Assembly: GCA_012959785.1 (NCBI GenBank)
Contig: DUCM01000021.1
Span: forward strand, 247,025 to 311,024
Source of the DNA: Planctomycetota bacterium
Lineage (GTDB): Bacteria > Planctomycetota > UBA1135 > GCA-002686595
Reading direction: 5' to 3'
DNA: 64,000 nt
Shown here: piece by piece, positions 1-64,000 of the stretch
How positions within the stretch are numbered: the first letter of the stretch is position 1
Layout: each line of letters opens with the position of its first letter
Program-made: the position numbers and the translations under genes
Notes under the pieces: model-generated
The model's input: only the letters and a program-made list of their open reading frames with translations
The model's database searches: none
Told to the model about the DNA's origin: nothing

Positions 1-326
<326 letters not shown>

Positions 327-474
327 CCTTCCTCCACGAGCTGCGGCCTTCGGGCGGCTCTCAGGGAAGAAGGTAGCCTCTTATGGCTGCTGTCCATGTT
401 TCTTTCATTTCACCTTGCTTACAAACGAGCTGCTGCGCCCCACCACCAAGGTGAGGCGCCGGCGGCTCGCCGAA

Positions 475-585
475 TTCCCGGTGACCATAGAAGGTTGGCC
501 ATACCCGTTCCCATCCCGAACACGGTAGTCAAGCAGCCTTCGCCGATGATAGTGCTTTTGTGCGAAAGTAGGTTATTGCCGGGTT
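475..585 (+). rRNA. rrf: 5S ribosomal RNA
   Basis: The block contains the hallmark CCATCCCGAACACGG near 511-525, followed by GCCGATGATAGT and the terminal pairing CCCGGTG/TTGCCGGG. Length is close to the usual 110-120 nt. It follows the 23S gene after a spacer of about 150 bp with no tRNA in it. Ends are approximate and were set from the terminal helix. Confidence 0.93.
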
Positions 586-591
586 TTTCAT

Positions 592-625
592 GCGCCCCCG
601 AGCCAGCTCGGGGGCGCTTTTTTTT
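592..625 (+). terminator. Rho-independent terminator of the rRNA operon
   Basis: A 12-bp perfect inverted repeat (GCGCCCCCGAGC and its complement) with a very short loop is followed by eight T residues. It begins 7 bp after the 5S gene, so it ends the 23S-5S transcript. Confidence 0.9.
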
Positions 626-846
626 GTCCAACCCTTTCTGGTTATTGCGCCAGGACCGCCTTGTTGGGCCAAGCGCTTTTGCCGCTGGGCTCAAGGGGTC
701 TTGGCTGACGCTAGCCGGCAACCGATACCAGGCGAATGGGCGCCCGGTGTCGGGGGAGGCCCTGGTTGCCTTTCCGATCCGCCGCCCTCTCAGTCAGGGG
801 TTGAGAACGGGCATCGCGCAGGCGGAGCCCAAAAAACGGAGCCCCC

Positions 847-877
847 AAAAAAAAGGAGGCCAGCTTGGCTGGCCTCC
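847..877 (-). terminator. Rho-independent terminator on the minus strand
   Basis: A 10-bp perfect stem (GGAGGCCAGC/GCTGGCCTCC) with a 3-nt loop is followed, on the minus strand, by eight T. It faces the rRNA operon and would stop transcription coming from the lexA side. Confidence 0.8.
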
Positions 878-960
878 AGATGCCGCAAGAGCGGCGACTC
901 GTCTCTCTTCGAGTGGGTGTTATGCGCTACAGGCTCCTGGCCCGAGTATCTAGCCAGGAC
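847..960 (-). ncRNA. Candidate minus-strand structured RNA ending in a terminator
   Basis: Read on the minus strand, four hairpins follow one another: CCTGGC/GCCAGG (arms at 953-958 and 936-941), ACTCG/CGAGT (910-914 and 897-901), GCCGC/GCGGC (891-895 and 882-886), and the strong terminator stem GGAGGCCAGC/GCTGGCCTCC (868-877 and 855-864). The last is followed by eight T. No protein ORF is convincing here. lexA, the nearest minus gene, ends 525 bp upstream of the terminator, so the terminator may belong to a small RNA or to a long lexA 3' UTR. The family is not recognised and the 5' end is unknown. Confidence 0.35.
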
Positions 961-995
961 GATTCATGCACTTATTCATGAATGATCCCTGCTAG
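950..995. repeat. Imperfect palindrome of the CTAG...ATTCATG element
   Basis: Two copies of the same roughly 20-bp motif face each other in 46 bp. The left arm runs CTAGCCAGGACGATTCATG. The right arm, read on the minus strand, runs CTAGCAGGGATCATTCATG. A perfect 10-bp core palindrome ATTCATGAAT sits at 974-983. The right arm shares the 17-mer ATTCATGAATAAGTGCA with the copy after hflX. It may be a fused pair of mobile-element ends or a dispersed extragenic palindrome. Confidence 0.7.
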
Positions 996-1120
996 AAATT
1001 TGGCCTGAGAGGGCCTGTTTTGGAACGGCTGGCGACATATCCATGGACGCAGATGAGTAGTATCGCCGCAGGGCGCAGTAGAAGGAACGTGGTGAATAGA
1101 GCCTGCCCATGTCGTACAAG

Positions 1121-1167
1121 GCCGAGATCCAAAGCCGCCAGGCTCACGTTGGCAGCTGGATCTCGGC
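1121..1167. other. Long intergenic hairpin
   Basis: GCCGAGATCCA at 1121-1131 and TGGATCTCGGC at 1157-1167 are perfectly complementary. Inside them GCCGCCA and TGGCAGC pair again with one mismatch, giving about 18 bp of stem with a small bulge. No T tract follows closely on either strand, so it is not a simple terminator. Its role is unknown. Confidence 0.55.
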
Positions 1168-1203
1168 TCAGAATCGGGGATTGGTGTTTTTTCGGCCGGA
1201 CTC

Positions 1204-1405
1204 GTAGCCTGGTTGATTCATGCAAACACCCCAAAAACCTCGCGAACGGCCGCTTTCTAGAGCCTCTCGTCCCCTGACGGCACTTGTCGAATTCTGCCTT
1301 CCGCGACGACCCTACAGGCTTGTCTACGGCGTCAACACTCGCAAAGCACCACCATGAAACGAGTTGCTGTGTTCGGAACCCGTTTGCATGAATAATACGG
1401 GCTAG
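1204..1405. mobile_element. Possible MITE-like segment bounded by inverted CTAG...TTCATGCAAAC ends
   Basis: The left end reads TAGCCTGGTTGATTCATGC and continues AAAC. The right end, on the minus strand, reads CTAGCCCGTATTATTCATGC and continues AAAC. The two face each other 202 bp apart, as terminal inverted repeats would. The interior holds no transposase, and no clear target-site duplication was seen. The right end contains the lexA stop codon. It could equally be two independent copies of a dispersed motif. Confidence 0.35.
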
Positions 1406-2022
1406 ATCTGTCTCACGACGCCGATCAGGACGCCGCGGATGGTGACCTCGTCGGCGTAGATGGGGTCCATGTCCGAGTTGGCGGGTTGCAGGCGGATGCG
1501 GTTGGCCTCCCGGTAGTAACGCTTGAGGGTGGCTTCTTCGTTACCGAGGATGGCCACCACGGTTTCCCCGTTGCGGGCGGTTTCGCGGCGTTCCACAAGG
1601 ACCAAATCGCCGTCACAGATGGCGTCCTCGATCATGGAATGGCCTCGCACCCGCAGGGCGTAAACATCGCGGCCGTCAGGGGCGAGGTCCGAGAGGAAGA
1701 GCTCTTCTGGGGCCTCGAGGGCTTCGATGGGAGCACCGGCCGCGATGATGCCCAGGATAGGCACGGTGGCGGGCGGAGCTGGCATGGATTGTTCGTCGGC
1801 CTGCTCGACCAGGCGCAGCCCCCGGGAAACCCCCCTGGCCGCGCGGGTCAGGACTCCCTTGCGCTCGAGCTCGGCCACATGGCCGAAGATTGTGACCTTG
1901 TTGACTTCGAAGTGTTGCGCGATCTCTTCTAGGGTGGGACTGAGGTTGTGCTCCTCCGTGTAGGCACGCAAGAAGTCGAGGATGTCGCGCTGGCGGCGGG
2001 TGAGCGGCGTGGTACTGGTCAT
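1402..2022 (-). CDS. lexA: LexA, SOS-response repressor
   Basis: The 206-residue product has the usual LexA length and layout. A winged helix DNA-binding domain lies at about residues 1-68 (LTRRQRDILDFL at the start). A linker follows, with the self-cleavage site Ala95-Gly96 in GIIAAG. The S24-type protease fold carries the nucleophile Ser129 (RGHSM) and the general base Lys167 (TLK). RecA-stimulated autocleavage would derepress DNA-damage genes. The gene lies 43 bp downstream of a 34-codon membrane-peptide gene on the same strand, so both probably share the promoter near 2263-2299. The stop is TAG followed at once by CCCG of the dispersed element. A run of nine G (2046-2054, C on the coding strand) lies in the spacer ahead of the start. 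Confidence 0.96.
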   Translation of the reverse strand: MTSTTPLTRRQRDILDFLRAYTEEHNLSPTLEEIAQHFEVNKVTIFGHVAELERKGVLTRAARGVSRGLRLVEQADEQSMPAPPATVPILGIIAAGAPIEALEAPEELFLSDLAPDGRDVYALRVRGHSMIEDAICDGDLVLVERRETARNGETVVAILGNEEATLKRYYREANRIRLQPANSDMDPIYADEVTIRGVLIGVVRQI

Positions 2023-2053
2023 AGGGCAACTGATACGATCGATTCGGGGGGGG

Positions 2054-2068
2054 GCCTAATCCGGGCTA
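2054..2068 (-). repeat. Partial CTAGCCCGGATTA element at the small-peptide gene stop
   Basis: On the minus strand CTAGCCCGGATTA supplies the TAG stop of the 34-codon gene. Only the first half of the element is present; the ATTCATG half is missing and a run of nine C follows. Confidence 0.5.
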
Positions 2069-2170
2069 GAACAGGAAGGTGGCTCCGATGATCAAGGCGA
2101 AGAAGAGGATGGCAGGGCCTTCACTCTGGTTGGTCTTTACATAGCGCGCGGTCTTCAGGAATTGCGTCAT
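2066..2170 (-). CDS. 34-residue single-pass membrane peptide in the lexA unit
   Basis: This gene is too short for routine gene calling. Read on the minus strand from ATG at 2170, it encodes 34 residues: a basic soluble half (MTQFLKTARYVKTNQSEG) and a hydrophobic second half (PAILFFALIIGATFLF) that could just span a membrane. A purine-rich AAGGAG lies 12 nt ahead of the ATG. The stop TAG runs into CCCGGATTA, as in lexA and hflX. lexA begins 43 bp further on, and a putative LexA box covers the promoter. Known SOS-induced membrane peptides or proteins such as Caulobacter SidA (29 residues), and YneA, ChiZ and DivS beside lexA in Gram-positives, block division. A similar job is an inference from size, topology and context; there is no recognisable sequence match. 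Confidence 0.6.
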   Translation of the reverse strand: MTQFLKTARYVKTNQSEGPAILFFALIIGATFLF

Positions 2171-2219
2171 GGCGGTCTTTGTCTCCTTGAGGTCTCGAAA
2201 TTTCGGGTCGCCTGATGGT

Positions 2220-2244
2220 GGCGTGGCGAGGTGTGTTCCACGCC
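2220..2244 (-). other. 5' UTR hairpin ahead of the small-peptide/lexA unit
   Basis: GGCGTGG at 2220-2226 and CCACGCC at 2238-2244 form a 7-bp stem with an 11-nt loop. It falls between the predicted promoter and the ribosome binding site of the 34-codon gene. A perfect palindrome CGAAATTTCG also lies at 2196-2205. Either could be regulatory; there is no direct evidence. Confidence 0.3.
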
Positions 2245-2262
2245 TGCACCGAACAGATGGCT

Positions 2263-2290
2263 AATATATCGGCGGAATCCACCCGAACAA
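2263..2290 (-). promoter_or_regulatory. Putative promoter of the small-peptide/lexA unit
   Basis: On the minus strand, TTGTTC (2285-2290) and TATATT (2263-2268) are separated by 16 bp, a good sigma-70 spacing with close matches to both hexamers. The AT-rich -10 stands out in GC-rich surroundings. Transcription would start about 85 bp before the 34-codon gene. Confidence 0.5.
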
Positions 2291-2299
2291 GTCCCGAAC
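2285..2299 (-). promoter_or_regulatory. Putative LexA operator GTTC-N7-GTTC
   Basis: The minus strand reads GTTCGGGACTTGTTC, the direct-repeat form GTTC-N7-GTTC known for alphaproteobacterial LexA. The second GTTC lies inside the proposed -35 hexamer TTGTTC, so a bound repressor would block RNA polymerase. The position upstream of the unit that contains lexA fits autoregulation. Whether this lineage's LexA uses this form is not known from the sequence. Confidence 0.45.
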
Positions 2300-2456
2300 C
2301 TGAAAAATGTGCAACTCTTGGCCTCAATCTGGGACAGAGCCCGTCTCGGGGCCTCCAGCGCCCCCTGCATACCCCAATCCGGGGTCTGACTGACGCATCC
2401 TGGGCCCCCCCGTGACCCTATCCGGTGGCGGATCCGGGCCCCCTGGGCACTTCTCC

Positions 2457-2465
2457 TGGTAGAAT
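2457..2465 (+). promoter_or_regulatory. Possible extended -10 promoter for nadB
   Basis: TGGTAGAAT matches the extended -10 form TGnTAGAAT about 40 bp ahead of the nadB start. No good -35 hexamer precedes it, as expected for extended -10 promoters, but short matches of this kind also occur by chance. Confidence 0.25.
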
Positions 2466-2503
2466 CTCGGAGCGGCGCCATATCAAGGTCCGAAGCTTCA
2501 CCT

Positions 2504-4207
2504 TTGCAATCCTCCCAGCAGCTTGGCTTTGGCCGTTTCTTGACGGCCTTCGATTCGCGCCATGTACCGGCCTACCGCTTTGATCTGGTGGTCCTCGGGG
2601 GTGGCGTTGGAGGTGCTTTTGCAGCGCTGCGGGCTGCTGAACAGGGTCTCTCGGTGGCTGTACTCACCAAGGCCGCGGCCCGCGAAGGCAACACCCGCTA
2701 TGCACAAGGCGGCGTGGCCGCAGTGCTCGGCGAAGAGGATAGTTTTGAGTCCCATCTGGCTGACACCCTGTCGGTGGGGTGTGGGTTGTGCGAGCGCGAG
2801 GTGGTCGAGGGCATCGTGCGTGGAGCTCCCGAAGCCGTGGAGCGTCTGTTGGCCATGGGCACCGCTTTCGATCGCACATCCGCAGGCGATTGGCAACGCT
2901 CGCGCGAGGGCGGGCACTCGTTTCCGCGGGTGATTCACGCACACGGTGATTCTACCGGTCGCGAGATCCAACGCGCCTTGTGTGAGGCCCTGGCAGCGGC
3001 CGACGGGGTCACTTGTTTTCCCGATGTCTTCGCCCTGGACCTGCTCTCCACCGACAGCGGTCGCGTCACTGGCGTGTTGGCCGAGACTGGTCGCGGTGAG
3101 TTCGCCGCTTTTTGCTCCAGCCGCGTGCTGCTCGCCACCGGTGGGGCCGGACAGGTCTACCGTGAAACGACCAATCCCCCAGTGGCTACCGGTGACGGTG
3201 TGGCCATGGCGGCCCGTGCCGGGGCGACCCTGCGTGACCTTGAGTTCGTCCAATTCCATCCGACCTGTCTGTACATCGCCGGCGCGGGCCGGGCCTTGAT
3301 CTCCGAGATCGTGCGTGGTCATGGCGGCCTGCTTGTGGATCGCAACGGCAACCGCTTCATGTCCGACGCCCACCCCGATGCCGAACTCGCTCCCCGCGAT
3401 GTGGTTAGCCGTGCCGTTTTCCGACGCATGGTGGAGACCGGCGACACCAGCGTCTACCTCGACCTCTCGCAGGTCGATGGCGATCCCCAGCACTTATTCC
3501 CCGGTATCAGCCGCGTCTGCAGCGTGTTCGGCATGGATATCGCCCGCGACCCGATTCCCGTGCGACCGGGCGCGCACTATTTCATCGGCGGCGTGTTGAC
3601 CGATGGCCATGGGCGCACCAGCCTGCCCGGTTTGTGGGCCGTGGGGGAATGTGCTTCGACGGGCTTGCACGGTGCCAACCGGGTGGGCTCGAACTCCTTG
3701 CTAGAGTGCCTTGTGATGGGCTTGCGAGCCGGCACGGCCATAGCCGAGGAAGTGCCTCAAGCGCTCTCCGCCGCTGCTTTTGCGGGGGGAGAAAAGCGCC
3801 GCGATACGGGTTCCGACTCGGTTCTCGACATCAACATCGAGGACTTGACATACTCGTTGAAGTCCATGATGTGGCGCCAAATGGGGGTCGAGCGCGACGC
3901 CGCGGGAATGGGCGAGGCCCTCGAGAAGATTGCTTTTTGGATGCGCGTCGTCGAGGACCTGGCCGAGCCCGAGCGGCGCTCCTGGGCGCTCTTGAACATG
4001 CTAACCGTGGCACGCCTCGCTACCCTCTCGGCCCTCGACCGCGATGAGTCCCGTGGCGTGCATTATCGAGTTGACCGGCCAGCGACTCGGGCCGAGGCCT
4101 GCCACACTCTTATCCGTCCCAAACTCGAGGGCCAACAGGTGACTCGAGCTGAAGTGAGTCGCCCCCTGGCTGGGGCATCCCCGAGCTACGCCATTCATGA
4201 GTCGTGA
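2504..4207 (+). CDS. nadB: L-aspartate oxidase NadB
   Basis: A 567-residue flavoprotein of the succinate dehydrogenase/fumarate reductase family. It oxidises L-aspartate to iminoaspartate for NAD synthesis in the cytoplasm. The FAD-binding GGGVGG lies at residues 32-37, NTRYAQGGVAAV at 63-74, the substrate-loop HPT at about 251-253, and the C-terminal FAD contact GLHGANRVGSNSLLE at about 387-401. These signatures and the absence of an iron-sulfur partner separate NadB from SdhA. The start is uncertain. TTG at 2504 is the only early start codon that keeps the whole Rossmann strand, and no ATG lies in frame ahead of the FAD motif. nadA and nadC are not in this window. The gene overlaps hflX by 11 bp. 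Confidence 0.93.
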   Translation: MQSSQQLGFGRFLTAFDSRHVPAYRFDLVVLGGGVGGAFAALRAAEQGLSVAVLTKAAAREGNTRYAQGGVAAVLGEEDSFESHLADTLSVGCGLCEREVVEGIVRGAPEAVERLLAMGTAFDRTSAGDWQRSREGGHSFPRVIHAHGDSTGREIQRALCEALAAADGVTCFPDVFALDLLSTDSGRVTGVLAETGRGEFAAFCSSRVLLATGGAGQVYRETTNPPVATGDGVAMAARAGATLRDLEFVQFHPTCLYIAGAGRALISEIVRGHGGLLVDRNGNRFMSDAHPDAELAPRDVVSRAVFRRMVETGDTSVYLDLSQVDGDPQHLFPGISRVCSVFGMDIARDPIPVRPGAHYFIGGVLTDGHGRTSLPGLWAVGECASTGLHGANRVGSNSLLECLVMGLRAGTAIAEEVPQALSAAAFAGGEKRRDTGSDSVLDINIEDLTYSLKSMMWRQMGVERDAAGMGEALEKIAFWMRVVEDLAEPERRSWALLNMLTVARLATLSALDRDESRGVHYRVDRPATRAEACHTLIRPKLEGQQVTRAEVSRPLAGASPSYAIHES

Positions 4208-5531
4208 TCCCGAAGTTACTGGCACACCCCGCGAGCGGGTCCTGATCTGCGCCGTTTTTCTCGGCGACCACAAACACGAGCACGAGGGCGAACTGGCTGA
4301 GATCCAGGGGCTGGTGTATGCGGCGAATGGCGAGTTGGTGGGGGAACCCATCACCCAACGCCGGGAGCGCCCTCACCCCGCGACCCTCATGGGCAAGGGC
4401 AAGGTGGCCGAGATCGGCGAAGAGGTCGAAGCTCACAAGCCCGGTGCCGTGGTCCTCGACAACGACCTGACCCCGGCCCAGGTGCGCAACCTGGAAAAAG
4501 CCTGGGGCTGCCGCGTGATCGACCGCTCCGAACTGATCCTCGACATCTTTGCCAGCCGGGCCCAGACGCGCCAGGCGCGACTGCAGGTGGAACTGGCCCA
4601 AAACGAATACCTGGCGCCGCGCCTGCGGCGCATGTGGACGCACCTCGAACGCACCGAGGGTGCCATCGGAACCCGTGGTCCCGGTGAGACCCAGCTTGAA
4701 ACCGACCGGCGGCTTCTGCGCAAACGCATCCGGGACCTGAAGCGTTCCCTGAAGGAGCTCGAGGCGCGCAAGCAACGCGAAGTCATTTCGCGGGCCGACC
4801 AGTTCACCATTGGCTTGGTGGGCTACACCAACGCCGGCAAGTCCACTCTGCTCAACTGTTTGACCGGTGCCGACGAGTTCGTGGCCGACATGCTCTTCGC
4901 CACCCTCGACACGCGCACGCGTCAGTGGCGCCTGTCCGATGGGCGGCAGGTGTTGCTCTCCGATACGGTCGGTTTTCTCGGTCGCCTGCCGCACCACCTG
5001 GTGGCTTCCTTCCATGCAACCCTCGAGGAGACCCTCAATGCGGATTTGATCCTGCATGTGGTCAATGCTTCGCACCCCGACGCCCCCGAGCAGATGGCGG
5101 CGGTGGACGAGGTCCTGTGCTCCGTGGGGCACTCGACTCGCACGGGTGTCCTGGTGCTGAACAAGATCGATCTCTTGCGCGATCCCCTCGACTTGCAGCT
5201 CTTGGCGCGCGACCGGCCCGAGCGGGTCGTGCACATTTCGGCCCACACCGGCGAAGGGCTCGAAAGGCTCGATGCAATCGTGCGCGAGATTCTCGACGCA
5301 CGCTCGGCCCTGCTCTCAATCCTGCTGCCCCTGGCCAACGGTCGCCTGGCCGCTCGCGTGCGGGCCACGGCCCTGGTTCTCGAGGAAGAAGTTCTGGGCG
5401 ATGCAGAGCTGCGCATGCAGGTACGCATGGACGAAACCGCCCTGGGTCTACTCAAGCAAAGCGCCGCGGGCGAACTCTCCTACGAGGTACTCGAACCCCC
5501 CCGCGAGCCCCTGCTGAGCTGGGATCTCTAG
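4197..5531 (+). CDS. hflX: GTPase HflX
   Basis: A 444-residue GTPase that acts on ribosomes; in other bacteria it splits stalled or stress-inactivated 70S particles. The HflX-specific N-terminal domain occupies about residues 10-200 with the signature LMGKGKVAEI and the GPGETQLETDRR linker. The G domain follows: P-loop GYTNAGKST at about 208-216, DTVGF at about 255 and NKID at about 321. The ATG lies inside the end of nadB (11-bp overlap), which suggests co-transcription. No clear Shine-Dalgarno sequence precedes it. The TAG stop is part of the dispersed motif CTAGCCCGGACGATTCATG. Confidence 0.96.
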   Translation: MSRDPEVTGTPRERVLICAVFLGDHKHEHEGELAEIQGLVYAANGELVGEPITQRRERPHPATLMGKGKVAEIGEEVEAHKPGAVVLDNDLTPAQVRNLEKAWGCRVIDRSELILDIFASRAQTRQARLQVELAQNEYLAPRLRRMWTHLERTEGAIGTRGPGETQLETDRRLLRKRIRDLKRSLKELEARKQREVISRADQFTIGLVGYTNAGKSTLLNCLTGADEFVADMLFATLDTRTRQWRLSDGRQVLLSDTVGFLGRLPHHLVASFHATLEETLNADLILHVVNASHPDAPEQMAAVDEVLCSVGHSTRTGVLVLNKIDLLRDPLDLQLLARDRPERVVHISAHTGEGLERLDAIVREILDARSALLSILLPLANGRLAARVRATALVLEEEVLGDAELRMQVRMDETALGLLKQSAAGELSYEVLEPPREPLLSWDL

Positions 5532-5555
5532 CCCGGACGATTCATGAATAAGTGC
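5528..5555 (+). repeat. CTAGCCCG...ATTCATG element copy overlapping the hflX stop
   Basis: CTAGCCCGGACGATTCATG continues as AATAAGTGCA. The last 17 bases, ATTCATGAATAAGTGCA, are identical to the right arm of the palindrome at 950-995 read on the minus strand. The stop codon of hflX is the TAG of this element. It lies where two convergent genes meet. Confidence 0.7.
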
Positions 5556-5682
5556 AATTGTCGTTCCAACTTGCCCCTCGGTGCCAGGGGCCCCGGAATC
5601 AAGGCCCCGGAGTCAAGGTAGTTGCCGCCTCGCGAATCAGTCGTTTTCGGCCAAACATCTATGAGACCGAAGGAGCAGTCTC

Positions 5683-6603
5683 CTACGCCAGGTGCCTTAC
5701 GGCCCGCTGGCGCATTTCGGTGTACTGGACGGGAGTGATCGGGCTGTTCAGCTTGTCGCCTTCATAGACCTTCACGGTGCGACGAACTGCTGACAGGATG
5801 CGGCGCCGACGACGGGAGCGGCTTTCGCGGGCGATGGCGGCGACCTCGCGCCGGATGAATTTGCGCGGCGTGCCGAGTAGGGCCAGGGCCAGGGGCTCTT
5901 CGATGCCTCCCCGCTCCAGGAGTCGGAGGTTGTCTCTGCGCTCCATGCTGGCGTGCGCTTGTTGGGTGATACGCAGGGTCCGCGGCGAGGGCTTGATCGA
6001 GATGAATCCGGTGTGCTCCACCACCACACCCCAGGGCTCCAGGCGCGCTTCCATGGCCCGCGTCAACTCCCCGTCGAGTTCACCGGCGAGCCGCATGGCC
6101 GAGCGCTTCGAGGAGCAGACGATCTCTTGCACCGAAAGGCTCAGCATCTGGCGCATGCCCTTCAAGAGATCCTCGACTTCGATCAGGGCCTTTTGGATGT
6201 CCACGATGCGATAGACCAGGTTGACATCGACGAACCAGACCAGGCCGTCGGCCGAGGTGACTTTTTGGTTGGGGACATCCATCGTGCGCGAGCGAGTGGG
6301 CAGGGTGCGCACGCTTTGGAAGTAGGGGATCTTGAACACGAAGCCCGGTTCCAGAACCCTTTTCGCGCGGCCGAGACTGAAAAAGAGCCCAGTTTCGCCG
6401 GTGCGCACCGTGGTGCCGAGGGCGCGCAGGAGACCCCAGGCGGCGAGAAAGACGAAATAGGGGTTGTTCTTGGCGAAGGTCATGGCGCGCTCGCGAACGA
6501 ACACGAGCACTTCGCCGAATGCAGAGCGGCTCTCTTCGAGGGTACCCAGACCCTCGAGGGCCCCTTGCAGGCCGAGGTACAAGAGCGGCTCGCAGAAAAG
6601 CAC
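5683..6603 (-). CDS. SPFH-domain (stomatin/prohibitin-like) membrane protein A
   Basis: A 306-residue protein with a hydrophobic stretch at about residues 48-64 (YFVFLAAWGLLRAL). An SPFH band-7 domain follows, from about 67 to 235 (ETGLFFSLGRAKRVLEPGF, then WFVDVNLVYRIVD). The tail is very basic (ESRSRRRRRI) and unusual for the family. SPFH proteins oligomerise on membranes and scaffold proteases or transport machinery. The GTG start overlaps the TAG stop of the second SPFH gene by one base (TAGTG), so translation is coupled. The pair and secDF form one minus-strand unit. Specific function unknown. Confidence 0.85.
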   Translation of the reverse strand: MLFCEPLLYLGLQGALEGLGTLEESRSAFGEVLVFVRERAMTFAKNNPYFVFLAAWGLLRALGTTVRTGETGLFFSLGRAKRVLEPGFVFKIPYFQSVRTLPTRSRTMDVPNQKVTSADGLVWFVDVNLVYRIVDIQKALIEVEDLLKGMRQMLSLSVQEIVCSSKRSAMRLAGELDGELTRAMEARLEPWGVVVEHTGFISIKPSPRTLRITQQAHASMERRDNLRLLERGGIEEPLALALLGTPRKFIRREVAAIARESRSRRRRRILSAVRRTVKVYEGDKLNSPITPVQYTEMRQRAVRHLA

Positions 6604-7355
6604 TACAGGTCCTCGGAGGAGTCCTCGTCGTCATCCGCGAGGGGATCGGTCTCGGCGCCTTCAGGTGGGCTCGCAAGCTGCTCGCCAGCCTGGGCCGCAG
6701 CCTGCGCCGGTTCGGCCAGGCGCCCCCTGAGCCCCAGGGTCGCGCTGGCCACCCCTGTGGCGATGACCGCGCCAGTCAAGAGGGCCACCGCCGCTTCCGC
6801 CTCGAGGCCCTCGCCGCGGAAGCGTCCATAGAGGCTCAAGCGTTCTTCCGCCAGGAGCTCGAGCTGGGTGATCTCCAGGGTGGCGGGAGAGGGCGAAATG
6901 TTCGAGAAACCGAACTGCAGGATGCGCACACCCCACTGCTCCTCGACTTCGCTCAACTGGCTGATGATCTCCTCCACCATCTTGGCCGTGTCGCGCACGC
7001 TCTCGCGATCCTGGGCCTGGACCACCCGCTGGACCGCCATGACCACCCGGTTCTCGAGGCCCGTGACCAGGTCGTCGATTTCGATGATGGCCTTGCGCAG
7101 ATCCACGATGCGGTACATGACCTTGCAGTCCACTTCATAGACGAGATCGTCTTTGAGCTGGATCGTCTGCGGTTCCAGATTGAGAGTCGTGTGCTTGGTC
7201 TCTTCGACCTCGTACTTCTGGATGATAGGCACCTTGAAGTGCACACCGGGGCCGACGATGTTGCCGGCGCGACCCAGGGTGAACTTGAGAGCGTGCTGGC
7301 CGTCGTAGACGACAACGAAGAGTCCGGTTATGGCACCGAGAAAATCGAGGGACAT
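6603..7355 (-). CDS. SPFH-domain (stomatin/prohibitin-like) membrane protein B
   Basis: A 250-residue paralogue of the next gene. A short hydrophobic N-terminus (MSLDFLGAITGLFVVVY) leads into a band-7 domain (GRAGNIVGPGVHFKVP, then YEVDCKVMYRIVD, residues about 20-175). A second hydrophobic helix at about 187-208 (AVALLTGAVIATGVASATLG) precedes an acidic tail (DPLADDDEDSSEDL). Its tail charge is opposite to that of protein A, which fits a hetero-oligomer held by tail contacts; that is inference. It begins 42 bp after the LysM gene and is coupled to protein A by a 1-nt stop/start overlap. Confidence 0.85.
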   Translation of the reverse strand: MSLDFLGAITGLFVVVYDGQHALKFTLGRAGNIVGPGVHFKVPIIQKYEVEETKHTTLNLEPQTIQLKDDLVYEVDCKVMYRIVDLRKAIIEIDDLVTGLENRVVMAVQRVVQAQDRESVRDTAKMVEEIISQLSEVEEQWGVRILQFGFSNISPSPATLEITQLELLAEERLSLYGRFRGEGLEAEAAVALLTGAVIATGVASATLGLRGRLAEPAQAAAQAGEQLASPPEGAETDPLADDDEDSSEDL

Positions 7356-7397
7356 GGAAAGCTGGGAAGGAGGGAGGCGGGCCCGGGCCCGCTGGAT

Positions 7398-7898
7398 TCA
7401 GGGACGTTGACGGCCTTCTGGGAACAGGGCCTCCCAGGCAGGCAGGCGCAGCAGGGCGCCGGCGGCGAGGGAGTCTGGACCTGCAAGCTGATTGTACTCG
7501 GCCACCCGAGCGGGTACTGGCGCCCGTCCGGTGCCGTAGAACTCCTCGCATATTTTCGAGAGTACGGCGCCCGCCGGCACGCGGTATTCAAAGTCGCTGG
7601 CGGGTTCGGTCGCTCGGGAGCCCGCGGCCTCTCTGGGGTCAGCGAGATCCTTGGGCTGCTCCTGAGCGAGTTCAGTGGCTGCGCTTGGTTCTGGGGGGGG
7701 AGACCAGGAACTAGTGTCCAGCGGCGCAGCGCGGCTTGGGCGTCCGATGGTCAGGGTGCGCCAGGTGCTCTCGCGCTCTTCGATCCCGGCGTCTTGTGGC
7801 GATATCTCCGGCGCCCCGGACGAGGCCGCCCGGGACCGCCAGTAGCCGAACGAGCCCAGCAAGAGAAGCGCCAGGAGCCATCCTACCAGGGCGCGCAT
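7398..7898 (-). CDS. Membrane-anchored LysM-domain protein
   Basis: A 166-residue protein with a hydrophobic N-terminal helix (about residues 4-20, LVGWLLALLLLGSFGYW), a low-complexity linker rich in Pro, Ala, Ser and Glu (about 21-100), and a C-terminal LysM-like repeat (about 102-153, FEYRVPAGAVLSKICEEFYG to LLRLP). LysM domains bind N-acetylglucosamine polymers such as peptidoglycan, so the protein may tie the membrane to the wall. It begins 6 bp after secDF and precedes the two SPFH genes. The link to Sec is by position only. Confidence 0.72.
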   Translation of the reverse strand: MRALVGWLLALLLLGSFGYWRSRAASSGAPEISPQDAGIEERESTWRTLTIGRPSRAAPLDTSSWSPPPEPSAATELAQEQPKDLADPREAAGSRATEPASDFEYRVPAGAVLSKICEEFYGTGRAPVPARVAEYNQLAGPDSLAAGALLRLPAWEALFPEGRQRP

Positions 7899-7904
7899 GG
7901 AGAC

Positions 7905-10880
7905 TCAGTTGGCCAAGACCGCCGCGCCCTTTTGCCCGATCTTCTCCTTGCGCTTCTGGTGCCGGTTCTCGAGGTACAAGAGCGTCGGGCTGGCGATGAA
8001 GATCGACGAGTAGGTACCGACGATCACGCCGAAGCACAGGGCGAAGGCGAAGCCCTCAAGGGCGGAACCCGAACCGTAGTTGAAGACTAAGAGAACCAGA
8101 ACGGCGATGAAGGTCGTGGCCGAGGTCAAGAGCGTCCGCGAGAGGGTCTGGTTGATCGAGGTGTTGAGCACATCGCTCAGGGGGCCGGTCATGCGCGGCC
8201 GGTTTTCGCGGATGCGGTCGAAGACGACGATCGTGTCGTTCAGGGAATAACCGATGATAGTCAGGAAGGCCGCCACCATGGGCAGGCTGAGTTCCGCCTC
8301 CAACAGGTTGAACTGGGTCGCGATAGCCAGAGCCCCGAGGGTCATGAGCACATCGTGTACGAGGGCAGCCACGGCGGCGAAGCCGTAGGAGTACTCGGCA
8401 AAGCGCACGCGGATGTACATGACCACGGCGAAGAGGCTGACCAGGATCGCCAGAATGGCCTTGTCGCGCATCTCGCCCACGACCTGGGCACCCACCATGG
8501 AGCTCTCGGGAATGGGCTCGGCCAACAGATAGCTGGCGTCGGTGGAGTCGCGCTGGTTGTTGAACAGGTTCGAGATCGAAGAGGTCAATCTGCTCTCGTC
8601 GCCGGTGACGCTCTCGCTGGCGGTGAAGGCGTAGGCCCCATCAAAACCCGCCACCGGCTCGACGGCCACCGTACCGAAGCCGCCGCTCTGCAGGAGCGCC
8701 TGGATGTCCGCCGTGGGGTGGGACTCGCCAAAGTAGATCTGGCCCGCGGCGCCCGCGCCCTCGAGTTTGGCCTCCACGGGGCCGCGCTGCAGAACACTGA
8801 CCAGAGCCTTCCTGATGTCTTCCTGGCCGGTGTTTTCGGCACCTGCCTCGCGCTCCTCATCGGAGCCCACCAGGGTCTTGTAGGTGATGCGGAACGCGCG
8901 ATAGCCGTCGGTCTCATTACCCGTGGCGCGTAGGGAGACAACATCGGCCGACTTGCCTATGTTGCCCTCGATGCCGCCCACGAGGTCGCGAATGGTCTCG
9001 GTTTGCTCCAGTTCCTGGGTGCGCACGGTGACGGTCATGCCCCCCACGAAGTCGATCGAGAGCTTTTGCTCGTCGGGCTGCGAGGCGAAGAGTCCCACGC
9101 CGCCCAGAAGCAGGATCAGCGATACGGGAATCGTCTTGCGCGCGATCGCCATGAAGCCGACATGGGTCTCACCGATGATTTGGGCCATGCCGAAGCGTTG
9201 GGTGCCGCGGCTCAGGGAGAGGTGCACCAAAACGCGCGTGATGACGAGGGCTGAAAAGACCGCCGAGGCGATACCGGCCATCAAGGTCGTGGCGAAGCCG
9301 CGCACCGGGCCGGTGCCGATGTAGTACAGGACGAAGGCCGTGATGAAGGTCGTCAGGTTCGCGTCGATAATCGTCACGAAGGCCTTGTTGAAGCCGTTCT
9401 CGCAGGCCTGGGGCAGCTTGCGGCCGCGACGCAGTTCCTCCCTGATGCGTTCGTAGATCAGGATGTTGGCATCCACCGCCATACCCACGGTAAGGATGAT
9501 GCCAGCCACGCCGGGTAGGGTCAGGGTCGCCCGCGCGAAGGCCATGGCGCCCATCAAGAGCACCAGCGAACACAAGAGGCTCACGGCCGCGAAGATGCCA
9601 AGCTTGCGGTAGTAAAGCATCATGAACACGAGCACCAAGGCCAGCCCCAAGAGGGCACTGGTGAAACCCGTCTTGACATAGGCCTCACCGAGGCGTGCGC
9701 CGATTTTGTCGGCCTGTTCGATTTCGGGCTTGAGCACCAGGGATCCCGATTGCAGGACGCGCACCATCTCGCTCACCTCGGCCTCGGTGAAGCCGTCGGT
9801 GCCGCCTTCGATGATGAAACTGCCTTGCAGGCGCGCCGAGACCTCGGCCAGGGTGACGATGACATCGTTCAGCACGATGGCCATGCCCTTGCCCTTGTGC
9901 GTCTCGGTGAAGTCGCCGAAGTCGAACTCCTTGGCGGTCGACATGGTCAGGGCCACGGCCGGGTAGCCCAGGCGGTCCTGGGACTTGTTGATGTTCTCGA
10001 GGTCTTCACCGCGGAAGGTCCACTCCTCGCTCTGGTCCCAAACCAGCACGAGGTCCGCCGGGCCTTCCTGGGTCTGGCCCTTGCGGTCGATCACTCGACG
10101 GGGGAACGCTCGCAGCATCTCAAGACCCTCTCGCGTGCGGAACTGCCCGTTGTAGGTCGTGATGGGCACGCCCTGGTTGGCTGCGCGCCATTCGGTGGCC
10201 GCTGTTTGCTCGGCGGTCATGCTCGAGCCCGCGGGAAAGTCGGTGGCTTCCGCGGCGATGTAGAGCTTCATCGCGCCGGGGTTCTCGATCAGCGAGCGGA
10301 TCGGATCGTCATTCTTGAGTTCCACGACTTCGCCAGCCGCGTGGGCTCGAGCCGTGGTGGCGTTGATTCCGCGGCGCAGATCGTAGAGCAGGTTGCCCTG
10401 GCGCGAGTCATAGCTCAAATGCTCGCCACCGATCGCAATGATGGCTCCGGTCAGGGGAAAGCTGTCGAGGGCGACCCTATCGGACTGCTCTAGCGACAGG
10501 GAGCTTTGGGAGCCGTTGATCTCCTCGAGCAGGACCCCCGAGGCCTGGGTGCTCACCACATTGGCGGAGATGGGAATCTCGATCACGATGCGATCGTCAC
10601 CCTGGGCCTTGAAGCTGGCTTCAAGGGTTCCGTAGCGGTCCACGCGGTTGCGCATGATCCCGATCATCTTTTTCATCAGCTCCGCGGGCTGCGCGTGTTC
10701 GGCAGCCGAGATCTTGCCCTCGGACAAGGCCTTGTCCCAGTCGAGTCGGTACACCATCCGTGAACCTCCGGAGAGGTCGAGGCCCATGCGGAAGGGCTGC
10801 TCGGGCAGGACCATGGCCAGGGTGGCTCCCAGGAGGAGCGCAAAGATCAGGAGGGTCTTGCGACCGAGGTTTTCAACCAT
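7905..10880 (-). CDS. secDF: SecDF, fused protein-export accessory membrane protein
   Basis: A 991-residue fusion of SecD and SecF, the proton-driven partners that pull exported proteins across the membrane after SecA/SecYEG. The SecD half starts with a TM helix and the signature MGLDLSGG at residues 32-39. It has a large periplasmic domain to about 400 and then a TM bundle. The SecF half begins with a TM helix near 577, has DFVGGMTVTV at about 610 and ends in TM helices with NDTIVVFDRIRENR. Many bacteria split these into two genes; the fusion also occurs in Bacillus. It heads a minus-strand unit with the LysM and SPFH genes. No yajC is seen next to it. Confidence 0.95.
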   Translation of the reverse strand: MVENLGRKTLLIFALLLGATLAMVLPEQPFRMGLDLSGGSRMVYRLDWDKALSEGKISAAEHAQPAELMKKMIGIMRNRVDRYGTLEASFKAQGDDRIVIEIPISANVVSTQASGVLLEEINGSQSSLSLEQSDRVALDSFPLTGAIIAIGGEHLSYDSRQGNLLYDLRRGINATTARAHAAGEVVELKNDDPIRSLIENPGAMKLYIAAEATDFPAGSSMTAEQTAATEWRAANQGVPITTYNGQFRTREGLEMLRAFPRRVIDRKGQTQEGPADLVLVWDQSEEWTFRGEDLENINKSQDRLGYPAVALTMSTAKEFDFGDFTETHKGKGMAIVLNDVIVTLAEVSARLQGSFIIEGGTDGFTEAEVSEMVRVLQSGSLVLKPEIEQADKIGARLGEAYVKTGFTSALLGLALVLVFMMLYYRKLGIFAAVSLLCSLVLLMGAMAFARATLTLPGVAGIILTVGMAVDANILIYERIREELRRGRKLPQACENGFNKAFVTIIDANLTTFITAFVLYYIGTGPVRGFATTLMAGIASAVFSALVITRVLVHLSLSRGTQRFGMAQIIGETHVGFMAIARKTIPVSLILLLGGVGLFASQPDEQKLSIDFVGGMTVTVRTQELEQTETIRDLVGGIEGNIGKSADVVSLRATGNETDGYRAFRITYKTLVGSDEEREAGAENTGQEDIRKALVSVLQRGPVEAKLEGAGAAGQIYFGESHPTADIQALLQSGGFGTVAVEPVAGFDGAYAFTASESVTGDESRLTSSISNLFNNQRDSTDASYLLAEPIPESSMVGAQVVGEMRDKAILAILVSLFAVVMYIRVRFAEYSYGFAAVAALVHDVLMTLGALAIATQFNLLEAELSLPMVAAFLTIIGYSLNDTIVVFDRIRENRPRMTGPLSDVLNTSINQTLSRTLLTSATTFIAVLVLLVFNYGSGSALEGFAFALCFGVIVGTYSSIFIASPTLLYLENRHQKRKEKIGQKGAAVLAN

Positions 10881-11030
10881 TGGAGAGGGGTGGCCTAAAA
10901 GTGGCCTGCGCGGTGGGCTTGTTGGCGATAGCGCGAGAAGCGGAAGCTCGGGGAGAGGGGGCCAGTCCCCGCTGTAAAGCGCGGCGGTCAGAGTGTGTCA
11001 GGGGGTGAGGTATGTGGGCCTCGGCGCAGA

Positions 11031-11507
11031 CTATTCGTCGCCGGCGGGTTCTTCGGATTCCGGGGCGGGTTCCTTGGCGGCGCGGGCCGCCTTGCGGTCC
11101 GCAGCGGCGGCTTCCAGGGCAATCACGATCTTTGCGTCGCGTTCCTTGTTGCGCCGCGCGCGTTCACCGAGCAATTCCTTCACGCGCGTCTTCTTGCCGA
11201 CGCGGTCGCGGAGGTAGTAGAGCTTGGCTCGGCGCACATCGCCGCGGCGCATGATTTTGATCTTCTCCACCCGCGGGTTGTGCAGGGGGAAGATGCGTTC
11301 GACGCCTTCTCCCTGGACGATTCGACGCACACAGATCGTGGTGCGGATGCCACTGCCGCTGATGGAGATGATGGTGCCGGTGAACAGCTGCACGCGCTCC
11401 TTTTCGCCCTCACGGATCAGGTAGTGAACTTCCACGGTGTCGCCGACATGCACGATCGGGGGCACATCCTTGCCCAATTCGGCTTCCAGGGTTTCGATCA
11501 GATTCAT
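11031..11507 (-). CDS. rplS: Large ribosomal subunit protein bL19
   Basis: A 158-residue protein. Its first 115 residues match bL19 ([20 protein letters not shown], then [11 protein letters not shown] and [19 protein letters not shown]), which sits at the 30S-50S interface. The last 40 residues ([20 protein letters not shown]...) are an Ala/Glu-rich extension beyond the usual length. It follows trmD by about 118 bp on the same strand, the common trmD-rplS order; rpsP and rimM are not next to it. Confidence 0.97.
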
Positions 11508-11625
11508 CGCTAAGGGGGGGGCGCGGCAAGCGCCTGGGGAAAGGGTTTTGAGGCCGACTGGGCTGGATCGCTTGGGAGCGAGCCGGTTCAGTCATGGGCC
11601 CTTGGTCAGTGTTCGTTTGTCAGTC

Positions 11626-12330
11626 TCAGTCGCCGGCCTGCTGGCCCCGGTTGTCCAGAAGATCAGGTCGGTCGCGCAGCGTTCGCGCTTGCGCTTGTTC
11701 TTGTCGCCACCCTGCTATGCGCTTGTGGTCGCCCGAAAGCAGGACTTCCGGCACTTCGAGGCCGCGAAAGACTCGCGGTCGTGTGTAGTGCGGGTGGTCC
11801 AGTTCACCGCTCTCTTGGAAGGAGTCCTCGAGAGCCGAGCGCTCGTCGCCCAGGACGCCAGGCAAGAGTCGCGCCACGGCTTCGACGATCATCAAGGCCG
11901 GCAGCTCGCCGCCGGACAGGACGAAGTCGCCCACGGAGACCGGTTCGAAGTCGAGCACCTGGGAGATGCGCTCGTCGAAGCCCTCGTAGCGTCCGCAGAG
12001 CAAGAGAATGCGCTCTTCCTCCACGAGGTCTTGCGCATGGCTCTGCTTGAAGCGCCGACCCGTAGGGGTCAGGAGCAGCTTCTTGAACACGCCGTGGCGT
12101 TCTTCAAGCCACTCGATGCACTCGACCACCGGCTCGGGTCGCAACAACATGCCCGGTCCGCCGCCGTAGGGGCGGGCGTCAACGGTGCGATGCCGATTGC
12201 GAGCGAAGTCGCGGAAGTCCACCAAGATAACTTCGGTGGCTTGCTTCTCACGGGCGATGCCCACGATGCTCGTCGAGAGGTAAGGCTCGAGGGCCTCGGG
12301 AAACAGGGTCAGGATGGCAAAGAGCGGCAC
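11626..12330 (-). CDS. trmD: tRNA (guanine-N1-)-methyltransferase TrmD
   Basis: A 234-residue SPOUT methyltransferase that makes m1G37 in tRNAs and so prevents +1 frameshifts. The start was placed at GTG 12330 because the family begins with the strand FAILTLFPE. The longer open frame upstream (to 12555) is Pro/Arg-rich and unlike Trm[10 protein letters not shown] near residue 55 and the SAM-binding trefoil knot [20 protein letters not shown] near 135 are intact. No Shine-Dalgarno sequence precedes the GTG. rplS follows. The 311 bp to ribE on the right is divergent. Confidence 0.95.
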
Positions 12331-12641
12331 GGCGGTCGGGCGGGTTGAGGCCAGGTCAGGAGCTGGCGAACACCTCTTCTTATTAGGGGGGTGGCGTTCG
12401 GCAGATTGCCCGGGGGCCGCTGGGTGTCTGGTGCAGTGGATTTTGGCCCCGCGAGGGGCCACGGGGTAGCCTGGTCTGGCGGGCTTGGGGCCCCCAGAAT
12501 AGCACCCTTGGCCCCACGAGTCCCCACGGAAAAGGCCCAGCAGGGTAGACAGCAAGGCCCCCTACCGTCAAGAGTCTAGCCTGGGCCGCTTGGGCTCCGG
12601 GGCCGTCCAGCCCCAGTTATCCCCTTCCCCCCGCCAGTACA
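12331..12641. other. Divergent spacer between trmD and ribE
   Basis: 311 bp that must hold promoters for both directions. I saw no FMN riboswitch upstream of ribE (no RFN-like conserved blocks) and no gene. An AT-rich CTTATTAGG near 12379-12387 could contain a minus-strand -10. Confidence 0.4.
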
Positions 12642-13304
12642 GTGTTCACAGGAATCATCGAAGCCGCTCCCGCCGTTTTCCATACCGAGGCCCAGGGCAC
12701 CGGTCTGAGGGTCTGGATTCCCGCCCCGGCGGCCGATTGGGCTGCTGACGAGGGCATGAGTGTGGCCACCTCGGGCTGTTGCCTGACCGTGGCCGAGGTC
12801 TGCGAGCCCCTCTGGCAGGCCGGCGTGCCCCGGGTCCCTGGCCCTCCCGGTAAGCGGCTGCCCTCGGGCACACCCGGGGCCACCATGGTCTTCGATCTCT
12901 CGGCCGAAACCCTCGCCCGAACCCACTTCGGCACCCTCGTGGCAGGCACACAGGTCAATCTCGAGCGGGCCATGATGCTCGGCGAGCGCCTCTCGGGCCA
13001 CATGGTCTCGGGCCATGTGGACGGCGGCGCGACCCTTGTGGCTCGCCGCGACTCGGGCGATGGGGGCGAGGTCTTCAGCTTCGAAGTGGACCCCGGCCTT
13101 GAGCGGTACCTGATCGAAAAGGGCAGCGTCTGCCTGGACGGCATCAGCTTGACGGTGGTGGAGCCCGCGGGCCCGCGCTTCGATGTAGCTCTGATCCCCG
13201 TGACCCTCTCAGCCACCAACCTCGGTCCCGCCCAAGTGGGCCAGCGCTTCAATGTCGAGGCCGACCTCGTGGGCAAGTGGATCGAGAAGATCGTGGCGGG
13301 CTAG
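12642..13304 (+). CDS. ribE: Riboflavin synthase, alpha chain
   Basis: A 220-residue protein that converts two 6,7-dimethyl-8-ribityllumazine molecules to riboflavin. It starts with GTG and the family's MFTGIIE. Two homologous beta-barrel halves are visible: about 1-108 (SVATSGCCLTV as the first-half equivalent of the NGVCLTV loop) and 109-205 (SGHMVSGHVDGGATL, then KGSVCLDGISLTV). A Pro/Gly-rich insert (PRVPGPPGKRLPSGTPG) lengthens the first half. The other riboflavin genes are not nearby. Confidence 0.94.
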   Translation: MFTGIIEAAPAVFHTEAQGTGLRVWIPAPAADWAADEGMSVATSGCCLTVAEVCEPLWQAGVPRVPGPPGKRLPSGTPGATMVFDLSAETLARTHFGTLVAGTQVNLERAMMLGERLSGHMVSGHVDGGATLVARRDSGDGGEVFSFEVDPGLERYLIEKGSVCLDGISLTVVEPAGPRFDVALIPVTLSATNLGPAQVGQRFNVEADLVGKWIEKIVAG

Positions 13305-13580
13305 TGCTGTGCTGCGTGCCCGAATTGCACTGCCTCCAAAGGTACTGCCTCCAAAGGCACTGCCTCCAAAGGTACTGACGAGAGCGCTGAGCCGTGGATC
13401 AATGCGACAGTGCACGAGTAGCCAGGGGCCGCGAGGCACAAGACTCCAAAGGTAAAGCCGGGGCTCGCCCGGTGACCCTGGTACAACGCGCAGGCTGCCG
13501 CTCTTCGCGCAGAAGAGGCCCGTGGTGCGCAAGGCTGACTATTGGTGGGCACTCGTCATGGGCGCTTGAGCCGCAGACCA
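13305..13580. other. Intergenic region with 15-bp tandem repeats
   Basis: Between the convergent ribE and TPR genes. It contains three head-to-tail copies of ACTGCCTCCAAAGGT (13329-13373). The open frames crossing it look spurious: they owe their length to the repeats and have no recognisable domain. Confidence 0.5.
13329..13373. repeat. Three 15-bp tandem repeats
   Basis: Units ACTGCCTCCAAAGGT, ACTGCCTCCAAAGGC and ACTGCCTCCAAAGGT lie end to end. A period of 15 would code for pentapeptides. On the minus strand, one frame gives STFGG-type units that vaguely recall pentapeptide-repeat proteins. Confidence 0.85.
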
Positions 13581-14651
13581 CTAGAGTTCCTCGTTGCCGC
13601 CCAGTTCGCGGTAGCGCTCAAAACGCCTTGCCGCGGCTTCTTTCTCCTTGTTTCCCTCAAGCAGCCGCGCCAGATAGAGGTGCGCGGTGAGGTAGCGCGG
13701 ATCCTCTGCCGTGTCGCCCTGCACCAGGGCTTCGAAGTCCCCGCGAGCCAGGCTCGACTGTCCCTGGAAGAGGGCCAGGACTCCGCGGTTGAAGCGCACA
13801 TCGTGGAGCTTCGGATCCAGCTCCAGGGCCCGGTCGAAGGCGCGCAGGGCTGCTTGGGTTCGTTCCAGTTTCCGCTCGACTTCGCCGAGCAGGGCAAACC
13901 CGTCGGCGAACTCCTCGCAGCGCCGGCAGAGTTCCGCGAGGACTTCCCGGGCTCGCTCGTGTTGCTTCGCGCTGATCCAGAGCTGTGCCAGGCCAAGTCG
14001 CGGTAGGGGCGCGTCTGGGTCGGCGCGAATCTGCAAACGGCGCGTCTTGTGGAATCCGTGCCAGGTCGAGAGCTCCTGGCCGCGGTCCCGGCAGAGGCGC
14101 GCCAAATCGAGGTCGCGCCGGGTCAGGGCAGCCCTGGCCAGGATGTGCCAGGCGGAAGGCGCTTCGATGTGCAGGGGCCAGGTGCGTACGAAGTGCTGCA
14201 AGAATGTCTGGGCCTTTTCGCCCTCGCCGCGCCGCGCCAAGGCCTTGCCATACAGGAGCCACGACTCGGGCTGGTCGGAGAAGCGCGGGCTGCTGGCCGC
14301 TTCGCCGGCGAGGGCCGCGAGGACTGCGCCAAGGCGGTCGGCTTCGAGGTCCATGCGCGCCAAACCGAGGTCCACTGCGGCGCGTGTTGCGGGGCTCACT
14401 TCAGCGCCCGTGAGTTGCGCGCGCGCCGCGGCGACAGCGCCGCAACGGGCCAGGGCGCGGGAGCTGAGGGCGATGAGTTCGCCGTCTTTTTTCAAGGCAG
14501 CGCGCTCCTCGAAGGCCGCGCGCGCCTCGCGCACCACCAGCGCCGCTTGATCGAGCTCGAGCGCCGTGCGCCACCTGGCGCGCAATTCTTCGTCCCCCGA
14601 GTCAAGGCAGGCTAGCGGCGCGAGGACCAAAAGACAGGCAGCCAGGCTCAT
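13581..14651 (-). CDS. TPR-repeat protein with signal peptide
   Basis: A 356-residue protein. The start was set at ATG 14651, giving the signal sequence MSLAACLLVLAPLACLDSG. The ATG overlaps the TGA of the ASPIC gene (ATGA). LAPLAC could serve as a lipobox. The rest is helical TPR-like repeats (SWLLYGKALARRGEGEKAQT, AQAALRAFDRALELDPKLHD-like and YLTAHLYLARLLEGNKEKEA units). TPR proteins mediate protein contacts. ASPIC-UnbV proteins next to TPR proteins are a recurring pair in Planctomycetota and Acidobacteria, as I recall; the role is unknown. Confidence 0.8.
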   Translation of the reverse strand: MSLAACLLVLAPLACLDSGDEELRARWRTALELDQAALVVREARAAFEERAALKKDGELIALSSRALARCGAVAAARAQLTGAEVSPATRAAVDLGLARMDLEADRLGAVLAALAGEAASSPRFSDQPESWLLYGKALARRGEGEKAQTFLQHFVRTWPLHIEAPSAWHILARAALTRRDLDLARLCRDRGQELSTWHGFHKTRRLQIRADPDAPLPRLGLAQLWISAKQHERAREVLAELCRRCEEFADGFALLGEVERKLERTQAALRAFDRALELDPKLHDVRFNRGVLALFQGQSSLARGDFEALVQGDTAEDPRYLTAHLYLARLLEGNKEKEAAARRFERYRELGGNEEL

Positions 14652-16474
14652 GGTGCGAGCTCCTCCTCCCGGACCAGACCGCGGCCTTCCTCGATCCAGA
14701 GGCTGCGACCCGCCGCGCCCGCGGGCAGCTCGGTGCGGGCACCGGAGGGCCACTCCACGCGCAGGGACGAGTAGCCCTCGAGTGATCCCAGGCCGAAGTA
14801 GAGAGCCGGGCTAGAGGCCGACTGGTAGCCCACCGAGGTCTGCACTTCGCGCAGGAGACCGATCTCCCGCGGGCCCTCGCCGAGCACCAGGATCACCCGC
14901 GCGCCGCTGGCGTCCCGCGGTGTGCGCGGCTTGTCGCCCCGCGGTGTGCGCGGTCCGGCGAGGTGCACCACCAAGCGTCCATTCTCGGGGCTCAGGCTGT
15001 TGATCCCCAGGGCGCAGGGGCCGTCGATGCGCGCCAGGACGATATCGGGCCGGCCATCGCCGTTCACATCGCCCACGGCCGCGCCCCGGGTGCCCAGCTT
15101 GGCGGCCAGGATCGAGTTCGCGCCGCCGGGCTCCACGATCTGAGCCCGGGGTTCGGGACCCAGACGCCAGAGCGTGTCGGCCTGGCCATAACGTGTACCC
15201 GAAAGGGGCTCGTCGGCCGCGGGAAAGACATGGCCGTTAGCGCTGAAGAGTTCGAGCCAACCGTCGCCGTCGAAGTCCACGAGGTGCGCGCTCCACGAGA
15301 GCAGGGGCCGCGATGCGTTGCCCAGTCCGTAGGTGAAGGTCGCGTCAATAAACCCCATCTCGCTGCCCAGGTACAGCGCCGTGGCCTCATCGCTGAAGTT
15401 TGTCACAGCGTAGTCGAAGAGCCCGTCGCGATTCACATCGCCAGCGGCCAGCCCCATGCCGGCTTCGGGGTTGCCATCGGCCGAGAGGGCTATGCCCGCT
15501 TCGTAGCCGTGGTTTGTGAACACGCCGGTGCCATCGTTCACCAAGAGTAAATTTTCGGTGCTGTCGTTGGCCACGACGAGATCCGCATCGCCGTCGCCAT
15601 CCACATCGCTGGGCAGCACGGCCAGGGTGTAGCCGAGGGGCATGTTTTTCAGCCTCTTTGCACTCTCGTCAACGAAGCCAGCCGCCCCGCGGCCACGGAA
15701 GAGGCGGTCGGCCTGGGCCACCAGGCCCCGCGGCCCGCAGTAGACCTCGTGGCCTTTCCAGCGGCAGGGCAGTGAGAGGGCTCCCTGGGAAATCTCGACG
15801 GTGATCGGAGCTACGGGATCGAGCTCCAGATAGCCTCCAGCGAAGAGATCCAGGATGCCGTCGCCGTCGGCGTCGAAGAGTGCCACGGAAGTGGTCCACC
15901 TGGGGATGCGCCCCGCCTGGCGTGGCTGGCCGGGATGCAGACCGTCGCTGGGCCTATCGCCGGCGAGGCTTTGGTAGGACTCGAGGGCGCCGGTTTCGCT
16001 TTGAATCAGGACTTCGAGGCCGCCGTAGCCCGCGACCACGAGATCGGTGTCGCCATCGCCGTCGATGTCCCCGGTAGCGAGGCCCGTCCACCAACCGGAG
16101 AGGCCCGGTCCCGCACTGCGCTCGAAGTGTCCGTCGCCGAGGTTCCGATAGACCCACAGGTCCGCGCCCGGCCCATCGAGGGCGGCCTGCAAGGAACTCA
16201 AGCCCTGGGCGAAAACCACATCGAGGTCGCCGTCACTCTCCAGATCGATGAGAGCCACCCCCGCGCCGCCAGCGGCGAGGATGTCGGTCTTGTCGCTCGT
16301 TCCAGAGACATTGATGTAGTCGAGGCCGCGGGCGGCGGCCTGGTCCTCCAGGTCGCCCGCGGGCGGCGCTTGAGGTTGCTGTTCGTTGCAGGCCGCGGCA
16401 CAAGCGCCGAGGGCCATGAGGGTCCAGAACCCCGCGGGTTTGAGGCAGGGCGTGCTGGCGTTGGAGTGAGCCAT
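14648..16474 (-). CDS. FG-GAP/VCBS-repeat lipoprotein with ASPIC-UnbV domain (CRTAC1-like)
   Basis: A 608-residue secreted protein. An N-terminal signal has a lipobox-like end (ALGACAAAC). Repeated FG-GAP blades carry calcium loops of the DIDGDGDTD and DVDGDGDADL type at several points between about residues 75 and 465 (also DADGDGILD, DVNRDGLFD, DFDGDGWLE and DVNGDGRPD), forming a beta-propeller. The C-terminal ASPIC-UnbV domain occupies about 520-590 (QTSVGYQSASSPALYFGLG, then LRVEWPSG). Such proteins are extracellular and resemble human CRTAC1; ligands are unknown. It is coupled by ATGA to the downstream TPR gene. Its start lies 83 bp from the divergent BNR gene. Confidence 0.88.
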   Translation of the reverse strand: MAHSNASTPCLKPAGFWTLMALGACAAACNEQQPQAPPAGDLEDQAAARGLDYINVSGTSDKTDILAAGGAGVALIDLESDGDLDVVFAQGLSSLQAALDGPGADLWVYRNLGDGHFERSAGPGLSGWWTGLATGDIDGDGDTDLVVAGYGGLEVLIQSETGALESYQSLAGDRPSDGLHPGQPRQAGRIPRWTTSVALFDADGDGILDLFAGGYLELDPVAPITVEISQGALSLPCRWKGHEVYCGPRGLVAQADRLFRGRGAAGFVDESAKRLKNMPLGYTLAVLPSDVDGDGDADLVVANDSTENLLLVNDGTGVFTNHGYEAGIALSADGNPEAGMGLAAGDVNRDGLFDYAVTNFSDEATALYLGSEMGFIDATFTYGLGNASRPLLSWSAHLVDFDGDGWLELFSANGHVFPAADEPLSGTRYGQADTLWRLGPEPRAQIVEPGGANSILAAKLGTRGAAVGDVNGDGRPDIVLARIDGPCALGINSLSPENGRLVVHLAGPRTPRGDKPRTPRDASGARVILVLGEGPREIGLLREVQTSVGYQSASSPALYFGLGSLEGYSSLRVEWPSGARTELPAGAAGRSLWIEEGRGLVREEELAP

Positions 16475-16557
16475 GTCGGCAGGGTATGCGGCGCCCCGCT
16501 GGGGTGGGTGGTATTTATCAAAAGGGTCCCTCCGCGAGCTTGGTTAGACTGCCCGCC

Positions 16558-17769
16558 ATGTTGCACCTTCTTGTGTCTCTTCTGGTCCTCGGCAGCGCAC
16601 CCCACGCCGCCGTCCTGGATTCTGGCCTGCTGCTCGAACCCCTGGCATCGCCCGCGGGGGCCCACGCTTCCCTGCCGAACCTCGTGCGCGGCGCCGATGG
16701 CGAGATCTACCTCTCGTGGGTCGAACGCCTCGCCGACCACGAGGCGCGCCTCTGTTTTTCGACCTTCGGCACCGAGGGCTGGTCCGAAGCACGGGAAATC
16801 TTGCGCGCTGGCGACCTGTTCTTGAACTGGGCTGACTTTCCCTCCCTGTGTGTCCTCGCCGATGGGCGCATCATGGCCCAGTGGTTGCGGTCGGGCGACG
16901 ACCCCCACGGGTACTCGGCGGAGTTTTCGATCTCGGCCGATGGTGGAGCCACCTGGAGCGCGCCCCGGCGCCTGCATGATCACGACGGTCCTGGCGAACA
17001 CGGCTTCGTGTCCCTGGTTGCCATGGACCACGAGACCTTCGGCGCCTTCTGGCTCGACGGTCGCAAGATGGTGGGCGCCGAACCCGGAGCAGGCGAGATG
17101 GCGGCGATGTTCCGCAGCATCTCCGCTGATGGCGAGTTGGGCGAGGAACAGATCGTCGATAGCCGCGTTTGCAGTTGTTGTCAGACGAGTTTAGTGCGCA
17201 CTCCAAGTGGTGGCTTGTTGGCAGCCTATCGCGACCGTTCGGCGGGGGAGGTGCGCGACATCGCCTTCAGCCAGACTGTCGCCGGGGTCGCGGGTTGGAG
17301 GGCGCCCGAGTTGGTTCACGATGACGGTTGGTTTATTCCCGGTTGTCCTGTCAACGGTCCGCGCTTGGTGGCCGAAAAAGAAGTTGGCGCTGCTGTTTGG
17401 TTCACCGGAGCCGGCGAAGGCGGTGGCAGCGTGTTCCTCGCGCGGCGCCTGGCGAAGGGTCCGGGCTATGGCCCTGTCGTGAAGGTCGACGATGGCCTGC
17501 CCATGGGCCGCGTGGACTTGGTGCCCCTCGCTGGCGGAGGCTTGCTGGTCGCCTGGCTGGAGCACACCGAAAGCGGAGCCGAATGGCGTCTGCGACGCTC
17601 TGGCGCCGGGGGCCTTCTGGGCGAGTCCCTGGCCGCGGCCAGGGTCCCCGCGCAGCGCGCCAGCGGCTACCTGCGCATGGTGGCCTTCGAGGGCGGCGCG
17701 CTCATGGCCTGGACCCAAGGGGGCGCTGAGCCCGGGATCGGGACTCTGCGAGTGCGTTCGGGGCACTGA
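16558..17769 (+). CDS. Secreted BNR/Asp-box repeat (sialidase-fold) protein with CxCC motif
   Basis: A 403-residue protein; ATG 16558 gives a signal peptide (MLHLLVSLLVLGSAPHAAV). An Asp-box SADGGATWSAP near residue 126 and repeated propeller strands (GEIYLSWVERL, GGLLAAYRDRS, GGLLVAWLEHT) indicate a six-bladed sialidase-like fold. No catalytic Arg triad could be assigned, so enzyme activity is open. Cys205, Cys207 and Cys208 (CSCCQ) and Cys263 (IPGCPVNGP) form a cluster that could bind a metal or make disulfides. It is divergently placed from the ASPIC/TPR pair. Confidence 0.75.
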   Translation: MLHLLVSLLVLGSAPHAAVLDSGLLLEPLASPAGAHASLPNLVRGADGEIYLSWVERLADHEARLCFSTFGTEGWSEAREILRAGDLFLNWADFPSLCVLADGRIMAQWLRSGDDPHGYSAEFSISADGGATWSAPRRLHDHDGPGEHGFVSLVAMDHETFGAFWLDGRKMVGAEPGAGEMAAMFRSISADGELGEEQIVDSRVCSCCQTSLVRTPSGGLLAAYRDRSAGEVRDIAFSQTVAGVAGWRAPELVHDDGWFIPGCPVNGPRLVAEKEVGAAVWFTGAGEGGGSVFLARRLAKGPGYGPVVKVDDGLPMGRVDLVPLAGGGLLVAWLEHTESGAEWRLRRSGAGGLLGESLAAARVPAQRASGYLRMVAFEGGALMAWTQGGAEPGIGTLRVRSGH

Positions 17770-17775
17770 GGGCCG

Positions 17776-17840
17776 CTACCCTGGAGGGCATCTCCTTGGA
17801 GGGCAAGTCCTCGAGGGGCAACTGCCGGCGGGCCAGGGCG
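17776..17840. repeat. Degenerate 15-bp tandem repeats after the BNR gene
   Basis: The core GGAGGGCA recurs at 17783, 17798 and 17813 (the last as GAGGGGCA), with a weaker fourth copy near 17828. The period is exactly 15. The unit resembles the reverse complement of the repeats at 13329-13373. In one frame it would read as pentapeptide-like LLGGQ, VLEGQ and LPAGQ units, but no complete gene surrounds it. Confidence 0.6.
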
Positions 17841-17978
17841 CTGGAAGAGGCCCGTGGTTGACCGCCGGAGACTGGCGATCTATCCTCTTCGCCGTGAACC
17901 GACCACCGGGTAGCTGCCCGGGACCGTGGGCGGGTTGCTCTTTGTTCAACCGGTTCCACCTGCGATTCACAACCACTC

Positions 17979-18710
17979 ATGGCCTCCCAAAAGCCCAACA
18001 TGCTCGAAGCCTTCCAGCAATCCGCCCGTAAGGACGGAACCGCTGGAGCCGCGACACAGAAGCACTCCTCTGCTGCTCGGCCAGGCGTGCGCACCGAGGC
18101 TCACACGGAGGACTTGCTCGGCACCCAGCCCAGGGCGCCGAGGACTCTGGCTGCCTGGCTACCCGTGGCGCTGCTCGGTCTCCCGGTCGCCATGGCGGGC
18201 ACCTATTGGTTGGCGAGCCAACTCGGTAGCGAAACACGCGCCGCTGGCGACACCCCGGCGCTCTCCAGCGACGAGGTCGAGCGCGACCTTGGCGCGCTTG
18301 CGAGCGAGCCCGCGCTCCAGGCGGTCAAGCCCACTTCCCCCGCGGCCCCGGTGACCGAGCCCGCGCCGCAAGAGGTCGCCAAGGACACCCGCACCGACGA
18401 CGACCGGCGCTTCCTCGACCTGGCCAACCGCTTCACCGTGCGCGCGATTCAGTACCCCAACGACAAGCGCGGCCGACGCCTGGCCCTGGCGGCCTACGAG
18501 CACCTGCGCGCCGCTGGCCTGCCTGCCATCTCGCCTTTGACCCTGAGCGAAATCGTGGTGGTTTGCGTGGGCGCCGAACCGGGCCGCAGTGGACTTCTCG
18601 CACAGACCCGCAAACGATTGCAAGCCATCTCCGGACCGCCGCCTCAAAACGAGCCCGGCGCTTTCGAGGATGCCTACGATGTCAACATCGATGACTACAT
18701 CGATCGCTAG
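17979..18710 (+). CDS. Single-pass membrane protein of unknown function
   Basis: A 243-residue protein. About 55 polar N-terminal residues are followed by one TM helix at about 58-78 (LAAWLPVALLGLPVAMAGTYWLA) and an Ala/Pro/Glu-rich stretch. A C-terminal domain follows from about 138 (RRFLDLANRFTVRAIQYPND ... RLALAAYEHLRAAG). The end is acidic (YDVNIDDYIDR). Not recognised. It lies 76 bp ahead of the PVC small basic protein on the same strand and may be co-transcribed. Confidence 0.65.
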   Translation: MASQKPNMLEAFQQSARKDGTAGAATQKHSSAARPGVRTEAHTEDLLGTQPRAPRTLAAWLPVALLGLPVAMAGTYWLASQLGSETRAAGDTPALSSDEVERDLGALASEPALQAVKPTSPAAPVTEPAPQEVAKDTRTDDDRRFLDLANRFTVRAIQYPNDKRGRRLALAAYEHLRAAGLPAISPLTLSEIVVVCVGAEPGRSGLLAQTRKRLQAISGPPPQNEPGAFEDAYDVNIDDYIDR

Positions 18711-18786
18711 CATCGCCCCAGTACAGACCCCCCAAGAATCGGCCTCTGGCCGCGTTTACCTCTCCTTCCAGCACATCTTCAGACCC

Positions 18787-19047
18787 ATGTCCATCCATTC
18801 CAGCCTCAAGAGCGCCAACGCCCTCGTCGGTCAGCGTTCCGTCCTGACCCGCGTCGAGCGTCTCGCGAAACTACAAAAGGAAGACCGCTTCGACCCCGCA
18901 AAGGACTCGGTCTGGGGCCTGCCCAAGGTGCGCACCAAGTTCAAGGTCGCCGGCGGCAAGAAGGCTGAGGCCCTCCAGGCCGAGCGTGAAGAAGCTCTCG
19001 AGGGCGGCGGCGAAGGCGGCGAGAGCCCCGCACCCGAAGAGCAGTAA
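18787..19047 (+). CDS. Small basic protein of the PVC superphylum
   Basis: An 86-residue protein. ATG 18787 was chosen because the product then begins MSIHSSLKSANALVGQRSVL, which matches my memory of a short basic protein family described from Chlamydiae and Verrucomicrobia (MSIDSSL...VLTRAER...VFGLPKVR). RSVLTRVERL and SVWGLPKVRTKFK are the core. Family members are about 55-60 residues. Here an acidic tail of about 25 residues (EREEALEGGGEGGES...) is added. Function unknown; a ribosome link has been suspected. It supports PVC affiliation. Confidence 0.8.
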   Translation: MSIHSSLKSANALVGQRSVLTRVERLAKLQKEDRFDPAKDSVWGLPKVRTKFKVAGGKKAEALQAEREEALEGGGEGGESPAPEEQ

Positions 19048-19125
19048 GCAGCCCCTGGCGCCCTGCGCGCCCCCAGTTCACGAGGCCCTGGCACCCTTCC
19101 CGCGGGCGTCGGGGCCTCCGATGTT

Positions 19126-19995
19126 TTGCGCCTTTTCTGCTCGAATCACCAGTTGAGTACACCTCCCTCCCAAGTTCCCCTCTCGGCGGCCCCCGCGCGC
19201 GAGTCCACCGCCTTGCGCGCGCCGCTCCTTGAGGTCTTCGCCTCGATCCAGGGCGAGGGTTTGTTCGTGGGCCAGCCCCAGGTCTTCGTGCGCTTCGCGG
19301 GCTGCCCCTTGCGTTGCCTTTGGTGCGACACTCCACACTCCTGGACTCTTCCTGGCCTGGAAGACAGCCGCGAGCAGACCCTCTCGGATTTCGGCCGGAG
19401 CTCCACCTGGCACACCGCCAGCGAGATCGCGGAACTCGTCGAGGCCGCCGACCCGGGGGGCCAAAGACCCCTGAGTCTCACTGGTGGCGAGCCGTTGCTC
19501 TGGCCCGCGGTCATCCGGAGCTTGCGTCCCCTCTTGCCGCGTCGGCGCTTGCACCTCGAAACCGCGGGCGCTTTTCCCGCCAGCCTGAGCCGCGTGTTAG
19601 CCAGCCTCGATCACATCAGCTGCGACCTCAAGCCGCCCGGCGACCTGGCGCCGCCAGTGCCCCTCGGCGGCCCCCAGGACTTTGAAAGCGCGCCCTCCAA
19701 CACGGGCGAGTGGCGTGCCTGTCGGCGCGCAGTATTGGCGCTAATCAGTGGCCGCGACGCGGCCCTCAAGCTGGTCCTGCGCTCTGGTTTCGAGCCGGCC
19801 CTGATCCGCGAGCTCCTGGAGGACCAGGCCCGCCTGGCGGGTGACCTGCCACTCTTCTTGCAGCCCGTGACCGCCACCCGCGGAGCGCGTGCGCCATCTG
19901 CCTCGGAGATCGAGGCCGTGACCGAGATGGCCCTCAAACTGGGCCTTGAGCCCCGCATCGTGCCCCAAATCCACCCTGTCCTCGGTCTGCGCTGA
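19126..19995 (+). CDS. queE: 7-carboxy-7-deazaguanine synthase QueE
   Basis: A 289-residue radical SAM enzyme that converts 6-carboxytetrahydropterin to 7-carboxy-7-deazaguanine, on the way to queuosine or other deazapurines. EVFASIQGEGLFVGQP opens the domain. The iron-sulfur cluster motif is Cys60-x3-Cys64-x2-Cys67, the CxxxCxxC of radical SAM proteins, and TGGEPLLW near residue 121 binds SAM. The start is unclear: TTG at 19126 or TTG at 19153 are both possible, with no Shine-Dalgarno sequence at either. queC, queD and queF are not in the window. Its 3' end lies 76 bp from der. Confidence 0.9.
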   Translation: MRLFCSNHQLSTPPSQVPLSAAPARESTALRAPLLEVFASIQGEGLFVGQPQVFVRFAGCPLRCLWCDTPHSWTLPGLEDSREQTLSDFGRSSTWHTASEIAELVEAADPGGQRPLSLTGGEPLLWPAVIRSLRPLLPRRRLHLETAGAFPASLSRVLASLDHISCDLKPPGDLAPPVPLGGPQDFESAPSNTGEWRACRRAVLALISGRDAALKLVLRSGFEPALIRELLEDQARLAGDLPLFLQPVTATRGARAPSASEIEAVTEMALKLGLEPRIVPQIHPVLGLR

Positions 19996-20071
19996 ATCGG
20001 CCTGTGCCGATTCTGGTCAACCGTTATCCTGTTCTGCCATCAAAAACCTCATACCTCTCTTGAAGCCCGAA

Positions 20072-21415
20072 ATGGACAGCGACCTGCGGCGCGTGGCCAT
20101 CGTCGGCCGGCCGAATGTGGGCAAGTCGACCCTGGCCAATCGCATGTGCGGTAGCCGAGTCTCAATCGTCGAGCCCACCGCCGGAGTCACCCGCGATCGC
20201 ATCGCGGTACCGGCGCGCCTGTTTGGCGGCGAGCGAGAAAACTGGATTGAGGTCATCGACACCGGCGGAATCGGCATCGTGGACCGCGATGACCTCGGCC
20301 CCCATGTGGAAGGTCAGGTGCGCGACGCCATCGCCGTGGCGGATCTCGTGCTGTTTCTGGTGGACTCCCGCACCGGGATCACGCCCCTCGACCTGGAGGT
20401 GGCCGCGCGCTTGCGACTGGTGGACCTGCCGGTGATTCTGGTGGTCAACAAGGCCGAAACAGAACAGTACCGCTTCGCCGCCGAGGAGTTCCGAGCCCTG
20501 GGGTTGGCACGTGGTCCCTTTGCCATCAGCGCCCAGAACGGCGAGGGTTTGACCGAGCTCTACGAGCACATCATCGAACTTCTGCCTGGCACCGAGTTCG
20601 CTTCCAAACCGATGCCGGAAACGGTGATGAAGATGGCTGTGGTGGGCCGCCGCAACGCTGGCAAGTCCACCCTGATCAATCACCTGGCCGCCGAGGAGCG
20701 CATGATCGTCTCGGAAGTGCCCGGCACCACCCGCGATGCCGTCGATGTGATCTTCGAACGCGATGGCCGCCGTTTCGTGGCCATCGACACCGCCGGAGTG
20801 CGCAAGAAGGCGCGCTTCGAGGACGCCATCGAGTTTTATTCCGACGCGCGCAGCCACAAGAGCGTGCGCCGCGCTGATGTGGTCGTGCTCCTGTTCGATG
20901 TGACTCGCAAGTTCTCCTCGATCGAGAAGCGCCTGGCGCGCTACATCGTCGACCATCACAAGCCGGTGCTCCTGGTGGCCAACAAGTGGGATTTGGCCGA
21001 TGGCTATACCCCTGAGGATTTTCGCAAGTACATCGATGACCAGATGCCAGGCCTGAATTGGGCGCCGATCGCCTTTCTCAGCGCCAAGCATGGCTCCGGT
21101 GTCGACGAGATGATGGATCTGGCCCTGGACCTCTTCAAGCAATCCTCGAAGCGCGTCAACACTGGCGAGCTCAACCGCGTGCTGAAGCGCGCCCTGGAAA
21201 CCCGCGCGCCGAACACATCTGGCTATCGGATTAACATCAAGTACGCCACCCAGGCGGAGGTCTCGCCGCCGACTTTCATTCTTTTCGTCAACGACAAGAG
21301 ACTGTTCGGCAAGGCCTACATGCGTTACCTGGAGAACAGGCTGCGTGAGGAACTGGGCCTGGACGAAGTGCCCGTGCGCATCATTTTGAAAAGCGGCGCC
21401 GAGGACCGCGAATAA
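20072..21415 (+). CDS. der: Ribosome-assembly GTPase Der (EngA)
   Basis: A 447-residue protein with the family's hallmark of two tandem G domains and a C-terminal KH-like domain. The first P-loop is GRPNVGKST at residues 11-19, the second GRRNAGKST at about 191-199. The Arg and Ala in the latter depart from the usual GRPNVGKS. NKWDLADG marks G4 of the second domain. Der is needed for 50S subunit maturation. ATG 20072 puts the first P-loop at the normal distance from the start; the longer frame upstream is an artefact overlapping queE. A lipoprotein gene follows 11 bp later. Confidence 0.96.
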   Translation: MDSDLRRVAIVGRPNVGKSTLANRMCGSRVSIVEPTAGVTRDRIAVPARLFGGERENWIEVIDTGGIGIVDRDDLGPHVEGQVRDAIAVADLVLFLVDSRTGITPLDLEVAARLRLVDLPVILVVNKAETEQYRFAAEEFRALGLARGPFAISAQNGEGLTELYEHIIELLPGTEFASKPMPETVMKMAVVGRRNAGKSTLINHLAAEERMIVSEVPGTTRDAVDVIFERDGRRFVAIDTAGVRKKARFEDAIEFYSDARSHKSVRRADVVVLLFDVTRKFSSIEKRLARYIVDHHKPVLLVANKWDLADGYTPEDFRKYIDDQMPGLNWAPIAFLSAKHGSGVDEMMDLALDLFKQSSKRVNTGELNRVLKRALETRAPNTSGYRINIKYATQAEVSPPTFILFVNDKRLFGKAYMRYLENRLREELGLDEVPVRIILKSGAEDRE

Positions 21416-21426
21416 CCTCGAGACTC

Positions 21427-21942
21427 ATGAACAAACTCTGCGCAGTTCTCACCCTCCTCGTGTTGTTCGCCTGCGAGTCGACCCCGCCGAAGTCCTGGGT
21501 ACGGGCCGAGGTGCCCCTGAGTTCCAGCATGCGTCTCTGGGAGATCTCTCGCATGGCCATGGAACGCGAGGGCTTCCCGGTCATGCGCCAGGGTTTTGAT
21601 CCGCGCAGCGGCCTGGCCCTCTCGGGCTGGCGCAGGGACCTGCATCCCTTCAAGGGCCACGGCTATCGCGAGCGGGTGGAGGTTAGCTACAAGGGCGGCG
21701 AGCAGCCGGGCAGAATGGTTTTGATGGTGCGCGTGGCCCAGGAGATCAACGACAATGTGGCCAAGCCCCTGGACCTTGAGTACGCCGAATGGGTGCCGGG
21801 CCCCGACAATCAGGAGCGCGCCCGGGTTATGTTGCAGTACATGCGTTCCATGCTCGGAGTACAGTTCGAGGTCGGCCGCAAGGTCAAGCAGGGTGCCCCT
21901 GCCGAAAAGGAATACGGCAGCTGGGAAGATCGCCAGCCCTGA
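21427..21942 (+). CDS. Lipoprotein of unknown function
   Basis: A 171-residue protein with a classic lipoprotein signal (MNKLCAVLTLLVLFAC, modified Cys at 16) and a small mixed alpha/beta domain (LWEISRMAMEREGFPVMRQG ... YRERVEVSYKGGEQPGRMVL). The fold suggests an assembled periplasmic or outer-membrane domain, but no family is recognised. It begins 11 bp after der, probably in the same transcript. Confidence 0.7.
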   Translation: MNKLCAVLTLLVLFACESTPPKSWVRAEVPLSSSMRLWEISRMAMEREGFPVMRQGFDPRSGLALSGWRRDLHPFKGHGYRERVEVSYKGGEQPGRMVLMVRVAQEINDNVAKPLDLEYAEWVPGPDNQERARVMLQYMRSMLGVQFEVGRKVKQGAPAEKEYGSWEDRQP

Positions 21943-22151
21943 GAGAGCCCGTCCAGGGCGGAGCGGGCCTGAAGTGAGGTGCCCCGACCCCCTCTGGCTT
22001 GCCCTCAACCAAGGGAGCCGCGCTCTCAGGCCCTGAAGGCCAAAAAAACAGCTCCCCAGGCCAGCAAAACCCAAGGATGGGGCTCAATCCTGCCCGGGTT
22101 CTGTTCCGAAAGGGATAGAGAGGCCCCATTCCCCCTTCGTGGGCCGTCTGC

Positions 22152-23117
22152 ATGCCGCCCCGACCCTCCGATCTCTCCCTCGACAGTTCCTTCTCTCCCG
22201 AGGGGCCCTTCTCTCCCGAGAGGCCCTGCGCGCCCTGGGTCTCGAGTAGCCCGCCCTCCTGGCGCGGCCTGGTCCTGCGCTGCTTGGCCTGGCCCGCAAC
22301 CCTCTGGCGGCGCCGTGATCTGATCCTGACCTCGGTTCGCCGCGATCTGGCGGCACGCGTGCGGGGCACCTTGCTCGGCTGGCTGTGGATGGTTGCCCAA
22401 CCGCTCTTGATGTTTGCGGTCTACGCCTTTCTGTTCACGACCCTGTTGGGTGTGCGCATCGGCGGCGAAGGCGTGCCGGCCGCGGCCATGGGCGTCTATA
22501 TGTTCACAGGCACCCTGGTCTGGTCGGCCCTGGCCGATGCCCTGACGCGCTCCACGAGTTGCGTGGTTGACCAACGCCACCTGGTGCGCAGCGTGCGCTT
22601 TCCAGCCGAACTCCTGCCGCTGCAAATCGCACTCGCGTCTCTGGTGACCTTGACCGTGGGCGTCCTGGCCTTCGTCGGATTCTGCGCCTTGACCGACATC
22701 TGGCCCGCGCCCGCTCCCGAGTGGCTCCTGTGGGTGCCGCTGCTCTTGCTCTTGCAAGCCCTCTTCTCGACCGGCCTGGGCCTGGGACTCGCGAGCTTGC
22801 ATGTGCTCTGGCGCGACACCCTGCCCTGCGTTTCTATTCTCCTGACGGTTTGGATGTTCGCCACACCGATCTTCTGGATCGCTTCGCCGGAGCTCTTGCC
22901 TGGTATCGCACCCTACCTCGCTTGGATCGAGGCCAATCCCGCCTACCACATGGTGACAGCCTGGCGCACGGTGCTCATGGGTGAAGGCTTGGCGGCGGTC
23001 AGTCCCAGCAGTTTCTCAAGAGCCCTGGTGCACTTCTCGGCCTGGAGTGTCTTCGCCTTCGGCCTGGGCTCCTTGGTGTTCTTTCGCTTGCAGCGCCACC
23101 TGGCAGACGAGGTCTAA
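22152..23117 (+). CDS. wzm: ABC-2 type polysaccharide export permease (Wzm-like)
   Basis: A 321-residue inner-membrane protein with six predicted helices. After a Pro/Ser-rich N-terminus that includes a short internal repeat (FSPEGPFSPERP), the ABC-2 signature RRDLAARVRGTLLGWLWMVA is seen at about residues 58-78. TM helices follow to the end (LRRDL..., MFAVYAFLFTTLLG, TVWMFATPIFWI). With the next gene it forms an exporter of the O-antigen/capsule type. The true start may lie downstream of 22152, since the first 40 residues look unlike the family. The ATPase gene begins 3 bp after the stop. Confidence 0.88.
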   Translation: MPPRPSDLSLDSSFSPEGPFSPERPCAPWVSSSPPSWRGLVLRCLAWPATLWRRRDLILTSVRRDLAARVRGTLLGWLWMVAQPLLMFAVYAFLFTTLLGVRIGGEGVPAAAMGVYMFTGTLVWSALADALTRSTSCVVDQRHLVRSVRFPAELLPLQIALASLVTLTVGVLAFVGFCALTDIWPAPAPEWLLWVPLLLLLQALFSTGLGLGLASLHVLWRDTLPCVSILLTVWMFATPIFWIASPELLPGIAPYLAWIEANPAYHMVTAWRTVLMGEGLAAVSPSSFSRALVHFSAWSVFAFGLGSLVFFRLQRHLADEV

Positions 23118-23120
23118 AGA

Positions 23121-24353
23121 GTGCCGTTCCCCAGTCCTTACCTTTGCCAAGCCTCGAACCTGGGCAAGTCCTATCGCGCCTACTCCGGTCCCTTGGCCCG
23201 GGCCGCCGAAGCCTTGACTCTCGGGCGACGCCGGGGACACTCCGAACATTGGGCCGTGCGCCATGTGGATCTCAATCTCGCCCGCGGCGCCGCGATTGGT
23301 CTGTGCGGCGAGAACGGAGCCGGCAAGAGCAGTCTGCTCAAGGTCCTCGCCGGCACCAGCGCGCCTTCCGAGGGCCGCTATCGCCTGGACGGCAAGGTGG
23401 CCAGCTTGCTCGAACTCGGCACGGGCTTTCACCAGGACTTCAGCGGCATCGAAAATGTCGAAATGCATGGTGTCCTGGCGGGGCACTCGCGCCGGGAAGT
23501 GCGGCGGCGCATGGACGCCATCCTCGACTTTGCGGAATTGGGTGATGCGGCCCAGGCCCCGGTTCGCACCTACTCCACCGGCATGGGCATGCGCCTGGGT
23601 TTTGCCGCTGCCCTCGGATTTGATCCCGATCTCTTGATCCTGGACGAAGTATTCGCCGTGGGGGATATGTACTTCCAGAAGAAGTGCGTCGACCGCCTGC
23701 TCGAGTTCAAGCGTGCCGGCAAGACGATCCTGTTTTGCAGCCACAGCCTGTACGACCTGCGCCAGTTGTGCGACGAAGCCCTCTGGCTCGATGGCGGTGA
23801 AGTGCGCGCCGCTGGCGAATCGAATGAAGTCACCTGCGCCTACGCTGCCTGGCAACGGGAACACATCGTCCGCGAAAACCAAAGTGGGGTAATCCGCGGC
23901 GAACCCGATTGGCCGGACATCAGCGCCGTCAGCCTGCGCTGTGCCCACACTGGCGAGCCGATCAGCCAAGCCAGCACCGGCAGCGATCTCGAACTCGTCA
24001 TCGACTGGCACAATCCCCGGCCTGCCCTGCGCAAGATTCAGATCGGCGCGACCTTCACACGCCAGGACCAAACCCTCTGCGCCGCCGCTGGCACACACCT
24101 CGAGAGTCCCGGGCCCAGGCCCGTGGAACTCGATTGCGAACGGGGCCGGGCCGTGCTCTCGCTACCCGACCTGGCCCTGCTCTCGGGCCGTTTCTGTGTG
24201 CGCGTGTATCTCTTCTGTGACCAGGGTGTCTTCCGCTACGCGGAACGGGCCCTGGACCATGAACTCGTGGTGCAAGCCGGGACGGCCGAAGTTGGCCTCG
24301 TACGCATCAACCACCACTGGAGCTTTCCCCCCAAGCATCGGACCGCAGCATGA
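23121..24353 (+). CDS. wzt: Polysaccharide export ABC ATPase with Wzt-like C-terminal domain
   Basis: A 410-residue protein. The ABC domain (about residues 10-245) has Walker A GENGAGKSS, the signature STGMGMRL and Walker B DLLILDE, with the H-loop in CSHSLYD. A further 150 residues (about 260-405) form a beta-rich domain like that of Wzt in E. coli O8/O9a, which binds the chemically capped end of the glycan before export. A methyltransferase later in the unit could make such a cap; that is inference. GTG start, 3 bp after the permease; ATGA overlap with the next gene. Confidence 0.9.
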   Translation: MPFPSPYLCQASNLGKSYRAYSGPLARAAEALTLGRRRGHSEHWAVRHVDLNLARGAAIGLCGENGAGKSSLLKVLAGTSAPSEGRYRLDGKVASLLELGTGFHQDFSGIENVEMHGVLAGHSRREVRRRMDAILDFAELGDAAQAPVRTYSTGMGMRLGFAAALGFDPDLLILDEVFAVGDMYFQKKCVDRLLEFKRAGKTILFCSHSLYDLRQLCDEALWLDGGEVRAAGESNEVTCAYAAWQREHIVRENQSGVIRGEPDWPDISAVSLRCAHTGEPISQASTGSDLELVIDWHNPRPALRKIQIGATFTRQDQTLCAAAGTHLESPGPRPVELDCERGRAVLSLPDLALLSGRFCVRVYLFCDQGVFRYAERALDHELVVQAGTAEVGLVRINHHWSFPPKHRTAA

Positions 24354-25603
24354 ACCAAACCTCCACTCGCCGCCTCTCGGCGCTCTTCGTCAACTACAAC
24401 TCCGGCACCTGGCTCTGGCGGGCGGTGGAGAGTCTGCAAATCGAATGGAAACGGGATGGACGGGATTCCGCAGACCTCGAAGTGATCGTCTGCGACAGCG
24501 GGTCCGAAGCCATTGAGAGCACCTGGTGGCGTTCCCTCGCCACCCTTGGCGCCAAAGTCGTGACTTGCGATGAGAATGTGGGTTATGCCGCAGGCTTGAA
24601 CCGGGCCTTCGAGGAGTCTTCAGGTCGGCCCCAGGATGTGGTCGCCCTTCTAAACCCCGACCTGTATTTCCTGCCGGGATCCCTGCGCCCCTTGCTGGAG
24701 CGCTTGGACGGCGAACCGGAGGTCGCCCTGGTGGCCCCGCGTTGTTTCATCGACGAAGCCCGCAGCCTGTGCCTGCCGCCCAATGAATTGCCCAGCGGTA
24801 TGCGCGAACTCTCCGACAGTATCGCGGCGCGAGTGCCCGGCTTTGGTCGGCACCTGGCCGCTAATCGTTCGAAGTCCGCCCGCGAATGGTGGGGGAGCGA
24901 GCAGCCGGTGGAGGCCGAGATGATCTCGGGCGCCTGCATGTTCCTGCGCCGTGAAGTGATATGCAGCCTGGGTTCACCGATGGATGGCGAGTATCCGCTC
25001 TACTTCGAGGATGCCGACCTTTGCGCGCGACTCTTCGCCGCGGGTTGGCGTATGGAAATGGTGCCCGAGGCCGAGGTCCTGCACCACTGGTCGCGCACGG
25101 CGGGCCCCGAGTTCCAGGGCGAAGTGGCCGAGCGCTGGACCAAGAGCCGCGAGCGCTACTTCAAGATCCACCAGGACAGCACCGGAGCGCAATGCGCCGA
25201 GGCGAGCAGGGTCTGGTTCGATCGCGCCGCTTCAATCGTCGAGCCTCAGCCGATTCACGAGTTCGTGGACCTGGGCGCACTGTCCGCTGCGCCTTGCCTG
25301 GAACTGAACGCCACGGGCAGTTATCAACTCGAGATATCCATCACGGCGCACTTCGGGCTCAGCGCCGGCGGCTTCTTCGAAGGCGAAAGCTACAGCTTTG
25401 ATGCACGCACCTGGAATTGGCTCTTTCCAGGCACCTACTTCGTGCGCGTGATCGACCGAGAGAGCGGCGCTTTGCAAGGTGCTTGGAGTTTCCAGAAGAC
25501 AAGCGCCGCGCGCTCCTGGCCTCTGGACCCGAGCTGCCTGCCCACGCCGCGCCTCCTGGCGGTCTGCGACCCGGCCGTCAATTCCCGGCAACGCGTGGGA
25601 TGA
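24350..25603 (+). CDS. Family 2 glycosyltransferase
   Basis: A 417-residue enzyme with a GT-A fold. ALFVNYNSGTWLWRAVESL begins the nucleotide-binding domain, ENVGYAAGLNRAF and LLNPDLYF carry the substrate and metal positions (DxD-like), and PLYFEDADLCARLFAAGW matches rhamnosyltransferase-type GT2 enzymes. A C-terminal part from about 285 (HEFVDLGALSAAPCLELN onward) is extra and unassigned. It is coupled by ATGA to both neighbours, in the export locus. Confidence 0.88.
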   Translation: MNQTSTRRLSALFVNYNSGTWLWRAVESLQIEWKRDGRDSADLEVIVCDSGSEAIESTWWRSLATLGAKVVTCDENVGYAAGLNRAFEESSGRPQDVVALLNPDLYFLPGSLRPLLERLDGEPEVALVAPRCFIDEARSLCLPPNELPSGMRELSDSIAARVPGFGRHLAANRSKSAREWWGSEQPVEAEMISGACMFLRREVICSLGSPMDGEYPLYFEDADLCARLFAAGWRMEMVPEAEVLHHWSRTAGPEFQGEVAERWTKSRERYFKIHQDSTGAQCAEASRVWFDRAASIVEPQPIHEFVDLGALSAAPCLELNATGSYQLEISITAHFGLSAGGFFEGESYSFDARTWNWLFPGTYFVRVIDRESGALQGAWSFQKTSAARSWPLDPSCLPTPRLLAVCDPAVNSRQRVG

Positions 25604-26274
25604 AGAAGGCCCGGCGTATACTTGTCTTCGCTCCCCACGGCGACGATGAATTGATCGGTTGCGGGGGAACGCTGGCCTGCTTTGTGGAAGCCGGAGCAGA
25701 GGTGCGCGTGGTGGTGGTCTTCGACGGCGCCGCGGGCGATCCCGAAGGGCGTTTTGCTGCGGAGGGCTATGTGGCTCAGCGCGAAGCCGAAGCGCGCCGC
25801 GGTGGTGCTCATCTGGGGCTCAGGGACTACGAGTTCTGGCGGCTGCCTGAAGGGCACACGCTCGCTGACGGGCAACTCGAAGAGTACATCCCGCTTGTGG
25901 AGCAGGCGGCAGAGGAGTTCAAGCCCGATCTAGTGCTCGTGGCCTGGCCCGGCGAGGCCCACCCGGACCACGCCGGTTTGGCGCGGGTGATCGAACTCTG
26001 GAGCAAGAGAGCGAGGCCGAGCTGTGAAATCTGGGGCTACGAAGTCTGGTCAGCCCTGGCGCCCGATCTGCTCATTGATGTCGCCGCGACCTGGCCCTTG
26101 AAGCTGGCGGCGTTGCGCGAGCACCGCACCCAGAGCGCCTATGGCGACCTCGCAGCATGGAGCAAACAGAACGCGTTCCGCCGCGGAGCCTTGCCCGTCG
26201 AGGCTTTCATGCGTCTCGGCGAGGGCGCGCAGGGCGGTCTTCAAGAAAACACCCATACCCAATCTATTCGATGA
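25600..26274 (+). CDS. PIG-L/LmbE-family deacetylase
   Basis: A 224-residue enzyme. ATG 25600 (ATGA with the previous gene) gives MKKARRILVFAPHGDDELIG, with the zinc motif PHGDDE at residues 12-17. The second zinc ligand is in HPDHAG near 121-126. The family removes N-acetyl groups from amino sugars, often on lipid carriers or small thiols. Placed among glycosyltransferases it most likely deacetylates a HexNAc in the glycan. The substrate cannot be read from sequence. Confidence 0.88.
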   Translation: MKKARRILVFAPHGDDELIGCGGTLACFVEAGAEVRVVVVFDGAAGDPEGRFAAEGYVAQREAEARRGGAHLGLRDYEFWRLPEGHTLADGQLEEYIPLVEQAAEEFKPDLVLVAWPGEAHPDHAGLARVIELWSKRARPSCEIWGYEVWSALAPDLLIDVAATWPLKLAALREHRTQSAYGDLAAWSKQNAFRRGALPVEAFMRLGEGAQGGLQENTHTQSIR

Positions 26275-27521
26275 AAATCCTTCTGATTTGTGCTTCCTAC
26301 CCGCCCGAGTTTCAGGGCGGCACCGAGGTTGTCGTGAAAGCCGAGGCCCGGTCGCTACTGGCCGCAGGCTATTCCGTGCAGGTCGTCACCGGTTCCAACG
26401 AGGTTTACGAAGCCGGTGTCGTTTGCGAGGAGTGTGTTGACGGCGTGCAGGTCCTGCGGCTCTCGCGCACCGCCGAGGAAGCCCTGGCCGCCGATTGGAT
26501 TCACCCCCGGCTCACCGATCTCGTCCTGCGCGAGGCGCGCGACTGTGATCTCGTACACCTGCACCACTGGTCGTCGATTTCCGGCGACCTCGTGCGCCGC
26601 TTGTCGCCCTTGGTACCCGTGGTGGTTAGCCTGCACGATCACTTCGCGAGCTGTCCACGCTTCTTCCGTACGCCATCGCCAGGGATCACCTGTCCGCCCC
26701 CGGGGAGTGTTGACAATTGCGCCGACTGCGTGGCAGACGCCGTGCCTGAGCTTTCGCGAGGGGCCCTGGTGAACCTCCTGGAAGAGCGCACAACGAGCTA
26801 TCGAGCCGAACTGGCCGCTGCCGCCGAAGTCATCGCTCCCAGCGAGCATGTGCGCGATTGCCTGGCCCGCGAACTGGGGATCAGCTCGGCCACCTGGCGC
26901 GTGGTGCCCCATGGCCTGTGCCGTGAATTCGCCTCGCAGACCCGCGAAGGATCCAGGGCCGGGCCCCTCTCGGTGTTGCACTTCGGCAATCGTTCGCGGA
27001 TCAAGGGCAGCTTGGATCTCGTGCGTGCCCTATCTCACGAAAGCGGCATCAAGTTGGTCTTGGCTGGCCGCGAGGTCGAGCCGGGCTTTGATGACCTCCT
27101 GCGCCAGGAAGCAGGCTCCCTCGATCTCGAAATCCACGGCAGTTACGGGGCTAGCGACTTGCGCCGCCTGGCGCGCAGCGCCGACCTCGCCGCCTTTCCC
27201 TCGCAGGCCTTTGAGAGCTACGGCTTGGTGGTGGAGGAGGCCCTGGCCCTGGGCTTGCCCGTCTGGGTCTCCGACCGCGGCGCCCTGCCCGAGGTTCTCG
27301 CGCGGGCTGCGCGTTTCGGTTGCCTGCCCGGCGGCGTGCTGCCGGCCGAAAACCCGCGCGCATGGCGGGATGCCCTGCGGGAGCTTGTGAAGGACCCCGA
27401 CAAGCTGCAAGATGCCATCGCGCGCGTTCCCCCGAGCGTGCGGACCGCAGCACAGGCCACGGGCGACCTACTCGACATCTTCCGACCACTCACTACCCGA
27501 TCCAATACTCCGAGTCCGTGA
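26271..27521 (+). CDS. Family 4 glycosyltransferase with four-cysteine insert
   Basis: A 416-residue GT-B enzyme; ATG 26271 overlaps the previous stop (ATGA). MKILLICASYPPEFQGGTEV is the typical N-terminus. The C-terminal domain has FGNRSRIKGSLDLVRA and FPSQAFESYGLVVEEALALG with the retaining GT4 Glu. In the acceptor domain, after HDHFAS, four cysteines are spaced C-x12-C-x8-C-x2-C. The same insert occurs in the GT4 genes at 43314 and 44716 and may bind zinc. GTGA overlap with the next gene. Confidence 0.88.
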   Translation: MKILLICASYPPEFQGGTEVVVKAEARSLLAAGYSVQVVTGSNEVYEAGVVCEECVDGVQVLRLSRTAEEALAADWIHPRLTDLVLREARDCDLVHLHHWSSISGDLVRRLSPLVPVVVSLHDHFASCPRFFRTPSPGITCPPPGSVDNCADCVADAVPELSRGALVNLLEERTTSYRAELAAAAEVIAPSEHVRDCLARELGISSATWRVVPHGLCREFASQTREGSRAGPLSVLHFGNRSRIKGSLDLVRALSHESGIKLVLAGREVEPGFDDLLRQEAGSLDLEIHGSYGASDLRRLARSADLAAFPSQAFESYGLVVEEALALGLPVWVSDRGALPEVLARAARFGCLPGGVLPAENPRAWRDALRELVKDPDKLQDAIARVPPSVRTAAQATGDLLDIFRPLTTRSNTPSP

Positions 27522-29134
27522 ACGACGCCTATCCTCCGCTCCTGGACCCGACCGATCTCCCCAGCCGCGTGCTGTGCATCGCGCCGCACCCGGACGACGA
27601 GGTGATCGCTTGCGGAGGGCAACTGGCCTTTCACGCCCAGCGCGGAGATCGTGTTTGCGTACTGGTCTTGACCGATGGGGGAGACGCGGAGCTACGCGAA
27701 ACCGAATGCCGCGCGGGGCTTCTGGAGTTGGGGGTCAGTGAGGTCATCTTCGCGGGCTTTCGCGATGGCGCCCTGGGAGAGGCTGCCGGACTCGATCAGC
27801 GCCTCAGGGCAGAAATCGAGGACTTCGAACCCAGCTTGGTCTACGCGCCTTCTCCCTTCGAGCTGCACCGCGATCACCGTGCCGCCTTTCGCTCCGTGGC
27901 GCGGGTGCTCCAGACGCGAGAGGATCTGCGTTGCCTCTTCTGGGGGCTCAACAGTCCTGTGCCCCGAGATGTGCTCTTCGACACGACGCGCTACATCGAG
28001 TGCAAGCGCCGGGCCCTCGTTGCCCACGCCAGCCAGAACGGTGGCGGCCTGCTGGTGCAAAAGGCCCTGGCCCTCGACGCCGCAGCGACCATTAATGTCG
28101 ACGATACCAGGGTGTTGGCCCTGGAAGCCTTCGCCGACAAACGCGGCGCGCAAATTGCCGCCTGGGGCGCGCGGGCCGCCAACTTGGTGGAGGTCTCCAG
28201 CGACTTTGCTGGCCTGCCGCGCACCACGGCGGTTTTGACTTCGTTCAACAAGTGCGACGACCTGCGCGAAAACCTGGCAGCCATTTTTCGCCAAAGCCTG
28301 CCCTTCGCCGCGGTGGTTGTGGTGGACAACGCTTCGAAGGATGGCTCCCAGGCCATGATCGAGGAAGAGTTTCCCGGCGTCGACCTGATCGTCATGCCCA
28401 GCCCGGAGTACGGGGCCTGTGAAACTTTCAACCTGGGGTTTGCCAGTGCCCGCACACCGCTGATCGCCATTCTGGACGACGACATCGTCATGCCCGAGGA
28501 CTGGTTGGAGAAGGCCACCAGGCGACTGGTGCAGGAACCGGACAGCACCGCCATCGTATCGACCAAAGTCGTTGAGCCGGGCATGCCCGAGAGCTACAAG
28601 CAGTCCCCAGCGGTGAATAGCGAACGCTACATGTCGACCTTTCGCGGCTGTGCTTCCCTGGCGCGCGCAGGAGCATTGCGCGAGGCAGGTTTTTATGATG
28701 CGCGCCTGTTCATCTACGGCAACGAGCGCGACTTGACCTGTCGGCTATTGAATCTCGGCTTCCGCGTCTTGCAGTTTCCCGGAGCGGAGGTCTTTCACAA
28801 GACGCCCTTTGGCATCAAGCCCGGACCGCGCAGCCTCTACTTCCACGCCCGCAATGCCTGGCTGACCATGTTCAAGTACGCGCCCGCCTGGGACCTCGTG
28901 CGTTTACCATTCTTGGTGTTGAAGAAGGTCGTTTTGCGCGACGCGAGCTCCGAGGCTTCCGGCACAGTGAGCGATGCGGTGGGGACGATCGGTATCGGGG
29001 CTTCCCTGCGCGAAACCCCAGGCGCCCTGGGCATCGTGGTCAAGGCGGCCTTCTCCGTGCTTTGGAATCTGCCCTACTGCCTGAAGCACCGCCAGGTCGT
29101 GCGGCACCCTGACTTCGAGCTGCCACTCCAATGA
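27518..29134 (+). CDS. Fused PIG-L deacetylase and family 2 glycosyltransferase
   Basis: A 538-residue, two-domain protein. Residues about 1-225 are a PIG-L deacetylase (IAPHPDDEV at 21-29, second zinc site HRDH near 118-121). Residues about 230-535 are a GT2 domain (TAVLTSFNKCDDLRENL, VVVDNASKDGS, the DxD-type AILDDDIVMPEDW near 317, and NERDLTCRLLNLGF). No stop or frameshift separates the domains in the sequence given. A single polypeptide could deacetylate a sugar and extend or use it. GTG start overlaps the previous TGA; ATGA overlap with the following GT2. Confidence 0.88.
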   Translation: MNDAYPPLLDPTDLPSRVLCIAPHPDDEVIACGGQLAFHAQRGDRVCVLVLTDGGDAELRETECRAGLLELGVSEVIFAGFRDGALGEAAGLDQRLRAEIEDFEPSLVYAPSPFELHRDHRAAFRSVARVLQTREDLRCLFWGLNSPVPRDVLFDTTRYIECKRRALVAHASQNGGGLLVQKALALDAAATINVDDTRVLALEAFADKRGAQIAAWGARAANLVEVSSDFAGLPRTTAVLTSFNKCDDLRENLAAIFRQSLPFAAVVVVDNASKDGSQAMIEEEFPGVDLIVMPSPEYGACETFNLGFASARTPLIAILDDDIVMPEDWLEKATRRLVQEPDSTAIVSTKVVEPGMPESYKQSPAVNSERYMSTFRGCASLARAGALREAGFYDARLFIYGNERDLTCRLLNLGFRVLQFPGAEVFHKTPFGIKPGPRSLYFHARNAWLTMFKYAPAWDLVRLPFLVLKKVVLRDASSEASGTVSDAVGTIGIGASLRETPGALGIVVKAAFSVLWNLPYCLKHRQVVRHPDFELPLQ

Positions 29135-30186
29135 GCGTCACCGTCGTCGTCTGCAACTACAACGGGAAGCAGCACTTGCCCCATTGCCTGGGCGCCCTGC
29201 GGGAATTGAAAGGGGATATCGCCGAGGTGCTCGTGGTGGACAACGCATCCACCGACGGGAGCTGCGCGCTGATCGAGGAGAGTTACCCCGAGGTGCGGCT
29301 GATCGCCCGCGAGGACAACCCCGGCCCCCCGCGTGCGCGCAACCTGGGCCTCGAGGAAGCTCGCACGCGTTGGGTTCTGGCCATCGATAACGACGCCATC
29401 TTGCCCCCGGACACCTTGCTCGAGTTGCTCGCCGCTGCCGAGCAGACCGGCGCAGTCCTGGTGCAACCGCGCAGCGTCTTCGCGGACGACACCAGCCGCG
29501 TGCACTACGACGGCGGCTGGTTCCACTTCGCCGGGCTGATCTCCCTGCGCAACTTCTATGTTCCCCTGCGAGAAGCCGAGGGTCAGGGGCGCGTGGAGGT
29601 CGACTGCGCGATTTCGATGTGTTTGCTCATGAACCGCGAGCGCGTGCTCGAGTTTGGCGGCTACGACGAGGGCTACTTCATCCTCTTCGAGGACCTGGAC
29701 CTCTCCTACCGCCTGCGCATGGCGGGGGAGCGCATTGTTTCGGTAGAGAATGTGGTGGTTGAGCACCGAGCCGGCACGCCGGGGGTGTCTTTTCGTGAGG
29801 GGGCGCACTACCCCTCCTCACGGGTCTTCCTGCATTCGCGAAACCGCTGGCAGTTGCTCTTCAAGTGCTGGTCCGCCAGGGCTCTCATCCTGGCGTCGCC
29901 CGGTTTGGTTGTGTACGAGGCCGCCAGTCTCGCCTTCGCCATAAGACACGGCCACCTCGGGCCCTGGTTGCGGGGCAAGTGGGCCTTTCTGGAGCGACTG
30001 CCTGCGCTCTTTCGCGCGCGCCACGCTGTGCAGCGCACGCGCTGCCTGCGCGATCGCGAACTCCTGGTGGCCGGGCCCCTGACCGTGACGCCCGACGCGG
30101 CCGCGGGCGGGACGGGACAGCGCGCTTTGGCCTGGCTCAACAGTTCGTTGACTTGTTGGTGGAAGCTTGTGAGTCGTTTCGCATGA
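29131..30186 (+). CDS. Family 2 glycosyltransferase
   Basis: A 351-residue GT-A enzyme: SVTVVVCNYNGKQHLPHCL at the start, VVDNASTDGSC, DNPGPPRARNLGL, the metal-binding AIDNDAILPP and FILFEDLDLSYRLRMAG. The C-terminal 90 residues are hydrophobic-basic (LILASPGLVVYEAASLAFAI) and may lie on the membrane. ATGA overlaps on both sides place it in the same coupled chain as the deacetylases and the methyltransferase. Confidence 0.9.
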   Translation: MSVTVVVCNYNGKQHLPHCLGALRELKGDIAEVLVVDNASTDGSCALIEESYPEVRLIAREDNPGPPRARNLGLEEARTRWVLAIDNDAILPPDTLLELLAAAEQTGAVLVQPRSVFADDTSRVHYDGGWFHFAGLISLRNFYVPLREAEGQGRVEVDCAISMCLLMNRERVLEFGGYDEGYFILFEDLDLSYRLRMAGERIVSVENVVVEHRAGTPGVSFREGAHYPSSRVFLHSRNRWQLLFKCWSARALILASPGLVVYEAASLAFAIRHGHLGPWLRGKWAFLERLPALFRARHAVQRTRCLRDRELLVAGPLTVTPDAAAGGTGQRALAWLNSSLTCWWKLVSRFA

Positions 30187-30965
30187 GTGCAGGCAGCGAC
30201 AGCCGCGGCAAGGACTTGAAGCAGGCTCTGGGGCTGACCGAATCGGTCGAGTCCAAGCACTTCGAGGCCCAGGGCACCCTGGGCCGCATGGACAACTATT
30301 ACCGTTGGATCTTGGGCACCTTCGGCGACTCCGTCGGCCAGCGCGTCTGGGACGCGGGAGCCGGAGTGGGGCATGTGACCGAGCTGCTGCGGGCGCGGGC
30401 CGAGTTTGTCCTTGCCAGCGAGTTTACAGAGCGCAACCTGGCCTGCTTGCGGGATCGTTTCGCCGGCTGCGACGGGGTGCAGGTGGAGTTCTGCGATCTC
30501 TCCAGCGATGAAGCCCTGGATCTGGTACGACACAGACTGGACACCATCGTGACCCTGGATGTCCTGGAACACATCGAGGATGACGGCGCTGCCCTGGCGC
30601 GCTACTTTCAGATTCTCGAACCGGGTGGCGCCCTCTTGGTCAAGGTCCCTGCCCACAAGTTTCTCTATGGCACCGTGGATGAAGCCTCGCTGCACTTTCG
30701 GCGCTACGCCAGAGCGGAGCTGCGCACCAAACTCGAAGCGACGGGCTTTGTGGTCGAGAAGATCCACCACATGAACATGGCAGCCACCTTGCCGTACTTT
30801 CTAAAGGGCCGCGTGCTCAAGAAACAGAGCAACTTCTCGGACACTATCGACCAGGGCAAGCTGGGCTTCTACAACAAGCTCATGCCGCTCCTGGAGGGCC
30901 TCGAGAAGATCCTGCCCACGCCCTTTGGCCTGAGTCTCGTGGCCGTGGCGCGCAAGCCCCGCTGA
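30183..30965 (+). CDS. SAM-dependent methyltransferase
   Basis: A 260-residue class I methyltransferase; ATG 30183 overlaps the GT2 stop (ATGA). Motif I is VWDAGAGVGHVTELL near residue 54. TIVTLDVLEHIEDD near 120 and LEPGGALLVKVPA follow. The C-terminal HFRRYARAELRTKLEATGF is common in enzymes acting on sugar chains or lipids. As the last gene of the coupled chain it could add the terminal methyl group recognised by the Wzt-like domain; this is inference from known O-antigen systems. Confidence 0.82.
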   Translation: MSAGSDSRGKDLKQALGLTESVESKHFEAQGTLGRMDNYYRWILGTFGDSVGQRVWDAGAGVGHVTELLRARAEFVLASEFTERNLACLRDRFAGCDGVQVEFCDLSSDEALDLVRHRLDTIVTLDVLEHIEDDGAALARYFQILEPGGALLVKVPAHKFLYGTVDEASLHFRRYARAELRTKLEATGFVVEKIHHMNMAATLPYFLKGRVLKKQSNFSDTIDQGKLGFYNKLMPLLEGLEKILPTPFGLSLVAVARKPR

Positions 30966-30992
30966 GAAAAAAGGGCGCCAGCCCAAAGCAGA

Positions 30993-31020
30993 CCGCGCCG
31001 CCAGCGCGGCGTGGGGAGTT
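30993..31020 (+). terminator. Weak terminator-like hairpin after the glycan gene chain
   Basis: CCGCGC/GCGCGG (30993-30998 and 31004-31009) with a 5-nt loop is followed by CGTGGGGAGTTTT. The stem is short and the T run is only four and displaced, so read-through to the AlgJ-like gene is likely. Confidence 0.25.
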
Positions 31021-31095
31021 TTGCCGCAGAAGGGCTCTACAAGGTGGGGTGAGGGTTTGACTCGGCGCTCCCCGAGCGCCACCATTCTGTTCTCC

Positions 31096-32181
31096 ATGGC
31101 TTTCTTCTTCCCTTCTGCTGCGGTGAGACGACGACTCCTTCTCATGCTGCTGGCGATCGCCGCCTTCGTGCCAGTTTCCCGGCTCATGGGCAGCCTCACG
31201 CCCAGGCCCATCAAGTACGGCGTGCGCGCCAAGTGGGCATGGTGGGACGAGCACAGGCAGGACTTTGAAGTGCTCTTCGTGGGTTCGAGCGCCACGGCCT
31301 ATGGCCTGGTGCCCGGTGTTTTCGACCAGTCCCTGGCCGCCCGCGGCCACCCTCTGCGATCATTCAACTTCGGTATCGGTGGCATGACCGGCTTCGAAGC
31401 CGATCACATGGTGCGTCAAGTCCTCGCCGATCCGCCGCCGAGTTTGCGCTACCTGTTTATCGAGGTTTCCGACTGGAGCCCGCGAGTCTATCCCGGCAAG
31501 TTTGTCTACTCGCCGCGCATGGTCTACTGGCACACGCCCGAGATGACTCTGGACGCGTTGCGCGCCTGCCTGACCGTTGCGGAGCCCACGCAGGGCAAGG
31601 ACTGGAGGCCGCGCTCGGCGGCCTATCACGGCGAACTCTTCCTGCGCAAGCAGACAGGGGAGGGCCAGGGCGAGTTTACCGTGCGCGCCCTCTTGGGTCG
31701 CGACTCCGAGGAGGTCCTGCCTGGCGCAGAGGACCTCGAGCGCCTGCACGGCTACACCGATCTCGATGTCATCGGCACAGAGGAATGGGCCATGCACCGC
31801 GAGCGTTTCCTGGCCAGCTTCGATGCCTACACCAACAGGGCCAAGGCTCTGCCCGGCGGCAACGCGGCACCTATCCCTGTCTCTGGCCACTATCAGGTGC
31901 GTTGGTTCGAACAACAAATCGCCGCTGCCCGGGCTGCTGGCGTGCAGCCGATTTTCTACTACGCGCCGCGTCTGGCCTCGGCGCCCCTGGCCTATCGGCT
32001 GCACGAAGCCGGCGTCCTGCCGGTCTTCTTCGGCTACAACCAGCCCGATCGCTATCCTCAGCTCTATCGCTTTCAGAGTCGTTTTGACGAGAACCATCTC
32101 TCGCGCCGTGGCGCTGACTTGTTCTCAGGCCTAATCGCCAATGACTTCGCCGACTACCTCGACAACCTGACAGGAGAGTAG
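31096..32181 (+). CDS. SGNH/AlgJ-like protein, probable O-acetylation partner
   Basis: A 361-residue protein with an N-terminal TM helix (about residues 10-27, RRRLLLMLLAIAAFVPV). The extracytoplasmic domain begins with VLFVGSSATAYGL near residue 60 (a GxSxxxxG-type block) and ends with DENHLSRRGADLF near 331, placing Asp and His where SGNH esterases have them. AlgJ/AlgX-type proteins take acetyl groups from a membrane-bound acyltransferase and pass them to exported sugars. The next gene is such an MBOAT, 7 bp downstream. ATG 31096 was preferred because it directly precedes the basic-hydrophobic signal. Confidence 0.7.
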   Translation: MAFFFPSAAVRRRLLLMLLAIAAFVPVSRLMGSLTPRPIKYGVRAKWAWWDEHRQDFEVLFVGSSATAYGLVPGVFDQSLAARGHPLRSFNFGIGGMTGFEADHMVRQVLADPPPSLRYLFIEVSDWSPRVYPGKFVYSPRMVYWHTPEMTLDALRACLTVAEPTQGKDWRPRSAAYHGELFLRKQTGEGQGEFTVRALLGRDSEEVLPGAEDLERLHGYTDLDVIGTEEWAMHRERFLASFDAYTNRAKALPGGNAAPIPVSGHYQVRWFEQQIAAARAAGVQPIFYYAPRLASAPLAYRLHEAGVLPVFFGYNQPDRYPQLYRFQSRFDENHLSRRGADLFSGLIANDFADYLDNLTGE

Positions 32182-32188
32182 AACCAGC

Positions 32189-33586
32189 GTGCTGTTTGTT
32201 GAACTGCGCTTCTTCTTCCTGTTTGCCCTGGCGTTCTGTGTCTACTGGGCTTTGCGCCGCGACCGCCAGCGCAAGCTATGGCTGCTCGCCATCAGTTATT
32301 TCGTCTACGGTTCCTGGGACTGGCGCTATCTGCTGCTGATTTTCGCCTCCACGGTGATCGACTGGTTCGCCGGCCAAGGCGCGGCCCGCTCTAAGCCCCA
32401 TCGCAAGGCCTGGCTACTCGTAAGCCTGATCGGAAACCTGGGCATGCTCGGGTTCTTCAAGTACTACAACTTCTTTGTCGATTCGGGCAGCGAGCTTTTG
32501 CGCTGGCTGGGCTTCTCGGTGGATGACCACACCCTGAGCATCATCCTGCCCGTGGGCATCAGCTTCTACACCTTCCAGACGCTGTCCTACACGATCGACA
32601 TCTACCGCGGAAAGTTGGAGCCCTCGGAGCGCTTCAGCGATCTGGCCCTGTTTGTTGCCTTCTTCCCCCAGCTCGTGGCGGGTCCCATCGTGCGCGCGGT
32701 GCAGTTCATGCCCCAGCTCACGGAAAAGCGCAGTTTCCTGCGCCATGTGGATGTGCAGACATCCCTGGCGATCTTCTTCTTCGGCTTCGTCAAGAAGAGC
32801 GTCGTCTCGGACCAATTCTCGCCCATTATCGACCAGGTTTTCAGCGATGCCGGGGCCCACACCACCTTGAGCGTCTGGATCGCGACCCTGCTCTTCGATG
32901 TGCAGGTCTATTGCGACTTCTCGGGCTACTCGGACATGGCCATCGGCCTGGCGGGGCTGTTGGGCTACAAGTTGCCCCGGAACTTCTTGTTCCCCTACTT
33001 CGCCCGCAGCTTCACCAACTTCTGGCAACGCTGGCACATGACCCTGGGCACCTGGTTCATGGACTATGTCTATTTCCCCCTGGGAGGTAGCCGCGGCTCC
33101 TTGAATCGCACGCGCCTGAATCTCTTCCTGATCTTCCTCATCAGCGGGCTATGGCACGGCGCGGCTTGGACCTTTGTGATCTTTGGCGTTGCCCACGGCC
33201 TCTTCGCCGTGTTTGAGCGCGGGAAATTCCAAGCCTGGCTCTCGCGCGCGCCAGCGCGAGTGGGCTTTGTCTATGTCAATGTCATGTGGCTGCACACCAT
33301 GACCCTTTTCCGTGCCGATGACCTGGCCGCTTGCGGGCAGCTCTTCGGACGCATGTACGGTTTCGGAGCTGATACCGCTGGAGCGAGTCAGTCGATCTCC
33401 AGCCTCTGGGCCCTGGCTGCCCTGGCCTTCTTCGTGGTGCACGCTGTGATGTACAAGGCCGATGTGCTCGAGCGCTCGGCCAAAGTCCCGCCGGCGCTCT
33501 TTGCCGTGCTTTTTGGAGTGGGCTGGGCCTTGGTCCTGCCCTGGGTGGCCGGCGAGTATACGCCCTTTATCTACTTCCAGTTCTAA
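32189..33586 (+). CDS. MBOAT-family O-acyltransferase (AlgI/DltB-like)
   Basis: A 465-residue polytopic protein starting at GTG 32189. FKYYNFF, LPVGISFYTFQTLSYTIDIY, FFPQLVAGPIVRA and FWQRWHMTLGTWFMDYVYFP are MBOAT signatures. The catalytic His is in SGLWHGAAW near residue 322. AlgI moves acetyl groups across the membrane for O-acetylation of alginate. Here the acceptor is probably the glycan made by the neighbouring genes. Convergent with the next gene, 17 bp apart. Confidence 0.92.
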   Translation: MLFVELRFFFLFALAFCVYWALRRDRQRKLWLLAISYFVYGSWDWRYLLLIFASTVIDWFAGQGAARSKPHRKAWLLVSLIGNLGMLGFFKYYNFFVDSGSELLRWLGFSVDDHTLSIILPVGISFYTFQTLSYTIDIYRGKLEPSERFSDLALFVAFFPQLVAGPIVRAVQFMPQLTEKRSFLRHVDVQTSLAIFFFGFVKKSVVSDQFSPIIDQVFSDAGAHTTLSVWIATLLFDVQVYCDFSGYSDMAIGLAGLLGYKLPRNFLFPYFARSFTNFWQRWHMTLGTWFMDYVYFPLGGSRGSLNRTRLNLFLIFLISGLWHGAAWTFVIFGVAHGLFAVFERGKFQAWLSRAPARVGFVYVNVMWLHTMTLFRADDLAACGQLFGRMYGFGADTAGASQSISSLWALAALAFFVVHAVMYKADVLERSAKVPPALFAVLFGVGWALVLPWVAGEYTPFIYFQF

Positions 33587-33603
33587 CCGCGGCGCTGCTG
33601 GAA

Positions 33604-35784
33604 TTACGGCAAGCGTTGGGGCTCGGGGTAGTTGGGCCAGGCGCTGCCCGCTTCGAGATCCTCTCGATCCCTTGAACTTTGGGTCTCGCTCCAGCCTTGC
33701 GAAACCGCGCGTGCGCGTTCGCTGCCGAGGCGGTGGCGCAGGCCCGCGCCCAGGCCGCGTAGGCAGGGCGCGCGCTGGGGGCCGGGCACTCGTTCCAGGA
33801 ACCCTGGTGCGGTCTCGAAGTCGCGCAACTCTTCGCCCCAACCGAAACCCACTCCGTACCACAGGTCTCCGAGTCCCGAGGGCGAGGCGCTGCCCAGGAT
33901 TCTGATGACCTCGCGCCGGTCCGCTGCGATGCCGCGAGCCAGGAGCCTGCCGGCAGTGACCCCTTGGCCGCGCCACCAGGCGTAGCGCAAGTCCTCGGGC
34001 AAACCGTCGCCCAGGCGTCGGCTCAGGTTGAGGCGCCTGGCCACCTTGCGCGAGAGCCAAAAATCCGAATGCATGCAGAGCCCCTCGATCACAAAGGGCA
34101 AGAGCGGGTGATCCTCTGCTACAAGTCGCGGCAGCTCGCGGGCCAGGGCCTGGGGCAGAATCCCAGCACCCAGGGGCCCGCGCAGGAAGGTGCCCATGCC
34201 CCGGGCCAGATCGATCTGCACATCGCGGGCGAAGGGCGCGATGGCGCGGCCCAGGTCGAGGCCTGGGGTGCGCGGTTCGCTGGCACGCGGGGCCGCTGGC
34301 AAGGCCTGGGCCGAGGCCAGGTAGAAACCCACGCCCTGGGCGGATTCCTGTTTTTCGCGCCGCGGGAAGCTGTCGAGTTGGGCTGTCAAACGCGCCATGA
34401 TCCAACCCCGTTCGCCTGTGCGCGGGTCCACCACGGAATCGCGCTGGAGGACATTGCGCTCGAGGCTGAAGTTGTAGCCCCGGTAGTGCGTACCGATGCC
34501 CGTGTTCTCCATGGAGAAGTCGATCACGCCAAGGGAGAAGAGCGGCAAGCCGCCCATCACCAGGGCCAGGCCCCAGCCCACCCGTCGACGCCAGCCTCCG
34601 GCGGCGATGGCGCGCACCGCGGCCAGACCCACAACCAGGCAAGCGAACATGTAGTGGGGCACGAGATAGCGAAACTGGCCCACTTCCACCGGCGGCTGGT
34701 AGACATCGAAGTCGAAGCGACTGATGGCGTAGAGGGCGATGAAGGCCGGCAAGTAGCCCACCAGCGGCAAGCTCTTGAGCTCTTCAAAGCGTTTTGCTTC
34801 CAGGCCGGCGGGGGAGAGGTCGCTGGGCTCGCGAAAACTCTTCAGGCTGCGGCGCAAGCCAGCGACCAGGGGCAAGAGCAAGCAGAGCCAAGCCACGGCG
34901 AAGGTGGCGAGGTAGATTCCATCGGCCCAGGCGCCGGGCAAGGGGCCCAGGTCTTCAAAGCAGGTGGCCCGGGGCAGAAAATCGCCGAAGAACTCCTGCA
35001 GGCGCGCGATGCGATCGATGGAGCCCGCGGTGGCGCCGCCTTCGCCCGAGAAGTGGTCCCCGAGAAAACTCGCCGGGCGCGCGCCGCCCGAAAGCTGAAT
35101 CCAAAACAGGGGCACCAGACCCAGGCCGGCCGCGGGCAGAATCCAGGCCAGGTCGGCAACAGCGCCACGCACCCCACGCACCAAGAGGTGCATCACCACC
35201 AAGAGTGATAGGAGCACCAGGGAGCCGAAGTAGAAGAAGATGCAAAAACCCGCGCAGAGGCCGAAGATCACGAGTCGCTTCCGGCGCTGGGGGCTCCCCG
35301 CTTGTGCATGGTGCAGGCTGTAGAAGGCGCCCAAACAGAGCAACTGGAAGAACAGGTTCTCGAAGTGATTGCCCTTCGCCAACATCGAGTACTTGGCCAG
35401 GGTGGGGGGGCCGATGGCGAAAAAGATCGCCGCCAGGTTGGCCGTGCGCAGGCCGAACTCGCGGCGTGCGATGGCCCAGATCGCGACTAGGGTCATGAGA
35501 CCCAGGACCACGGGGATCAATTTGAGCGCCAGGTAGCTCGTGCCGAAGACCGCGAATACCGGCGCCGAAAGCAGTCCCACCACCAGGTGCCCGCCGCAGT
35601 TGTCGTAGTACTGGGTCAGCGGCGGTCCGTACCAACCGTCCATGGCCACGCGCCCGATGTTGCCGAAGAACTGTTCGTAGATCGGTACGCAAACTGCATC
35701 GAAGTTGGTGTGCAGAACCAGGCCACGGTAGATGGCGTAGATGGCGATGGCCAAGAACAGGACGAAGGGCGGCTTGCGGAGCAT
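33604..35784 (-). CDS. Large polytopic membrane protein, GT-C glycosyltransferase-like
   Basis: A 726-residue protein from ATG 35784 (MLRKPPFVLFLAIAIYAIYR); an alternative ATG at 35829 adds 15 residues. About nine to eleven TM helices occupy residues 1-470, with the periplasmic loop WYGPPLTQYYDNCGGH early on as in GT39/GT83-type enzymes, though no sure Asp-Glu catalytic pair was assigned. The last 250 residues are soluble and have repeat-like helices rich in Gly, Arg and Leu (DLRYAWWRGQGVTAGRLLAR, LGDLWYGVGFGWGEEL). It may use lipid-linked sugars outside the membrane. Divergent from the next GT-C-like gene. Confidence 0.65.
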   Translation of the reverse strand: MLRKPPFVLFLAIAIYAIYRGLVLHTNFDAVCVPIYEQFFGNIGRVAMDGWYGPPLTQYYDNCGGHLVVGLLSAPVFAVFGTSYLALKLIPVVLGLMTLVAIWAIARREFGLRTANLAAIFFAIGPPTLAKYSMLAKGNHFENLFFQLLCLGAFYSLHHAQAGSPQRRKRLVIFGLCAGFCIFFYFGSLVLLSLLVVMHLLVRGVRGAVADLAWILPAAGLGLVPLFWIQLSGGARPASFLGDHFSGEGGATAGSIDRIARLQEFFGDFLPRATCFEDLGPLPGAWADGIYLATFAVAWLCLLLPLVAGLRRSLKSFREPSDLSPAGLEAKRFEELKSLPLVGYLPAFIALYAISRFDFDVYQPPVEVGQFRYLVPHYMFACLVVGLAAVRAIAAGGWRRRVGWGLALVMGGLPLFSLGVIDFSMENTGIGTHYRGYNFSLERNVLQRDSVVDPRTGERGWIMARLTAQLDSFPRREKQESAQGVGFYLASAQALPAAPRASEPRTPGLDLGRAIAPFARDVQIDLARGMGTFLRGPLGAGILPQALARELPRLVAEDHPLLPFVIEGLCMHSDFWLSRKVARRLNLSRRLGDGLPEDLRYAWWRGQGVTAGRLLARGIAADRREVIRILGSASPSGLGDLWYGVGFGWGEELRDFETAPGFLERVPGPQRAPCLRGLGAGLRHRLGSERARAVSQGWSETQSSRDREDLEAGSAWPNYPEPQRLP

Positions 35785-35977
35785 CTCTTGGGGGAGCGGG
35801 GCCCGTGGGCGCGCCGCTCCAGGGAGCATAGCCCCCCGGCGTGCCGTTTTCTGCCAGAGCAGCGGGCTCTTTGGGCTCCAATCCCCCCGCTCTCCGGCCA
35901 TCTCGCCTTGGCGGCGCTTCCCGAGCCCCGTCCAAGGCGCTACGATCCGCTGATCGGCAAGCCTGCCAAAGGGAATA
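35785..35977. other. Divergent spacer between two GT-C-like genes
   Basis: About 190 bp between genes transcribed away from each other. It must hold promoters for both, but I see no clear hexamer pairs in this GC-rich stretch. Confidence 0.3.
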
Positions 35978-37807
35978 GTGCGCGTTCCCGCTCCCTGCGC
36001 ACGAATCGAACCTCTGCGCCTCTTGTCAGCCTTGGAATCTTCCCCCGCCAGCACACCCGACCGGGCGCCCTCGCCCTGGCGCCGCTTCGCGCCCGTTTTG
36101 TTGCTGTTCCTGCTGCCCCTGGCCGTGCGCGCCGCTGCGCTGGGCCATGGAGGCCAGCGTGGCTATGTGCCGGACACGCACATCGTGCGCAGTGCGCTGG
36201 GCATGGCTCGGGACATGAACCCTGTGCCGCCGGTGGGCAAGTACTCGGTCTACCCGAACCTCTTGCCCTATTGTTTGTTGCCGCTCTACGCCACGGACTT
36301 TGTCTTCGGTCGCATGAGCGGACGCTGGGACGGCAAGGAGGGCTACAAGGCCCACCTGCAACTGCATCCAGCCGAAGCCCATCACATCGCGCGCTGGTTG
36401 ATCTTGCTGCTCGGATCCCTCACGCCTCTCGTGCTCTTCCATGGGGCGCGCGCGGCTGGACTTGGCCCCGGCGCCTGGGTGACTGGCGCCCTGGCGGCGA
36501 GTTGCTTGTTGCTCCTACAATTCTGCACCCAGGAGCGACCTTGGGCGCCCTTGACGACCTTCATTGCCTTCGCGGCCTGGGGTTCCATCGCGCATGTCCG
36601 TTCCGGTTCCCTGCGCCCGCTCTTTTTGTGCGGCGTCGCGGCCGGGCTTGCCTTCGCCACCCACCAAGCGGGCCTGATGGCCCTGGGCCTCGCCGGCTTG
36701 GCCTGGCTCATGGGGCCCCTTCATTGGCGAGGATCAAGAGCTCTCGGCGCGCGTCTCAAGGTCGGCGTTCTTTGCGTGGTTCTTTTCGCGTTGGTGGCTG
36801 TAATCATAGGTCACCCCTACTGGCTGGTCCACGGGCCCACGGCATCGCAGGCGGTGGTGGGGGGGGCGGCGCAAAACGAAGCCCTGGGCGCCTGGACCAT
36901 CGGCGGCATGACCCTGGTTCCGACTTTGCGCCTGCAGAGTTTCGCGCCCCTTTTCCGTGCTCTGGTGGGCTACGACCCGCTGCTCCTTTTCATGGGGCTC
37001 GCGGGTTTACCCTTGGCCTTTGCCTGTCGCGCCTTGGGTCCCGTTTTGCTCTGGATTCTCCTCACCGGAGCCCTCTTCCTCACGGCCCAGAGCGACCATG
37101 TGCGCTACCTTCTGCCGACCCTGGTGCTCTTGGCCCTGCCCGCTGGTTTCCTGGGCGAGCGCCTGAGTGCGCGCCCCCTTGGCGTTCTGCTCCTCGCGTT
37201 GCTCTTGCTCCTGCCCCTGGTGCAAGGGCTGCGTTTCGTCACGCTTTTGCGGCGCGCCGACACCCGCGCCCAGGCCGAATTGCAACTGGCTCAGCTTGCG
37301 CCGGGAGCCTTGGTGGCCATCGACCGCTACGGCCCCATCGTGGAGCTTTCCAGGGACGCCCTCGAACGCCTGGCGCGGATGCGCGCTGCCGCCGGCGGCG
37401 AGTTGTACGGCCGCGAACGCTTCCGTCTCGAACTCCTGGAACTCGGTGCCTTCCTCGAGCCGGATCTCGGCCGCGATGCCCTGCGCCTTGAGGACTGCTT
37501 TGACTTTAACGAGCGCGAAAGGAGTGTGGCTGTGCGCGAGGGCCTACGCGAGTGGGCCGCCACGCCGCGCGCACTGCTCGACGAATTTGGCGTCACCCAC
37601 CTACTCGCCGTGCGCCGCCGCGGCGACAGTGAGCCGCACCTCTTGGCCTCGGAGCTCAAGGGTCTTGCCCTCCTGTGGAGCATCGACCCTTCCTCTGGCG
37701 AAGGCGGCGGCGAGACCTTCCTGCCCTTGGAGATGGAGTTTCCCTTGACCGCCCTCTGGACCGTCGAACGCCCCGGGCCGCGCCTGGATCTTTACGCCTT
37801 GCCCTGA
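35978..37807 (+). CDS. Polytopic GT-C glycosyltransferase-like membrane protein
   Basis: A 609-residue protein with about ten TM helices. After the first helix (FAPVLLLFLLPLAVRAAAL) the loop GYVPDTHIVRSALGMARD has the Asp-x-His layout seen in GT-C enzymes of the ArnT/PMT type. HPYWLVHGP and DHVRYLLPTLVLLALPAG are further family-like spots. The C-terminal 180 residues are soluble. GTG 35978 is the longest plausible start; TTG codons near 36023 are alternatives. A run of eight G lies inside the gene (36859-36866). The 3' end overlaps the methyltransferase gene tail-to-tail by 16 bp. Confidence 0.7.
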   Translation: MRVPAPCARIEPLRLLSALESSPASTPDRAPSPWRRFAPVLLLFLLPLAVRAAALGHGGQRGYVPDTHIVRSALGMARDMNPVPPVGKYSVYPNLLPYCLLPLYATDFVFGRMSGRWDGKEGYKAHLQLHPAEAHHIARWLILLLGSLTPLVLFHGARAAGLGPGAWVTGALAASCLLLLQFCTQERPWAPLTTFIAFAAWGSIAHVRSGSLRPLFLCGVAAGLAFATHQAGLMALGLAGLAWLMGPLHWRGSRALGARLKVGVLCVVLFALVAVIIGHPYWLVHGPTASQAVVGGAAQNEALGAWTIGGMTLVPTLRLQSFAPLFRALVGYDPLLLFMGLAGLPLAFACRALGPVLLWILLTGALFLTAQSDHVRYLLPTLVLLALPAGFLGERLSARPLGVLLLALLLLLPLVQGLRFVTLLRRADTRAQAELQLAQLAPGALVAIDRYGPIVELSRDALERLARMRAAAGGELYGRERFRLELLELGAFLEPDLGRDALRLEDCFDFNERERSVAVREGLREWAATPRALLDEFGVTHLLAVRRRGDSEPHLLASELKGLALLWSIDPSSGEGGGETFLPLEMEFPLTALWTVERPGPRLDLYALP

Positions 37808-38616
37808 GCGGGGGGGGCAGAGTCCCGATCGGCGACCACGATGAGGGTTAGGCCCAAGGGCATCCGCACGCGGTTCTCAACCCATTGAAACCAGCCCTTC
37901 AGGATGGCGTTGCGGAGCCGCGGGCCGCTGCCCGCACTCGCGTAGCGGAATTTTTCGCTGAAGCGGATACTCAAGAGCCGCATGCCGATGGCATTCAAGA
38001 GGAAGCCGGAGAGGTTCCACCAGCGCACGCTCGCCACGCGAAAGCCTGCGCTGCGACAGAGTTCCAGGAGCGCTCGACGCGAGTAGCGCCGGTAATGCCC
38101 CATGCGCTCGTCGCGTTCGCCGAAGAGGAATGGCCAGGCGGGCACCGTGAGGATTAACTGTCCGTTGGGACGCAGCAGGGAGCGCAGCTGGCGCATGGCG
38201 GAGAGATCGTCTTGCACATGTTCGACCACATCACAGCAGTAGATTTCGTCGAACTCCTTCGCGCCCAGGTTGTCGAGGTTCTGGAGGGAGAGCTTGCTGG
38301 CGCTGACTCCCAAAAAGCCCCCTTTCCCGAAGGTGTCCGTGGTGATCTTGACCATGGACTCTTCGTGATCGACCGCCACGACATCGCAGCCAGCCTTCAA
38401 GAGTTCCAGGCTGAGGAGACCCGTACCGCAGCCGGCATCCAGGACCCTCCCGCCCCGGGAGTGGCGCAGCAGCCGCTGCGCCAGGGAAGTGGCGCGAAAG
38501 TCGTCCGCATGGGTGACAGACAGTCCTTCGAGATGTTCGCAGAGGTCTGCGAGATGCTCGCCAGATTGCGCTGCCTGGGCCGGATCAGCCGGCGGGTTTG
38601 GGGCTCGGGTAGCCAT
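37792..38616 (-). CDS. SAM-dependent methyltransferase (UbiG-like fold)
   Basis: A 274-residue class I methyltransferase; ATG 38616 was chosen because the longer frame is low-complexity. Motif I is GRVLDAGCGTGLLSLELL near residue 55. CDVVAVDHEES and EIYCCDVVEHVQDD follow, then LRPNGQLILTVPAWPFLF and HYRRYSRRALLEL. The layout resembles that of the methyltransferase at 30183, so the two may be related enzymes of the same glycan locus. The 3' ends of this gene and the GT-C-like gene overlap by 16 bp. Confidence 0.82.
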   Translation of the reverse strand: MATRAPNPPADPAQAAQSGEHLADLCEHLEGLSVTHADDFRATSLAQRLLRHSRGGRVLDAGCGTGLLSLELLKAGCDVVAVDHEESMVKITTDTFGKGGFLGVSASKLSLQNLDNLGAKEFDEIYCCDVVEHVQDDLSAMRQLRSLLRPNGQLILTVPAWPFLFGERDERMGHYRRYSRRALLELCRSAGFRVASVRWWNLSGFLLNAIGMRLLSIRFSEKFRYASAGSGPRLRNAILKGWFQWVENRVRMPLGLTLIVVADRDSAPPAQGKA

Positions 38617-38917
38617 TCGAGTCTTGGAATACCCTGCATCACAGCACGGCGTTTCCAGGGGCTTGCTACTTCTTCCGAAGCCCGTTGTCAACCGCGCGCA
38701 AGCGGGCCAGAGTTCATCCAGGGCTTGCCTGTGGGCTGCCAAGGGCTTACTGGCCGCTCCGGCGAAGTTGTGCCCCCCAGGTATTTCAGTTGTCTGCTAC
38801 CCTAAAAATAACGAGCTTGTGCGGCACACTACCTTCCGCCAACACTCTTTTGCTCGTGAATTCGTGCCTGTCTGCGAATCCGCTCCCCCTTCTCGATGGT
38901 CCCCAGAGGCCTTGCCC
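38617..38917. other. Divergent spacer before the secreted hydrolase gene
   Basis: About 300 bp between the methyltransferase and the secreted hydrolase. An extended -10-like TGCTACCCT with AT-rich TAAAAATAA after it (about 38791-38810) could be a plus-strand promoter. No gene is seen. Confidence 0.3.
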
Positions 38918-41389
38918 GTGAAACGACTCGGACTGATTTTTTCGATGCTCCTCGCCGGTTCAGTCGCAGGCGCGCCGCCGGTCCTGGCCCAGGTCGGAGG
39001 GGCATTCTGTTTCGGGCTGGGGTGCCCTTGTGGCAATGATGATCCCAATGCGGGCTGTGGCAACAAGGGCGTGGACTTCTCCTTCAGCACAGGCGCCGAG
39101 CTGGTTCATTCGGGCGGCGTTCCCAGCGCCTTGCAGGACAGTTTCGAATTCACAGTGCGCGGCATGAGTGGTAACCAGCTGGGTCTGGTCTACATGGGCG
39201 CCGGCAGCAGCAACTTTGTCTTTGGCGATGGGCTGCGCTGCGTGGTGTCCGCTGGCCTGGGAATCCGCCGGTTCCCCGTGCAGCAGGCCGATTTCGTGGG
39301 CGAGTTCATCCAGCCGGGAATCGTCGGTCTCTCCCAGGGCTTTCCTCCCACGGGCCAGATCCAGCCCGGCGAAACCTGGTACTTCCAGGGATGGTACCGC
39401 GACCCCGGCGGGCCCTGCGGCAGCTCCTTCAACTTGACCAACGCCGTGCCCGTTTCGTTCTACCCCGGCGGAGGCGGCGGCAATCACAGCCATCTCGCGG
39501 GCCAACCCCTGGCCGAGTACCCCTGGTTCGACTACTGCGTCTCGATCAACCAGGGCCAGGCGCTGCACATGGCGGTGGACCCCTTATTGCAGCCCGGACT
39601 CGTGGGCCTGAGCGCCGATGTCTACATCGTGCGCGCCAAGGACTCGGCCGGCTGGTCCGCCGACCCGACCTTGACGGACGCCCGCGGCGCGCCGAGTTCG
39701 ATTCTCTTTAGCGGAGCAGATGTCCAGGGCAACACCTTTCAACTCGATGCAGGCCTGCTCAGTGGCACCTCCGGCAGCGACCTCGGCCAGGGCTACGATG
39801 TGGTCATCGATGTTGATGGTGACGGACTCTGGGACGCGGGTGAGCCCATCGACGGGCTCTCGACCGAGGCCGGTTTCTATGTAGTTCGGGATGTGGCGGC
39901 CGCCGGACCCTACACGGTCACCGAGGTGGCGTACTCGGGGGGCAGTTGGCTGGGGCAGAACCTGTTCTATCCCGCCAGCATTGCTTCCCTCGGTGCGCTT
40001 CCCCTGGTCGTGGTGAGTCATGGCAACGGACACAATTACACCTGGTACGACCACATCGGCACGCACCTCGCGTCCTACGGTTTCGTGGTCATGAGCCACC
40101 AAAACGAGACGGCTCCGGGGATCGAGACGGCTTCCACCACGACCCTGACCAACACCGACTACTTTCTGGGCAACCTGGCCAGCATCGCCGCCGGGGCCCT
40201 GGCGGGGCATATCGATTCGAGTCGCATCGCCTGGATCGGCCACAGCCGCGGAGGCGAGGGTGTCGTGCGCGCCTACACGCGGCTCGCCACCGGGCACTTC
40301 GTGCCCGCGAATTACACCCAGGCCGACATCCAGCTCGTGTCGAGCATCGCGCCGGTGACTTTTTTGGCGAGCACCGCCGCCGACCCGGGATCGGTAAATT
40401 ACCACTTGTGGGTGGGCTCGGCCGACGATGATGTCAATGGCCTCCTGCCGCAGACCCATCAGTACGCGATCCTCGAACGCGCCCAGGGGGCGCGTTCGTC
40501 CATCACCATTCAGGGCGCGGGGCATGGAGCGTTTCACAATGGCGGGGGCAGTCTGGTCGCTGCTGGGCCGTGTCTGCTGACCCGAGTCGAGACCCACCAG
40601 ATCATGCGCGGGCAGTTGTTGCCTCTCGTCAAGCACTACCTCGAAGGCGACATCCCCGCGCGGGATTTCCTGTGGCGACAGTGGGAGGGTTTCAAGCCCA
40701 TCGGCGCGCCGCCGCTCTCGAATCCCTGCGCCGTGGTGACCTTCGACTATCGACCGGGGCCCGCGGGAATCAGCATCGTGTTGGATGACTTCAACAGCAA
40801 TGCCGCCAAGAATGTCTCGAGCTCGGGGACGGCTGTCAGTTTCACTGTCGATAACCTGTTCGAGGACAACAAGCGCGATACCGACGGCAGTTTCACCTGG
40901 ACGGGCAGCCAGCCCATGAACGGCATGACCCGCACAAAGGGTAGCGAAGAGCATCCTGGCCTTGTCTTCGACTGGAATGAGCCCTCGTACTGGGAAGTTC
41001 AATTGCCCCTAGTGAATACGGATGTGACCGGCGACACCTACTTGTCCTTCCGTGCTTGCCAGGGCACGCGCCACCCGAACACCACCGCGGCCCTGGGCGA
41101 CTTGACTTTCTTCGTGACCCTGCGCGATGCCAACGGCGTGTCGAGCTCGATCTCCTGCGGATTGCACGGCGGCGGCATCGAAGAGCCCTATCAGCGCCCG
41201 GCCTCCAACCCTACCCCCGGCTGGGCCAATGAGATGGAGACCGTGCGCATCCGCTTGTCGGACTTCCTGGCCAACGGCAGCGGCATCAACTTGACCATCC
41301 TTGACAGTGTGCGATTGGATTTCGGCGGGCCGGGCGGCGATGCCGTGGGACGCCTGGGCTTTGACGACTTTGAAATCACCCGTGAATGA
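38918..41389 (+). CDS. Secreted alpha/beta-hydrolase with N-terminal Cys motif
   Basis: An 823-residue exported protein; GTG 38918 gives a signal peptide (KRLGLIFSMLLAGSVAGAPP). A short Cys-rich segment follows (FCFGLGCPCGNDDPNAGCGN, about residues 31-50), a feature I know from many exported planctomycetal proteins. Next come beta-rich regions to about 340. An alpha/beta-hydrolase domain spans about 350-600 with nucleophile Ser443 in GHSRGGEG, a likely Asp in VGSADDD near 503 and His in GAGHGAFH near 536. A C-terminal carbohydrate-binding-like beta domain (ISIVLDDFNSNAAKN onward) completes it. Probably an extracellular esterase or lipase; the substrate is unknown. Confidence 0.8.
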   Translation: MKRLGLIFSMLLAGSVAGAPPVLAQVGGAFCFGLGCPCGNDDPNAGCGNKGVDFSFSTGAELVHSGGVPSALQDSFEFTVRGMSGNQLGLVYMGAGSSNFVFGDGLRCVVSAGLGIRRFPVQQADFVGEFIQPGIVGLSQGFPPTGQIQPGETWYFQGWYRDPGGPCGSSFNLTNAVPVSFYPGGGGGNHSHLAGQPLAEYPWFDYCVSINQGQALHMAVDPLLQPGLVGLSADVYIVRAKDSAGWSADPTLTDARGAPSSILFSGADVQGNTFQLDAGLLSGTSGSDLGQGYDVVIDVDGDGLWDAGEPIDGLSTEAGFYVVRDVAAAGPYTVTEVAYSGGSWLGQNLFYPASIASLGALPLVVVSHGNGHNYTWYDHIGTHLASYGFVVMSHQNETAPGIETASTTTLTNTDYFLGNLASIAAGALAGHIDSSRIAWIGHSRGGEGVVRAYTRLATGHFVPANYTQADIQLVSSIAPVTFLASTAADPGSVNYHLWVGSADDDVNGLLPQTHQYAILERAQGARSSITIQGAGHGAFHNGGGSLVAAGPCLLTRVETHQIMRGQLLPLVKHYLEGDIPARDFLWRQWEGFKPIGAPPLSNPCAVVTFDYRPGPAGISIVLDDFNSNAAKNVSSSGTAVSFTVDNLFEDNKRDTDGSFTWTGSQPMNGMTRTKGSEEHPGLVFDWNEPSYWEVQLPLVNTDVTGDTYLSFRACQGTRHPNTTAALGDLTFFVTLRDANGVSSSISCGLHGGGIEEPYQRPASNPTPGWANEMETVRIRLSDFLANGSGINLTILDSVRLDFGGPGGDAVGRLGFDDFEITRE

Positions 41390-41402
41390 GCGCTTTGCTG
41401 TG

Positions 41403-42071
41403 ATGCTGAAACCCAACAAGACAATCCTCGGGGCCTGCGCCCTCCTCGGCTTGACCCTCCTCGGCCTGGGGGCCATGGGGCCCTGGCAGGACTTGAACAA
41501 CGAGCCCCTGCCCGAGCAGCCCAGCGTGGCCCTGGGCGTGCAGGGCCTGCTCTTCGCCCGGCCCTTTGTGCTCGAAAAGAGCTACCGCCACAACTGGCGC
41601 CTCGAACGCCCCCAGGTCAAGAGTGGGTTGCTGCTCGTGCTCGAGGTCGACGAGGTCTTCAGCGTGCCGCGCAACACCCTCGAGAGCGTGCTCTACATCG
41701 GGGACGAGGTCGCCGAGCGCTTGAACTGGGGCACGGGATCGGGGCGCGTGGTGGCCATCTGCCCGGCGGCGCTCGGTGCCGACGGTCTTCCGGCCCTCGA
41801 TCTTCTGAGCGCGCTCATGTGGTACGGATCGCCGGAGCTGCCCGAGCGCGTGGACGCCGCCCGGGTGCAGAGCGAATTGGCCGCCGCCAGCGCCGCCGGT
41901 TTGGTGCCCCTCGCGTCCGAGCAAATCCAAATCGCCCGCGAGGCCGGTGGAGCGCTCTTGCAGCTCGCGGACCGAACCGCTCTCGAACGCGAGGCCGCGC
42001 GCCTCGTCTTGCGCTTCGCCTCCCCCGAGCGCGACCTGGCCGAGGGTTTCTTGACGCCCCTGGTGCGCTAG
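41403..42071 (+). CDS. Exported protein of unknown function
   Basis: A 222-residue protein from ATG 41403, 13 bp after the hydrolase stop; GTG 41382, overlapping the hydrolase gene, is an alternative. A hydrophobic signal (ILGACALLGLTLLGLGAMG) is followed by a domain with LLLVLEVDEVFSVPRNTLESVLYIG and many Ala/Glu/Arg helices. I recognise no family. Its stop overlaps the stop of the convergent NHL gene by 4 bp. Confidence 0.6.
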   Translation: MLKPNKTILGACALLGLTLLGLGAMGPWQDLNNEPLPEQPSVALGVQGLLFARPFVLEKSYRHNWRLERPQVKSGLLLVLEVDEVFSVPRNTLESVLYIGDEVAERLNWGTGSGRVVAICPAALGADGLPALDLLSALMWYGSPELPERVDAARVQSELAAASAAGLVPLASEQIQIAREAGGALLQLADRTALEREAARLVLRFASPERDLAEGFLTPLVR

Positions 42072-43180
42072 GGCGCCGGCACCAGGCGCGTGATGCGGCC
42101 AGCGATGTTCCAGTCCATCACGAACAACTCGCCCTTTGAGTTAAAGCGCGCACAGTGGGGTGCGAAGAAGACGCCCGGGCGCCACAGATCGGGCGTGATG
42201 GCGAATTGGGCCCGTTGGGAGGGATTGGGATTGTCGCCTAGGTGCGCGATGAGTTCGAGTTTGTCGTCGATCAGGGTCGTGCGACCGGCGAGATCGGCGA
42301 CAACGCCCAGTTTGCCCAAGAACTGCACATGGCAGGGCCGGCGCAACAGACCCGAGGTCGGGTCGGTTCCGTCGAGGAATTCGCCATCCAGGGAAAAGCG
42401 CGCCAGGCGGTGGTTCTCGCGGTCGGCAACGAGCAAGCTCGGTTCAGCTCCCAGGGTGTCCATCCACAAGCCGTGGGGTGTGGACAGGTTCTGGGGTTTG
42501 CCTCCGGGGCCGCCAAATGAATCCTGATAGCTGCCCTCGGCGTCGAAGCGATGAATCCAAGACAGGCCGTAGCCGTCAGCGACGAAAATCTCGCCGCTGG
42601 GCGCCACGGCCACCGAGGTCGGCTTGTAGTGTGCGGGGTCCTCGTACTTGCCGCTCTCGGCGGGCAGGCCAATGCGTAGGAGCAGTTCACCCTTGAGCGT
42701 TGTCTTGAGCACTTCTTGGCGGGTGGTGTGGGCGAGAAAGAGCACTTCGGGTTCTTGCATGGGGGGCCCGCCAACATCCGCGGCGCGGCGCTGCTTTACA
42801 ATCGTGAGTCCGTGCAGCCCGGGACCGAGGTCTTCGCCGAAGGAACGCTCGAGGGTTCCATCAGGGGCGAAGACCAGGACGGCCGGGCCGCTGTCCACGC
42901 TCATGTACACGCGGTCCGCGGAGTCGACCACGATGCAGCCATGGGTGCCCCCGAGCCACTTGCGCCCCTCCGGCAATTTCATCCAGTCCGAGTCCCAGCG
43001 GTAACGCGCCTCGCCTACGCCCACAAAGACGGGTGCTCCGGAGCGCGGGGCGCGCTCCCAAGCTGGATCCTCAGGGACTGTCCCATGGCCGTAATTGTCG
43101 TGGGTGTGAACTCCCGGAGCGGTGCTGTCGTGGGGTGCAATCACGCAAAGGAGGGTCGCAAGCAGGATCGAAGAGGTCAT
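42068..43180 (-). CDS. Secreted NHL-repeat (beta-propeller) protein
   Basis: A 370-residue protein; ATG 43180 gives a signal peptide (MTSSILLATLLCVIAPHDS). NHL-type blades recur: HGCIVVDSADRVYMSVDSG, TSVAVAPSGEIFVADGYG, TPHGLWMDTLGAEPSLLVAD, and CARFNSKGELFVMDW at the end. NHL propellers bind proteins, RNA or small ligands or act as peptidyl-alpha-hydroxyglycine lyases. His-rich HTHDNYGHG near the N-terminus is noteworthy. The function is open. Confidence 0.78.
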   Translation of the reverse strand: MTSSILLATLLCVIAPHDSTAPGVHTHDNYGHGTVPEDPAWERAPRSGAPVFVGVGEARYRWDSDWMKLPEGRKWLGGTHGCIVVDSADRVYMSVDSGPAVLVFAPDGTLERSFGEDLGPGLHGLTIVKQRRAADVGGPPMQEPEVLFLAHTTRQEVLKTTLKGELLLRIGLPAESGKYEDPAHYKPTSVAVAPSGEIFVADGYGLSWIHRFDAEGSYQDSFGGPGGKPQNLSTPHGLWMDTLGAEPSLLVADRENHRLARFSLDGEFLDGTDPTSGLLRRPCHVQFLGKLGVVADLAGRTTLIDDKLELIAHLGDNPNPSQRAQFAITPDLWRPGVFFAPHCARFNSKGELFVMDWNIAGRITRLVPAP

Positions 43181-43313
43181 CGGTGGTGTCTTTGGGGCCA
43201 GGAAGCGACCTTTGTAGCGCACAGTGTCGCGCCCGTCCATGACGGCAGCGCCGCCCGCAGAGCGCTTTTCGATAGTCGTGCCCTCGGGCTCTCTGGACGC
43301 TACTCTGCGGTGG

Positions 43314-44705
43314 ATGAAGGTCCTTCTGGTGAGCCACAACTACCCGCCCCGGCACCTCGCGGGCACCGAAGTCTACACGGCGAATCTCGCCCGTGAACTC
43401 ATTCGACGGGGCCACACTGTGCTGGTTTTCACCAGCGAGAAGGAAGTCAGCTTGCCCCACGGAAGCTCACGGGAGCGCGAACATGAAGGCGTGCCGGTGC
43501 TGGAGGTGATCAACAACCTGCACTACAAGAACTTCAAGGAGACCTGGGACCTACCGGCGGTGGACCGCATCTTCGAGGACACCGTGCAACGCTTTGCGCC
43601 CGATGTCGTGCACATCCAACACCTCATGTACCTCTCGGTGGGCATCGCCGAGATGGCTGCTGCCCAGGGTGCGGGGGTGGTCTATAGCCTGCACGACTTT
43701 TGGCTTGAGTGCCCGCGCTTTGGCCAACGGGTCCACGCCGAGGGCTCGATTTGCCACACCATTAATGTCGCACGCTGCGCCGAATGCCTGGCGAGTTCGC
43801 GGCTTGGAAACTCAGCCCTGGAACAACGGGTGGGTGGTTTCTTGGCGGCCCTGCGCAGCGCCACCGGGGTGGACCTCGCGGCGCCGGTGCGGCTGGCGGG
43901 GGATTGGTTGCGGGCGCGAGGCGAAAAGACTGGGGTGGCTTCCGATCCAGTGCAGTTGGCCGGGCTCGAGGCTGATTTGCGCGAGCGCGCCGAGGGTTTG
44001 CGCAGTCGGCTGCTGCCCGTGGTGGACCGCTTCCTCGCTCCCAGCGCATTCCTGGCTCGCGAGCTGGGCGCCTGGGGCCTACCCAGGGAAAAACTAACTC
44101 ACCTGAAGAGCGGCGTGGACATCGATGCCTTGCAGGCAGCTCCCAAGAGTCCCCGGGGAAAAAACCTGCGGGTGGGCTTTCTCGGCACCCTGGCGCCGAT
44201 CAAGGGTGCCCACATCCTGCTCGGGGCCTGGGCGCGCCTGAGCCCCGAGGCTTGCGCCCGCGGTGAACTGGTGATCCATGGCCCATCGACCCGCGACCTT
44301 GAGTACGCCGGGCGGCTCCAGGAACTTGCCGCCAAAAGCTCGGCGCGCGTCGCCGGAGCCCTCGCGCGCGACGAAGTGCCCGGGGCTCTTGCGCGCATCG
44401 ACCTCCTGGTGGTCCCCAGCCTGTGGTACGAGAACCAACCCCTGGTGATCCTCGAAGCCCTGGCAGTGCGTACGCCGGTTTTGGTGTCGGACCTCGGCGG
44501 CATGGCTGAGTTGGTGCATGACGGGAGAGAGGGTTTTCGCTTTCCCGTGGGCGATGAGGAGGCTTTGGCAGAACTTCTGGAAGGGCTCCTGCAAGAGCCC
44601 GAGCGCCTCGACGGACTCTTCGCGAGCGCTCCAGATGTGCCCTCCCTCGCAGAGCAGACCGATGCCATCCTGAAGGTCTACGACAGCGTCCGGGGGGCGC
44701 GCTGA
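43314..44705 (+). CDS. Family 4 glycosyltransferase with four-cysteine insert
   Basis: A 463-residue GT-B enzyme from ATG 43314 (MKVLLVSHNYPPRHLAGTEV). The C-terminal domain has FLGTLAPIKGAHILLGAW and PSLWYENQPLVILEALAVR with the GT4 Glu. Behind HDFWLE four cysteines are spaced C-x13-C-x7-C-x2-C, as in the GT4 genes at 26271 and 44716. A further 70-residue insert follows that motif. It begins a two-gene unit; the next GT4 starts 10 bp after its stop. Confidence 0.9.
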   Translation: MKVLLVSHNYPPRHLAGTEVYTANLARELIRRGHTVLVFTSEKEVSLPHGSSREREHEGVPVLEVINNLHYKNFKETWDLPAVDRIFEDTVQRFAPDVVHIQHLMYLSVGIAEMAAAQGAGVVYSLHDFWLECPRFGQRVHAEGSICHTINVARCAECLASSRLGNSALEQRVGGFLAALRSATGVDLAAPVRLAGDWLRARGEKTGVASDPVQLAGLEADLRERAEGLRSRLLPVVDRFLAPSAFLARELGAWGLPREKLTHLKSGVDIDALQAAPKSPRGKNLRVGFLGTLAPIKGAHILLGAWARLSPEACARGELVIHGPSTRDLEYAGRLQELAAKSSARVAGALARDEVPGALARIDLLVVPSLWYENQPLVILEALAVRTPVLVSDLGGMAELVHDGREGFRFPVGDEEALAELLEGLLQEPERLDGLFASAPDVPSLAEQTDAILKVYDSVRGAR

Positions 44706-44715
44706 AGAGGCAAGC

Positions 44716-46104
44716 GTGAAGATCGTCCTCGCTGTCCATGGCTTTCCCCCCGCAGAGCTGGGTGGAACCGAACAGAGCGCTCTGGGACTGGCCCGTGCCC
44801 TCGCTGCCGCGGGCCATGACCCCATAGTTGTAGCTGGCTCCAGCGAGCCTGCCGGTGGCGACGACCTGCGCCTCGAGGAATCTCATGTGGAGGGCTTGAG
44901 GGTCGTACGCTTCCACCGACCGGATCTGTACTTCGATCACTGGCAGAAGAGCCGCAGCGTGCGGGTCAGCGAGGCCTTTCGCGATCTTCTGCGCCGCGAG
45001 CAACCAGACCTCGTGCATGTCTTGCACTGGCTGCGATTGAGCCGCGATCTGGTCCTCTCCGCGGCCCGCGAGGGCGTGCCCGCCGTGGTCAGCCTGAACG
45101 ACCTGTGGACCAGTTGCCCCTTGACCTTCCGTCTGGATCCAAAGACCCGGACGGTGTGCCACAAGCCTCTCGCCGCGGTGCAGTGCATTTCCTGCGCGGG
45201 CCAGGTGCCGCCGCGCACGCCCTGGGTACCCCTCGAAGGAGCGCTGCTTGAGTTTGCCGGCCGGGAAGCCGACCTGGCGCGCGAGTTGAAGCTGGCGCGG
45301 CGCATCTTGGTGCCCAGCCGCAGCCATGCCGAACGCCTGGCCCGCTTTGTTGATCACATCGACGCCGACGCCGTTAGCGTTGTGGCGCCTCGGGGCCTGG
45401 GCGCCCTGGCTATGCCCGCGCGCTGCCCAGCCGCGGCGCCGCCCCTCAGGCTCTACGCCTTCGGCAGTTTGTCGGCCTTGAAGGGCACTGACCTCTTGAT
45501 CGAGGCTGCCGCCGATGCGCGCCTCGCGGGCGCTGTCGAGGTGCAACTCGCTGGCCGTGAAGAGCAGCCCGGTTGGTTGCAGAATCAACTCGCGCGCTTT
45601 AGGGCGGCTCGCGTCAATTACCTCGGGCCCTATGCCGCAGAAGATCTCTTCGGGGGCGCCTTGGCCCGCGCTGCTCTAGACAGTCATCTCTTCGTCAGCG
45701 CCTCCCGCGCGCCGGAGAGCTTCGCCCTGGTGCTCGACGAAGCGCGGGCCCTGGGTCTTGCTTGTGTTCTGCCGGCTCAAGGTGCCTTCCTAGAACGCGC
45801 CAGCGAAGGAGTCGGCGCCACCTTCTTCGAAGCGGGAAACCTCGAGTCTCTGGTGCAGGCCCTGGCACGACTGGTGGCCGATCCCGCTGAAGTAAAACGC
45901 CTCGCCGCCACGGTACCCGCGCCGGTGCCCGAGCAGGAGGTCTTGGCGGGGCACTTGGCGGCCTACGACGAATCCCTTGCAGCGGGCCCGCCCGAGAACC
46001 TTGGCGTGCCACCGGATGAGTGGTATGCCCGGCGCATGGCGCTCTTCGCCGAGGCCGAGTGGGATCGCGGGCTGCGGCAGAGCGATCCGGGTGCTCTGGG
46101 TTAG
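44716..46104 (+). CDS. Family 4 glycosyltransferase with four-cysteine insert
   Basis: A 462-residue GT-B enzyme from GTG 44716 (MKIVLAVHGFPPAELGGTEQ). The acceptor domain contains C-x13-C-x8-C-x2-C after NDLWTS. The donor domain has YAFGSLSALKGTDLLIEAA and SASRAPESFALVLDEARALG. An extra tail of about 40 residues (PPDEWYARRMALFAEAEWDR) follows the GT domain. It is probably a paralogue of the preceding gene, working on the same glycan. Confidence 0.88.
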   Translation: MKIVLAVHGFPPAELGGTEQSALGLARALAAAGHDPIVVAGSSEPAGGDDLRLEESHVEGLRVVRFHRPDLYFDHWQKSRSVRVSEAFRDLLRREQPDLVHVLHWLRLSRDLVLSAAREGVPAVVSLNDLWTSCPLTFRLDPKTRTVCHKPLAAVQCISCAGQVPPRTPWVPLEGALLEFAGREADLARELKLARRILVPSRSHAERLARFVDHIDADAVSVVAPRGLGALAMPARCPAAAPPLRLYAFGSLSALKGTDLLIEAAADARLAGAVEVQLAGREEQPGWLQNQLARFRAARVNYLGPYAAEDLFGGALARAALDSHLFVSASRAPESFALVLDEARALGLACVLPAQGAFLERASEGVGATFFEAGNLESLVQALARLVADPAEVKRLAATVPAPVPEQEVLAGHLAAYDESLAAGPPENLGVPPDEWYARRMALFAEAEWDRGLRQSDPGALG

Positions 46105-46336
46105 CCCAGCTGCCGGACCAGCGGCAGATCGGCGGGGCGCCAGCCTGGCGGGCTTGGTGGCGCGAAAAGCACCCCTGATGAGGGCTCTCCTGGGCCCGGG
46201 AAGGGTGTATTCTGGGGACCGCGACCAGTCCCCCCCCCCGCCCCTTTTTTTGGCCCGAGTCCAGCCCTTGAGCGCATGATTTCAAGCGACCCGTTCCGCA
46301 CTTTACCCGCGGCTCCCAGCCTCGTCTTATCCATCT
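46105..46336. other. Intergenic region with C and T homopolymers
   Basis: Between a GT4 gene and the CxxC protein. It contains ten C (46230-46239) and, shortly after, seven T (46245-46251). No terminator stem is convincing. The homopolymers are prone to slippage or to sequencing error. Confidence 0.5.
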
Positions 46337-46939
46337 ATGGCTGAGTGGAAGATACGCCGCCGCCTCGGGGAGTGCTCCGGTTGTGCCAGCGCCTTTGAAG
46401 AGGGTGCGCGGCATGCGTCGAGCTTGCGCTTCGATGGCGAGGAAATTCTCGTGCGCGAAGACTTGTGCTCGGCCTGCTGGTCCTCAGGTGACGAATCGAG
46501 CTACCTGTTCTGGTGGTTCACGCGCCACCAAAAGAACCGCAAAGCCACGCTACAGCTCGATTTGAGCAGTTTGGAGCGCTTGTTCATGGGACTTGGCGGG
46601 CGCGAAGAAGAGCCCTTGCGCGAGTTGCGCTATCTCTTGAGCCTGCTGTTGATGCGCAAACGCAAGCTCAAGTTGATCAAGGTCGAGCGCGGCGCGAAGG
46701 GTGAGAAACTCGTCCTGCGACGCCCACGACGCACCGAGGAACTTTCCGTCTGGGTCTTCGACTTCACGCCCGATCGGATTGAGGAGTTGCGCGCCAGATT
46801 GCAGGAAGCGCTCGACGGCGCGGGCTCTGAGCCCAGCGAGGAAAGCGCGCCCCAAGAGGCTGCTAGCCAAGAGCAGCCGGCCGACGAGGCCGAGGCAGGC
46901 GAACAGCCGGCCGACGAGGAAGTCTGCGCCGAAGCCTGA
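46337..46939 (+). CDS. Small protein with paired CxxC motifs (zinc-ribbon-like)
   Basis: A 200-residue soluble protein. Cys13-x2-Cys16 (GECSGCASAF) and a second pair about 27 residues later (DLCSACW) could form a zinc ribbon. The middle is rich in Leu, Lys and Arg (LRYLLSLLLMRKRKLKLIKV). The tail is acidic and repetitive (SQEQPADEAEAGEQPADEE). I do not recognise a family. It lies alone ahead of the dcw cluster, 420 bp from mraZ. Confidence 0.65.
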   Translation: MAEWKIRRRLGECSGCASAFEEGARHASSLRFDGEEILVREDLCSACWSSGDESSYLFWWFTRHQKNRKATLQLDLSSLERLFMGLGGREEEPLRELRYLLSLLLMRKRKLKLIKVERGAKGEKLVLRRPRRTEELSVWVFDFTPDRIEELRARLQEALDGAGSEPSEESAPQEAASQEQPADEAEAGEQPADEEVCAEA

Positions 46940-47093
46940 GCCTCCAGGGAGGGGCCTGGGAGCCAGGTGGGGCTTCCGCGCAAAGGGGAGCCGGAGGCCA
47001 ATCAGCCCTCTCGAGGCCCCAAGCCGGAGCGCTTTTGGGCTTGGATTCTCGGCTTTGGGCCTGATTTTCTGGCCAGGCTCTCCTCAGGGTTAG

Positions 47094-47151
47094 TACTACC
47101 ACTAGTGGCATGGGCCGGGCTGGAACCGGCGGTCGACCACAAGATGTAGTA
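47094..47151. other. Candidate structured RNA (three-stem hairpin)
   Basis: Three coaxial stems are perfectly complementary: TACTAC/GTAGTA (47094-47099 with 47146-47151), GTGG/CCAC (47105-47108 with 47137-47140) and GCCGG/CCGGC (47114-47118 with 47126-47130). They are separated by near-symmetric internal loops of 5/5 and 5/6 nt and closed by a 7-nt loop. It resembles a regulatory RNA element. The strand is undetermined and no known class is recognised. Confidence 0.35.
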
Positions 47152-47224
47152 GGGGCCTGGCCTGGCGTCAGAGCCTTCTTGAGACCCCCGGCGGTGCCGG
47201 CCGCTATTTCTAGGGCGCGGGGGA

Positions 47225-47253
47225 TTGCCCTCGGTGGCGACCTGTCATTGAAT
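47225..47253 (+). promoter_or_regulatory. Putative promoter of the dcw cluster
   Basis: TTGCCC and TTGAAT are 17 bp apart, each matching four of six consensus positions. The MraZ repeats start 7 bp downstream, so a bound MraZ would cover the start site. Support comes mostly from this spacing. Confidence 0.35.
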
Positions 47254-47259
47254 AGGCTT

Positions 47260-47289
47260 GTGGGGCAAAGTGGAGTAAAGTGGCGCAGA
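47260..47289 (+). promoter_or_regulatory. MraZ operator (three 10-bp direct repeats)
   Basis: GTGGGGCAAA, GTGGAGTAAA and GTGGCGCAGA follow without gaps, so AAAGTGG recurs with 3-nt spacers. MraZ boxes in E. coli and Mollicutes are three or four such GTGG-type direct repeats with one helical turn between them. The site lies about 70 bp ahead of the mraZ start, as expected for autoregulation. Confidence 0.8.
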
Positions 47290-47360
47290 GGGCTAGATCC
47301 CTGTCAGGAAGCGATGAGCGGGGTTCTGCCCCATTCTCGGCCCGAGGAGGGCCTGGCCTG

Positions 47361-47834
47361 ATGTTCTTCGATTCCTCGGAGCACACCATGGACGCCAAGA
47401 ACCGGGTCTTCGTGCCCAAGCGTTTCCAGCTAGCTATCCCGCGCGACGAGAGTGGCGCCCAGCCGATATTTTTGACCCGGGGCCTCGACGGCTGCCTGTT
47501 CCTCTTCAGCGAACCGGGCTTCGCGCGCGCCCTTGAGCGCCTCGACACCCAGGCCTTCACCGGCAAGCAGCAGCGCCGCATGCAGCGCTTGTTCTTCTCC
47601 AACACCACCAAGTTAAACCTCGACGCCTCGGGGCGGCTCTTGATCCCCGAGAAGCTCTGCAAGCAAGTCGGCCTCGAAAAGGATGTGGTCATGGTGGGAG
47701 TGGTGCATCGGGCCGAGATCTGGCCCAAGGATCGTTGGGAGGCGCTCGAGGCCGAGATGGACGGCGAATTTGATTCCCTCGACTCCGTTCTGTGCGAAGG
47801 CAGCAGCGCCGAGGGCGAGGATCCACCCCGCTGA
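47361..47834 (+). CDS. mraZ: MraZ, transcriptional regulator of the dcw cluster
   Basis: A 157-residue protein with two SpoVT/AbrB-like (MraZ) half-domains: FDSSEHTMDAKNRVFVPKRF at the start and LDASGRLLIPEKLCKQ near residue 93, each with the D-x3-R motif. It forms a ring that binds the upstream repeats. ATG 47361 is preceded by AGGAGG 10 nt upstream, one of the few good Shine-Dalgarno sequences in the window. The family is about 145 residues; the tail here is acidic. rsmH follows. Confidence 0.96.
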   Translation: MFFDSSEHTMDAKNRVFVPKRFQLAIPRDESGAQPIFLTRGLDGCLFLFSEPGFARALERLDTQAFTGKQQRRMQRLFFSNTTKLNLDASGRLLIPEKLCKQVGLEKDVVMVGVVHRAEIWPKDRWEALEAEMDGEFDSLDSVLCEGSSAEGEDPPR

Positions 47835-47865
47835 AGTGATGAGTCAATTGGAGGAGATACCCAGC

Positions 47866-48804
47866 ATGACCAGCGAGCCCAACCAAGGCAGGACCCCGGT
47901 GCATGTACCCGTGCTGCGAGCCGAAGTCCTCGCGGGCCTCCTCGCCGGGCGTGACCCAAAGACCCTCGAGGGCTGGATTGTGGACGGCACTACCGGCGCC
48001 GGAGGCCACGCTCGAGTTCTGCTCGAGGCTTGCCCGAAGATCCAGCTGCTCTGCACCGATCAAGATCCAAAGGCCCTTGAGATCGCTACTTTGGAATTGA
48101 AGCCCTTTCAGGAGCGCGTGCGCCTGCGCCGCGCGCGTATGTCCGAGCTGTGCCGCGTGATCCGCAAGGAACGCATCGGTCGCTTGAGCGGCGTGCTCCT
48201 CGATGTGGGCGTCTGTTCCCTGCACCTCGACCATCCCGAGCGCGGTTTTTCGTTCCTCGAAGACGGCCCCTTGGACATGCGCATGGATCCGGATCGCGAG
48301 CGTAGCGCTGCCGACATCGTCAACAACTGGGACGAGAGCGACTTGGCGGATCTCTTCTACTACGAAGGCGATGAGCGCCGTGCGCGCACGATCGCCAGGC
48401 GCCTGGTGGAATTGCGACGGCGCACGCCGTTCCTGCGCACCGGAGCCTTGGCCGAGGAGATCGCCCGGGCCGTGGGCGGCGCTGGCGGCAAGACCCACCC
48501 CGCCACAAAGAGCTTCCAGGCCCTGCGGAGAGCGGTTAACGAGGAGGGCGATGAATTGATCGCTGGCCTCCAGGCGGCCGAGCACTGGTTGGATGAGGGC
48601 GGTGCGCTGGCGGTGATCTCGTTCCACTCGGGCGAGGACCGTGTGGTCAAACGCTTCTTCCAGGAGGGCCAACGCGCCGACCGTTGGGAACTCGAGTCCA
48701 AGAAACCCAAGCAAGCCGAGTCGAACGAGGTGCGCGACAACCGCCGGGCTCGTTCGGCGCGTCTGCGGGTGGGCTTGCGCCGCCGAAAGGGAAATCGATC
48801 GTGA
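47866..48804 (+). CDS. rsmH: 16S rRNA (cytosine(1402)-N4)-methyltransferase RsmH
   Basis: A 312-residue protein from ATG 47866, which has GGAGGAG 9 nt upstream. ATG 47839 in the same frame is an alternative, close to the mraZ stop. HVPVLRAEVLAGL opens the domain, DGTTGAGGHARVLLEA is the SAM-binding motif I, and LDVGVCSLHLDHPERGFSF, TKSFQALRRAVNEE and VISFHSGEDRVVKRFF are RsmH signatures. In many RsmH proteins the middle motif is LGVSSxQLD, so Cys-Ser-Leu-His here is a variant. Overlaps the next gene by GTGA. Confidence 0.96.
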   Translation: MTSEPNQGRTPVHVPVLRAEVLAGLLAGRDPKTLEGWIVDGTTGAGGHARVLLEACPKIQLLCTDQDPKALEIATLELKPFQERVRLRRARMSELCRVIRKERIGRLSGVLLDVGVCSLHLDHPERGFSFLEDGPLDMRMDPDRERSAADIVNNWDESDLADLFYYEGDERRARTIARRLVELRRRTPFLRTGALAEEIARAVGGAGGKTHPATKSFQALRRAVNEEGDELIAGLQAAEHWLDEGGALAVISFHSGEDRVVKRFFQEGQRADRWELESKKPKQAESNEVRDNRRARSARLRVGLRRRKGNRS

Positions 48805-49031
48805 TGCGTGCCGGGCTATCCATGGGAATCGGGGCACTTTGCCTCGCTTGCGGGCTGTACGCCGCCAATACCCAGGCGCGTTCCCATGCGTTGGCCGCGG
48901 ATCTAGACATGCAGAAGCGCCGTTGCGACCTGCTCGAGGCCAAAAACGAGCGCACCCAGTACGAGATCAAACTATCCCTTGACCGAATCGAGGCAGAGTT
49001 CATCAACCCGACCGAGGCCATCAGCGAGTGA
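48801..49031 (+). CDS. ftsL: FtsL-like small membrane protein
   Basis: A 76-residue protein with one TM helix (AGLSMGIGALCLACGLYAA) and a following stretch that can form a coiled coil (LDMQKRRCDLLEAKNERTQYEIKL). Length, topology and place between rsmH and the division PBP gene match FtsL, whose sequence is poorly conserved. In other bacteria FtsL with FtsB and FtsQ activates FtsWI. GTG/ATG start overlaps the rsmH stop; a GTGA overlap joins it to the PBP gene. Confidence 0.65.
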   Translation: MMRAGLSMGIGALCLACGLYAANTQARSHALAADLDMQKRRCDLLEAKNERTQYEIKLSLDRIEAEFINPTEAISE

Positions 49032-51475
49032 AGATCCAATCCGCCAAGTCGCCCTGCGGGATCCGGCCCGCGTTGGCCTTCGTCTTCATCGCCGCCGTGC
49101 TCATACTTGTGGTGGGCAAGGCCTGGGTGCTGGTGACAGCGGATCCCGGAGCGGCCCATGTGAACTCGGCCAGGGAAATCACCGAGAGCCTGCCCGCGCC
49201 AAACTTTGACATCGTGGATCGAGAGGGCCGCATGCTGGCCTTGTCCGTGCAGCGCATGGACCTGGCTTTGTCGCCGCGGGCTATGTGGCAAGCCCACACA
49301 CCCCGGCGCATGGCCGAACTGATCGCGCCTCTCATCGCGAGTGATCGGGAGGGAGTGCTCACAGCCGACGACCTCATGGAGCGTTTCCTGCCCAGTAGAG
49401 ATCCGGCGGGTTGGATTTCGATCTCCGAGAATGGATGGCGGCTCGACTTTGAGATGGCCAGCCGGGTGCGCGCCTGGATCACGAAGATGGGGCTCGAAGA
49501 CGGTTTCGAACTCCTGCGTCAGGAAGATCGACCCATTTGGGATCTGTGGTGGCAGCCGGCCGTGGTGCTCTCCGAAGGTGCCCGCAATCCCCACGGCAAG
49601 GGCAACCCGCCAAAGCTTGGCGCCTGGCGCTGGGCGCGCATCATTGCCGATGGCCTGGGCCGATCCCTCTGGCCGGACCTCGATGTTTATCAGCGCAGCA
49701 ACAACTGGAAGCAGCGCGATGCGCAGCGGGCCCGCATCTGGCGCGCCCTCATGCCCAGCGCCGAAGCCGTGGTCTTTCGCGGCATCCCGGCAGGCGCGGT
49801 GCAGGATTTGATCGCCTTGCTCGATGAAGAAGGCGTCCGTTCGCACCAGATGCGTGTCGATTTCGAACACGAACGGGTGTACCCCGCGCGGGACGGTCGC
49901 GAGGAGGCTGCCTTCGCACTCCTTGGCCGCTGGCGCTTTCTCAGCGAATCGCAGGCCAGCTCCCGGGCGCAGGAGGCGTTTCCCGGAAGCGACGAGGCCT
50001 CTCTGGCGCGCCGCGAGTTGCGGCGCCGCGAGTTGCTAGACCGCAAGTTTCACCGCGACGGTCTCGAGGGCGTGGCCGGAGAGTTGCTGAACCAAGACAT
50101 CTGGAGCTATATCGCGCCGCAATCGGCGAGCTATGTTTTCCTGCGCAACCGTTCGGCTCTGGAGGGGTCCCGGCGCTACTTCCGTGAGGAGTCCTGTGAA
50201 GGTCGCACCCCGGTGGTGCACGCGACCCTAGACACCAACCTGCAGAGATTCCTCCACGAGCGCCTCGAACGGGCCATCGAGGACAATCAGGCAGCCCTGG
50301 CCATGGGCATCGTTATCGATGTTCAGAGCGGAGCGGTTCTGGCAGTGGATGGCTTCAGCGAGCCAGGCATGTGGGAGTTCCTGCCCACCTGGCACAAGTT
50401 CACTCCGGGTTCGACCTTCAAGGTGATCGTCATGGCCACCGCCATCGATGCCGGCAAGGTCACTCCCACGGACCGTTTCGACACCCACGACGGCCATTAC
50501 CGGTTGCCGAACAGCCGGCGCGTGATCCGCGAAGCACGCAACGCTCCCACGGGTACGATCACCGCCAGCCAGGCCCTCTCTCATTCGGTCAATGCGGTCA
50601 TGGTGCAGATCGGTGCCCTGTTGGACGACGATCACTTCGCCAGCAAGCTCGTCCACCTGGGCTACTCCACAAAACCAGGGAGCGGCCTGGGCACCGAGAG
50701 TTCGGGCTCGATCCCAGCGTTGCCTTGGCGACTTTCCCAGTCCCAAGCCTCGGTCAGCTTTGGCCACGAGTTGTTGGTCTCCCTCTGGCAGCACGCCGCC
50801 GGCCTGGCCACGGTGGTGCGCGGGGGAGAATTCCTGCCCCTGCACATGGTGACTGGCGTCGAATGGAATGGCGCCTTCCGCAAGTGCCAGTCAGCCGAGC
50901 CCAGCCGGGTCTTCAGCGCGGCGGCCTGTGCCGAAGTGCGCGCAATGATGGCGCAAGGCGCCAGTATCGGTACGGGTCGCCACATCACCGCGGCCGAGGA
51001 CAAACTGGGCACCCGAATCGAACTCCTGTCGAAGACCGGCACCACCGAGAAAACCGTCAGCGAGCCCTGCCTGCACCTGGAGCTGGCCCGTAACCACGGC
51101 AATCTAGGCGTCGATCGTGACGCTCCGGCCTATATCACTTTCAAGCAAATGATGACTCGCCAGCGCGAGAGTGGTCGTCCCCACAAGCGCACTTGTTATA
51201 CATCGTCAATTTGTCTGGTTGGCCGAGTCAGCGGAACGAACCGCGAGATCATGACTCTAATTGTGATAGAGGAACCCAGAGGCAAGAACAAATACGGTTC
51301 CGATGTCGCCGGCCCCACGGCTATTGCGGTGTTGAAAGAGGCCCTTGGCTTGAGCCGCGGGGGTGTGCCGGCACACATACTTGCCAACCAGCAAACCGAC
51401 TATGGCTACGAGCGAGAAGGCCTCGCCGAGGCCATGGAGCAGCCCTGGTCCGTCACCACGGAGCAGGACTATTGA
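49028..51475 (+). CDS. ftsI: Class B penicillin-binding protein (FtsI-like transpeptidase)
   Basis: An 815-residue protein, against about 550-650 for most FtsI. A TM helix is at about residues 15-37. A large N-terminal region (about 40-390) includes an unusual 200-residue section with many Trp and Arg. The transpeptidase domain has all three motifs: Ser462-Thr-Phe-Lys465 (PGSTFK), Ser520-Val-Asn522, and Lys669-Thr-Gly. It should cross-link septal peptidoglycan with FtsW. The last third-of-a-kilobase shows lower GC than the rest. GTG start overlaps the ftsL-like stop. Confidence 0.9.
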   Translation: MKIQSAKSPCGIRPALAFVFIAAVLILVVGKAWVLVTADPGAAHVNSAREITESLPAPNFDIVDREGRMLALSVQRMDLALSPRAMWQAHTPRRMAELIAPLIASDREGVLTADDLMERFLPSRDPAGWISISENGWRLDFEMASRVRAWITKMGLEDGFELLRQEDRPIWDLWWQPAVVLSEGARNPHGKGNPPKLGAWRWARIIADGLGRSLWPDLDVYQRSNNWKQRDAQRARIWRALMPSAEAVVFRGIPAGAVQDLIALLDEEGVRSHQMRVDFEHERVYPARDGREEAAFALLGRWRFLSESQASSRAQEAFPGSDEASLARRELRRRELLDRKFHRDGLEGVAGELLNQDIWSYIAPQSASYVFLRNRSALEGSRRYFREESCEGRTPVVHATLDTNLQRFLHERLERAIEDNQAALAMGIVIDVQSGAVLAVDGFSEPGMWEFLPTWHKFTPGSTFKVIVMATAIDAGKVTPTDRFDTHDGHYRLPNSRRVIREARNAPTGTITASQALSHSVNAVMVQIGALLDDDHFASKLVHLGYSTKPGSGLGTESSGSIPALPWRLSQSQASVSFGHELLVSLWQHAAGLATVVRGGEFLPLHMVTGVEWNGAFRKCQSAEPSRVFSAAACAEVRAMMAQGASIGTGRHITAAEDKLGTRIELLSKTGTTEKTVSEPCLHLELARNHGNLGVDRDAPAYITFKQMMTRQRESGRPHKRTCYTSSICLVGRVSGTNREIMTLIVIEEPRGKNKYGSDVAGPTAIAVLKEALGLSRGGVPAHILANQQTDYGYEREGLAEAMEQPWSVTTEQDY

Positions 51476-52971
51476 TGTTGAACCAACTGGTCAAGGAGTT
51501 GGGCGGAAGCTGCGCTCTGGAGGGCGTTGGACCGCTCGTGGGTGGTGTTCAATTGGACAGCCGCCAAGTGCAGAAGGGAGACCTTTTTGTCGCCTTGCCA
51601 GGAGATGTTTTCGATGGTCGGCACTATATTTCACAGGCCGTCGAAAACGGCGCAAGTGCAGTTCTCGTGCAGGAACCTTTGGATTACAAGGCTTTGGATG
51701 TATCTATACCCGAGGTTGATCGGTTGCCTGAGTGGGTGCACCCCAATGCTCGTGCGGTCGCGGGCAAGGCAGCAGCCCTCGTTCAAAGGCAGCCGGCGAA
51801 GGGTATGCATGTGATTGCCATCACGGGCACCAATGGCAAGACCACCACTGCGCACATCACGGCTGAGTTGTTGGCTGCTTGTGATTTTACCCCGGCTGTA
51901 ATCGGCACCACGGGGCACCGTCTTGCCGGCGGCCTGGCTGGCGCCACGACTCACACGACTCCCGATGCAGCGACTTTGCAAAAGCTGTTACGGCAGCACA
52001 GGGACCAGGGTGGGGACTGCGTTGTTTTGGAAGCGAGTTCACACGCTCTCGTGCAGGAGCGGCTTTCTGGGTTAGAGGTCACTTGTGCTATTTTTACAAA
52101 TCTATCCCATGATCATCTGGACTACCACGGTGACATGCAGCAATATGCGCAAGCCAAGTCACGATTGTTCGCTGGCTTGAATGAAAACGCAGTTGCCATT
52201 CTAAATGCCGACGATCCTTACACGGCCGTCATGCGTGACGCTGCGCTCGACCGAGGGGCGCGCGTCATTACCTACAGTTCGCAGTCGCCAGCCGACTTGT
52301 GTGCTTCTCTTGTTAGAGCTGACCTTGACTCTTTGTACCTGACTCTGAGTGGGATGGGTTTTTCACCGGAAAGGCTACGAATGAACCTTTTGGGTCAGTT
52401 CAATCTTGAGAACGCGCTTGCGGCAAGTGCTGCGGTACTGATGTCGGGGGCGAGTCCTTCCGCAATCGCGGAGGGACTCGCCACCGTCTCTCTTCCACCC
52501 GGACGCCTCGAGCGAGTCTCGGCGGAAGACCGGGGTTTCCATGTCTTCGTCGACTACGCCCACTCGGAGGACGCCTTGCGGAAGGCCTTGACGGCTCTGC
52601 GAGGCGCCATGGGAGAGGGATCCGGCAGATTGCATGTGGTCTTTGGCTGTGGGGGCGAGCGCGATGCGTCGAAGCGCGAGCCCATGGGCCGTGCGGCCTC
52701 GGAACTCGCCGATTCAGTCGTGCTGACCAGCGACAACCCGCGGGGCGAGAACCCCGACACGATCATTCGAGAGATCCGCGCAGGTATCTTGGGTGGGGCG
52801 ACGGTCTTTGTGGAATCAGATCGTCGCCTCGCCATCTCTTCGGCTCTGGGCGCGGCGCGCCCGGGCGATGTGGTCTTGATTGCCGGCAAGGGGCACGAGA
52901 CCCAGCAGGTGCTGGCAACTGAGAGCCTCGATTTTGATGACCGAGTCGTGGCAGTAGAGGAAATGCCTTGA
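51475..52971 (+). CDS. murE: UDP-MurNAc-tripeptide synthetase MurE (meso-Dap type)
   Basis: A 498-residue Mur ligase that adds the third peptide residue to UDP-MurNAc-L-Ala-D-Glu. The ATP loop GTNGKTTTAHI is near residues 117-127. SHDHLDYHGD marks the central domain. Asp420-Asn-Pro-Arg423 (SDNPRGENP) is the DNPR motif that selects meso-diaminopimelate, so the wall is predicted to be of Dap type. ATG 51475 shares its A with the PBP stop (TGATG). The first two thirds, to about 52440, are clearly poorer in GC than the rest. Confidence 0.96.
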   Translation: MLNQLVKELGGSCALEGVGPLVGGVQLDSRQVQKGDLFVALPGDVFDGRHYISQAVENGASAVLVQEPLDYKALDVSIPEVDRLPEWVHPNARAVAGKAAALVQRQPAKGMHVIAITGTNGKTTTAHITAELLAACDFTPAVIGTTGHRLAGGLAGATTHTTPDAATLQKLLRQHRDQGGDCVVLEASSHALVQERLSGLEVTCAIFTNLSHDHLDYHGDMQQYAQAKSRLFAGLNENAVAILNADDPYTAVMRDAALDRGARVITYSSQSPADLCASLVRADLDSLYLTLSGMGFSPERLRMNLLGQFNLENALAASAAVLMSGASPSAIAEGLATVSLPPGRLERVSAEDRGFHVFVDYAHSEDALRKALTALRGAMGEGSGRLHVVFGCGGERDASKREPMGRAASELADSVVLTSDNPRGENPDTIIREIRAGILGGATVFVESDRRLAISSALGAARPGDVVLIAGKGHETQQVLATESLDFDDRVVAVEEMP

Positions 52972-54374
52972 TCCGCTGTGACTTGAGCGAACTCGTGGCC
53001 TGCACGGCCGTGGTAGAGCTGCGCGGCGGCAGTCAGACGGTCTTTGAAGGCGTCAGCACCGACTCGCGCAGCCTGGAAGCGGGTGCCCTCTTCGTGGCCC
53101 TCATCGGTCCGCGCTTCGATGGCAACAGCTTCGCCAGGGCCGCTGCCGAACGGGGTGCCAGCGCCCTGGTGCTCGCAGGCGAGCGGGGGCAACTCGAAGC
53201 CTTGGTTGCCGATCTACCCCAGGGGGCCGCTGTGTATTGCAGCCCCGATCCCCGGCGCGTTCTCTCGGATCTCGCCTGTTTCCATCGCTCGGGCCTCGAT
53301 CTGCCCGTGATCGGGATCACCGGCTCCTGCGGCAAGACGACCACCAAGAACATTCTGGTGGATCTGCTGCGGCCCTCGCGCAAGGTGGTGGGCTCTCCCA
53401 ACTCGTTCAATAACGACATCGGCGTGCCCCACACCCTGTTCCTCGCCGACTCAGGGAGTGAGACCCTGGTGGTGGAGATGGGCACCAATCACCCCGGCGA
53501 AATCGCCGGGTTGTGTCGCACCGCGCGCCCCAATGGCGCCATCATCACCAACATCGGTTCCTCGCACCTCGAAGGGCTGTTGTCGGTGGAAGGTGTGGCG
53601 AACGAAAAAGGCGCCTTGGCCGCTTGCTTGCCGAGCAAGGGCTTCTGCGTGCTCAATGCTGACTGCCGCTTTACAGCGCGCCTGCGCGACATGACTGCCG
53701 CACGCACGATCACCTTCAGCGTGGAAGGAGACGGGGATTGGGACGCCAGCGACATCTGGTTCCATCCAGGCGGCACTACCTTTCGCTTGCGGGGACGCGA
53801 GCTGACTGTGCCGTTGCTCGGCTTGCACAATGTCCAGAACCTTCTGGCCGCCCTGGCGGCTTGCGACGGACTGGGCCTCGACCTCGATGATCTGTTGCCA
53901 CACTTGGCGCGGATTTCGGGCAGCCGTCGGCGCATGGAACTCAAGCAGTGCGGAGCGTTGTCGATTTTTGACGACACCTACAACGCCAACCCCGAATCAG
54001 CCCGGGCGAGCGTGCGGGTCCTGGCGGGGATGCACGGTTTCACTCGGCGCGTGCTGGTCTTCGGTGACATGCTTGAGCTCGGTGAGAGCGCTGAAGAGAT
54101 GCACCATGCGGTGGGGCTCATGGCGGCCGAGAGTGGCATCGACCTGTGCGTCCTGATCGGCGACCTGAGCCAAGCCACGGCGGCAGGCGCCCGCGAGGGC
54201 GGCCTGACGGATGACAAAATCGTGCACTACGACGAGGTCGAGGCCGCACAGGAGGGCCTTCCCGGTCTCCTCGCCGGTGGCGATCTAGTGCTCGTCAAGG
54301 GCAGCCGCCGCCTGGGCCTCGAACGGCTCGTGCAGGCCCTCGAAGAGCGTTGGTCAAAGGAGCGCGTGTTGTGA
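52968..54374 (+). CDS. murF: UDP-MurNAc-pentapeptide synthetase MurF
   Basis: A 468-residue Mur ligase that adds D-Ala-D-Ala. The N-terminal substrate domain has GVSTDSRSLEAGALFVAL. The ATP loop is ITGSCGKTTTKN near residue 117. NSFNNDIGVP, MGTNHPGEIAGLC and IFDDTYNANPESARAS are MurF signatures. The start is TTG at 52968, overlapping the murE stop (TTGA); no in-frame ATG lies before the domain. GC content is back to the high local level here. GTGA overlap with mraY. Confidence 0.96.
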   Translation: MIRCDLSELVACTAVVELRGGSQTVFEGVSTDSRSLEAGALFVALIGPRFDGNSFARAAAERGASALVLAGERGQLEALVADLPQGAAVYCSPDPRRVLSDLACFHRSGLDLPVIGITGSCGKTTTKNILVDLLRPSRKVVGSPNSFNNDIGVPHTLFLADSGSETLVVEMGTNHPGEIAGLCRTARPNGAIITNIGSSHLEGLLSVEGVANEKGALAACLPSKGFCVLNADCRFTARLRDMTAARTITFSVEGDGDWDASDIWFHPGGTTFRLRGRELTVPLLGLHNVQNLLAALAACDGLGLDLDDLLPHLARISGSRRRMELKQCGALSIFDDTYNANPESARASVRVLAGMHGFTRRVLVFGDMLELGESAEEMHHAVGLMAAESGIDLCVLIGDLSQATAAGAREGGLTDDKIVHYDEVEAAQEGLPGLLAGGDLVLVKGSRRLGLERLVQALEERWSKERVL

Positions 54375-55519
54375 TCCCCGCGGTCCTGGAGAACTGGCTG
54401 GGCATCCGCTTGTTCGGCTACATCACCTTTCGCGCCGTGGCTTGCGGCATGACTGCCTTCCTCCTGGCCCTCTGGTGGGGGCAACTCACCATCCGCTGGC
54501 TCAAGGCCAACAAGGTCACCGAGGATCTCACCAAGACCGATCTCGTGCCCCTAACGCGCGAGCCGGGCGCGCTCTCCAAGCGCGACACACCGACCATGGG
54601 AGGGAGCTTCCTGGTGGCGGCCCTGATCGCCTCCGTGGTGCTCTGGGGACGGTTGGACAATGTGCATGTGATCCTTGCCATCGTCCTGACAGCGGGCATG
54701 GCGGCTGTGGGCTTCGTCGATGATTTCAAGAAGCTCACCATCCCGGGCTCCCACGGCATGAGCTCGACCTCGAAGATGATCGGCCTGTCGGTGGTGGTGC
54801 TCGGAACCCTGGGGGCTCTCGTCTACTACTCGAGTTCCGCCGGACGCGACACGCTGCTCAATATCTACCCGCCCTTTTTCAACAAGCTCGTGATTCCCCT
54901 TGGCACCTGGGGTGTGCTTGGCGCGGTGATCTTTGTTGCCTTCCAGTGGCTCGTCGTGGTGGGCACAGCCAACGCCGCCAACTTCACCGATGGCCTCGAT
55001 GGCCTCGCGGCGGGCTGCATGATCATCTCGGGCGTGGCGCTGGGCGTCTTCTGCTATGTCAGTGGGCGCTTCGATTGGACCGGATACCTCAACTTGCCCC
55101 ATGTTGCCGCGGCCTCGGAAATGGCGGTGGTGGCGGCAGGCCTGTGCGGAGCTTGCATGGGTTTTCTGTGGTACAACGCTTACCCGGCCAAGGTCTTTAT
55201 GGGCGATTCGGGCAGCCTGCCCATCGGCGGGCTCTTGGCCTGGCTGGCGCTCGTCTCCAAACAAGAACTCGTGCTGCCCCTGATCGGCTGCGTGTTCTTC
55301 ATCTCCCTGGGTAGTTCCTGGCTGCAAACCTTTTACTACCGACGCAGCGGAGGCCAGCGGGTCTTTACCTGCGCGCCGCTGCATCACGGCCTGGAACGCC
55401 ACGGCGGGGTCTTTGTCGCAGGAGCGGCACCCTGGCACGAGGTCACGGTGGTGGTGCGCTTTTGGATCATCGCGGCCGTGGGAGCCATGGCCAGCTTGGC
55501 CCTCTTGAAGGTGCGCTGA
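54371..55519 (+). CDS. mraY: Phospho-MurNAc-pentapeptide translocase MraY
   Basis: A 382-residue, ten-helix membrane enzyme that makes lipid I from UDP-MurNAc-pentapeptide and undecaprenyl phosphate. SKRDTPTMGG, the catalytic Asp region VGFVDDFKK, NFTDGLDGLAAG and NAYPAKVFMGDSGSL are visible, as is the HHGLE near the end (APLHHGLERHG). GTG 54371 overlaps murF; TGATG overlap with ftsW. murD, which usually follows, is missing. Confidence 0.97.
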   Translation: MIPAVLENWLGIRLFGYITFRAVACGMTAFLLALWWGQLTIRWLKANKVTEDLTKTDLVPLTREPGALSKRDTPTMGGSFLVAALIASVVLWGRLDNVHVILAIVLTAGMAAVGFVDDFKKLTIPGSHGMSSTSKMIGLSVVVLGTLGALVYYSSSAGRDTLLNIYPPFFNKLVIPLGTWGVLGAVIFVAFQWLVVVGTANAANFTDGLDGLAAGCMIISGVALGVFCYVSGRFDWTGYLNLPHVAAASEMAVVAAGLCGACMGFLWYNAYPAKVFMGDSGSLPIGGLLAWLALVSKQELVLPLIGCVFFISLGSSWLQTFYYRRSGGQRVFTCAPLHHGLERHGGVFVAGAAPWHEVTVVVRFWIIAAVGAMASLALLKVR

Positions 55520-56721
55520 TGGCACGCTTTCGCAAGAAAAAGGGCTTCTCGTCCGAGACGACTCACGAGCACCAGACCACCATCAGCGAGCGCCTGGACG
55601 CCCTCGCGCGGCGGGCCGAGGCGCCCAACGCCATGCGGCCAGCGGTCGAGGTTTTCTGCACCGTGCTGGCGCTGCTGGCCCTGGGGCTCCTGATGCAAGC
55701 CAGCCATGCGGCCACCACGGTTCCTGGTAGCGACGCATTCCAGAGTCGCGTATTGAATCAAGCCCTGTTTTCTGGCGGCGCGATCGTGGCGCTCTTGCTG
55801 GGCTTTCGCATGGGCCCCGCGGGACTGCGGCCATTCTTGCCGCTCTTGGTTCTCGTTTGCGGGTTGATGTTGATCGGCTGCTACATCCCCGGCATCGGAG
55901 ACCCGCGCAACGGATCGAAACGCTGGATTCACATCCCCTTCGCCCAGATCAGCATTCAGCCCTCGGAACTGGCGCGCATCGTGCTCGTCGTTTGGGTCGC
56001 TGATCGTTGCGTTCGGCTGCGGCTGCGGCTTTCGGATCTGCGCCAGGGAGTCCTGCCGGTGCTCTCCCTGGGCATCTTCTTTTGCGCCCTGATCGGCTTC
56101 GAGACCGATCTTGGCGGCGCGCTGGTCTTTTTGGCGGTGTTTCTCTCCACCTGGTATGTGGGCGGTGCGAGCAGCGCCTACTTCGCCTACTCGATCACGG
56201 CCTTTGGCGGGGCGGCGGTGCTCATGGGCTTATCCAGCGTGGCCTACATTCGCGACCGCGTGGACATCTGGCTCGGAAGTTCCAAGAACGAGCAGGTCGA
56301 AGCCTCGCTGCAAGCTCTCTCCAGCGGCGAATACTTCGGCGCCGGACTGGCCCAGGGCGAGTACCGCAACATGGGCCTGCCGTACCAGGATTCGGACTAC
56401 ATCTTCTCGCTCATCGGCGAGGAGTTCGGCCTCTTTGGCATGGCTCTCTGCGCCGGGTTGATGCTGGCCTTCGTTTGGTTTTCCCTGCGCCTTGTGCTCT
56501 CGCTCAAGGACCGCTTCGCGGCTTTGGCCGCCTTCGGCCTACTGCTCTCTGTGAGTATCCAGGCCATGATTCACATGCAGGTCGTCACCGGCCTGGCACC
56601 GCCCAAGGGCATGACCCTGCCCTTCGTTTCCCACGGCGGCACATCCCTGCTTGTCTCCGCACTGGCCGTTGGATTGGCCCTTGGTGCCGCCCGGCAACAA
56701 GAGCAAGTCAGGGCCTGCTGA
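55519..56721 (+). CDS. ftsW: FtsW, SEDS peptidoglycan glycosyltransferase
   Basis: A 400-residue SEDS protein with about ten TM helices. A basic N-terminal tail (MARFRKKKGF) precedes the first helix (FCTVLALLALGLLMQAS). GSKRWIHIPFAQISIQPSEL, ETDLGGALVFLAVF with the catalytic Asp region, GLPYQDSDYIFSLIGEEFG, and the FVSHGGTSLL signature are present. FtsW polymerises lipid II at the septum with its class B PBP, here the gene at 49028. RodA is a related possibility, but the dcw position favours FtsW. Confidence 0.93.
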   Translation: MARFRKKKGFSSETTHEHQTTISERLDALARRAEAPNAMRPAVEVFCTVLALLALGLLMQASHAATTVPGSDAFQSRVLNQALFSGGAIVALLLGFRMGPAGLRPFLPLLVLVCGLMLIGCYIPGIGDPRNGSKRWIHIPFAQISIQPSELARIVLVVWVADRCVRLRLRLSDLRQGVLPVLSLGIFFCALIGFETDLGGALVFLAVFLSTWYVGGASSAYFAYSITAFGGAAVLMGLSSVAYIRDRVDIWLGSSKNEQVEASLQALSSGEYFGAGLAQGEYRNMGLPYQDSDYIFSLIGEEFGLFGMALCAGLMLAFVWFSLRLVLSLKDRFAALAAFGLLLSVSIQAMIHMQVVTGLAPPKGMTLPFVSHGGTSLLVSALAVGLALGAARQQEQVRAC

Positions 56722-56785
56722 TGTTCACATCTTTTCGTCTTTCCCAGCGACCGTTGTGTTGCGCACCCTCTTTGGAGCTTCTGGA

Positions 56786-57748
56786 ATGCAGAAAATCGAA
56801 CGCTACGGCGTGATGGCCCTGGTCCTGTTGTTGTTGACCATCGTGACCGTTTCCTTCTGGGGAGAGGGTTCCGCTGTGGCGGCCCAATCGCAGAAGATCC
56901 AGACCGCAAGTGGCGACGCGCCCGCCAAACCGACCGCACGGGACGCCGACCGTAAACTGCCCGCCACCTCGATTCCCAGTGCCAAGGCCCGCGGCCGGAA
57001 CTACCGCAACGGGGAACAGCGCCGCAACCAGAACCAGAAGAAGACCGCAGGCCGAATCGAGACCCTGCCCTTTCCCGAAGCCCTGGCCGGCAAGGGATCC
57101 AGGCCGGCAGCGAGCAACACTGGCCGGGCCCGCGGCCAGACCCTCGCGGTGGGCCGCAAGAACCCGTCGCAGGCGATGGGCCTCGCCGCCCTTGGCCACC
57201 AGGGCCAGGGCCGCAAGATGCAGCTCACACCAACACAAGCGAGGCTCGGCGTTACCAGCCCAAGCAAGGCTGCGTCCAGCCCGCGGGTGCACATCGTGCA
57301 GGCCGGAGACACTCTGGGCGAAATCGCCTACGCCGCCCTGGGCACGAGCAAGCGCTGGCGCGAGATCGCTGACTTGAACGGCGGCTCCGAGCGCATCTTT
57401 CTCGGCCAGCGCCTCAAGCTGCCCGCCGGCGGTACAGACATCGCCACGAACAATTCGAACGCCTCCGCGCAGAAGGCAGCCCCGTCCGTGGCCCAAACTT
57501 CCAAAGCCGCGCCCACAGTTGGCAGCCACACCTATGTGGTTCGGCCGGGTGACATGCTTTCTGTGATCGCCCAGCGCGAACTCGGTAGCGCCCGCCGTTG
57601 GCGCGACATCGTGGCCTTGAACCCTGGCCTGGACCCCGACTCCCTGTCGGTTGGTGCGCGCCTGGTGATGCCCCGGGGGAAGTCCTCCGGCAGGAACTTG
57701 TTGGCCCAAGCCAGAACATCGGCGACGAAGGTGGGGAGGGTGCGATGA
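56786..57748 (+). CDS. Membrane protein with two LysM domains in the dcw cluster
   Basis: A 320-residue protein. An N-terminal TM helix (YGVMALVLLLLTIVTVSFW) is followed by a long basic, low-complexity linker (about residues 30-165). LysM 1 is at about 168-215 (VHIVQAGDTLGEIAYAALG) and LysM 2 at about 248-295 (TYVVRPGDMLSVIAQRELG). LysM binds peptidoglycan glycan strands, so it may guide wall synthesis or link membrane to wall. Such a gene is not part of the standard dcw set. It lies between ftsW (64 bp gap) and a small gene (ATGA overlap). Confidence 0.82.
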   Translation: MQKIERYGVMALVLLLLTIVTVSFWGEGSAVAAQSQKIQTASGDAPAKPTARDADRKLPATSIPSAKARGRNYRNGEQRRNQNQKKTAGRIETLPFPEALAGKGSRPAASNTGRARGQTLAVGRKNPSQAMGLAALGHQGQGRKMQLTPTQARLGVTSPSKAASSPRVHIVQAGDTLGEIAYAALGTSKRWREIADLNGGSERIFLGQRLKLPAGGTDIATNNSNASAQKAAPSVAQTSKAAPTVGSHTYVVRPGDMLSVIAQRELGSARRWRDIVALNPGLDPDSLSVGARLVMPRGKSSGRNLLAQARTSATKVGRVR

Positions 57749-57966
57749 GTCGCTCGCTGCACCTCGGTTTTCTTCTCGGCTGCCTTACGGTGGGTGCGAT
57801 CACGGCCGGGCCGGCCTGGACTGTGCTGGCTTGTCCTGCGCCGCTGGCGGCGCTCACCTCCGGCGGTTGCGAGTTGCGCTTGGCGAGTAGGTTGGTCCCT
57901 GACGCAACCCCGCTGCTAGACGAGCCGACCGCGTTGAATGACCTGGCTTTGATCGAGGCCCGCTGA
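57745..57966 (+). CDS. Small exported or membrane protein in the dcw cluster
   Basis: A 73-residue product with an N-terminal hydrophobic segment (LHLGFLLGCLTVGAITAG) and a short tail with two cysteines (ACPAPL and GCELRL). It is coupled by ATGA to the LysM gene and lies 2 bp ahead of murG. Not recognised. It could be a short septal factor, or a non-essential linker gene. Confidence 0.55.
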   Translation: MSRSLHLGFLLGCLTVGAITAGPAWTVLACPAPLAALTSGGCELRLASRLVPDATPLLDEPTALNDLALIEAR

Positions 57967-57968
57967 CC

Positions 57969-59075
57969 GTGCGCGTCGCCTTTGCCGGCGGCGGCACGGG
58001 CGGGCACATCGTGCCCGGCCTGCACCTCGTGGCCCGCTCCCTGGCCGGGGGCGATGCGCCGCGTCTCGACGACCTCCTGTGGTTCACCAGCGGCCGCGCC
58101 GTGGAACAGCGCGTGCTCGCCGAGGTGCCCCGGGAGTTGCCCTGGGAGCAGGTGAAACTCTCCCTCGAACCTCCCGGCGGTGGCGCGCCTTCCAGGTTGC
58201 GGCTCATAGCGCAAACGCCGCGGGCCTTCTGGTCGGCCCGGTGCGCCCTGCGCCGGCACCAGAGCCAGGTCCTCTTGGGTCTAGGGGGTTTCACCACCCT
58301 GCCCGCCGCTCTCGCTGCGCGTTCCCTTGGGATTCCGGTCGTGCTGCTCGAGATCAACGCCGCCCCCGGCCAGGCCACTCGGGTCCTGGGGCCACTTGCG
58401 AGCCGAGTGCTGCACGCCTGGCGCGGCAGTTTGCCCGATGGCGTGGAGAGTCGGCGGCACCGCTTGGCTGGCGCTCCCGTGGCGCCCGAGGTCGCGGCGG
58501 CTCGCATCCCCGAAAGCCAGGAGGCCGAGGCGCTCACGGCTCTGGGCTTCGATCCAGAGCGCCCGCTGATTCTGGTTCTGGGAGGCAGCCAGGGGGCCAG
58601 TAGCCTGAATCGCTTTGTGGAAGAGTACGCGCATTTGTGGATCTCCGCCGGCTCGCAAGTCCTGCACCAGTGCGGCCCGAAAAAACGCGCCGAGCTTGGC
58701 CCCCAGCGTCCGGGGCTTAGGGTCCGCGAATACATCGCCCCCATGGCGCCGGCCCTGGCCGCGGCGCGAGTGGTCCTCTGCCGTGGCGGAGCCTCAACCC
58801 TGGCGGAAATCGCCGTGGCACAGGTGCCGGCCTGGGTCGTGCCCTACCCGTACCACGCCGACCGGCACCAGGAGCGCAACGCCAGGGAGTTGGGCGAGGG
58901 AGTACGCATCGTCTCCGAGGCCTCACTCGACCGCCAGCACGCCACCCTGCTGGCCGAGTTCGCCGGTGCGGGAGGGGCCCGGGCTCGCGAGGTGATGCGT
59001 CAGGCCCTGGCCCGAGCCAGCGCCGAAGACAGTGCGCTGCAAATCTTACTGGAGCTTGAGTCACTGGCCCGTTGA
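57969..59075 (+). CDS. murG: MurG, lipid II-forming GlcNAc transferase
   Basis: A 368-residue GT28 enzyme that adds GlcNAc to lipid I at the inner membrane face. GGGTGGHI at residues 7-14, LGLGGFTTLPAALAA near 97, LGGSQGASSLN near 205 and CRGGASTLAEIAVAQVPAWV near 270 are the G-loops and donor-binding motifs. GTG 57969 is 2 bp after the preceding stop. murC follows 31 bp later. Confidence 0.96.
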   Translation: MRVAFAGGGTGGHIVPGLHLVARSLAGGDAPRLDDLLWFTSGRAVEQRVLAEVPRELPWEQVKLSLEPPGGGAPSRLRLIAQTPRAFWSARCALRRHQSQVLLGLGGFTTLPAALAARSLGIPVVLLEINAAPGQATRVLGPLASRVLHAWRGSLPDGVESRRHRLAGAPVAPEVAAARIPESQEAEALTALGFDPERPLILVLGGSQGASSLNRFVEEYAHLWISAGSQVLHQCGPKKRAELGPQRPGLRVREYIAPMAPALAAARVVLCRGGASTLAEIAVAQVPAWVVPYPYHADRHQERNARELGEGVRIVSEASLDRQHATLLAEFAGAGGARAREVMRQALARASAEDSALQILLELESLAR

Positions 59076-59106
59076 TTGGCCCGCCACGATTGCTACCTTC
59101 GGGCTC

Positions 59107-60558
59107 GTGAAGACCATCCAAGACGAGCTTCCCCAACGAATCCATCTCGTGGGCATCGGCGGCGCCGGCTTGAGCGGCGCGGCGCGCATCCTCTGCGAGC
59201 GAGGCCGACGCATCAGCGGAAGCGACCGGGCAGCCTCGGATTTCAGCGAGGCGCTGGAGGATCTCGACTTGACGGTCACCGTGGGCTCCACGCGCCCGCC
59301 CTTGGCGGACGATGTCGAGTTGGTGGTGCGGTCCTCGGCGGTGCCCCTCGAAGATACCGACTGCGCCGCCGCCTTGGCCCGCGGCCTGCCTGTTTGGAAG
59401 TACGCGCAACTCCTGGGCTGCATGACTCCAGCCGGACGCACCCTCGCCGTGGCCGGCACCCACGGCAAGACCAGCGTGACCTGGATGTTGGCCCATGCCC
59501 TGGGCGGCCTCGAGGCACAGCTCGGACCCACCGCGCCGGCCTCAGGTTTTCTCGTGGGGGGCCTCGACTGCAAACTCAAGACCAACGCCCGCAGCGAAGA
59601 GCCCGGTGGTTGGTTCGCCGTCGAGGCTTGTGAGTACGACCGCAGTTTTTTGCAGCTCCATCCCCAGGGCGCCATCGTGACCAACATCGAGGCCGATCAC
59701 CTCGACTACTACGGCACTCTCGACAAAATCCACGAGTCCTTTGGCCGCTTCGTCGACCGCGTGCATCCCCAGGGCCTTGTGGTGGTGGGGGAGGATGTGC
59801 CTGACCGGGTGGTGGCCGCCTCGCGGGCGCGGGTTTGGCGCCTCGGCCGGGAGTTGCGCGTGGAGCTCACTGGCGAAGAGCGGGGTTGTTTCCGTTTTCG
59901 CCTGCTCGGTCCGGGTTGGGCTACCCCCGAGGTTCAGCTCACGCAACCCGGACGCTTTCAAGTGGACAACGCAGCTCTGGCCTTGGCCCTCGTGGTGGGA
60001 CTTGCCGCCCCGGCCTGGAGCCTCGAACCCGCCGCCGCGGCTCGCGCCGCGGCCAGCGGCCTGGATCAGTTTCGCGGCGTGCGACGCCGCTTTGAGAAGT
60101 GGGGCAGCGACCACGGCGTGGAGGTCATTCACGACTACGCGCACCATCCCACCGAAGTGCGCGTAACCCTCGAGGCGGCGCGGCGCGCCTTGCCGGGACT
60201 GCCCTTGCATGTGCTCTTTCAGCCCCATCAACACAGCCGTACAGCGCGCTTCATGGCCGAGTTCGTGGAGAGCCTGCGCGGAGCCGACCGGGTCATCGTG
60301 GCCGATGTCTACGGAGCGCGAGTGCACATCGACCAACACGGAGCGGGCGCTGATGAGCTGGTTCAGCGCCTGGGCCGCGCCGGTATCCCGGCCCTCGCCG
60401 GCGGCGATCTTCAAAGCAGCGTGCACCAGGCTGCCCGCGCCCTTCCCGGAGGCTGCGCCCTGCTCGTTCTGGGCGCCGGCGATATCGACACCATCCGTTA
60501 TGACTTGTTCCTTGAGCTGGCCCTGCGCCGCGCTCCCCAGCGCACCTCTGGCGCCTAG
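59107..60558 (+). CDS. murC: UDP-N-acetylmuramate-L-alanine ligase MurC
   Basis: A 483-residue Mur ligase that adds L-Ala to UDP-MurNAc. HLVGIGGAGLSGAARIL at residues 13-29 is the UDP-binding loop (usually GIGGxGMSG; Leu replaces Met here). The ATP loop is AGTHGKTSVTWM near 115-126. EACEYDRSFL, IEADHLDYYG and DYAHHPTEVRVTL follow the family. GTG 59107 places the glycine loop at the normal distance. The end may overlap the start of murB. MurB follows directly, as in many clusters. Confidence 0.96.
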   Translation: MKTIQDELPQRIHLVGIGGAGLSGAARILCERGRRISGSDRAASDFSEALEDLDLTVTVGSTRPPLADDVELVVRSSAVPLEDTDCAAALARGLPVWKYAQLLGCMTPAGRTLAVAGTHGKTSVTWMLAHALGGLEAQLGPTAPASGFLVGGLDCKLKTNARSEEPGGWFAVEACEYDRSFLQLHPQGAIVTNIEADHLDYYGTLDKIHESFGRFVDRVHPQGLVVVGEDVPDRVVAASRARVWRLGRELRVELTGEERGCFRFRLLGPGWATPEVQLTQPGRFQVDNAALALALVVGLAAPAWSLEPAAAARAAASGLDQFRGVRRRFEKWGSDHGVEVIHDYAHHPTEVRVTLEAARRALPGLPLHVLFQPHQHSRTARFMAEFVESLRGADRVIVADVYGARVHIDQHGAGADELVQRLGRAGIPALAGGDLQSSVHQAARALPGGCALLVLGAGDIDTIRYDLFLELALRRAPQRTSGA

Positions 60559-61477
60559 AACCACGATGAAGGTTGGCGGCCACGCGGAGTGGCTGCTGGA
60601 ACCTTCATCGCCGGACGAATTGTGTCAGGCCTTGAACGCCGCCCGTGAATTCGAGGGCCCCGTGCGTTTTCTCGGTGGGGGAGCGAACCTCCTGGTGGCC
60701 GACGGTCTGTTGCCGGGGGTGGTGATCGCCTGCGCGCGTCTCGACCGTGTTTTTCGCCCCGATGGCCACGAAGATGGTCCGGCCTTCGATGCGCCCCCCG
60801 AGGCCTTGTCCCGGGTGGCGCCGCCGGAGCGCAGCAGCGATCCGCGGCTGGTAGCCTGGTGTGGCAGCAGTTTGCCCGGGCTCGTGCGAGCCGCCAGCGA
60901 CCTCGGCTGGGCGGGCCTCGAAGGCCTTGTGGGTGTGCCCGGTCGCCTGGGCGGCGGCGTAGCCATGAACGCCGGCGGCCGCTGGGGGGACCTATGGGAT
61001 GTGATCGAGAGCGTGCGCTTGCTTCTAACCGACGGATCGGTCGTGGACAAACAGCGGGACGAGTGCCAGGTTGGCTATCGCGATGCGCAACTCGGAGGAG
61101 CCTTGGTGGTGGGCGCCGTGTTGCGCTTGACGCCGGACAACCGCCTTGCTGTCAAGGAGCGCATGCGCCAGTACCTGCTCGAAAAGAAGGCCGTTCAACC
61201 TGTGACCGAATCCTCCTCGGGCTGTATCTTCAAGAACCCCGATCCAGAGCTGTCCGACGGTCGCTCGGCGGGGCGTTTGATCGATGACCTGGGGCTCAAG
61301 GGGCTCTCCCGAGGCGCTGCCCAGGTCAGCCGCCTGCATGGCAACTTCATCATCAATAACGGCGGAGCCGCTGCGGCGGATGTCTTGGGCCTGATTGAGG
61401 AAGTGACCCGCCGGGTCGAGGACCAAAGCAGCGTGTTGCTGACCCGTGAAGTGCGCCTCTGGTCGGCCGAGGGCTGA
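60500..61477 (+). CDS. murB: UDP-N-acetylenolpyruvoylglucosamine reductase MurB
   Basis: A 325-residue FAD enzyme that reduces UDP-GlcNAc-enolpyruvate to UDP-MurNAc. FLGGGANLLVAD, LEGLVGVPGRLGGGVAMNAG, SGCIFKNPD and SRLHGNFIINNGGA are signature blocks; the short form fits type II MurB. An ATG at 60566 would start the protein at KVGGHAEW. Codons just upstream read RTTMKVGG, which matches the family's N-T-T-x-x-x-G-G FAD site, so I place the start at ATG 60500, overlapping murC by 59 bp. No Shine-Dalgarno sequence supports either. It is the last dcw gene here; ftsQ, ftsA and ftsZ do not follow. Confidence 0.9.
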   Translation: MTCSLSWPCAALPSAPLAPRTTMKVGGHAEWLLEPSSPDELCQALNAAREFEGPVRFLGGGANLLVADGLLPGVVIACARLDRVFRPDGHEDGPAFDAPPEALSRVAPPERSSDPRLVAWCGSSLPGLVRAASDLGWAGLEGLVGVPGRLGGGVAMNAGGRWGDLWDVIESVRLLLTDGSVVDKQRDECQVGYRDAQLGGALVVGAVLRLTPDNRLAVKERMRQYLLEKKAVQPVTESSSGCIFKNPDPELSDGRSAGRLIDDLGLKGLSRGAAQVSRLHGNFIINNGGAAAADVLGLIEEVTRRVEDQSSVLLTREVRLWSAEG

Positions 61478-61635
61478 ACCTCCTCGCGCGGGACCGTAAG
61501 GCTCTCTTGTGGTGAGGGCTGGCCCCGGGGCGCCGAGCCCGCTAATCTCTGCGTCTGCGTGCCGCCACGGGAGCTGCGCGCGCTCCCCGGTCCAGGTCGG
61601 ATCGAAAGAGGCTTCCATCCCGCCGGAGTAAAGAC

Positions 61636-63399
61636 ATGTCAGAGCTCAAAGAGGCTCCCCAGGCTGTGGAGCCGTTTCCGCTCTCGACCCTGCGCCACTC
61701 GGTTGCGCACCTAATGGCTTCGGCCGTGGCCAAGCTGTTCCCCGAAGTGAAATTCGGTTTCGGTCCTTCGATCGAACACGGCTTCTACTACGACTTCGAC
61801 CTCGTCGAGCCCTTGACCGATAAGGACCTCAAGCGCATCGAGAAGGAGATGCGCCGAATCGCCCGCAAGACGCCGGAACTCGTGCGTCACGAAGTCAGCC
61901 GCGAAGAGGCCCGCGAGCAACTTGCCGGGCAAGACTACAAGCTCGAAGCCCTCGAGTTGATTCCCGAGGACGAACAGCTTTCCTTTTACGCTCATGGCGA
62001 CTGGCAGGACCTGTGCCAGGGCCCGCATATAGATACTCTCGACCGGGACTACGCTTTCAAGTTGCAGAGCATCGCCGGGGCCTACTGGCGCGGCGATGAG
62101 GCCAATCCCATGTTGCAGCGCATCTACGGAACGGCCTTCTGGAACAAGGAAGCCCTCACGGCCCACATGGAGTGGCTCAAGGAAGTGCAACTGCGCGACC
62201 ACCGCAAGCTGGGTGTGGAGATGGATCTCTTCAGCCACCACGCCGAGGCCGGTTCGGGCTTTATCTTCTGGCACCCGGACCTCGGTTGCGTGCGGCGGGA
62301 AATCGAGAACTTCTGGTGGGACCTGCACACCCGCGCGGGCTACAAGCCGGTCTACACCCCGCTGATCTCCCGCGAGAGCCTGTTCGCCGTATCGGGACAC
62401 CTCGAGAACTACAGCGAGATGATGTATGCACCCATGGACATCGACGAGATGCCCTATCGCGTCAAGCCCATGAACTGTCCCGGGCACATCCTGATCTACA
62501 AGAACCGCGGCCGCTCCTACCGCGAACTGCCCCTGCGTTGGGCCGAGCTCGGCACCGTACACCGTTACGAACGCTCGGGGACGATCCACGGCATGTTGCG
62601 CGTGCGCGGCTTCACCCAGGACGACGCGCACATCTTCTGCACCCCCGACCAACTCGCCGATGAGATTGCTGGCGTCTGTTCCCTGGTGCATCAGATCCTG
62701 ACCGGCTTTGGTTTTGAGTACACCGCCTACCTTGCCACCCGGCCCGAGAAGGACACGATCGGTGAAGCGGAGAGTTGGGAGCGTGCCACCGCAGCTCTGA
62801 AGGATGCAGCCAAGATGCAGAAACTGCCCCTGGTTCTCGACGAGGGCGGCGGTGCGTTCTACGGGCCCAAGATCGACTACAAGATCAAGGATGCCCTCGG
62901 ACGCGAATGGCAGAACTCCACCATCCAGTGCGACTTCAACCTGCCCGAGCGCTTTGATCTCACCTATGTCGACTCCGATGGCAAGAAGAAGCGGCCGATC
63001 CTGGTGCACCGCGCCATCCTCGGCAGCCTCGAACGCTTCGTGGGCGTTTTGATCGAGCACTTCGGCGGCAAGTTTCCGCTCTGGTGCGCGCCGACCCAGG
63101 TGGCCGTGATCCCGATCCGCGAGGAACACGGTGAGTACTGCCGCGGTCTCGCAGAGCGTTTGGAGCAAGAACTCTTGCGGGTGGACTGCATGTCCCAGGA
63201 GGCGCACATGAACAAGAAGATCAAGGAAGCTCAAGCGCGTCAGGTGCCGTTCATGTTGATCGCCGGCGAACGCGAGTGCAGCGACGGCAGCGTGGCCTTG
63301 CGTCGACGGGGGACCCGCGAGCAGGAGGTCATGGCCTTTGACGACTTCCTTGAGTTGGTGTTGAAGCTGAGGGCCTCTCGATCTCTCGAGCTGGTCTGA
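61636..63399 (+). CDS. thrS: Threonyl-tRNA synthetase (lacks TGS domain)
   Basis: A 587-residue class II synthetase. Most bacterial ThrRS are about 640 residues and begin with a TGS domain. Here residue 21 already starts the editing domain (HSVAH, His21-x3-His25). GDWQDLCQGPH carries the other editing ligands. The catalytic core has motif 2 ELGTVHRYERSGTIHGMLRVR, the zinc Cys in PMNCPGH, and motif 3 GSLERFVGVLIEH. The anticodon-binding domain closes the protein. GGAG lies 7 nt ahead of ATG 61636. No T-box leader was seen in the 158 bp upstream. Confidence 0.97.
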   Translation: MSELKEAPQAVEPFPLSTLRHSVAHLMASAVAKLFPEVKFGFGPSIEHGFYYDFDLVEPLTDKDLKRIEKEMRRIARKTPELVRHEVSREEAREQLAGQDYKLEALELIPEDEQLSFYAHGDWQDLCQGPHIDTLDRDYAFKLQSIAGAYWRGDEANPMLQRIYGTAFWNKEALTAHMEWLKEVQLRDHRKLGVEMDLFSHHAEAGSGFIFWHPDLGCVRREIENFWWDLHTRAGYKPVYTPLISRESLFAVSGHLENYSEMMYAPMDIDEMPYRVKPMNCPGHILIYKNRGRSYRELPLRWAELGTVHRYERSGTIHGMLRVRGFTQDDAHIFCTPDQLADEIAGVCSLVHQILTGFGFEYTAYLATRPEKDTIGEAESWERATAALKDAAKMQKLPLVLDEGGGAFYGPKIDYKIKDALGREWQNSTIQCDFNLPERFDLTYVDSDGKKKRPILVHRAILGSLERFVGVLIEHFGGKFPLWCAPTQVAVIPIREEHGEYCRGLAERLEQELLRVDCMSQEAHMNKKIKEAQARQVPFMLIAGERECSDGSVALRRRGTREQEVMAFDDFLELVLKLRASRSLELV

Positions 63400-63407
63400 A
63401 GGAACCG

Positions 63408-64000
63408 ATGGACGCGCTCAGAGTAACCAGCCGAAGGGGCCTGGAACGCGGCCCGGGCTGGCGCCTGCGGCTCGGTCTTACCAGCGTCCTGGGATGTCTG
63501 GCCAGCTTGGGTTGCGGGGGGGGGCAAGCTGAACCTAGTCCGCTGAATGTGCTCTTCCTCAGCATCGATGACCTGCGGCCCGAGCTAGGGTCCTTCGGCG
63601 CAGATGAGATGCACACGCCGCACATGGACTCAATCGCGAGGGCAGGCGTCTCCTTCACTTCGGCCTACTGCCAACAGGCCGTCTGCGGGCCTTCGCGTGC
63701 TTCGATGCTTACCGGCTGCCGGCCCGACACCACCGGCGTGCTGACCCTGCGCGGCGACTTTCGCGACGCCCTGCCCGAGCATGTCAGCCTGCCGCAACTC
63801 TTCAAGGAGAACGGTTGGACCAGTTATGCCCTGGGGAAGGTCCACCATGGCCAAGGAGAGCTCGACGACGAGCCCTCCTGGAGCCGGCCCTGTTGGCGTC
63901 CCGATCGTTGGCAACGCTACTACGCCAGCTCGAGCCTGCAAGAGCTTGTGAATAGGCGCAATGCCGAGGAATCGGACACTAAAGGCTTCGTGGCCCGGGT
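63408..64000 (+). CDS. Sulfatase lipoprotein, 5' part
   Basis: The gene runs off the window; about 197 residues are visible. An N-terminal lipoprotein-type signal (RLGLTSVLGCLASLGC) is followed by NVLFLSIDDLRPELGSFG with metal-binding Asp54-Asp55. Cys93-Gly-Pro-Ser-Arg97 is the site converted to formylglycine by the sulfatase-maturing enzyme. SIDDLRPELG and LGKVHHG resemble iduronate-2-sulfatase-like enzymes, which are numerous in Planctomycetota. Nine G in a row (63516-63524) just after the lipobox encode Gly-Gly-Gly. It starts 9 bp after thrS. Confidence 0.9.
   Translation, partial: MDALRVTSRRGLERGPGWRLRLGLTSVLGCLASLGCGGGQAEPSPLNVLFLSIDDLRPELGSFGADEMHTPHMDSIARAGVSFTSAYCQQAVCGPSRASMLTGCRPDTTGVLTLRGDFRDALPEHVSLPQLFKENGWTSYALGKVHHGQGELDDEPSWSRPCWRPDRWQRYYASSSLQELVNRRNAEESDTKGFVAR

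Follow-up and report, generated by a model that had tools for sequence, protein, structure and literature searches.

The window analyzed here, a stretch of 64,000 nt, carries lexA on the minus strand at 1402–2022, with matches to both LexA_DNA_bind (PF01726) and Peptidase_S24 (PF00717). Ahead of it, in the same orientation, is a short frame (2066–2170, minus strand) that starts with ATG, ends with TAG and translates as MTQFLKTARYVKTNQSEGPAILFFALIIGATFLF; the two are separated by 43 bp (2023–2065), lexA being the second gene of the presumed unit. A Shine–Dalgarno-like AAGGAG (2183–2188, minus strand) stands 12 nt ahead of the ATG, which is a long spacing. Thus, the 34-codon frame of the original prediction, with AAGGAG before it and lexA 43 bp after it, was confirmed in the sequence. 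On its far side, away from the peptide frame, lexA is neighboured by the end of a 23S gene and a 5S gene.

A single transmembrane segment is predicted for the 34-aa product, and the AlphaFold model has a helix at residues 18–33 with pLDDT around 90; the peptide would be tail-anchored. The usual length in the family is 28 aa, and with respect to the family consensus, M[TA][RQK]hhhxxARx[DE]xxSYxFFxxLxAxTFLV (28 residues; alignment A2, 34 rows), this copy has a 6-residue insert.

We located lexA in 53 of 61 genomes (the source genome and 60 relatives), most of which are apparently metagenome-assembled drafts. In nearly every family locus a frame ending in SYxFFxxLxAxTFLV-stop was seen upstream of lexA, and in about 40 family genomes the peptide stands just upstream of it. 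The original prediction had staked itself on conservation of the frame in relatives, and conservation was found. Co-absence of lexA and the peptide in six genomes was left out of consideration; with an rRNA operon adjoining lexA in the window, it may reflect assembly gaps.

A profile built from 24 frames was searched over 101 whole genomes and gave one significant match per family genome. All 30 matches examined as loci adjoin lexA, as do additional ones fetched by hand. Among genomes outside the training set the match was upstream of lexA in 16 of 16, with E < 0.01 in 15 of them and a weak match (E 0.08) in the remaining one, G069. One more match, in G019 (E 0.006), contains an internal stop and has no adjoining lexA; it was taken as noise. 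In the genomes searched, the peptide is found only at lexA. Scans of all 34 peptides against Pfam and NCBIfam returned chance-level matches only, that is, no model and no domain.

The peptide frame is better conserved than its flanks. Differences counted over eight pairs of related genomes numbered 30/17/73 at the three codon positions, an excess at the third position (p = 7e-10); the codon substitutions show purifying selection on the peptide. Geometry is preserved as well: in 36 of 40 family peptides the final charged residue is followed by exactly 17 others, and this final charge is acidic in 36 of 40. Judged from these sequence features, the frame is a real gene under selection with a predicted single-transmembrane product, a membrane peptide gene that is conserved in the family and missing from the annotation.

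One could ask whether translation alone, rather than the product, matters, the peptide acting as a leader whose translation tunes expression of lexA. It does lie ahead of lexA on the same strand, and its stop codon overlaps or abuts the lexA start in some families; we consider this explanation very improbable, however, as it is the amino acids that are conserved, with change in excess at third positions, and as the distance from peptide to lexA varies from ∼5 to 650 bp, which speaks against coupling by one shared mechanism.

In other families of the order we see peptides that cannot be aligned with those described above but share their build and place, e.g. MKSTQPEFSRSDLEAALLVTLLLVAFILI (aligned within family f5): an acidic residue, ∼17 hydrophobic or uncharged residues, then the stop. 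Over the phylum sample the profile found family members and chance-level matches, with nothing convincing outside the family; hence, beyond the family, only build and position serve to recognise relatives. We applied fixed criteria: an ATG start, 20–110 aa, a membrane segment in the final 22 residues and a stop no more than 320 bp before lexA. Frames of this kind were present at 37 of 43 loci in the family, 16 of 21 in the rest of the order and 19 of 86 in the rest of the phylum; the reverse-strand controls gave 0 (of the 43), 2 and 1, respectively, and dinucleotide shuffles 0%, 0% and 1%. Short frames are common in DNA of 65% G+C, and in a leader rich in G+C an open frame might arise by chance; this explanation is contradicted by the family counts against both controls, by the out-of-training matches, all of which are at lexA, and by the codon selection. 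For 36 peptides of other groups, which were sought only upstream of lexA, the commonest number of residues after the last charge was again 17, and the last charge was acidic in 34.

Presence of the peptide follows the LexA tree: 149 loci placed on it (FastTree; 16 of the 149 labels rest on relaxed criteria) show 7 changes between presence and absence. Such a pattern fits both a single origin followed by losses and a recurrent exchange of one micropeptide for another, with the constraint kept.

A LexA-like repeat and a promoter had been predicted ahead of the peptide. The repeat turned out to be two boxes on the minus strand: box 1, TTCGGGACTTGTTCGG (2283–2298), a GTTC-N7-GTTC direct repeat with no mismatches to the consensus, and box 2, TTAGCCATCTGTTCGG (2249–2264), with two mismatches. 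The promoter fared less clearly: candidate elements can be recognised by eye, a presumed −35 TTGTTC (2285–2290) and a presumed −10 TATATT (2263–2268) spaced by 16 nt (2263–2290, minus strand), but a generic promoter scan left it below threshold and reported no sigma-70-like promoter in 1300–2500. The two boxes flank the presumed −10, box 2 overlapping it.

With the pattern [GA]TT[CA]GGGTCTTGTT[CA]GGGT (i.e. GTTC-N7-GTTC), a box was found upstream of the peptide at 37 of 43 family loci, in tandem at 24, and the reversed pattern gave 1 match. Tandem boxes in the relatives are usually spaced by 34–37 bp, and the distance from box to peptide ranges from ∼40 to 700 nt. At none of the 43 loci was a box present within 400 bp after the peptide, nor was there one between peptide and lexA. 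As the boxes precede the peptide and never separate it from lexA, the peptide should be the first gene of the transcript, and the transcript is probably autoregulated by LexA. Among the functions that we infer, control by LexA, with LexA binding and SOS induction, is the best supported. In some relatives (loci L127 in G012 and L134 in G010) the boxes are >1 kb away from lexA on its upstream side, and long open frames occupy the interval.

The GTTC-N7-GTTC repeat is known as the LexA motif of alphaproteobacteria (PMC8565304), and planctomycete LexA has been reported not to use the Escherichia coli motif (PMC3108266). The family box is identical to the alphaproteobacterial motif, presumably by convergence.

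Exact box matches in the source genome numbered two, against none for the control. The only one away from the lexA promoter (G000:C5:251110) is situated ∼10 bp before a gene for an MrfA-type DEAD helicase with the MrfA Zn-binding domain (locus L060, 1034–3601, minus strand), which suggests that this helicase, of a mitomycin-repair type, belongs to the SOS regulon of the source organism. A scan allowing one mismatch gave 19 matches, as many as the reversed-pattern control; one of these boxes precedes a gene for a DnaE-type polymerase with an additional match to the model of error-prone DnaE2. Since one-mismatch boxes are at control level, the weight lies on the lexA promoter only. Behind other single boxes in the relatives we saw no clear SOS gene.

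Taken with the evidence for selection, the boxes leave the predicted SOS membrane peptide well supported: a selected single-transmembrane gene shares with lexA a unit that appears to be controlled by LexA boxes. The peptide is probably made after DNA damage. In an undamaged cell LexA bound to the two boxes would repress both peptide and lexA; upon damage, cleavage of LexA would allow the peptide to be made and to insert as one helix, with its N-terminus inside and its C-terminus ending at the outer face of the membrane. New LexA from the same transcript would later shut the peptide off.

What such a peptide does in the membrane could be sought among known SOS peptides. Type I toxins of the TisB and DinQ kind come with an antisense RNA and a structured leader. 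The E. coli membrane toxins TisB and DinQ are themselves SOS single-transmembrane peptides (PMC3567139), of ∼30 aa, with an inner-membrane helix, and the size, hydrophobicity and LexA-type control of the present peptide would agree with a toxin that depolarises the inner membrane and makes cells dormant after damage. Yet TisB and DinQ are stand-alone genes with an antisense RNA antitoxin and no linkage to lexA, whereas the peptide presumably shares its transcript with lexA. The variable interval between box and peptide and the poor conservation of the flanks also speak against a toxin; furthermore, the generic scan showed no antisense promoter and Rfam no family at the peptide–lexA locus, though these searches do not prove absence. 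We regard a toxin as a rather improbable explanation.

A closer parallel may be the division inhibitors. In other phyla the single-transmembrane SOS division inhibitors SosA, YneA and ChiZ adjoin lexA, sharing position and not sequence (PMC6851548). The peptide resembles the Gram-positive YneA, SosA, ChiZ and DivS in its single membrane segment, in adjoining lexA, in its LexA-type boxes and in keeping its position while the sequence diverges. There are differences, too: sosA is divergent from lexA, whereas the peptide is the first gene of a presumed transcript shared with it. The SOS-induced SidA of Caulobacter, 29 aa long and interacting with FtsW (PMC4211646), has about the same length as the peptide, a single membrane segment and no large extracytoplasmic domain, a likeness of length and build, not of compared sequences; LexA control is expected for both, the peptide having LexA-type boxes. 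The division block and FtsW interaction of SidA were tested by experiment in an alphaproteobacterium that uses FtsZ; the hosts of the peptide have no detectable FtsZ, and for the peptide both would be predictions.

FtsZ was undetectable in all 41 genomes searched (the source genome and 40 relatives), and both FtsW and a division-type PBP are encoded in the dcw cluster of the window, in agreement with what had been predicted on both counts. The PBP gene (49028–51475, plus strand) heads the cluster and precedes murE; its product has PBP2/SpoVD/FtsI-type matches below curated cut-offs. The FtsW-type SEDS polymerase (55462–56721, plus strand) has TIGR02614 ftsW as its best match (243.7 bits, below the curated cut-off). 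The cluster as a whole (49028–60558) contains genes for the PBP, murE, murF, mraY, ftsW, a LysM-like protein (56651–57748) adjoining ftsW, murG and murC. Co-occurrence of the peptide with FtsW/RodA was considered as evidence and set aside as non-discriminating; FtsW/RodA proteins are present in 119 of 119 phylum genomes and are equally common where the peptide is missing. In Planctopirus limnophila, a budding planctomycete, ftsW and ftsI are dispensable (PMC6952346).

The transmembrane segment of YneA binds TM7 of FtsW, and models of low confidence dock SidA, SosA and ChiZ onto it as well (PMC13396833). Given these precedents, the absence of FtsZ and the presence of FtsW and the PBP, the leading explanation is a checkpoint that targets FtsW or its partner. 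The peptide would bind a divisome membrane protein, FtsW with its PBP being the first candidate, and septal wall synthesis would be the step blocked; with a target of this sort FtsZ would not be needed. That the peptide halts cell division, the ‘division brake’ of the original prediction, is plausible by analogy, and to the complete proposal (an SOS-induced tail-anchored micropeptide of a LexA-autoregulated operon serving as a division checkpoint, with FtsW and the PBP as first candidate) we would give about an even chance.

Against this proposal stand the dispensability of ftsW and ftsI in P. limnophila and the equal frequency of FtsW/RodA proteins in genomes lacking the peptide, and so does the build of the peptide. 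The membrane segment of YneA alone does not block division, the LysM domain being needed, and for SosA the outer part is required (PMC13396833, PMC6851548). While an outer domain or tail matters for inhibition by YneA, ChiZ and SosA, the peptide frames have no outer part and stop where the membrane segment ends; any target must therefore be one that can be reached by a single helix that barely extends beyond the membrane. In addition, sequences differ strongly between families, so that no one conserved target surface stands out.

Single-transmembrane micropeptides are often regulators of membrane proteins. The peptide may be SOS-induced and have another membrane target, modulating a transporter or protease, the attachment of the nucleoid or the signalling of envelope stress, with no direct stop of division. 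The sequence evidence would fit any partner bound helix to helix, and the SOS single-transmembrane peptide DinQ alters nucleoid compaction and conjugal recombination, not filamentation (PMC3567139). Two observations weigh against such a target: in other phyla SOS division inhibitors recur at the place next to lexA (PMC6851548), and the peptide–lexA unit revealed no further conserved partner gene. We rate this explanation as less likely than the checkpoint and more likely than a toxin, the two alternatives being the main rivals of the checkpoint.

On the question of how bacteria without FtsZ divide, and how they delay division upon DNA damage, a conserved micropeptide wired into the lexA operon offers a direct genetic handle, as the binding partner should belong to the membrane machinery that the cell must stop. 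Extending the division checkpoint to all these families, one could speculate that tail-anchored micropeptides of the LexA operon form an undescribed class, present in many families of Planctomycetota, inherited with LexA, with fixed geometry and sequence turnover, and serving as an SOS division checkpoint where FtsZ is absent; the chances of this broader view seem to us a little short of even. The peptide further suggests that a membrane-acting SOS peptide at lexA is an answer arrived at repeatedly in different phyla.

Genes of 25–35 codons with no Pfam or NCBIfam model have here been missed by annotation beside one of the best-known regulators; in the literature that we searched on planctomycete LexA there was no description of a peptide–lexA unit. 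Elsewhere in the source genome we observed a second S24-peptidase match (G000:C21:389179-389352, locus L002), located in a 288-aa frame.
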